Shown here: positions 1 through 34,939 of the stretch, piece after piece | How positions within the stretch are numbered: position 1 is the first letter of the stretch | Layout of the letters: each line of letters begins with the position of its first letter | Assembly: GCA_027051195.1 (NCBI GenBank) | Contig: JALUAB010000223.1 | Location: forward strand, 1 to 34,939 | Direction of reading: 5' to 3' | DNA from: Hyphomicrobiales bacterium | GTDB lineage: Bacteria > Pseudomonadota > Alphaproteobacteria > Rhizobiales > Aestuariivirgaceae | Length of the DNA stretch: 34,939 nucleotides | Program-made: the position numbers and the translations under genes | The notes under the pieces: generated by a model | The model's database searches: none | What the model was told of the DNA's origin: nothing | What the model saw: the letters and a program-made list of their open reading frames with translations, nothing else

Positions 1-5
1 GAAAA

Positions 6-113
6 GATTTTCGGCGATTTTCGAGCGAAAACCGGTGAGCCCTTTCGCAGGAATAGCAGCGCTATTTCAAGAAAGGGCACGCCGGTTTGCAGCTGAAAAG
101 CGCCGGAAAGATC
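6..113. repeat. Long imperfect inverted repeat (hairpin) downstream of purH
   Basis: Left arm gattttcggcgattttcgagcgaaaaccggtgagccctttc...aatagc pairs imperfectly with right arm gctatttcaagaaagggcacgccggtttgcagctgaaaagcgccggaaagatc. Apex AATAGC-AGC-GCTATT; perfect blocks AAACCGG/CCGGTTT and GCCCTTTC/GAAAGGGC. Confidence 0.7.
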
Positions 114-143
114 CCCCGGACGACCCGTTCGCAAGGCCCGCCA

Positions 144-1724
144 TCAGTGCCGGAAATGGCGCATGCCGGTGAGCACCATCGCCAGCCCGTGCTCGTCCGC
201 CGCGGCGATGACTTCCTCGTCGCGGATGGAGCCGCCCGGCTGGATCACCGCCGTGCAGCCCGCGCCCGCCGCCTCCAGCAGCCCGTCGGCGAAGGGGAAG
301 AAGGCATCAGACGCCACCACCGAGCCCTTCACGTCAAGCCCCGCGTGTTCCGCCTTGATGCGGGCGATGCGCGCGGAGTTCACCCGGCTCATCTGCCCGG
401 CGCCGACGCCGATGGTGCGGTTGTCCTTCGCATAGACGATGGCGTTGGACTTCACGAACTTGCACACCTTCCAGGCGAACAGCAGGTCACGCATCTCCTC
501 TTCCGTCGGGGCACGCTTCGTCACCACCTTCAGCTCCTTGTAGAGGTCGAGGTCGGCATCCTGCACCAGCAGGCCGCCGTTCACCCGCTTGAAGTCCAGC
601 CGCGCCCTTGGCGCCTCCTCCCACATCCCCGTCCGCAACAGGCGCACGTTCTTTTTCTTCGCCACCGCGGCACGCGCCTCTTCCGTCACCTCCGGCGCGA
701 TGATGACCTCCACGAACTGCCGCTCCACGATGGCCTGCGCCGTTTCGCCGTCCAGCGGCCGGTTGAAGGCGATGATGCCGCCGAAGGCCGATTCCGGATC
801 GGTCTCGAAGGCTTTATCATAAGCCGCGAGCAGGCTGTCGGCCACGGCCACGCCGCATGGGTTGGCGTGCTTGACGATGACGCAGGCCGCCTCCTCGTCG
901 AACTGCTTCACGCACTCCAGCGCCGCGTCGGCATCGGCTATGTTGTTGTAGGAAAGCTCCTTGCCCTGCAATTGTTCGGCGGTGGAAATGCACGGCTCGC
1001 CCGCACCCTCGCGGTCGGTGTAGAAGGCAGCCCTTTGGTGCGGGTTCTCGCCGTATCGCATTTCCTGCTTCTTCACGAACTGGGCGGTGAAGGTGACGGG
1101 CCAGGCCTCTTCTGGCGCTTCCAGGTCGGCCACCACGCGGCCCAGCCAGTTGGAGATGGCGGCGTCATAGGCGGCGGTGCGGGCAAACGCCTTCTGCGCC
1201 AGCTTGCGGCGGAACTTCGCGCAGGTGCCACCGCCATGCTGTTCCATGTCGCCCAGCACCTTGCCGTAATCGGCGGGATCGACCACCACCGCCACGGCGG
1301 CGTGATTCTTCGCCGCGGCGCGGATCATCGCCGGGCCGCCGATGTCGATGTTCTCCACGATGGTGTCATAGTCCGCCCCCTTCGCCAGCGTCTCCTCGAA
1401 CGGGTAGAGATTCACCACCACCAGGTCGATGGGCGCGATGCCGTGCTCTTCCATCGCCGCCTCGTGCTCGGCGTTGCCACGCACCGCCAGGATACCGCCG
1501 TGCACCGCCGGGTGCAGCGTCTTTACCCTTCCGTCCATGATTTCGGGAAAGCCGGTGATGTCGGAAACGTCCTTCACCGCAATACCCGCCTCTTTCAACG
1601 TGCGGGCGGTGCCGCCGGTGGAGATGATTTCCACCCCGAACTTTTCCGCGAGGGTTGTCGCGAAATCGACGAGCCCCGTCTTGTCGGAAACGGAAATGAG
1701 CGCGCGGCGCACCGGCTGGGCCAT
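144..1724 (-). CDS. purH: Bifunctional AICAR transformylase / IMP cyclohydrolase
   Basis: [48 protein letters not shown]...[14 protein letters not shown]...[14 protein letters not shown]; start set at the internal Met of the 144..1769 ORF. Confidence 0.97.
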
Positions 1725-1817
1725 GGCGAAATCTCCTGCTGCGATGAATGAGAGTCCCGTCCGAGGCAATAGCAGAGGCGGGCGGCAGGAAAAAGCGCCG
1801 TGGCATGAACGTGTGGA

Positions 1818-3593
1818 TTATTCCAACGGCAGCGATGGCGCGGCCTCGGCCCGGGCGCGCGCCCTGCGCATCCGGCCGGATGTGGCGATGCGCGCAAGTT
1901 TCCACTGCACGGCGGCACCGGCTTCCGGACATGCTCCGCGCAGCACGATCTGACTGGTGCGGCGCAGACCATGCGGGTCGGCCATGAACAGGCTTTCTTC
2001 CAGCGCCAGAGTGGCGTTGCGGGCGGTGAACGTCCAGCCGGAACGGTCCGGCAACCTCAGCATCACCGAGCGGCCATCGCGCGAAAGCGTGGCGGTAACC
2101 GCCGGATGCAGATGAAAACGGATGATGAAGGTGCTGGCCTGCGCCCGCGTCCCGTCCACCGGCACAAAGGCGTCTTCTCCGCGCAGATCCTCGCCATCAG
2201 CGGCGAGAAAGAGACGCCTTCTGGTCTCGAAGCCGGGAAAGCGCGCCCAGGCGTCGTGCTCTGCTTCCAGCAGCGCGCCCATCCGCGATCCGGTCAACTC
2301 GGCTGCCACCCTCGGCCCACACGCCGGCGGCGTATCGAACAACCGCCGCGCCAGCGCGGTGTCCATCAGCTCTCCGGCATCCGCACCACCCAGCACCGGC
2401 ATGGAATGCGCCGCGCTCATGCGCGCCGCCAGATCCAGTTCCGGCTCCGGAGTGAACGGTGCGCCGCATCCCGTGACGATACGGTGACCATTATGGGAAA
2501 ATTCGAATGCCAGCGCGGAAAGTGTGGCGGCCGGATTGTCACTTGCGGGCGGTGCGCTGCCGACATCGGCGATGAGCACGCTCCTGCCCCTCGCCATCCG
2601 GGCGAAGCCGGAGTGTCTGGCATGCTCCAGCGGTGCGCCGGCGGCGGCATCCAGCTCCAGCACCGAATGCAGCAGGCGGTAATGCGGCTCTCGCACGCCC
2701 TGAAACAGCGCCAGGCCACCATCGGCATGGCGCAACAACCGAAGCATCGGCAGTCCCTTCTCAATGGCCTCCTGCAGTGGCATGGGCACCGCCAGCCCGG
2801 CCTGCTCCACCGCCGTGCGCAGGGGCACCAGCGTGGCCAGCGCATCCAGCAGCATGGCCGGACTGCGCGAAACATGCCCGCCGTCGGGCAGGAACTGTCG
2901 TTGCAGCTCTTCCGCCAGCGCCTGCAGCATCGGCTCCCGCAGGCGCTCAAAGCCCATCACCCCCAGCGCCAGCCACGCCCGCGCCATGCAGGCCTCCAGC
3001 CGTTCCTGCGCCGGGCAGGCGGCTAGCGTCGCCCGCAGCAACAACCGCGCCTGCACCGTGATGCCATGATGAAACTGCCGGACGAACTCCCGGTCAGCCT
3101 CGTCCAACAGCGCCGGCGCCGCCGCAACCATGTTCACCAGCCGCCGCCCCAGCACACCCGGACGCAACGCCAGCGCCTCCAGCCCCCTGTTGCGCAACCG
3201 CGCCATCCAGTCCAGCACCAGCGTCCGCGCCGCCATGCGCCAGAGTTGGCGGCGGGAGCCGAGCAGCACAAACAGCCAGTCGAAGCGATGCAGCTCCTCC
3301 CGCCAGCTGGACGGCGCATCGGCAATGTCGAAGACCACCCGCCCCGCTGTGCGCACCTCGCACCCCGCCAGCCGCCAGGCGCCGCGGTAGAGATCGTCCG
3401 CCTCCGCCCGCACGTGGCGCACCGGCCAGGGCATGCGCATGGCCAGCCCCTGCGCCCGCGCCCGCACCGGCTTGCGCGCCACGGTGCGAAACGGCTGCCC
3501 GGCGCGTGCCACGGCACGCGGCAGCCACAACCGCAGCAGCGATGCGTGCGTCGCGCCACCGGTCGGCAGAAATTGCGCAGGTTGCGAAAGCAT
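1818..3593 (-). CDS. Heparinase II/III family protein
   Basis: 591-aa ORF with alpha-helical N-terminal half and C-terminal heparinase II/III-like region (FEFSHNGHRIVTGCG...RRLFLAADGEDLRGEDAF...FIIRFHLHPAV); located next to purH as in many alphaproteobacteria. Confidence 0.82.
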   Translation of the reverse strand: MLSQPAQFLPTGGATHASLLRLWLPRAVARAGQPFRTVARKPVRARAQGLAMRMPWPVRHVRAEADDLYRGAWRLAGCEVRTAGRVVFDIADAPSSWREELHRFDWLFVLLGSRRQLWRMAARTLVLDWMARLRNRGLEALALRPGVLGRRLVNMVAAAPALLDEADREFVRQFHHGITVQARLLLRATLAACPAQERLEACMARAWLALGVMGFERLREPMLQALAEELQRQFLPDGGHVSRSPAMLLDALATLVPLRTAVEQAGLAVPMPLQEAIEKGLPMLRLLRHADGGLALFQGVREPHYRLLHSVLELDAAAGAPLEHARHSGFARMARGRSVLIADVGSAPPASDNPAATLSALAFEFSHNGHRIVTGCGAPFTPEPELDLAARMSAAHSMPVLGGADAGELMDTALARRLFDTPPACGPRVAAELTGSRMGALLEAEHDAWARFPGFETRRRLFLAADGEDLRGEDAFVPVDGTRAQASTFIIRFHLHPAVTATLSRDGRSVMLRLPDRSGWTFTARNATLALEESLFMADPHGLRRTSQIVLRGACPEAGAAVQWKLARIATSGRMRRARARAEAAPSLPLE

Positions 3594-3612
3594 GAAGACC
3601 GCCGCCAGTTAA

Positions 3613-3628
3613 GCCCGCGTGCGCGGGC
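3613..3628 (-). terminator. GC-rich hairpin between phytase-like gene and heparinase gene
   Basis: Perfect GCCCGCG-TG-CGCGGGC inverted repeat in the intergenic gap; no strong T tract. Confidence 0.3.
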
Positions 3629-3695
3629 CGGATTGCCGATGTGCAGGGGGATTCTCCGCCGCCCTCATTCAACGGCAGTCATGGTTAACAAAGGC

Positions 3696-4841
3696 CTAAC
3701 GAATGGCCTTCGCCGCCGGCGGTTCCATTTCCTCCAGCAGCGCCCGCAGGCGCGCTTTCGGCAGCGCGAACTCGAATAGCAGCGTGCTTTGCAGGCTGCG
3801 GTTGAAGTTGTCGTCGGAAATGACCAGCAACCGCAGCTCTCCGTCGCGTTCGTAAAGCGCCAGCCCTTCCATGTTGTCAATGGCCTGCAGGGGCCACGAG
3901 GCCTGCATCAGCACCCGTCCTGTCAGCACCACGCCCGGTCTGACGGCATCCGCCCGGAACAGGCGCAGAGCGAAGGCCGGCGGGTTGGTGAGCGACCTGG
4001 AGAACTGCCGCTCCAGCGTGATGAAGCCCGATCCGTCCGCCAGCACGGCGGCATCGGTGATGCGGAAGTCGTCCCGGCTCTCGATGAAGAAGGAAATGCC
4101 CCTCCCGTCCTGCCCATCCTTCCACAGGAAAGCCCGGCGCTGGCCATTCGCCGCGCGGCCCTTTTCGATCACGCCCAGCGCATGCCCTGCCAGCGGCCCG
4201 CTCCAGAACCGCGCGATGGCCTCTATCTCGCCGTTCTCCCGCGCCTGGCGGATGGCCACGGGCAGGAACAGGTAGCGCGCCCGCGCCTGCGCACCCTGCC
4301 GCCCCCAGTCATAGAGCGCCAGCCGCGCCTGGCGCTCGAAGGCCACCAGCAGCGGCCCGTCCACTCCCCGCCCGTCGAACGGCGCCAGCGCCTCGGCATC
4401 ACGCCAGGAACCGGAAAGCGGCCGTCCCTTGCTGCTGAGCATGGGCGCCAGCGTGGTCTGTTCCGCCAGCCCCGCCAGCATGCCCCGTTCATCGTGCACC
4501 AGCCGCGCCCGCCACCACACGCCACGGTCGGAAACCGCCAGCAACCGGGCGCCGTCGGCGCTGACGGCAAGACCGGAAAAACCGCCGAACGAAGGATGCT
4601 CCGCGGAAACAACCAGCCCCCCGCGCCAGGAAAGCTCGCCGAATCGCACGCCACCAATGCGCGACAGCGTGGCCGGCCCGGCCCGCACGGAAAGCGCAAT
4701 CGCCTGTTGCAGCCGTGGCGGCTGGCCGGCCGCCCCGGCCGGCGGTGAGAGCGGCGCCGCCACCGCGAACACGACCGCCAGCGCCGCCAATGCCGCATGG
4801 CGCGCCCACATTCGTCTCTTCCTGTGCTTTTCGCGCGACAT
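3696..4841 (-). CDS. Esterase-like activity of phytase family protein (exported)
   Basis: Signal-peptide-like N-terminus; GGVRFGELSWRGGLVVSAEHPSFGGFSGLAVSADGARLLAVSDRG...DAEALAPFDGRG...NMEGLALYERDGELRLLVISDDNFN. ATGA overlap with the cobT stop. Confidence 0.85.
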   Translation of the reverse strand: MSREKHRKRRMWARHAALAALAVVFAVAAPLSPPAGAAGQPPRLQQAIALSVRAGPATLSRIGGVRFGELSWRGGLVVSAEHPSFGGFSGLAVSADGARLLAVSDRGVWWRARLVHDERGMLAGLAEQTTLAPMLSSKGRPLSGSWRDAEALAPFDGRGVDGPLLVAFERQARLALYDWGRQGAQARARYLFLPVAIRQARENGEIEAIARFWSGPLAGHALGVIEKGRAANGQRRAFLWKDGQDGRGISFFIESRDDFRITDAAVLADGSGFITLERQFSRSLTNPPAFALRLFRADAVRPGVVLTGRVLMQASWPLQAIDNMEGLALYERDGELRLLVISDDNFNRSLQSTLLFEFALPKARLRALLEEMEPPAAKAIR

Positions 4842-6721
4842 CAGGCCACCTGTGGCTGCGCGCCTCGCTGATGCCGCCGGCGACGCTGGCGTGCGGGCAG
4901 GGCGCCTTCCTCGGCGAACAGCTCGGCCAGCTTTTCCATCATCGCCTGCCCCAGCCCTTCCACGTCGTGGATGGTCAGGGCGCGGCGGTAATACCGCGTC
5001 ACGTCATGACCGATGCCGATGGCCACCAGCTCCACCGGCGAGCGCGCCTCTATGTCGGCGATGACCTCCTTCAGATGCCGCTCCAGATAGGCGGTATCGT
5101 TCACCGTCAAGGTCGAATCGTCCACCGGCGCGCCGTCGGAAATGACCATCAGGATGCGCCGCTGCTCCGGCCGCGCCAGCAGCCGCTGATGCGCCCACAG
5201 CAGAGCCTCGCCGTCGATGTTCTCCTTCAGCAGCCCCTCGCGCAGCATCAGCCCGATGCTGCGCCGCCCCCGCCGGTAGGGCACGTCCGCCGGCTTGTAG
5301 ACGATGTGGCGCAGATCGTTCAGCCGCCCCGGATTCGGCGGCCTGTTCTCCGCCAGCCATTTCTTGCGCGCCCGGCCGCCCTTCCACTCGCGCGTGGTGA
5401 AGCCGAGGATCTCCACCTTCACCCCGCAACGTTCCAGTGTGCGCGCCAGAATGTCCGTGCAAATGGCGGCGATGGTGATGGGCCGCCCGCGCATGGAACC
5501 GGAATTGTCGATGAGCAGCGTGACCACCGTGTCGCGAAAGTCCGACTCCTTCTCCTGCTTGAAGGACAGCGGCTGCAATGGATCCACCACCACCCGCGCC
5601 AGCCGCGCCGCGTCCAGCATCCCTTCCTCCAGGTCGAACTCCCACGCCCGGCTCTGCTGCGCCAGCAGCAGCCGCTGCAGGCGGTTGGCCAGCCGCCCGA
5701 CCACTCCCTGCAGAGGCCCCACCTGCTTGTCCAGCTGCATGCGCAGGCGGTTCAGCTCCTCCGGCGTGGCCAGCTCCTCCGCCACCACCACTTCGTCGAA
5801 CTCGGTGGTGAACACCCGGTAGCCTTCCGGCTGCTCGTTGGACATGGGCATCGGTGGCGCGGTCATCAGCCCGTCGGCATCACCGGCATCCTGCGCGTCG
5901 TCCATGCCCTGATCCACGAACTGCGCGTCCACTTCGCCACGATCGGCGGATTCCTGTTCACCTCCGCCGGCTGCACTCACGTCCTCGCTGGCGGCGTCTT
6001 CCATCTCGTTGGGCTCGCCCTCGCCCACGTCGCCGGCCTCTTCGCTCTCCTCGTCCGGGCGCTGGCCCACGTCCTGTTCGTCCGTTTCCGCCGCGCCCGG
6101 GTCGAGAGCATGGATGATGTCGCGCACCATGTCGGCGAAGGCGGCCTGATCGTGCAGCATATCACGCAGGCGTTCCAGCCGCTCGCCGGCGTGTTTCTCG
6201 ATGTGATCGCGCCAGCGCGCCACCAGCGCCTGTGCCGCTGCGGGCACCGGCAATCCGGCCAGCCGCTCGCGCGCCAGCAGGCCCAGCGCCAGCGCCAGCT
6301 CGTCCACATCGGAAGCCAGCGGAGAGACGGTCTTCAGCTGCCGCGTGATGCGCTCCTCCAGCTCCGCCTGCATGTTCGCCGCCATGCCCGGCATGGCCAG
6401 CGCCCCGATGGCCTCGATGCGCGCATCCTCCAGCGCCTCGAACAAAGCGATGCCGTGCAGCGTGCGCGGCAGGCGTTCGTTGTGCAACCGTTCGTCGTGG
6501 TAGGCCAGCCTGAGTGCGAAGCGGTCGGCCACGCCGCGCACGAAGGCGATGTCCTCCGCCTCCGGTTCGTGCGGCAGCTGCGGCAGGCGGGCGCGATCGT
6601 CCGTCAGCATGGCCTTGCGCGGACCATACTGCACCACCATGTCGGCGCGCCCGGCCACGGTCTTCAGACACACCGCGATGGCCCGCTCCAACTGCTCCAG
6701 CCGATCCTCCTGCTCGCTCAT
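4841..6721 (-). CDS. cobT: Cobaltochelatase subunit CobT (VWA domain)
   Basis: 626 aa; acidic middle region, MIDAS-like [48 protein letters not shown]. Confidence 0.95.
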
Positions 6722-6781
6722 GCCAGATTCCGAAATACGGCTTTTCGCACGGATTACACCCGCAACGCGCCTTTACCACCT

Positions 6782-6850
6782 GTCATTCCCGCGAAAGCGG
6801 GAACCCGACCGAATCGGTTGGTTCTGGATCCCCGCCTTCGCGGGGATGAC
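6782..6850. repeat. REP/mosaic-type intergenic palindromic element
   Basis: GTCATTCCCGCgaaaGCGGGAA ... ACCGAATCGGT ... GGATCCCCGCcttcGCGGGGATGAC: outer GTCAT/ATGAC ends, two nested hairpins and a central palindrome. Confidence 0.85.
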
Positions 6851-6875
6851 GCGAACCGAAACGCGCCAGCATGTC

Positions 6876-7859
6876 TCATGCCACGGCGATGGTGGCCGCC
6901 GATTCGGGCAACTCCGTGCCGAAGCAGCGTTGGTAGAATTCCGCCACGATGGGCCGCTCCAGCTCGTCGCACTTGTTGAGGAAGCTCACCTGGAAGGCAA
7001 AGCCCACGTCACCGAAGATTTCCGCGTTCTGCGCCCAGGAAATGACCGTGCGTGGGCTCATCACCGTGGAAAGATCGCCCTGGATGAAGGCGTTGCGCGT
7101 GAGATCCGCCACCCGCACCATGCGCGAGACGACTTCGCGCCCGTGTTCCGTCGTGGCGTAGGACTTCACCTTGGCCAGCACGATGTCCACTTCCTCGTCG
7201 TGCGGCAGGTAGTTCAGGTTCACCACGATGCTCCAGCGGTCCATCTGCCCCTGGTTGATCTGCTGCGTGCCATGATACAATCCCGAGGTATCGCCCAGCC
7301 CGACGGTGTTGGCGGTGGCGAACAGGCGGAACGCCGGATGCGGATGGATCACCCGGTTCTGCTCCAGCAGCGTCAGCTTGCCCTGCACCTCCAGCACCCG
7401 CTGGATGACGAACATCACGTCCGGCCGCCCGGCGTCGTATTCATCGAACACCAGCGCCACGTTGTGTTGCAGCGCCCACGGCAGAATGCCCTCACGGAAC
7501 TCCGTTTCCTGCTTGCCGTCGCGCACCACGATGGCATCGCGGCCGATGAGGTCGATGCGCGAGATGTGGCTGTCGAGATTCACGCGCACGCACGGCCAGT
7601 TGAGCCGCGCCGCCACCTGCTCGATATGGGTGGACTTGCCAGTGCCGTGATAGCCGGTGATCATCACCCGCTTGTTGTGCTTGAAACCGGCGAGAATGGC
7701 CAGCGTCGTTTCCCGGTTGAACAGGTAGTCCTCGTCCAGCTCCGGCACGTATTCGTTCGGCTCGGAAAACGCCGGCACCGTCATGTCCGAATCGATGCCG
7801 AACACCTCGCGCACGGAGACTTCCCTGTCCGGCAGCAGGGCGCTTCTGGGATCGCTCAT
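6876..7859 (-). CDS. cobS: Cobaltochelatase subunit CobS (AAA+ ATPase)
   Basis: [48 protein letters not shown]...[46 protein letters not shown]. Confidence 0.96.
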
Positions 7860-8113
7860 GGTCTTTTCCGGTTGTTCGCGATGCACTTTCCGGGCGCAAC
7901 CACGCCCCTGCAAGACTCCGGCCCGTGCATAGCGTCTTTCATGGTCCGCTTGCAAGCGCCGCGGGTGGCGCGGCCAGCCTCTGCATGGCCCGGATATGGG
8001 CATTTCGGCCCGCCTTTTCGAGGTGCGGACAACCCGCCCCGGCAACTACCGCCTTTTCAGCCGCGGAAGACATGATAAGCTGAACCGGGCCGCAGAAACC
8101 ATCCGGGGAAAGG

Positions 8114-9484
8114 ATGAACGCCAAATCCGTCTTCTGGCACGTTGCCCGAAGGGGCTGGTGGAACGCGCCGGCATTGCTGTTGCTGGCCGTGATGCTGGCG
8201 CTGGCGCCCGCCGCACGGGGACAGGAGGCCGGCATGGCCCGGCCGGAGGTGCGCATCGGCGTGCTGGCCTTTCGTGGAGAAGACCACGCCCGCAGACAGT
8301 GGGAGGGCCTGGTGCGCTGGCTCAACCGCAGCCTTCCGCAGCGCCGGTTTCGGCTGGTTGCCGTCACGCTCGATTCCGCCGGCGGCATGCTGGCGCGCGG
8401 TGATGTGGATTTCCTCCTCACCAACCCCGGCCATTACGTGACGCTGGCGGAAAGATACCCCGTTTCCGTTCTGGCCACGCTGGTGCGCATCACTCCGGAC
8501 GGATACGAGGTGATGCGCTTCGGCAGCGTCATCTTCACCCGCGCCGACGCGGCCGGCATTCGCGGTCTGGCGGATGTGAAGGGACGCCGGGTGGCGGCGG
8601 TCAGCGACAAGGCCTTCGGCGGCTTTCTCGTGGGGTGGCGGGAGTTCCGCGCGCTTGGCATCGACCTGCTGGACGGCGACGTGGAGATGTATTTCACCGG
8701 CTTTCCGCAGGATCGCATCGTGCAGGCGGTGCTCGCCGGCAAGGCGGACGTGGGCATCGTGCGCACCGGCCTGCTGGAAAGCATGGCGCGCGAAAGACGG
8801 CTGGACCTGCGCAAGGTGCGCATCCTGAACCCCGTGCCACATCCGGGCTTTCCCTGGCGTACGTCCAGCCGCCTTTATCCGGAATGGCCGTTCGTCGCGC
8901 GCGATGGTGTGGACAGGATATTGGCGGAACAGGTGCTGAGCGCGCTGCTGGCCTTGCGCGCCGGCTCGCTGCGCACGGCCAATGGCCTGCGCCTTGCCTT
9001 CACCGCGCCTCTTTCCTACCGGGAAGTGAGCGCCCTGGTGCGTGAGTTCCGCCACGCGCGACAGGAGCGTGAAACCGGCAATACGCTGTTGGTGATCCTG
9101 ACCATGCTGGCCGTGGCCGCGGCCGCCTTCGCCGCCGCCTGGGCCTGGCGCAGCCGGCAGACGGAAAGAACGCTGGCCGCCGCCATTCCCGGCAGCCTGT
9201 CGAAAGAGGAACGCAAGCGCTTCACCGATCTCACCCGGCGCGAGCTGCAGGTGCTGGCCTGCCTTTGCGAGGGCCTGTCTTCCAAGGAGATCGCCCAGCG
9301 GCTGGGCATCGCGCCCAAGACGGTGGAATTCCACCGCGCGAATCTGCTGAAGAAGACGGGCTTTTCCTCCACCACGCGCATGGTTTCCGTGGCCGCCAGG
9401 CTGGGCCTGGATACTTGCCCGGGGAAAACCCGGGGAAAAACAGGTGAAGCGCCCGATGGCGCCGGAGCGCCGCCTGCCGCATGA
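8114..9484 (+). CDS. PhnD-like periplasmic sensor domain, transmembrane segment and C-terminal LuxR-type HTH (putative membrane one-component regulator)
   Basis: N-terminal hydrophobic segment; VRIGVLAFRGEDHARRQWEGL...GDVDFLLTNPGHYVTLAERYP (PhnD/TtrS-like); TM TGNTLLVILTMLAVAAAAFAAAWAW (aa ~321-345); HTH LTRRELQVLACLCEGLSSKEIAQRLGIAPKTVEFHRANLLKKTGFSSTTRMV. Confidence 0.88.
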   Translation: MNAKSVFWHVARRGWWNAPALLLLAVMLALAPAARGQEAGMARPEVRIGVLAFRGEDHARRQWEGLVRWLNRSLPQRRFRLVAVTLDSAGGMLARGDVDFLLTNPGHYVTLAERYPVSVLATLVRITPDGYEVMRFGSVIFTRADAAGIRGLADVKGRRVAAVSDKAFGGFLVGWREFRALGIDLLDGDVEMYFTGFPQDRIVQAVLAGKADVGIVRTGLLESMARERRLDLRKVRILNPVPHPGFPWRTSSRLYPEWPFVARDGVDRILAEQVLSALLALRAGSLRTANGLRLAFTAPLSYREVSALVREFRHARQERETGNTLLVILTMLAVAAAAFAAAWAWRSRQTERTLAAAIPGSLSKEERKRFTDLTRRELQVLACLCEGLSSKEIAQRLGIAPKTVEFHRANLLKKTGFSSTTRMVSVAARLGLDTCPGKTRGKTGEAPDGAGAPPAA

Positions 9485-9492
9485 TGCGACTC

Positions 9493-9567
9493 GCTCCGGC
9501 CTGCACCTTCCAACCCGTCAGAACAGACGGATGCGGCCCTTCCCTCTAGGCAGGCGCAGGCCGGAGC
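9493..9567. promoter_or_regulatory. 12-bp perfect inverted repeat enclosing a smaller hairpin, between regulator and DsrE gene
   Basis: GCTCCGGCCTGC (9493-9504) and GCAGGCCGGAGC (9556-9567); inside, CCGTC-agaaca-GACGG (9515-9530). Confidence 0.5.
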
Positions 9568-9646
9568 TTTCCCCGTATCAGGAAAAGGGCCGGCCTCGCA
9601 GAAAAACCGGGGGCACAACCGGTATCTGAAAATGGGAGGAAACAAC

Positions 9647-10138
9647 ATGATCAGGAGGGGGAACGCGACAGCAGGACTGTTCATGGCCTTTGCCCTGGCG
9701 CTGATGGCCGTGGGTCTGTTTGCCGTCACGCCCATGACAAGCCTGGCGCAAGCGAGCGAACGCTATGGTAAGCAGAAGGTCGTATACCACATAAACTACA
9801 ACGGCGGAGAGAAGAACAAGCGTTACCGCGGCGCGATGCGCAACATCCAGAACCACATCAACGCCGTGGGCGCGGACAACATGGACATCAAGGTGGTGCT
9901 GCACGGCAATGGCGTGAACCTGCTGAAGGAGGCGCTGAAGGACGACGGCCTGAAGACACGCGTGACGGCGCTGAAGTCGCAGAACGTCGCCTTTCTGGTG
10001 TGCGCGAACACCCTGCGCGGCCGCAAGATCGACTACGAGAAGGACCTGTTCGACGTGTTCAAGGAGGACATCGTGCCTTCCGGCGTGGCCGAACTGGGCC
10101 GTCTGCAGCTGATGGGATACGCCTACATCAAGCCGTGA
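9647..10138 (+). CDS. Exported DsrE/DsrF-family protein
   Basis: Signal peptide MIRRGNATAGLFMAFALALMAVGLFAVTPMTSLAQA; DsrE-like KVVYHINYNGGEKN...DIKVVLHGNGVNLL...LKSQNVAFLVCANTLRGRKI with a single Cys; start preferred because GGGAGG precedes ATG at 9647. Confidence 0.85.
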   Translation: MIRRGNATAGLFMAFALALMAVGLFAVTPMTSLAQASERYGKQKVVYHINYNGGEKNKRYRGAMRNIQNHINAVGADNMDIKVVLHGNGVNLLKEALKDDGLKTRVTALKSQNVAFLVCANTLRGRKIDYEKDLFDVFKEDIVPSGVAELGRLQLMGYAYIKP

Positions 10139-10204
10139 GGCGCAAGTGACGAACGACGGTTGCCCGTGGCGCGGGCCCAAGCCCCCGAGGGACGGCGCCA
10201 CGGA

Positions 10205-10240
10205 AAGGGGCGGCGGCGGAATTGCACCGCGCCGCCCCTT
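10205..10240 (+). terminator. Hairpin between convergent DsrE gene and rpmA
   Basis: AAGGGGCGGCG (10205-10215) / CGCCGCCCCTT (10230-10240); no long U tract. Confidence 0.45.
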
Positions 10241-10503
10241 GCCTTGTGTTCCGGCGCCATTGCGGCGTCCATCACGCCGGTCCCAGGGGCACCACACGAC
10301 ACGATGTTGCCAGCGGGGGCTTCCTCCGCCATGCCGGCCTGAAAACCGGCGCCCCGCGCAACGATTCGCACCCGCCCCAAACCCCGGCTTTCGTGAAATG
10401 GCGGTGGAATTTGGCATGACACAGCGCAGCACGCTCCGCCTCACCGGCCCCGGCCGGGTCGAGGCGAAAACGGCCTGGGCCTTGCCCCATGCAGGGCAAG
10501 GAG

Positions 10504-10535
10504 CGGTTTGCGCCGGTCAGTCGTCACGCAAACCG
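10504..10535 (-). terminator. Hairpin just downstream of rpmA
   Basis: CGGTTTGCG (10504-10512) / CGCAAACCG (10527-10535) inverted repeat; no clear U tract. Confidence 0.35.
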
Positions 10536-10542
10536 ATCTGGG

Positions 10543-10800
10543 TCACTCGCCCGGAACGACCGAGACGAACTTGCGCCCACCGCGGCCGGTGTGGAACTTC
10601 ACCGAACCTTCCACCAGCGCGAAGATGGTGTGATCCCGGCCCATGCCGACGCCATTACCCGGATGCCAGCGGGTGCCACGCTGGCGAATGATGATATTGC
10701 CCGGAATCACCTTCTCGCCACCGAACTTCTTCACACCCAGCCGCTTGCTCTCGGAATCGCGACCGTTGCGCGAGGAACCGCCAGCCTTCTTGTGTGCCAT
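10543..10800 (-). CDS. rpmA: 50S ribosomal protein L27
   Basis: [65 protein letters not shown]. Confidence 0.98.
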
Positions 10801-10881
10801 CGTTCCACTCCTTCAATACGTTTGGTGCCCGCAAGACAGGCGCGCCTCCAGGGCGGCGCGCAAGGCATGCGGTGCACGCCG

Positions 10882-11580
10882 TCACTTGTCCTTCTTCGCG
10901 TTCTGCGCGGCCTTCTTCTGGTCCACCTTAGCACGCGGCGCCTTGCCGGCCATCAGCTCCCTGGCCTGCTCGATCCAGTCCTCGCGCTCGATGCGCCCGC
11001 GCAGATTCAGCTTCTCGTCCAGCTCTTTCGCCTGCTCCGGAGTCAGCTCGGCGATCTGCCTGAAGGTGGTAATGCCGGCCTCGCGCAGCTTCTTTTCCAG
11101 CACCGGGCCGACGCCGGAAAGCAGCGACAGGTCATCCTCGCCACCAGCGGTCTTGTTGGCCGCGGCCACTTCCTTCTTCGCGGCCGGTTTCTCCGCCTTC
11201 TCTTCGGTCTTGGCCGCAGCCTTCTTGGCCTCGGCCTTCTTGGCCGGCTTCGCCTTCGGCTTGGCGCCGCCGGTCAGGATCTCCAGCACCTTCAGCACCG
11301 TGTAGTGCTGCCGGTGGCCACGCTTGCGACGATAGTGCTTGCGGCGCTTCTTCTTGAAGATGACGATCTTCTTGCCGCGGATCTGGTCCACCAGCTCACA
11401 GGATACGGAAGCGCCTTCCACCAGCGGGGCGCCCACTTCCAGCCCCTTGTCGGTGGCCACCATCAGCACCTGATCCAGCACCACCACATCGCCGGGCTCG
11501 CCGTCGAGTTTCTCCACCTGCAGAATGTCGTTGGGGGCGACGCGATACTGCTTGCCGCCGGTCTTCACGATGGCATACAT
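10882..11580 (-). CDS. rplU: 50S ribosomal protein L21 with C-terminal helix-hairpin-helix extension
   Basis: MYAIVKTGGKQYRVAPNDILQVEKLDGEPGD...FKKKRRKHYRRKRGHRQHYTVLKVLEI, then K/A/E-rich linker and LSLLSGVGPVLEKKLREAGITTFRQIAELT. Confidence 0.96.
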   Translation of the reverse strand: MYAIVKTGGKQYRVAPNDILQVEKLDGEPGDVVVLDQVLMVATDKGLEVGAPLVEGASVSCELVDQIRGKKIVIFKKKRRKHYRRKRGHRQHYTVLKVLEILTGGAKPKAKPAKKAEAKKAAAKTEEKAEKPAAKKEVAAANKTAGGEDDLSLLSGVGPVLEKKLREAGITTFRQIAELTPEQAKELDEKLNLRGRIEREDWIEQARELMAGKAPRAKVDQKKAAQNAKKDK

Positions 11581-11757
11581 CGGCTTTTCTCCTTTCTTTC
11601 TTGTCCCCGTGCCGTGCGGCGCCGCCTGATCGCGGACTTTCATTCCTTCTTGTCGTTATTGGGCCTGAACGGAATCGCCATGCCCGGCATCAGGCCGGCA
11701 AGCGCCGGAAAGAGCCTTCGGACAACCCCGCACGATGCCCCAGCCTTGGGCAACGGG

Positions 11758-11786
11758 AAAAGCGGGCAACGCACGTGGCTGCCCGC
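11758..11786 (-). terminator. Probable Rho-independent terminator after tyrC
   Basis: On the minus strand GCGGGCA...TGCCCGC stem (11780-11786/11762-11768) followed by TTTT. Confidence 0.55.
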
Positions 11787-11866
11787 CCTTGCCATTCAGG
11801 TGGCGCAGATATGCCGCGCATGCGCCTTCATGTCAAGCACGAGACACCGCGCGTGGCGCGAAAATT

Positions 11867-12808
11867 TCACCTTCTGCCAAACCCCGGCGCCGCCGTGTCC
11901 TGCCCGGCCTCGATGATCTCGCGACGGATGCGGCGCGACCGCTTGAACAGCTCGTGGAGCTTCTCGCCCTCACCCCAGCGAATGGCCCGTTGCAGCGCCG
12001 ATAGATCCTCCATGAACCGCCCCAGCAGTTCCAGCACCGCCTCGCGATTGTTCAGGAACACGTCGCGCCACATCACCGGGTCGGAGGCCGCCAGCCGCGT
12101 GAAATCGCGAAAGCCGCCGGCGGAATACTTGATGACCTCCGATTCCGTCACCTCCTCCAGGTCGGCGGCGGTGGCCACGATGTTGTAGGCGATGAGATGC
12201 GGCAGATGCGAGGTGATGCCCAGCACCAGGTCGTGATGCTCCGCCGGCATGGTGTCCACGTGCGCACCCGTTGCCTTCCAGAAGGCGGTCAGTCTGTTCA
12301 GCGCTTCCTCATCGGTCCCCTTCAACGGCGTGAGAATGCACCAGCGGTTCTCGAACAACTCGGCGAATCCGGCATCTGGCCCGGAGTGCTCCGTTCCGGC
12401 GATGGGATGGCCGGGAATGAAATGCACCCCCTCCGGTACATGTGGCGACACGTCGCGAATGACCGATCCCTTCACCGAACCCACGTCGGTGAGAATGGCC
12501 CCCGGCTTCAGCGACGGCGCGATGCGCTCTGCCACCGGCCCCATGGCCCCCACCGGCACGTTCAGGAACACGAGATCCGCATCCTTCACGGCTTCGGCGG
12601 CATCGAGATGGTAGCTGTCGCACAGCCCCAGCTCCTCCGCCCGCCTCAGCGTGCTTTCGCTGCGCGTCGCCCCGGCGATGTGTCCGGCGAGATTCTCCCG
12701 CCGCATCACCTGCGCCAGCGACGAGCCGATCAGCCCCAGCCCGATAAGCGCCACCTTGTCGAACATGGGGCGCCCTGCGGCATTCGTATTGTCCGCCACG
12801 TCGTTCAT
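11867..12808 (-). CDS. tyrC: Prephenate/arogenate dehydrogenase
   Basis: [22 protein letters not shown]...[15 protein letters not shown]...[32 protein letters not shown]. Overlaps the hisC stop (ATGA). Confidence 0.93.
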
Positions 12809-13920
12809 GACCGCTCCAGGAATTCGCGCAAGCTGTCCACCAGCAGCCGGTTGGCCTCCTCCGTGCCCATGCTCACGCGCAACGCGTTGGGAAAGCCGTA
12901 ACCCCCCACACGCCGCAGGATCAGCCCGCGGGATTTCAGAAAGGCATCGGCGTCTTCCGCCCGCTTGCCTTCCTCATCGGGAAAGTGCACCAGCAGGAAA
13001 TTGGCCACCGATGGCGTCACCTCCAGCCCCAGCGCGGAAAGCTCCCGCGCCAGCCAGTCACGCCAGCGCTCGTTGTGCTCAACCGCCTTCTGCAGGTGCG
13101 CCACATCGTGCATGGCCGCCGCGCCCGCCGCCAGCGCCACGGCACTCACGTTGAACGGCCCGCGGATACGGTTGATGATGTCCACCACGTGCGCCGGCGC
13201 ATACATCCAGCCGATGCGCATGCCCGCCAGCCCGTAGGCCTTGGAGAAGGTGCGTGTCATGACCACGTTGTCGCTGGAGGACACCAGTTCGATACCCGCC
13301 TCGTAATCGTTGCGCCGCACGTATTCGGCATAGGCCGCGTCGATGACCAGCAGCACCCGCGGCGGCAGTTCCGTTCGCAGGCGCTTCAGTTCGTCGATGG
13401 GCAGATACGTCCCCGTGGGATTGTTCGGATTGGCCAGATACACGAGCTTCGTGCGCGGGCTCACCTTTTCCAGTATCGCGTCCACGCTGGCCGTCAGGTT
13501 CTCTTCCCGCGCCACCACCGGCACCCCGCCCGCCGCGCGGATCGCGATGGGATAGACCAGAAAGCCGTGCTCGGTGTGAATTGCCTCGTCGCCGGGCGAG
13601 AGATAGGCCTGCGCCAGCAGGGTGAGCAGCTCATCCGACCCGTTGCCGCAGACGATATTGTCCGGATTCAGCCCATGGCGCTCGGCGATGGCGGCGCGCA
13701 GATCTTGGGCCGTGCCATCCGGATACTCGGTCACACCCATCACCGCCCTGCGCATGGCCTCCACCGCCTCCGGCGAAGGCCCCAGAGGGGATTCGTTGGA
13801 AGCCAGCTTGAACACCTTCGCGACACCCGGCACATGGCTTTCACCCGGCACATAGGGCTCGATGTCCAGGATGGACGGGCGCGGGCGGGGAATGTCGGCG
13901 CTATCGGTCATCGGAGTCAT
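12805..13920 (-). CDS. hisC: Histidinol-phosphate aminotransferase
   Basis: [25 protein letters not shown]...[16 protein letters not shown]...[14 protein letters not shown]...[15 protein letters not shown]; internal start at [28 protein letters not shown]. Confidence 0.95.
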
Positions 13921-13982
13921 TGCCCAGAGATAAAGCGGAAAACCTTCACTGGCGCTGCTTGTGCGCGTCTGTGGCCGCTTCG

Positions 13983-14741
13983 TCAAGCGCCATCGCGCGG
14001 CGCCCCGGCCGGCGCGGCGGGAACCGGATGCAGCGCCGGCACCAGCACCGGCCGCGACCGCTGCGCACGCCGCGCATATACCTGCTTCACCGCCTCGGCC
14101 AGAATGAGCCCCGAAAACCCGGGCCAAAACAGCCTGCCGAGACGTTCCCACGTAGCCGGCGCCCCTCGCAGCAGGCGATTCTTCCACGGCGGCATGAACA
14201 GCACCGGCTCCAGACGCACCGGAGTGAACATGGCCTCCTGCAGCAACCGTTCCAGCTGGCGGCGGGAAAACGGCCTGCCATGGCCGAAGGGCACGCTGTC
14301 CGATCCCGCCCACAGTCCCGTGCGGTTGGGCACAATGAACACAGCATGCCCGGAGGGGGCCAGCACCCGCCACAGCTCGCGCATCATGGCCTCGCGCGCC
14401 GGGGTCAGTTCCAGCGCGTGCACCACCAGCGCCATGTCAATGCTGGCATCCGGCAGCGGCAGCGCCGCCTCATCCACCAGCGCCGTCGCCGCCGCGCCGT
14501 CGGCCGGCCAGCGAGAGGCTCCCTGGTGCGCCGGCATGAAGGCGAAGGTCGCACGCGCCCGTTCGCGCCAGGCGTCCAGCCACGGCGCCGCGAAGCCCAG
14601 CCCCAGCACCCTCGCGTCCACCGGCGGCGCGGGCAATGCCGCCAGCCGGCGCGCCAGCATCCGGCGCACCTGCCGCCCCAGCGGGCTTGCGTAAAACTGC
14701 CGCAGCTCCAGAACGTCCATTCCGCCCCTCCGGCCATTCAT
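13983..14741 (-). CDS. Class I SAM-dependent methyltransferase
   Basis: [18 protein letters not shown]...[51 protein letters not shown]; divergent from gloB. Start could be the internal Met at 14720. Confidence 0.85.
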
Positions 14742-14784
14742 GCGGGCCCATGGCGGCCCTATATTACACCGTGAGGCAGCCTTT

Positions 14785-14809
14785 CTCCTGCGTCATTCTC
14801 GTGCAGGAG
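14785..14809 (+). promoter_or_regulatory. Inverted repeat in the gloB upstream region
   Basis: CTCCTGC (14785-14791) / GCAGGAG (14803-14809) within about 25 nt of the gloB start. Confidence 0.3.
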
Positions 14810-14831
14810 GTCAACACAGGGAGTGACAGCC

Positions 14832-15644
14832 ATGGGTGCGAAAGCCGCCGTCTGCGACCCGACCACAGAACCGCAATCGAAGTTCGATTTCCGCCTCGTC
14901 CGGTGCCGCACGGACAATTACGCCGTGCTGATGCACGACCCTGAGAGCGGCGAAACGGCGGTGATCGACACCCCCGAGTTCGCCCCCATCGACACGGCGC
15001 TGAAGGCCGAGGGCTGGAAGCTTACCCATATCCTGAATACCCACCACCACCGCGACCACGTGGACGCCAACGAGGCGCTGAAGGAGAAATACGGCGCCAC
15101 CGTCATCGCCCCGGAGAAGAACCGCGGGCAGATACCGGCCCTGGACAGGGGCGTGAAGGACGGCGACAAGATCGAGTTCGGCGGCGAGATAATCGACGTG
15201 CTGGCCGTGCCCGGTCACACGCTCGGCCACGTGGCCTATTACCTGTGCAATTCCAAGGTGGTGTTCACCGGCGACACGCTTTTCTCGCTGGGCTGCGGGC
15301 GCATCTTCGAGGGTGATGCGGAGATGATGTGGCACTCGCTGGACATGCTGCGCCACCTGCCCGAGGACACGCTGATGTATTGCGGCCATGAATACACGCT
15401 GAACAACGGCGAATTCGCGCTCACCGTGGAGCCGCACAACGAGGATCTGCAAAAGCGCGTTGAAGAGGTGCGCACGCTGCTGCGCCAGGGCAAGCCGACC
15501 ATTCCCGTCACGATCGGGCTGGAGAAGAAGACCAACCCGTTCCTGCGGCCGGATTCCATGGAGATCCGCGATGCCGTGAACATGCACGGCGTGGAGAACT
15601 GGCGCGTTTTCGGCGCCCTGCGCGAACGCAAGGATCGCTTCTGA
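14832..15644 (+). CDS. gloB: Hydroxyacylglutathione hydrolase (glyoxalase II)
   Basis: ILNTHHHRDHVDANEALKEKYG metallo-beta-lactamase motif, VPGHTLGHVAYYL, FTGDTLFSLGCGRIFEG, YCGHEYTLNN. Confidence 0.96.
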   Translation: MGAKAAVCDPTTEPQSKFDFRLVRCRTDNYAVLMHDPESGETAVIDTPEFAPIDTALKAEGWKLTHILNTHHHRDHVDANEALKEKYGATVIAPEKNRGQIPALDRGVKDGDKIEFGGEIIDVLAVPGHTLGHVAYYLCNSKVVFTGDTLFSLGCGRIFEGDAEMMWHSLDMLRHLPEDTLMYCGHEYTLNNGEFALTVEPHNEDLQKRVEEVRTLLRQGKPTIPVTIGLEKKTNPFLRPDSMEIRDAVNMHGVENWRVFGALRERKDRF

Positions 15645-15662
15645 TACCAGTCCGCGCAATGT

Positions 15663-15683
15663 CTGACCGGTGCCAGCGGTCAG
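15663..15683 (+). terminator. Hairpin downstream of gloB
   Basis: CTGACCG-GTGCCAG-CGGTCAG perfect 7-bp stem 19 nt after the gloB stop; no U tract. Confidence 0.35.
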
Positions 15684-15806
15684 GCCCATGCCGTCTGCCA
15701 CCCGCAACCCGGCCGGGCGCACTGGATGCGAGCGTGATTCTTCATGCGTGCCTGATGCCCTCCGGCATGCGGCGAGCACCGGGAACGCCGGCGGAAGAGT
15801 CGCGAC

Positions 15807-16514
15807 TCAGGCGTTGTCCGCGGCGGGAGGCTGTTCCTCGCCAGCGGCATCACCGGCCTTCGCGGCGTCGCCATTGCTCTTCTTCGCACGTGTGGTGCGC
15901 CGCCGCCGCGTGGTCTTGCGGGGGGGCGGAACGGCTTCTTCCTGTTCCTCCGCCGCCACCGGTTCCGCCGCCGCTTCCGCTGCCGCGTCTTCCGCGCTCA
16001 CCGAGCGGGCCAGAAAGGACGGCGGCTCACCGTCCCATGCGGGCGCCTCCGCTGCACCTTCGGCTGCCGCGGTGCCGCCCCCTTCCGCGCCCGGCTGTTC
16101 GGCCGTCGCCTCCGTGGGCAGCACCACCACTTCGGCCACTTCGGGCTGCGGCTGACTGGCCGGATCATCGCTCGCGGCGGGCGAGACTTCCGCCTCCGCC
16201 GCGCTGTTGCCCTTGCGCCGCTCCGCCGCCTCCTGCCGGCGTTGCTCCTGCTGCTGGCGGCGCGCCTGCATCTGTTCCTGCGCGGCGGAAATGATGCGCA
16301 GATAATGCTCGGCGTGCTGGAAGTAGTTTTCCGCCTTCACCGCATCACCGGAGGAAAGGGCATCGCGCCCCAGCTGCATGTATTTGTCCACGATCTGTTG
16401 CGGGGTGCCGCGCACCTTAACGTCCGGCCCGTTGCTCTCGTACACCTTGTTGACCGGATTCGGCTGGCGGCGCGTGCGCATGCGCGCCCGGTTTCTGTGC
16501 TGTGGCTGTCTCAT
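15807..16514 (-). CDS. DUF4167 domain-containing protein
   Basis: NKVYESNGPDVKVRGTPQQIVDKYMQLGRDALSSGDAVKAENYFQHAEHYLRIISAAQEQ, followed by a low-complexity E/A/P-rich tail. Confidence 0.92.
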   Translation of the reverse strand: MRQPQHRNRARMRTRRQPNPVNKVYESNGPDVKVRGTPQQIVDKYMQLGRDALSSGDAVKAENYFQHAEHYLRIISAAQEQMQARRQQQEQRRQEAAERRKGNSAAEAEVSPAASDDPASQPQPEVAEVVVLPTEATAEQPGAEGGGTAAAEGAAEAPAWDGEPPSFLARSVSAEDAAAEAAAEPVAAEEQEEAVPPPRKTTRRRRTTRAKKSNGDAAKAGDAAGEEQPPAADNA

Positions 16515-16915
16515 CTCATCTCACTGGTTGTGCCGTGCCCTGTTCGTGATGATGCTGCAATCCGACCGTCAGGCAGAACGCGTTCCCTGCCATCTCCTGT
16601 TTCCTGTCGGGTATTGCCTGGCGAAAGAACTTCGTGGGCCTTTTTCAGGGAGCCTGCCGCTCCGTCCGCCCCGTCATGCGCTCCTCGTGCCGCAGGTAAT
16701 CACCCGCCGTTCGCATTTCCCCTTGCTCGTGCGGCCTTTTTCAGCCCCCTTGGCCGCCAGCCCCACGCAGGAATCAATCATCATCATTGGCGCACACCGC
16801 CTATTTACTCCGTTGCCCGGCGTTTTCCAAGCACGGAATCCACACTTCTTCGCAATTTGCCCGCGCAGGCTGCATGTTCCCATGATTTGGGTGAATTTTC
16901 CCCTGAAAATTGCAT

Positions 16916-17827
16916 TCAATTGTTTCTTTTCAGCGCCACCACGCGCTCCATACCGGCGAGGTCGGGCAATATGGACGGCAGAACGCCTTCATCCGCCAGC
17001 AGCCCCGCCGCCGCCAGTAGCGCCCGCACCGGCTCCGCCTGCCCGGCCCCCACTTCCACAAGCAGCCAGCCGCCCGGGCGCAGCACCGCCCGTGCCCGCC
17101 GCGCGATGGCCCGATAGGCCTTGAGACCATCGACACCGCCGGCAAGCGCCAGTCGCGGATCGTGCTCCCGCACCTCCCGCTGCAAGCCGTTCATGTCCGC
17201 TTCGGGGATGTAGGGCGGGTTGGCCAACAGCAAGTCCACCGGACCGCCCACTGCATCCAGCCAGCTTCCCCGCACGCACAACAGACGGCAATCCACTCCG
17301 TGCCGCGCCGCGTTGCGCCGCGTCACACCAAGCGCCGCCGACGAGATGTCCACCGCCAGCCCCTTGAGCGCCCGCCATTCCGCCAGCAGCGAAACAATGA
17401 TGGCGCCGGACCCCGCGCCCAGGTCGCAGGCCACCGGCGCATTCTCCGCACGGGATTCCAGGCTCGGGCGCAGCAGCAACGCCGCCTCCACCAGCAGTTC
17501 CGTTTCCGGCCGCGGGTCCAGGACATCAGGCGTGATTTCAAAGGTGCGACCGAAGAATTCCCGCCGCCCCAGGATGCGCGACACCGGCTCCCGGGCCAGC
17601 CGCCGCCGGGCATATTCCTCGAGCCTCGCCGCTTCTTCCTCGCCCAGCGGCATCTCCGCGTTCGCTATCAGCGCCGTGTGCGACACCCCGGTGGCTTCCT
17701 GCACCAGCAACCGCGCATCCAGCGCCGGCGTCTCCATTCCGGCATTCCGGAATGCCCGCGCCAGCAGCATTCGCGCCTCGCGCAGCGCCAGCCCGGCCCG
17801 CAGTCGTGCCATGTCAGTCTTCGCCAT
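16916..17827 (-). CDS. prmC: Peptide chain release factor N(5)-glutamine methyltransferase
   Basis: [45 protein letters not shown]...[14 protein letters not shown]...[11 protein letters not shown] (NPPY). Start overlaps the prfA 3' end. Confidence 0.95.
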
Positions 17828-18911
17828 GACGCGCGTTCCGGCCGGATTCGGTCGCGGCCGCCAGCAGCAGCGCCTGTTCCTCGGCAATAAGCGGCTCGAT
17901 GATCTCGTCCAGCGCCTCGCCGGCCAGCACCTCGTCCAGTTTGTAGAGCGTCAGGTTGATACGGTGATCGGTCACCCGCCCCTGCGGAAAGTTGTAGGTG
18001 CGGATGCGCTCGGAACGATCGCCGGAGCCGATCTGCCCGCGCCGCTCGGCCGCGCGCTTCTCCTGCTGTTCGCGCCGCTGCCGCTCGAACAGGCGCGCGC
18101 GTAGCACCTGCATGGCCTTCGCCCGGTTCTTGTGCTGGCTGCGCTCGCTCTGCTGGCTCACCACGATGCCGGTGGGAACGTGCGTGATGCGCACCGCCGA
18201 ATCGGTTGTGTTCACATGCTGGCCACCGGCGCCGGAAGCTCGAAAGACGTCAATGCGCAAGTCCTTTTCCTCGATGTGCACGTCCACCTCCTCCGCCTCT
18301 GGCAGCACCGCCACAGTGGCGGCGGACGTGTGGATGCGCCCGCCGGTCTCCGTTTCCGGCACCCGCTGCACCCGGTGCACGCCGGACTCGTATTTCAACC
18401 GCGCGTAGGCGCCGCGCCCGCGAATGGCGGCGATGACCTCCCTGTATCCACCGAGCTCCGTCTCGGAGGTGGAAAGCACTTCCACCCGCCAGCCGCGCGC
18501 CTGTGCATAGCGCTGATACATGCGGAACAGATCGGCGGCGAACAGGGCCGCTTCCTCGCCGCCCGTTCCGGCCCTGATTTCCAGGATCGCGCCCTTCTCG
18601 TCCGCCGCGTCCTTCGGCAGCAGCAGCAGTTGCAGCTCGCGCTCCAGCACTGCGATCTTTTCCTTCAGCGCCGCCAGCTCGGCCCGCGCCATGCCACCCA
18701 GCTCCGGATCGTCCAGCAACGATTCCAGCTCCGCCTGTTCCGCCACCGCTGCGCGCAACTCCCGCGCCTTTTGCGCTACCGGCTCCAGCTCCGCGTATTC
18801 GCGCGAAAGACGCACGTATTCCTCGCCGGAGACACCGGCGGCCAATGCCCGTTCCAGCTCCGAGAATCGCTTCAGGATTTCCTCGATGCGCCCGGAATGA
18901 GCCAATGACAT
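17814..18911 (-). CDS. prfA: Peptide chain release factor 1
   Basis: [29 protein letters not shown]...[29 protein letters not shown] (GGQ); [18 protein letters not shown]. Confidence 0.98.
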
Positions 18912-18970
18912 GACGGTTCCACCGGATTGTTCCTGCCTGCCGCCGGAATAGACCGCCCGCCTCGACGGCG

Positions 18971-18997
18971 CAAGAAGAAGGCGGCCCGAAGGCCGCC
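18971..18997 (-). terminator. Rho-independent terminator after the rodZ-like gene
   Basis: Minus strand reads GGCGGCC-TTCG-GGCCGCC-TTCTTCTTG: perfect 7-bp stem, UUCG tetraloop, T-rich tail. Confidence 0.7.
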
Positions 18998-19045
18998 GGG
19001 AGGGAGGAGGGAAGAAGAAGAGCACTCAGCCCGGCTTCTTCGGCT

Positions 19046-20179
19046 TCAGCCACCGTTTGGCGTCGTTTTCATCGCCAGGCCGGCCTGCTGATAGAAACGA
19101 TCCAGCGGCTCGCTGAGGAAATCCGCGCCCTGCCGCGCCAGCCGGCCCATGTTCCGGCCATTGGCGAACCATTCCATCCGGTGCACGTCGCCGGCGGTCA
19201 GCCGCAGCCGCACCTCCTGTGGCAGAACCAGCACCTCGCCCGGATTCAGGAAGCCGGCAAACCAGGTCTTGCCGGCATCATCCTCCAGCCGCAGGAAAAT
19301 CTGCTCCGCCGCACGCAGCGCCAGGCCGCTTTCGGACACGCTCTTCACGGGCCTGATGGCGTTTTCATGCAACCGCGGTTCCGGTTGCATCCGCGCCGCC
19401 TGCGGCGGCTGCTCCTGCAGCGCTGGCGCGGCGTCATTCCGATCCGTGGCCGCTTCATGCACGGCGACCGCTTCCTCGTCCATGGTGCTGGCGATCAGCG
19501 CACCGATGGGATCCTCCGATTTCGCCGCCTTCACCGCCACGCGATCCGCGGCAGCCGCCGGCCTGTCGTCGGTCAGCGGCTCTTCTTTCGCACTGGCAGT
19601 GGCGCCCACCATCCGACGCCCCTCGCCCGCCGCCGGTTTTGCGTCGGTCTTTTCCGCGGCGGCCACCACGGGAACCTTCACCGCCTCGTCGCCGGCAGGC
19701 CATACGGCCCACGCCAGCCCGCCGAACAGCAGCACCGCCGCCAGCACGGAAGCCGTCACCCCGCCCGGCGTGCGCGCCATCTCGCGCAACCGCTCGACCA
19801 GCGGAAAGGCGACGATGCTGGCGGAGGAAAACGCCTGCGCCCGGCTTTCTTTCGGCATGCAGTTCTCGAAATGCGCCACCAGCGGCTGAGGGTCGAACCC
19901 GAGATATTTGGCGTATTCCCCGATCATGCGCAGCGCCAGCGCCCGCTCCGGCAGGTTTTCCAGCATGCCCAGCTCTATGGCGCGCAGATGGTGCGTATGC
20001 ACGCCGGTGGCCTGGCTCACCACCTGCAGCGAAAGTCCGCGACGTTCGCGCTCCCGTTCCAGATACCAGCCCGCCTCTCCGGCCGGGTCGGTATTGCCAT
20101 CGGGCTTGGGGCGAAAGAAGGCGCGCGGCGCGCCGGCCTGTTCGCTGTGCTGCACGTGCTCGTTCATGACCATGTCCAC
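19046..20179 (-). CDS. RodZ-like helix-turn-helix membrane protein
   Basis: N-terminal HTH (GWYLERERERRGLSLQVVSQATGVHTHHLRAIELGMLENLPERALALRMIGEYAKYLGFDPQPLV), single TM (SVLAAVLLFGGLAWAVWP), C-terminal DUF4115-like WFAGFLNPGEVLVLPQEVRLRLTAGD. Confidence 0.85.
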   Translation of the reverse strand: MDMVMNEHVQHSEQAGAPRAFFRPKPDGNTDPAGEAGWYLERERERRGLSLQVVSQATGVHTHHLRAIELGMLENLPERALALRMIGEYAKYLGFDPQPLVAHFENCMPKESRAQAFSSASIVAFPLVERLREMARTPGGVTASVLAAVLLFGGLAWAVWPAGDEAVKVPVVAAAEKTDAKPAAGEGRRMVGATASAKEEPLTDDRPAAAADRVAVKAAKSEDPIGALIASTMDEEAVAVHEAATDRNDAAPALQEQPPQAARMQPEPRLHENAIRPVKSVSESGLALRAAEQIFLRLEDDAGKTWFAGFLNPGEVLVLPQEVRLRLTAGDVHRMEWFANGRNMGRLARQGADFLSEPLDRFYQQAGLAMKTTPNGG

Positions 20180-20325
20180 GGGCGATTACTGACGACCTTG
20201 GCGGCTCGTCCACGAGGGCGCACACGCCGCCGACAATTCCATTCGGTACAATTGTGCCAATCATTGGTTAGCGAATGATGAACGCCCGGTCCCGCCCGCG
20301 GCCCGCATGAAGGAAGGCGGACGAT

Positions 20326-22656
20326 TCACGCGCGCAGGATGTCCACGCCGTGTGCACGGGCGAAGCGCGCCGCCGGTTCGCGCAGGGAACAGGCGCCGCC
20401 CGCCTCCGCCAGCCAGCGGTGCAGTTCTCCACGCAACCGCCCCACGTCCAGCGACCGGATCATCGCCTTCACCGGACCGATGCCCGCCGGCGGCATGGAA
20501 AGCCGCGTGAACCCCAATCCTGCCAGCACCATCGCTTCCAGCGGATCACCCGCCATGTCGCCGCACACGGAAACGCGCACGCCCCCACGGCCGCCCGCCA
20601 CCGCCGCCACCTCGCGCAGCAGACGCACCATGGCCGGATGCAGCGGGTCATAGCGCCGTGCCGTGCGCGGGTTCGCACGATCGGCGGCGAACACGAACTG
20701 CATCAGGTCATTGGTGCCAATGGAGATGAAATCCGCTTCTCCCAGCAGCGTTGACAGCTGCCACAGCAGCGCCGGCACCTCCAGCATCACCCCCACCAGC
20801 ACACGTTCCGGCAGCGGCCGCCGCATGCGCGTGAACAGCCGCACCTGCTCCTCCAGCAGCGACCGCGCTGCCCTCAGCTCAGCCGTATCCGCCACCATCG
20901 GAAACATCACGTGCAGCGTCCGCCCTTCCGCCGCCGCCAGCAACGCCCGCAGTTGCAGTTTCAGCAGCCCCGGCCTGTCCAGCCCGATGCGGATGGCGCG
21001 CCAGCCCATGGCCGGGTTCGGTTCGCGCGCATTGGTCATGAACAACGGCACCTTGTCCGCGCCGATGTCCAGCGTGCGAAACAGCACCGGCTTCTCGCCC
21101 GCCGTTTCCAGCACCGAGCGGTAGAGCGCCTCCTGCTCACCGCGCCGTGGCAGGCGGCGGCGCATGAGAAAATCCATCTCCGTGCGGAACAGGCCGATGC
21201 CGTCCGCCCCCAGCGTGTGCAGATGCTCCAGGTCGGACGGCAGCCCGGCGTTGATGAGCAGATCGAACCGCACCCCGTCCCGCGACACCGCCGGTTCATC
21301 CTTCAACCGCGTGAAGCGCCGCCGCACATCCTCGCGCAGCGCCAGCCTGTTGCGGTATGAATCGAGCAGGTCGGCTTGCGGGCGGATGTGGACCTCGCCG
21401 GAACGTCCGTCGATGATGACGGCATCGCCGTTCTCCACGTAGTCGGTGGCGCCCTCCACCCCAGCCACCAGCGGCACGCCCAGTGCCCGCGCCACCAGCG
21501 TCACATGCGCCAGCCGCGCTCCTTCTTCCAGCACCAGCCCGGCCAGCCGCCGGTGATCGTATTCCAGCAGCTCCGCCGGCCCCATGGACCGGGCGAACAG
21601 GATGGCGTTTTCCGGCAGCGGCCTGTGTGCCGCTTGCGGCTCTGCCACGCCATCCTGACCACGCGCCAGAATGCGCAGCAGCCGCCAGGAAAGATCATCC
21701 AGATCGTGCAACCGCGCCCTCAGATATGGGTCGGGCTGGCGCAGCATGCGTGCGCGGTTGTCCGACTGCACGCGCGCCACCGCCGCATCCGCCGTCAGCC
21801 CCAGCCGGATGTAGTCCTCCATGCGGCGGATCCAGCCGGCGTCGGCGGCGAACATGCTCATGGTTTCCAGGATGGCATCATGCCCGGAGCCGGCGAGCCC
21901 CGGATGGCGGCGCAGGCGTTCCAGCTCCGCCCGCAGTCCGCCCAGCGCCTCGTGCAGCCGGTCGCGCTCCGCCTGCGGATCGCTGGCCTCGAAGCGGCGG
22001 ATGGGAATGCGCGATTCGTGCAGCACCGCCTCGCCGATGGCGATGCCCGGGTGCAACCCCTCGCCATGCAGATGATGGCTGCGCAGCCGTCCCGCTCCCA
22101 GCGCCTCGCGCAGGGCCAGCACTTCCGGCGAGGCCAGGAACTCCGCCAGCACCATGGCGATGATCTCCAGCGCCTCGCGTTCCTCTTCCGAGTAGCGCCG
22201 CGGCTGCCGGTTCTGCACCACCAGCACGCCGGAAACGGCGCCACCACGCAGGATGGGCACGCCGAGGAAGGACTGATAGATCTCCTCGCCCGTTTCCGGA
22301 AGATAGTGAAAGGCCGGGTGCTTCTGCGCCTGCGACAGGTTCAGAGGCTCCGCCGTGGCAGCGATGACGCCGACCAGCCCCTCGCCCACGGCAAGCCGCA
22401 CCCGGTGCACGGCCTGCGGGTTCAGCCCTTCCGTGGCGAACAGCTCCAGCGTGTCCTCGTCCACCAGCACGTAGAGCGAGCACACCTCCGCCACCATGTT
22501 GGCGGCGATGAGCTGCACGATGCGGTCTAGTTTCTGCTGGGCCGGTTCCTGCTCCGCCATGACCGCGCGCAACCTGCGGAGCAGGACGCGCGGGCCCGGG
22601 GCGGCGAAAGTCATGAGCCGGCGTCCTGCCTTTTGCGGGGTTTTCGCCATGCGCAT
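20326..22656 (-). CDS. ptsP: Phosphoenolpyruvate-protein phosphotransferase PtsP (EI-Ntr, GAF domain)
   Basis: N-terminal GAF (MVAEVCSLYVLVDEDTLELFATEGLNPQAVH); LVLEEGARLAHVTLVARALGVPLVAGV; GLFRTEMDFLMRRRLPRRGEQEALYR; FRTLDIGADK; SIGTNDLMQFVFAADR. Confidence 0.96.
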   Translation of the reverse strand: MRMAKTPQKAGRRLMTFAAPGPRVLLRRLRAVMAEQEPAQQKLDRIVQLIAANMVAEVCSLYVLVDEDTLELFATEGLNPQAVHRVRLAVGEGLVGVIAATAEPLNLSQAQKHPAFHYLPETGEEIYQSFLGVPILRGGAVSGVLVVQNRQPRRYSEEEREALEIIAMVLAEFLASPEVLALREALGAGRLRSHHLHGEGLHPGIAIGEAVLHESRIPIRRFEASDPQAERDRLHEALGGLRAELERLRRHPGLAGSGHDAILETMSMFAADAGWIRRMEDYIRLGLTADAAVARVQSDNRARMLRQPDPYLRARLHDLDDLSWRLLRILARGQDGVAEPQAAHRPLPENAILFARSMGPAELLEYDHRRLAGLVLEEGARLAHVTLVARALGVPLVAGVEGATDYVENGDAVIIDGRSGEVHIRPQADLLDSYRNRLALREDVRRRFTRLKDEPAVSRDGVRFDLLINAGLPSDLEHLHTLGADGIGLFRTEMDFLMRRRLPRRGEQEALYRSVLETAGEKPVLFRTLDIGADKVPLFMTNAREPNPAMGWRAIRIGLDRPGLLKLQLRALLAAAEGRTLHVMFPMVADTAELRAARSLLEEQVRLFTRMRRPLPERVLVGVMLEVPALLWQLSTLLGEADFISIGTNDLMQFVFAADRANPRTARRYDPLHPAMVRLLREVAAVAGGRGGVRVSVCGDMAGDPLEAMVLAGLGFTRLSMPPAGIGPVKAMIRSLDVGRLRGELHRWLAEAGGACSLREPAARFARAHGVDILRA

Positions 22657-22762
22657 ACGGCCACGCCCGCGCCGCGGACGGCGGCGATGGGGCGCGTATG
22701 TGCGGCATGGCGGAGCATGGGTTTCCCTCTTTCTCCCTGCCTGTGATACCTAGCGCAGGCGA

Positions 22763-24013
22763 TCACGCCGCGTCCAGCCCATAGGCCGAATGCAGCGCGC
22801 GGATGGCCAGTTCCAGCCAGGCCTCGTCGATGAGCACCGAAACCTTGATCTCGGAAGTGGTGATGGCCTCGATGTTCACGCCCTTCTCCGAAAGCGTGCG
22901 GAACATTTTCGCCGCCACGCCGGCATGCGAGCGCATGCCGATGCCGACGATGGACACCTTGGCCACGTTGTCCGCCGTGTCCAGACCTTCGAAGCCGATG
23001 TTGATCTTCTCGCGTTCGAGCACTTCCACCGCCCGGCGCAGCTCCTTGCGCGGCACGGTGAAGGTGATGTTGGCGAACCCGTCGGTGGAAACGTTCTGCA
23101 CGATCATGTCCACGGAGATGCCGGCCTCCGCCAGCGGCCCGAAGATGGACGCCGCGATGCCGGGCTTGTCCTTCACCCGGCGCACGGCCACCTGCGCCTC
23201 GTCGCGCGAATAGGCAATGCCGGTAACGACCTGCTCTTCCATGACCTCGTCCTCGTCGCAAACCAGGGTACCCGGGCCTCTGCCGTCCTCCATCACCTGC
23301 AGCGGCGAGTCCGGGGCGTCGAAACTGGAGCGCACGCGCAAGGGAACCTTGTGCACCATCGCCAGCTCCACCGAGCGCGTCTGCAACACCTTCGCGCCAA
23401 GGGAGGCGAGCTCCAGCATTTCCTCGTAACTGATGCGCTCTATGCGCCGCGCCTTGCTCACGATGCGCGGATCGGTGGTGTAAACACCGTCCACATCCGT
23501 GTAGATGTCACACCGGGCGTTCAGCGCCGCCGCCACCGCCACCGCGGAAGTATCCGATCCGCCGCGCCCCAGCGTGGTGATGCGCCCTTCCGGCGAAATG
23601 CCCTGAAAACCGGCGATGACGTTCACCCGCCCCTCGTCCCAGGACTTCAGCAGGTTCTCCGGCGGAATGGCGGAAATGCGCGCCGCCGCGTGCATGCCGG
23701 TGGTCCGTATCGGCACCTGCCAGCCGCACCAGGAGCGCGCGGGCACACCCATTTCCTGCAGCACGATGGCCAGCAGGCCGGAGGTCACCTGCTCGCCGGA
23801 AGACACCACCATGTCATATTCGGCACGGTCGTAGTCCGGGCTGGCGTCTTCCACATAGCCCACCAGCTCGTCCGTCTTGCCCGCCATGGCGGAAACCACC
23901 ACGGCCACCTGATGCCCCGCCTCCACCTCGCGCTTCACGTGCCGCGCCACGTTGCGGATGCGGTCCAGGTCGGCCACCGAAGTGCCGCCGAATTTCATCA
24001 CCAGCCGGCCCAT
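22763..24013 (-). CDS. lysC: Aspartate kinase
   Basis: MGRLVMKFGGTSVADLDRIRNVARHVKRE...TTLGRGGSDTSAVAVAAALNA...YTDVDGVYTTDPRIV; tandem ACT domains at the C-terminus. Confidence 0.97.
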   Translation of the reverse strand: MGRLVMKFGGTSVADLDRIRNVARHVKREVEAGHQVAVVVSAMAGKTDELVGYVEDASPDYDRAEYDMVVSSGEQVTSGLLAIVLQEMGVPARSWCGWQVPIRTTGMHAAARISAIPPENLLKSWDEGRVNVIAGFQGISPEGRITTLGRGGSDTSAVAVAAALNARCDIYTDVDGVYTTDPRIVSKARRIERISYEEMLELASLGAKVLQTRSVELAMVHKVPLRVRSSFDAPDSPLQVMEDGRGPGTLVCDEDEVMEEQVVTGIAYSRDEAQVAVRRVKDKPGIAASIFGPLAEAGISVDMIVQNVSTDGFANITFTVPRKELRRAVEVLEREKINIGFEGLDTADNVAKVSIVGIGMRSHAGVAAKMFRTLSEKGVNIEAITTSEIKVSVLIDEAWLELAIRALHSAYGLDAA

Positions 24014-24179
24014 GTTCTGCCCGTGCCTCTGCCGGAATTGCTCACGCGCAAGAAAAAAGACGGCCCCTCTTAGCCCCTCTCCCGCGCGCGGGCAAGGCCT
24101 GCCTTATTCACGCCACGCCCGGGATGGATTGAACGGATGACGGGATTCGGATAAGGCTGCGCTCATCCGCGGCCAAAAC

Positions 24180-25760
24180 ATGGAACATTCGCCCATGCGC
24201 GCATTGCATTCCGCCCTGCGCCGCGCTGTGCTGGCGCTGGTGACGATTTTCGCGCTGACGCCGGCTGCGTCCTGGGCGCAGCCCTCGGTGCAATCCTCCG
24301 TGACCACCACGCCGGAGTCCGCCGCCACCCAGCGCCAGATTCCCATGCCGGCGCTGGTCTTCGACCTCGACACCGGCCGCGTGCTGCTGGCGCACGACGC
24401 CGGGCGACGCTGGTATCCGGCCTCGCTCACCAAGCTGATGACCGCCTGGCTCGTCATGGATGCCGTGGATCGCGGGCTGCTTTCCTTCGATGCGGAGGCC
24501 ACCATCTCGAAACAGGCGGTGATGCGCATCAAGCGCGGCGCCGCCGTCTATGGCGCGAAACCGGGGCAGAAGATGCGCATCGGCGACATGCTGGCCTTTC
24601 TCATGGTGCGTTCGGACGCCGACATGGCCAACGCGCTGGCCGAAGCCGTGGCCGGCAGCCAGGAGGCTTTCGTGGAGCGCATGAACCGCACCGCCGCCCG
24701 CCTGGGCATGACCGGTACCAGCTTCGCCAACCCGCACGGCATGCACAGCCCGGATCAATTCACCACCGCCCGCGACATGGCGGTGCTGGCGCGCTCCATC
24801 TACGCCCGCTTCCTGAAAAAGCATCCGCGCTGGTGGCGCTTCTTTGCCACCCGGCGCATAGCCAAGACGGTGGTGAAGAAGAACGGCAAAACGAAGACCT
24901 ATCACCTGAAGAACCGCAACCACCTGCTGTTCATGATGCCGGAGGCCGACGGCATGAAGACGGGCTTCCTCTGCACCTCCGGCTTCAACCTGCTGGCCAC
25001 CGCCCGGCGCGATGGCGCGCGGCTGGCGGCGGTGGTGTTCGGCCGCCGTTCCGCCTACAACCGCGCCAGCGTCGCCCGCATCCTGCTGGAGGAGGGCTTC
25101 CGCCGCAAGCGCGCCGGCGAAGGCCTGCGCCTGCGCGTCGTGCAACTGCGCAACGGGCTGGACTCGGCCGTCAACATGCGCCCGCACGTGTGCAACAAAC
25201 GCGTCATTCCGGAAGTCTGGGACAGGCTGAACACGCTCGCCGGCTGGGGCGTGCTGCTGGGGCCGTTCAAGACTTCGTTGCGCGCGCTGGGCGTGGCGGA
25301 AGCGGAACTGCTGGCCGCTGACATGGCCGATACCGGCAGGCCCTATGGCACGCTGGTCATTCCGGCGAAGGAAGCCGCGCAGGTGGGCCTGCCCCGCATC
25401 TGGCAGGTGGGGGCGGATGCGCGGGGCCGTCCGCGCAAGCCGCGCCGCCGCTACGGCTACGGTGCGCTGATCTGGCGGCTGACGGAACCTGAGGCGCTCA
25501 CCATCTGCAGTCGGGCCAGCGCCCACGAGGTGGGCTGCGCGGTGATGTCTCAGACGGCGCTGAACCGGCTGGCGGCGGAGCTGCGTGCCATCAGGGAGAA
25601 GCGCGGAAACGCGAAACGCAAGGCCGTCAAGCGCCGCGCGAAGATGCGCCCCACCACCCGCGAGGAACGGCTGCGCCGCCTGCGCAAGCTGGCCCAGGCG
25701 CAGAAAACCGCGCGCGAGAAGCGCCGGCGCCTGCACAAGCGCACGGAAACGGCGAAGTAA
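24180..25760 (+). CDS. D-alanyl-D-alanine carboxypeptidase-family protein with SPOR-like region and basic C-terminal tail
   Basis: Signal peptide; SLTK (S82xxK85) active-site motif; FANPHGMH; DGMKTGFLCTSGFNLLATA (KTG). SPOR-like WGVLLGPFKTSLRALGVAEAEL is inferred. Confidence 0.88.
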   Translation: MEHSPMRALHSALRRAVLALVTIFALTPAASWAQPSVQSSVTTTPESAATQRQIPMPALVFDLDTGRVLLAHDAGRRWYPASLTKLMTAWLVMDAVDRGLLSFDAEATISKQAVMRIKRGAAVYGAKPGQKMRIGDMLAFLMVRSDADMANALAEAVAGSQEAFVERMNRTAARLGMTGTSFANPHGMHSPDQFTTARDMAVLARSIYARFLKKHPRWWRFFATRRIAKTVVKKNGKTKTYHLKNRNHLLFMMPEADGMKTGFLCTSGFNLLATARRDGARLAAVVFGRRSAYNRASVARILLEEGFRRKRAGEGLRLRVVQLRNGLDSAVNMRPHVCNKRVIPEVWDRLNTLAGWGVLLGPFKTSLRALGVAEAELLAADMADTGRPYGTLVIPAKEAAQVGLPRIWQVGADARGRPRKPRRRYGYGALIWRLTEPEALTICSRASAHEVGCAVMSQTALNRLAAELRAIREKRGNAKRKAVKRRAKMRPTTREERLRRLRKLAQAQKTAREKRRRLHKRTETAK

Positions 25761-25779
25761 CGTTGCCGGCCACGGTCTT

Positions 25780-26526
25780 TCATCCGGCGTTTCCCAGATA
25801 GGCCGCCAGCTCCGGAAGGCGCTCGGCCGTTTCATCCAGCTTCCGCATGTCCGCCTGCGCCAGTATGCGTCCGGCGTGCACGAAGGCGAATGCATGCGCC
25901 AGCACCCGCACGTCTTCCAGCTGATGGCTCACAAGCAGCATCGTGCAGCCGAGTTTCCGCTGGATGTCTGCCACCAGCGCCAGCATCTCCCGCTTCAACG
26001 CCGGGCCGAGCGCCGCGAACGGCTCGTCCAGCAGCATCACCGGCCGCCGCCGCAGCAGGGCGCGGGCCAGCGCCACCCGCTGCCGTTCGCCGCCGGAGAG
26101 CGTGCCGGCGATGCGTGATTCGAAATCACCAAGCCCCACCTGCTCCAGCGCCCGGAAAACCTGTTCCCGCTCCCGCGTCGAAAAACGCCCGGCGGGATTG
26201 ATGCCCAGGCCCACGTTGGTGGCCACGTCCAGATGCGGAAACAGGTTGTTTTCCTGAAAGATCATGGTCAGCGGCCGCTCCGCCGGCGGCGTGCAGGTCA
26301 TGTCGTCATCGCCGAAGAGAATACGCCCCGAGTGTGGCGGCAGGAACCCTGCCAGCAGTTGCAGCAGCGTCGTCTTGCCGGCACCGGAAGGGCCGATGAG
26401 CGCGGTAATGCGCCCGGCCTCGAATGTGGCGTCGTAATACACCTCCCAACCATCGCCGTTCACGTGATGAAACGCCACCCGCTCCATACACACCGGCAAA
26501 CCGCCCCGTTTCTTCACCTCACCCAT
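25780..26526 (-). CDS. thiQ: ABC transporter ATP-binding protein, ThiQ-like
   Basis: GPSGAGKTTLLQLLAGF Walker A; MIFQENNLFPHLDVATNVGLGINP; LSGGERQRVALARAL; MLLDEPFAALGP. Start overlaps the permease stop. Confidence 0.8.
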   Translation of the reverse strand: MGEVKKRGGLPVCMERVAFHHVNGDGWEVYYDATFEAGRITALIGPSGAGKTTLLQLLAGFLPPHSGRILFGDDDMTCTPPAERPLTMIFQENNLFPHLDVATNVGLGINPAGRFSTREREQVFRALEQVGLGDFESRIAGTLSGGERQRVALARALLRRRPVMLLDEPFAALGPALKREMLALVADIQRKLGCTMLLVSHQLEDVRVLAHAFAFVHAGRILAQADMRKLDETAERLPELAAYLGNAG

Positions 26527-28171
26527 ACCGTGCGTTCTCCCGGCCCAGCCATTCGGCGACGGCGAACAACGCCACGATGAGCACCAGCAGGAAGAACGCC
26601 AGCCCCGCCGCCTCGTCCGTGCGATAGCTGCCCAGCTTCACGTAGAGCAGATACGGCAACGTGCGGAAGTCCTCCGCCCCGAACAGGGCGATGGCCCCAA
26701 GATCCCCCAGCGACAGGGCCAGCGCCAGCACCGCCGCCAACAGGAGCGGCCGCCACAGCAGCCGCCCTTCCACCAGCCGCCAGCGCGCCAGCCCGGCGAT
26801 GCCCAGCGCCGCGCACAGCCGCCCGTGCCGCAGCTGCGCCTCCGCCGCCGGCGAAACGAGGATCCGCCACACGAACGGCAGACTCATCATCGCGTTGAGC
26901 ATGGCCACCACCAAAGGCGCACCCGGAGCCACCGCGTCCAGCCGGTGCAGCAACACGAACCAGCCCGCCGCCAGCATCACCGGCGGCAACACCAGCGCCA
27001 TGGTGGCCGGCAACTCCAGCCGCTGCGCCCAGCCATGCCGCCATTCCCCGCGCGGCCCGCGCAATGCCGCCACCAGCGCCAGCGTCATGCCCATGGCCAG
27101 CACCATGGCCAACATCCCGATGCGCAGCGAGGTCATGGCCGCACGCCACACCTCCTCTTCCAACAACATCGCCCACGGTCGCGCGGCCAGCCCCTGCGCC
27201 ACCACCCCGGCCACCGGCAGCGCCACGAACGCCGCCGCCAGCGCGATGAGCGTGGCATCCAGCATGCGCGCACCGGACAGATGCTCGTGAGGATGCGGCA
27301 CCACGCCCGCCAGTGCCCCGGCTGTCACCGGCGGCATCCTGGCAAACCGCCGCAAGGACCATTGTAGCGCTACCAGCAGCGCCAATTGCAACCCTGCCAG
27401 CGCCATCGCCCGCGGCGGGTCGAAATCGAAGCGAAGCGCCTGAAATACAGCCACTTCCAGCGTCGCCCGCGCCGGCGAACCGCCCAACACCAGCACCACC
27501 GTGAAGCTGGTGGCGCACAACAGGAACACCAGCAGCGCCACACCGGGCAGCAACGCCCGCAAGGCCGGCCACTCGAGGAATCGCCACGCCGCGCCGGGCG
27601 GCATGCCGAGCTGCGCCGCCTGCCGCCAGTATTCCGCCGGCAGCCGCTCAAGCGCCGCCGCGAACAGGCGTGTCGCCAGGGGCAGATTGAAGAACACGTG
27701 CGCGATCAGAATGCCCCCCAGGCCATAGACGTTGAGCCGCCAGTCGAAGCCCGCCGCTTCCGCCAGCCGCGCCAGCCAGCCGTTGCCTCCCCACGCCGCC
27801 AGCACGCCGAACACCACCACGATCTGCGGCAGTGCCAGCGGCAGGGCGAACAACAGCATCAGCCAGCGCCGCCCGGCAAATGCGCCGCGACGCACGATGG
27901 CGCGCGCCAGCGCCAACGCCGGCACCACGGAAAGCAATGTGGAAAGCGCCGCCTGCCACAGCGTGAAGACGATGACCTGGCGGATGTAGGCATCCGCCAG
28001 CGGATTGCCCGGCCTTTCGCCCCACTGCAATCCGGCGATGACGAGACCGCCCAGCGCCAACAGCGGGAAGCCGCCCGCCAGCACCAGTGCGAGCGCCATG
28101 GAAAAGGGCGGGCGGCCCCTTTCCCGGCAGGGTGTCATGGCGGAAACGGAAAGACCGGACATCCCCGCCAT
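26519..28171 (-). CDS. thiP: ABC transporter permease (two fused permease halves), ThiP-like
   Basis: 550 aa, many TM segments; GGILIAHVFFNLPLATRLFAAALERLPAEYWRQAAQLGMPPGAAWRFLEWPALR; FVWRILVSPAAEAQLRHGRLCAALGIAGLARWRLVEGRLLWRP. Confidence 0.82.
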   Translation of the reverse strand: MAGMSGLSVSAMTPCRERGRPPFSMALALVLAGGFPLLALGGLVIAGLQWGERPGNPLADAYIRQVIVFTLWQAALSTLLSVVPALALARAIVRRGAFAGRRWLMLLFALPLALPQIVVVFGVLAAWGGNGWLARLAEAAGFDWRLNVYGLGGILIAHVFFNLPLATRLFAAALERLPAEYWRQAAQLGMPPGAAWRFLEWPALRALLPGVALLVFLLCATSFTVVLVLGGSPARATLEVAVFQALRFDFDPPRAMALAGLQLALLVALQWSLRRFARMPPVTAGALAGVVPHPHEHLSGARMLDATLIALAAAFVALPVAGVVAQGLAARPWAMLLEEEVWRAAMTSLRIGMLAMVLAMGMTLALVAALRGPRGEWRHGWAQRLELPATMALVLPPVMLAAGWFVLLHRLDAVAPGAPLVVAMLNAMMSLPFVWRILVSPAAEAQLRHGRLCAALGIAGLARWRLVEGRLLWRPLLLAAVLALALSLGDLGAIALFGAEDFRTLPYLLYVKLGSYRTDEAAGLAFFLLVLIVALFAVAEWLGRENARYG

Positions 28172-28177
28172 GCCGGA

Positions 28178-29026
28178 TCAGGGCTGATCGCCACGCCATG
28201 ACGGCGCGGGCTTGGCTCCGCCGCGTCGCTCCGGCAGGTATTCCACCGAAGGCGACATGCGGGTGGGCTGCGGATACAGCGTCATGAGCTCCAGAACCTG
28301 CTGCGGCATGGCGGTGTTCACCGGCAACCCCAGCTCCCGCGCCTCGTCGGGCAGGATCGGGTAATCGTGCGTCCAGCGCCCCTCGGAGAGGGTTCTCGCC
28401 AGCTCCTTCGCCTTCTTCTCTCCCATGTGGCCGGAAAGCAGGTATTCCGCCGTCCGCTGTACCTGCGCAATGGCCTTCTTCGACACGTCGGCGAGGATCA
28501 GCGTTTCGTCGTTGATGTCCTTGGCCTGCTTCTTCTCCAGCACCTTCAGGATGGAGGCCGCCGGCTGCTGCCCCAGCTGCGGGTCGATGGGCCCCAGCAC
28601 CGCGTGCTTGCTCATGCAGATCTCGTCCGCCGCCAGCGCGATCAGCGTGCCGCCGCTCATGGCGTAATGCGGCACGAATACGGTGGTCTTCGCCGGATGC
28701 TCCTTCAGCGCCCGGGCGATCTGCGTAGCCGCCAGCACCAGCCCGCCCGGCGTGTGCAAAATCACGTCCAGCGGAACGTTGTCGTCCGTCATCTGGATGG
28801 CGCGGATGACCTCTTCGGAATCCTCGATGTTGATGAAACGCATCAACGGAAAGCCCAGCAGGCTCATGGTTTCCTGCCGGTGCACCAGCAGGATCACCCG
28901 CGAACCGCGCGCCTTCTCTATCTCGGAGATCTTGCGCTGGCGCATGGCGTCCAGCATCTTGCGCTGGATCACCGGCTGCAGCATGGACAGGATGAAGAAC
29001 AGCCAGAAGATGTCCATCACGTTCAT
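28178..29026 (-). CDS. SDH-family Clp-fold serine proteinase (membrane-anchored)
   Basis: N-terminal TM MNVMDIFWLFFILSMLQPVIQRKML; LDVILHTPGGLVLAATQIARALKEHPAKTTVFVPHYAMSGGTLIALAADEICMSKHAVLGPIDPQLGQ. Confidence 0.88.
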   Translation of the reverse strand: MNVMDIFWLFFILSMLQPVIQRKMLDAMRQRKISEIEKARGSRVILLVHRQETMSLLGFPLMRFINIEDSEEVIRAIQMTDDNVPLDVILHTPGGLVLAATQIARALKEHPAKTTVFVPHYAMSGGTLIALAADEICMSKHAVLGPIDPQLGQQPAASILKVLEKKQAKDINDETLILADVSKKAIAQVQRTAEYLLSGHMGEKKAKELARTLSEGRWTHDYPILPDEARELGLPVNTAMPQQVLELMTLYPQPTRMSPSVEYLPERRGGAKPAPSWRGDQP

Positions 29027-29087
29027 GCCGGCGTCTCCTTCCTTGTGCGCGTGCCGATGAAGAGCATGAAGCCTGCCTCCTCCCGCG

Positions 29088-29852
29088 TCAACCGACACGA
29101 TGGTTTCGCCGTCCGTCCGGACAGCAGCCGAATTTGCCCTCGTCCGGTTGCAATGGCCGATGGCGCGGACGCCTGAGCCAGTGCGTGGCGATCAGCCAGC
29201 CGAAGATGAAACCGCCGATGTGCGCCCACCAGGCCACGCCACCCACGTTCGGTGGCAGAAACAGCGCCGTGATTCCGGAAGCAAGCTGCGTCACCAGCCA
29301 GATGGTGGCGAAGGCGAGCGCATGCAGTTCGAAGAAGAACGGAAAGAAGAAAACCGGAATCATGATGATGATTCGCGAATGCGGAAACAGCCGGATATAG
29401 GCGCCGGAAACGCCGGCGATGGCCCCGGAGGCACCAATGGCCGGCAGCACCGAATCGGCGTTCATGATGGCATGCGCGAACGAGGCGCCAAGCCCGCAGG
29501 CCAGGTAGAACAGGGCGTAGTTCACCGCTCCCAGGCGGTCTTCCACCGCCGGGCCGAAGATGTAGAGCGTCCACATGTTGAACAGCAGGTGGGCGAACCC
29601 GCCATGCAGGAACGTGTTGGTGATGAAGGGCAGGATGTCCTGATCCAGCCCGTGCGCCTGCGCCCAACCGGGCACGAAATAACGCGCCGGCACCAGCCCC
29701 CATTCCGTCAGGAAAGCGCGCAGCGCCGCTTCCCCGCCGCTCTTGGCGATGGGCACCTGAACGAAGAAGAAGATGAAGACGTTGAGCGCGATGATGGCCC
29801 ACGTGACGAACGGCGGATGCCGCAACGCGACGGTGGTGGATATGGGCAGCAT
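29088..29852 (-). CDS. Rhomboid family intramembrane serine protease
   Basis: ITNTFLHGGFAHLLFNMWTLYIFGPAVEDRLG; catalytic GASGAIAGVSGAY; WWAHIGGFIFGW. Confidence 0.94.
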   Translation of the reverse strand: MLPISTTVALRHPPFVTWAIIALNVFIFFFVQVPIAKSGGEAALRAFLTEWGLVPARYFVPGWAQAHGLDQDILPFITNTFLHGGFAHLLFNMWTLYIFGPAVEDRLGAVNYALFYLACGLGASFAHAIMNADSVLPAIGASGAIAGVSGAYIRLFPHSRIIIMIPVFFFPFFFELHALAFATIWLVTQLASGITALFLPPNVGGVAWWAHIGGFIFGWLIATHWLRRPRHRPLQPDEGKFGCCPDGRRNHRVG

Positions 29853-29872
29853 GGCGGCTCCCCTGCCGCTGT

Positions 29873-29888
29873 GGAAAACATGTTTTCC
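29873..29888. promoter_or_regulatory. 16-bp perfect palindrome upstream of rhomboid gene
   Basis: GGAAAACATGTTTTCC, 20 bp upstream of the rhomboid start. Confidence 0.5.
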
Positions 29889-29989
29889 GGATGGCCCGGG
29901 CTTTTTCCATGTTTTCATATCACGCGGCCGCGAACCACCACAACACGCCAGCCCGCATCATGGCGCATCTGGCCGTTCCGCAGTGCAAA

Positions 29990-30151
29990 TCACTGCCAGC
30001 TGCTGACGAGAGTGCTGAACGTCTCCTGCAGCTTGCTCTTCACCCCGGGCATTACCGCAATCAGCGCCATGGCCGTGGCCGAGATGATGAGCGCGTATTC
30101 CACCACGGTGGCGCCGGATTCATCTTTGAGGAAGTTGGAAAAAGCACGCAT
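29990..30151 (-). CDS. Flp/Fap-type (type IVb) pilin, 53 aa
   Basis: Minus-strand translation MRAFSNFLKDESGATVVEYALIISATAMALIAVMPGVKSKLQETFSTLVSSWQ*: G/ATVVEYALI prepilin-peptidase motif plus hydrophobic helix; GGAAGGA upstream. Not in the supplied ORF track (under 60 aa). Confidence 0.93.
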   Translation of the reverse strand: MRAFSNFLKDESGATVVEYALIISATAMALIAVMPGVKSKLQETFSTLVSSWQ

Positions 30152-30277
30152 GAAACAGGTCCTTCCCTTCTGGCCTCACTCGACTTGCCGTCAAGGTTAG
30201 GTGCCATGTTTTAACGTTTGGTTGCACGGCAGGCGCGATTTCGCACTCTCCGGGCGTTTTTTTCGTGCAAAGCGGCG

Positions 30278-31039
30278 TCAGCCGACATTGGCCAACCCCG
30301 GGAACGTCTCGATGAGCCAGACGGAGATGCGCTGGATGCTGCCCGTGAGGAACATCACACCGGTGATGACGAGAAACGTGCCCATGGCTTTTTCCACCAG
30401 CTCCATGTGTCTGCGGAAGCGCTTGATAAACGCCATGAACGGCCCCATCATCGCCGCCGCCAGCAAGAACGGCACCCCCAGCCCGGCGGAATAGACCGAC
30501 AGCAGCAGCGCCCCTTTCTGCACGCTCTGTTCCTGCGCAGCGATGGCGAGGATGGTGGCCAGCACCGGGCCGATGCAGGGCGTCCACCCCAGCGCGAAGG
30601 CCAGCCCCATCACGTATGCACCCAGTACCGTGGCCGGCTTGGCGTCCACGTTCAGCCGGTATTCGCGCATCAGGAAGGACAGGCGGAAAATCCCCAGGAA
30701 GTGCAGGCCCATGATGATGATGAGCACGCCCGCCACCTTGGAAAGGGTATCCATGTATGCTCTGAGCAGCTGGCCGATGGCCGAGGCAGAGGCGCCCAGG
30801 ATCACGAACACGGTGGAAAAGCCGAGCACGAACACCAGAGCGATGAGCAACACCCGGCCCATCATGGGTTTTGCGGCTGCCGCCTCACCGCCGTTCGTAC
30901 CGCCCTGCCCCGCCAGCTGTTGCAGGTTCACGCCCGCGATATAGGCCATGTAGGGCGGCACCAGCGGCAGCACGCAGGGCGAAATGAAGGAAAGAATGCC
31001 CGCGGTGAAGGCGGCCCAGAAGGAAACGTCATACGCCAT
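30278..31039 (-). CDS. ccdA: Cytochrome c biogenesis / thiol-disulfide transporter CcdA
   Basis: MAYDVSFWAAFTAGILSFISPCVLPLVPPYMAYIAGV; GLAFALGWTPCIGPVLATILAIA: paired TM cysteines. Confidence 0.95.
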   Translation of the reverse strand: MAYDVSFWAAFTAGILSFISPCVLPLVPPYMAYIAGVNLQQLAGQGGTNGGEAAAAKPMMGRVLLIALVFVLGFSTVFVILGASASAIGQLLRAYMDTLSKVAGVLIIIMGLHFLGIFRLSFLMREYRLNVDAKPATVLGAYVMGLAFALGWTPCIGPVLATILAIAAQEQSVQKGALLLSVYSAGLGVPFLLAAAMMGPFMAFIKRFRRHMELVEKAMGTFLVITGVMFLTGSIQRISVWLIETFPGLANVG

Positions 31040-31148
31040 GCCCGGCTCCCGGAATTCCTGTTTGCATCTTCATTCGCGCCGCGCCCTCCCCGGCGGGAAG
31101 ATGCCTCATGCCGACGCCGCGGGCAAGCGTGCGCGCCGCGCGCGCCGC

Positions 31149-31826
31149 TCACTTTTGCGCCAGCAGCCTGTCGATGATGGCGTGCGCCTCTTTCGCGTTC
31201 CAGTCGGCCGGCCCGATGAGACGGGCCACCTCGCGCCCCTGCCTGTCCACCAGCAGCGTCACCGGCAGCCCCTGCACGCCGATGGCTTTCAGCGCCGCGT
31301 TGCCCTTGTCCCACAGCATGGTCAGCCCCTGCCCGCCCATCACCTTCAGCGCCGAGTAGGCCCAGTCATACCCCTTGTAGTCCTCCGAGATCGCGATCAC
31401 GCGGAAGTCCTTGCCCTCGTAGGCCTCCTGCAGGGCGATGATGTCCGGCATCTCCTTGCGGCACGGCGGGCACCAGCTGGCCCAGAAATTCACCAGCAGC
31501 ACCTTGCCTTTCCACTCGGCGATGTCGCGCGTCCTGCCCTTGCCGTCCAGCGCCGTGATGCGCGGCAGGGGCTTCGGCTGCGGGTGGATGGTCAGCCGCT
31601 TCATCGCCCCGGTGGCCAGCGCCGGAGAAACCGCCGACTCGTCCTCGCCGACGGCCTTTTCCGCCTGCACCTGCGGCCCGGAAGCCGCGGCCGTTTCCTC
31701 TTCCGGCTTGCCTCCACCACCCTGAAAGGCGTAGATGGCGGCGAACGCCAACGCCGCCGCCAGCGCGATGAACAGCGGCAGGCGGCCCATGGAGGGCGGC
31801 ACGGGGTTGCCTTTCTCTGCCGTCAT
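31149..31826 (-). CDS. tlpA: TlpA-family thiol:disulfide oxidoreductase
   Basis: N-terminal TM anchor; [41 protein letters not shown] (WCPPC); [29 protein letters not shown] before ATG at 31826. Confidence 0.94.
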
Positions 31827-31870
31827 GGTGCACTCCTGTTGCGCAATGTCCAACCACGGAGTCTTCGGTC

Positions 31871-33262
31871 ATGGCCAACCGCATGTGGGGCGGACGCTTT
31901 TCCTCCGGCCCGGACGAACTGATGGAGGAGATCAACGCCTCCATCGATTTCGACAAGCGTTTTTACCGGCAGGACATCGAGGCCTCGAAGGCCCATTGTC
32001 AAATGCTGGCCGCCCGCGGCATCATACCGCAGGCGGATGCGGAACAGATATTGGCCGGACTGGATGAAATCGCAAGGGAAATCGAGGCCGGCGACTTCAC
32101 GTTTTCGCGCGCGCTGGAAGACATTCACATGAACGTGGAAGCCCGCCTGGCCGAACTCATCGGCGATGCCGCCGGCCGGCTGCACACGGCGCGCTCGCGC
32201 AACGACCAGGTGGCTACCGACTTCCGCCTCTACGTGCGCGACGCCATCGACCACATCACCGGCCAGATCGAGGCGCTCATGCGCGCGCTGGCGGAAAAGG
32301 CGCGCGAACACCACGCCGTGGTCATGCCCGGCTTTACGCACCTGCAGGTGGCCCAGCCCGTCACCTTCGGCCATCACTTGCTGGCCTACGTGGAAATGTT
32401 CCATCGCGACGCCGGACGCTTCGAGGACGCCCGCAAGCGCGTGAACGAAAGCCCGCTGGGCGCCGCCGCGCTGGCCGGCACCGGCTTTCCCATCGACCGC
32501 GAGATGACGGCACGGGCACTGGGCTTTTCCGCGCCCATGCGCAACTCCATCGACGCCGTCTCGGCGCGGGACTTCGTGCTGGAAACACTGGCCGCGGCCG
32601 CCATCTGCGCCACCCATCTCTCGCGCTTCGCCGAAGAGCTGGTGATCTGGTCGTCCGCCCAGTTCGATTTCATCCGCCTCTCCGACCGCTTCACCACCGG
32701 CTCCTCCATCATGCCGCAGAAGCGCAACCCGGACGCAGCGGAGCTGATCCGCGCCAAGGCCGGGCGCGTCATCGGCGCGCTCGTGGCGCTCATGGTGGTG
32801 ATGAAGGGCCTGCCGCTCGCCTATTCCAAGGACATGCAGGAGGACAAGGAGCCGGCGTTCGACGCGCTGGACACCCTCTCGCTGGCGCTGGAGGTGATGC
32901 GCGGCATGGTGACCGACATGGAACCGAACCGCGAGGCCATGCGCGCCGCCGCGGCCACGGGCTTTTCCACCGCCACCGACCTGGCCGACTGGCTGGTGCG
33001 CGAGCTGAACATGCCCTTCCGCCAGGCCCATCACGTCACCGGCCGGCTGGTGGCGCTGGCCGAGGAGAAGGACGTCGATCTGCCCGATCTGTCGCTGGAG
33101 GAGATGCAGGCGGCGGAACCGCGCATCACGGCAGATGTCTTCTCCGTGCTGGGAGTGGAAAATTCCGTGGCCTCCAGAAAGAGCTTCGGCGGCACCGCGC
33201 CGGAGAACGTGAAAAGCATGGCCGAATGGTGGCTTCAGCGGCTTGGCGCGGAAAGGACCTGA
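31871..33262 (+). CDS. argH: Argininosuccinate lyase
   Basis: [42 protein letters not shown]...[22 protein letters not shown]...[24 protein letters not shown]. Confidence 0.98.
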
Positions 33263-33484
33263 GGATACATTCGATAATCTGCATACCTGCCATGCAAGTT
33301 TACCCGCTGGTGCGGCAAAACTGTCGCATTGACCGCCACTTGCAGCTGTGGCATTTGCCATCTCGCAAGATGAAATTCCGGTAAGTTTCCTCAAGGGCAT
33401 CCGGGAATGCCGGGGCGGTGCAGGCTTCTTGTCTGCGGCCGTAGCCCGACCTTTCCGGTATTCAAGTTTCCGGAGCCTGGAACC

Positions 33485-34405
33485 ATGACCATCTATCTCC
33501 CGATTGCCGAGGTTTCGGTCAATCTCTTCCTGCTGCTCGGGCTGGGCGGCATCGTCGGATTTCTGTCAGGCATGTTCGGCGTTGGCGGCGGCTTTCTCAT
33601 GACTCCGCTGCTGATGATGATTGGCATCCCGCCCGCCGTGGCGGTGGCCACGGAAGCCAACCAGATCGTCGCCTCTTCCGCCTCCGGCGCGCTGGCGCAA
33701 TACCGCCGCGGCAACGTGGACGTGAAGATGGGCCTCGTCCTGCTCGTGGGCGGCATCATCGGCTCGGTGCTGGGTGTGCAGATCGTCAAGATCCTGCGCG
33801 AGATCGGGCAGGTGGATCTGGTCATCAAACTCACCTACGTGGCCATGCTCTCCATCATCGGCTCGCTGATGCTCGTCGAGTCGCTGAACGCCCTGCGCAA
33901 GCGCAAGGCCGGCAAGGCCGCTCCCGGCAGAAAACCGGGGTCGCACAACTGGATCCACGGCCTGCCGTTCCGCACCCGTTTCCGCCGCTCCAAGCTCTAT
34001 ATCTCCGTCATCCCGCCCATCCTGGTGGGCGTGCTGGTGGGTCTGCTGGCGGCCATCATGGGCGTGGGCGGCGGCTTCATCATGGTGCCGGCGATGATCT
34101 ACCTGCTGCGCATGCCCACGAACGTGGTGGTCGGCACCTCGCTGTTCCAGATCGGTTTCGTCACCATGGCCACCACCATCCTGCATTCGGTGCAGAACCA
34201 GACGGTGGATATCGTCATGGCCCTCATCCTCATGGCCTCCGCCGTCATCGGCGCCCAGCTGGGCGCGCGCGCCGGCGCAAAGCTGCCCGGCGAACAGTTG
34301 CGCGTTCTGCTGGCGCTGATGGTGCTGGGCATGTGCATCAAGCTCGGCTGGGGCCTGGTGGCCACGCCGGATGAATTCTTCTCCTTCGCGGCGGGAGGTG
34401 AATAA
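33485..34405 (+). CDS. TSUP/TauE/SafE family anion (sulfite) exporter
   Basis: GLGGIVGFLSGMFGVGGGFLMTPLLMMIGIPPAVAVATEANQIVASSASGALAQYRRGNVD and C-terminal copy GLLAAIMGVGGGFIMVPAMIYLLRMPTNVVVGTSLFQI; start MTIYLPIAEVSVN. Confidence 0.94.
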   Translation: MTIYLPIAEVSVNLFLLLGLGGIVGFLSGMFGVGGGFLMTPLLMMIGIPPAVAVATEANQIVASSASGALAQYRRGNVDVKMGLVLLVGGIIGSVLGVQIVKILREIGQVDLVIKLTYVAMLSIIGSLMLVESLNALRKRKAGKAAPGRKPGSHNWIHGLPFRTRFRRSKLYISVIPPILVGVLVGLLAAIMGVGGGFIMVPAMIYLLRMPTNVVVGTSLFQIGFVTMATTILHSVQNQTVDIVMALILMASAVIGAQLGARAGAKLPGEQLRVLLALMVLGMCIKLGWGLVATPDEFFSFAAGGE

Positions 34406-34408
34406 GCC

Positions 34409-34939
34409 ATGATTCGCAGGATTTTCCAGACCATCCTCGGTCTTGCGCTGCTGGTCGGCGCCATCGCCGGCCCCGCCATGGCGCAGGAGCGCACACCGGC
34501 GGAACTCACCGCCAGCATCGGCAAGAGTGACGGAGAAGGCATCGGCATCGTCGCCGATCTGTCCACCCACACGGTGGCCATTCGCACCGACTTCGCCGGC
34601 ACCCGCGTGCTGCTGTTCGGCGCACTGGTGCGCTCCCGGGAAGAAGGCAAGGCCCGCCCCGGCATCGTGGTGGTCATCCGCGGCCCGGAAAACGAGTTCC
34701 GGATGCACCGCAAACGCCGCAAGCTGGGCGTTTGGGTGAATGCCGACGAACGCGTCTTTCCTCGGGCGCCGGGGTATTATGCCATTCTCGCCACCAGCCC
34801 GCTGGAGCGCACCGCGCCAGCGGAGGCCCTGCGCAAGGCCGGCATCGGGTTCGACCAGCTGAAGGAAGAGCTGATACGCACCGGCCAGGGGTTCGCCTCT
34901 CCGCAGGAGGCGGCGGAATATGCCGACGGCTTCATCCGC
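34409..34939 (+). CDS. TIGR02186-like membrane/periplasmic protein, truncated by window end
   Basis: Open frame to the window edge: MIRRIFQTILGLALLVGAIAGPAMAQERTPAELTASIGKSDGEGIGIVADLSTHTVAIRTDFAGTRVLLFGALVRS...GIVVVIRGPENEFRMHRKRRKLGVWVNADERVF. Starts 3 nt after the TSUP stop. Confidence 0.8.
   Translation, partial: MIRRIFQTILGLALLVGAIAGPAMAQERTPAELTASIGKSDGEGIGIVADLSTHTVAIRTDFAGTRVLLFGALVRSREEGKARPGIVVVIRGPENEFRMHRKRRKLGVWVNADERVFPRAPGYYAILATSPLERTAPAEALRKAGIGFDQLKEELIRTGQGFASPQEAAEYADGFIR

Follow-up and report, generated by a model that had tools for sequence, protein, structure and literature searches.

The locus described here lies in a 34,939-nucleotide stretch of DNA (the window) from a Hyphomicrobiales bacterium. 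Its plus strand carries a gene (positions 8114-9484) for a 456 amino acid protein that joins a PhnD-type binding domain, a transmembrane (TM) helix and a GerE helix-turn-helix (HTH) domain. A candidate operator palindrome is located in the 3' end of this gene (9418-9435), followed by a conserved stem-loop (9493-9568) and by a gene encoding an exported DsrE-family protein (9647-10138), which is the likely regulated gene.

Architecture and topology of the fused regulator

The initial annotation had described the 8114-9484 ORF as a PhnD/TtrS-like sensor with a TM helix and a complete GerE HTH; its coordinates proved exact and Pfam identified the domains. The sensor half belongs to the Phosphonate-bd family (PF12974; residues 48-283, E = 2.9e-38) and the C-terminal part to GerE (PF00196; residues 373-427, E = 8.8e-18), while among the curated NCBIfam families the sensor half is closest to TtrS (NF040750; residues 46-323, E = 4.7e-50). 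By hydropathy, the protein begins with a hydrophobic segment that may act as an export signal or an anchor (residues 16-34; 8159-8215, plus strand). In the AlphaFold2 model (44 input sequences; mean pLDDT = 90.2), a binding domain of two lobes (residues ~45-300; 8246-9013, plus strand), predicted to be periplasmic, is followed by an unbroken helix (residues 303-357; 9020-9184, plus strand) and by the GerE/FixJ-type HTH (residues 364-429; 9203-9400, plus strand), predicted to be cytoplasmic. The single TM helix (residues 324-344; 9083-9145, plus strand) is enclosed by the continuous helix. The second hydrophobic helix noted before is indeed present, with hydropathy marking residues 324-342, although somewhat displaced from the residues first given (~321-345).

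Neither a histidine kinase domain nor a LuxR autoinducer-binding domain was matched in the regulator by Pfam, and the kinase half of TtrS is absent. A receiver domain likewise gave no Pfam match, and the NCBIfam regulator models align by their HTH part only. Moreover, no response regulator adjoins the fused gene, whose neighbors are cobS/cobT-like genes and dsrE. We therefore discarded four assignments: (i) a complete TtrS/ThsS-type sensor kinase, as the sensor domain is present and the kinase core and adjacent response regulator are not; (ii) a NarL/FixJ response regulator, as the GerE HTH comes without a receiver domain; (iii) a LuxR acyl-homoserine-lactone receptor, as there is no autoinducer-binding domain; and (iv) the binding protein of a PhnD-type ABC transporter, as the domain is fused to a TM helix and an HTH and lies between cobS/cobT-like genes and dsrE. 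With sensor and HTH in one ORF and kinase and receiver absent, the earlier proposal of a membrane one-component regulator that dispenses with phosphorelay is sustained, at least in the broad sense of a sensor and a DNA-binding domain on one polypeptide that is predicted to cross the membrane.

Our searches identified 24 distinct loci with the sensor and GerE in one ORF, and hydropathy places one TM helix between the two domains in all 24 homologues. Over the 15 flanking residues, net charge averages +0.5 before this helix and +2.1 after it, being higher after the helix in 17 of the 24 homologues and lower in two. This positive bias after the TM helix favors a cytoplasmic HTH. The suggestion of a ToxR/CadC-like topology, on the other hand, has to be abandoned. 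In the ToxR family, a winged HTH forms the cytoplasmic N terminus and the periplasmic domain is C-terminal (PMC5936718), whereas here the order is reversed, the periplasmic sensor of PBP fold being N-terminal and the C-terminal HTH being of the FixJ/NarL (LuxR) type and not winged. The likeness is confined to a sensor and a DNA-binding domain in a single bitopic membrane protein and to the absence of phosphorelay.

The dsrE gene, sulfur-linked relatives and the putative ligand

The downstream gene (9647-10138, plus strand) encodes a protein with a DsrE domain (PF02635, E = 3.5e-13). Its start is most likely the ATG at 9647, preceded by GGAGG, rather than position 9632 of the ORF list. The protein has a cysteine that is invariant in 17 aligned homologues, and its AlphaFold2 fold matches MTH1491, ST0148 and YchN (TMt = 0.89 to 1l1s). 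It thus resembles MTH1491, ST0148, YchN and TusBCD in fold and conserved cysteine, and differs from them in being exported and encoded by one gene downstream of a membrane regulator. The co-occurrence of the fused regulator with an exported DsrE gene, expected from the window, was found in 20 of the 24 loci, always downstream and on the same strand (genes in these stretches were predicted by a simple script based on codon usage). In one relative from the window's genus (G006), dnaN stands in place of dsrE, and two further genomes (G477 and G640) are without dsrE within the stretch covered. The outer flanks vary, with cobS/cobT-like genes in the window's genus (4841-7886 in the window, upstream of the regulator), MORN-repeat and other genes in L023 and L026, and different genes again in Sulfitobacter.

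In the branch that includes Thioclava, an SBP_bac_11 gene lies directly 3' of the regulator (L022 9341-10306, L082 8806-9780 and L141 91-1002), where it either substitutes for dsrE or comes before it. It is followed by DsrE in L082, and in L141 the contig ends at this gene. Since SBP_bac_11 adjoins the regulator in this branch, the targets of the regulator may differ. A second subfamily of exported DsrE proteins (HRVAIHVDENDPQVMNMALNN) is encoded between soxB and soxC in a Sulfitobacter genome (G480, L183 5864-6301), and members of it follow the fused regulator in L082 and L142. An exported DsrE between soxB and soxC is found in other Sulfitobacter too (PMC11034169). Close dsrE homologues also exist without the fused regulator, one adjoining a Sulf_transp (YeeE/SoxT-like) gene (G011, L113 1977-2441 and 2731-3837) and one adjoining a cytochrome d1/c gene (G018, L115 2209-3750 and 4096-4557). 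Within the window, a TauE/SafE sulfite-exporter family gene (33485-34405, plus strand; PF01925, E = 1.8e-53) is located 23 kb from the regulator.

The nearest two-component relatives of the fused protein are pairs of a PhnD-type kinase and a FixJ-type regulator. In longer stretches around six such kinases, sox operons or dsrE are adjacent in five: the pair is followed by soxXAYZBCD in G186 (L192), by a palindrome and soxCDYZ in G110 (L147), by a palindrome, dsrE and a soxW-like gene in G059 (L189), and by dsrE in G046 (L191), with an fccB-like gene upstream, and it adjoins a soxZ fragment in G043 (L190). Several of these sox names were read from sequence, SoxY alone being confirmed by profile. 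The sixth pair lies among cobalamin genes (G001, L083), and this, like the cobS/cobT-like genes near the regulator, is probably a coincidence of neighborhood. An exclusive tie between dsrE and the fused form was rejected, given the dsrE or sox genes beside five of the six alphaproteobacterial kinases; beside non-alphaproteobacterial TtrS-like sensors no dsrE was seen. Because the two-component relatives adjoin sox or dsrE, this branch of sensors would belong to the control of thiosulfate oxidation, which is the strongest functional lead, and the pairs of G186, G110, G059, G046 and G043 are candidates for two-component systems that sense thiosulfate and serve the sox operon. The fused form shares with ThsS/ThsR and TtrS/TtrR a PhnD-type periplasmic sensor, a FixJ-type HTH output and a sulfur-compound context, and differs from them in lacking a histidine kinase, a receiver and a separate response regulator; its neighboring target is dsrE, as against the phs and ttr reductases for ThsSR and TtrSR.

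All 24 fused genomes carry soxY. Among 397 Rhodobacteraceae genomes sampled, soxY is present in 275, including all 13 with the fused form, a modest association (hypergeometric P = 0.008, uncorrected for kinship). In the window's genome (G000), a cluster was interpreted as soxXYZABCD, together with a soxW-like gene and one of ArsR type, on the basis of sequence reading and the SoxY profile.

The sulfur oxyanion put forward earlier as a plausible ligand gains from these data, namely the sox and dsrE genes beside the two-component relatives, the match to TtrS, the oxyanion-type folds and the presence of soxY throughout. We infer that thiosulfate is the most likely candidate, otherwise tetrathionate or sulfite, and give thiosulfate itself about an even chance. 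The same architecture and DNA target could also serve a non-sulfur ligand, such as phosphonate or phosphite, an arsenic oxyanion or another small anion. Indeed, the nearest solved folds of the binding domain are PtxB, HtxB and PhnD, which bind phosphite, phosphonate or hypophosphite, and the arsenic-oxyanion proteins ArrX and AioX, all at ~20% identity or less. However, the curated sensor match is TtrS, the two-component relatives adjoin sox, dsrE or fccB-like genes, and no phosphonate or arsenic genes were recognized beside the fused loci, so we regard a ligand of this kind as unlikely. AioX and ArrX provide a parallel of another sort, as PhnD-like binding proteins that serve sensing and not transport, but they are free periplasmic proteins with separate signal transduction, whereas the fused regulator carries its binding and output domains on one chain.

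The junction palindrome and the downstream stem-loop

Comparison of the regulator/dsrE junctions revealed an 18-bp palindrome with the consensus CCYRGGG-N4-CCCYRGG. The copy in the window (CCCGGGGAAAACCCGGGG, 9418-9435) sits in the last codons of the regulator gene, which encode a Pro-Gly-Lys-Thr tail, and in eight fused loci the palindrome runs across the stop codon, always with one and the same offset (CC-TAG-GG). Junctions of the 24 loci were scored with leave-one-out weight matrices (PWM) against dinucleotide shuffles. The window's palindrome reached 22.7 bits (shuffle mean = 2.4), and p was at most 0.007 in 21 of the 24 loci; in 19 of these it reached the lowest attainable value, 1/301. 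The three loci that missed this value (L079, L080 and L020) are all from the window's genus, in which G002, G003 and G006 have a weak palindrome; the best site of L081 lies away from the stop codon. A second, weaker element is present ~33-35 bp downstream of the palindrome in several Rhodobacteraceae. Like palindromes were found in three of the six two-component relatives (G059, p = 0.001; G110, p = 0.003; G186, p = 0.051, weak by itself). Those of G059 and G186 overlap the stop codon of the response regulator at the offset seen in the fused genes, and that of G110 lies ~50 nt past the stop.

A scan of 35 whole genomes, which used the pattern with at most one mismatch and not the full PWM, recovered the junction palindrome in 13 fused genomes. 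In the 2-Mb genome of the window (G000) it is the sole match at this setting, and within the window it is the sole match even at two mismatches or fewer (0.07 expected). The remaining sites at one mismatch or fewer are scattered in or near unrelated genes, and a wider regulon was accordingly rejected. The sox clusters of G000 and G480 contain no strong palindrome, so that sox need not belong to the regulon. Autoregulation was also rejected, there being no strong palindrome upstream of the regulator gene.

We propose that the palindrome is the operator of the regulator's own HTH, to which it would bind directly. ThsR binds an 18-bp element (TATGTGGTTTACCACAAT) said to resemble the FixJ site (PMC5408782), and the TtrR box is GTGG-N4-CCAC (PMC11293645). 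The junction palindrome follows the same plan, an inverted repeat with a 4-bp spacer, with a half-site core of AGGG...CCCT versus GTGG...CCAC in the ThsR and TtrR boxes. As to the sign of regulation, GerE proteins can activate or repress, and while no ligand is bound the regulator might in principle repress dsrE, or its own operon alone, rather than act as an activator. Against this reading, which we consider improbable, the palindrome precedes the dsrE start by ~110-210 bp, which places it upstream of the expected promoter position; the regulator gene itself is not preceded by a strong site; and the boxes from which ThsR and TtrR activate are located upstream (PMC5408782, PMC11293645).

The palindrome could alternatively act as an RNA hairpin that terminates or attenuates the regulator mRNA, as it can pair into a 7-bp stem with a 4-nt loop, often over the stop codon. 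However, pairing at 1-18 and 4-15 survives in no more than 14 of the 24 loci while the sequence of each half is kept, and this loss of RNA pairing at two of the seven positions favors a DNA site. In addition, no U-tract follows the palindrome, its sequence, beyond mere pairing, is conserved across orders, and its spacing is that of the known ThsR and TtrR boxes. We thus consider a role in RNA quite unlikely and retain the operator as the preferred interpretation.

Between the operator and dsrE, the window's sub-clade has a conserved stem-loop (9493-9568, plus strand). Its fold z-score ranges from -4.3 to -5.6 in four genomes (that of the window and, at the same place, G002, G006 and G007), its outer stem covaries, and its internal core of 25 nt (GACGGATGCGGCCCTTCCCTCTAGG) is identical in all four. 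The element is single copy, has no Rfam match, and is kept in G006 although dnaN replaces dsrE there.

Distribution, proposed mechanism and origin

The fused-locus searches covered relatives of the window, GTDB contigs and 397 genomes of the family of Mameliella. Six of the 24 loci come from the window's genus, two from the rest of its family and 16 from the Rhodobacteraceae/Roseobacteraceae group, the fused form being present in 13 of the 397 Rhodobacteraceae genomes; named isolates among the carriers are Thioclava atlantica, Sulfitobacter brevis and Mameliella sediminis. In a class-wide profile survey of 385 genomes, kinases alone passed 1e-60 and no fused form was added, so the architecture appears to be rare outside the window's genus, its family and the Rhodobacteraceae. 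The plasmid collection yielded no fused form at 80% query coverage, the matches listed being kinases or sensor-only proteins. Although the window's genome is a 264-contig draft, it is extremely improbable that sensor and HTH were joined by misassembly or a frameshift error, or that the protein is an orphan receptor with an inactive HTH, as conservation of the same one-ORF architecture in 24 distinct loci, including named isolates, with HTH residues invariant across the fused homologues, refutes artefact and chance.

Taken as a whole, a membrane one-component receptor for a sulfur oxyanion that controls dsrE through the palindrome is a likely explanation of the locus. The periplasmic PhnD/TtrS-type clam would close on the sulfur oxyanion, and the closing motion would travel along the one continuous helix across the membrane and alter the arrangement or dimer state of the FixJ-type HTH in the cytoplasm. 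The HTH dimer would then bind the 18-bp palindrome, located where its own gene ends, and thereby control, probably activate, the gene that follows, dsrE. The product of dsrE may be a periplasmic single-cysteine protein that works alongside Sox thiosulfate oxidation, its cysteine carrying or buffering sulfane sulfur.

Both PhnD-type sensor kinases and one-component regulators of the membrane are already known, and in the open literature that we searched there was no description of the PhnD-TM-GerE joining, its operator or its link to dsrE. The fused regulator is of interest because the sensing of external sulfur by sulfur oxidizers has been called poorly understood (PMC11582611, PMC10451225). 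In Hyphomicrobium denitrificans, where alphaproteobacterial sulfur oxidation is likewise regulated by external sulfur through SoxR and SoxT1B, SoxR is an ArsR-type sulfane-sulfur repressor that relies on a YeeE-like membrane protein (PMC11582611), whereas the fused receptor would read the periplasm directly. It is a compact candidate whose sensor, putative operator and target gene together fit within 2 kb. It occurs in marine genera that can be cultured (Sulfitobacter, Thioclava and Mameliella), and could provide a single-gene part for sulfur-anion biosensors, a role hitherto filled by the two-protein systems ThsSR and TtrSR.

In its sequence, the fused protein looks like a sox/dsrE-linked two-component system with the phosphorelay removed. 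A ThsSR/TtrSR-like system may have lost its kinase and receiver and retained its sensor, operator type and target. The locus would then be a natural example of a phosphorelay being excised while sensor, kind of DNA site and target persist. The more specific proposal, that an alphaproteobacterial thiosulfate two-component system became a one-component receptor that kept the operator type and the dsrE target and acts as a direct periplasmic thiosulfate switch, we put forward tentatively, at somewhat under an even chance. When 76 sensor domains were placed on a quick tree, two changes were required to account for the fused label. The fused forms do not resolve there as one clean branch, and they nest in a small group, mostly of alphaproteobacteria, in which kinases are also found.
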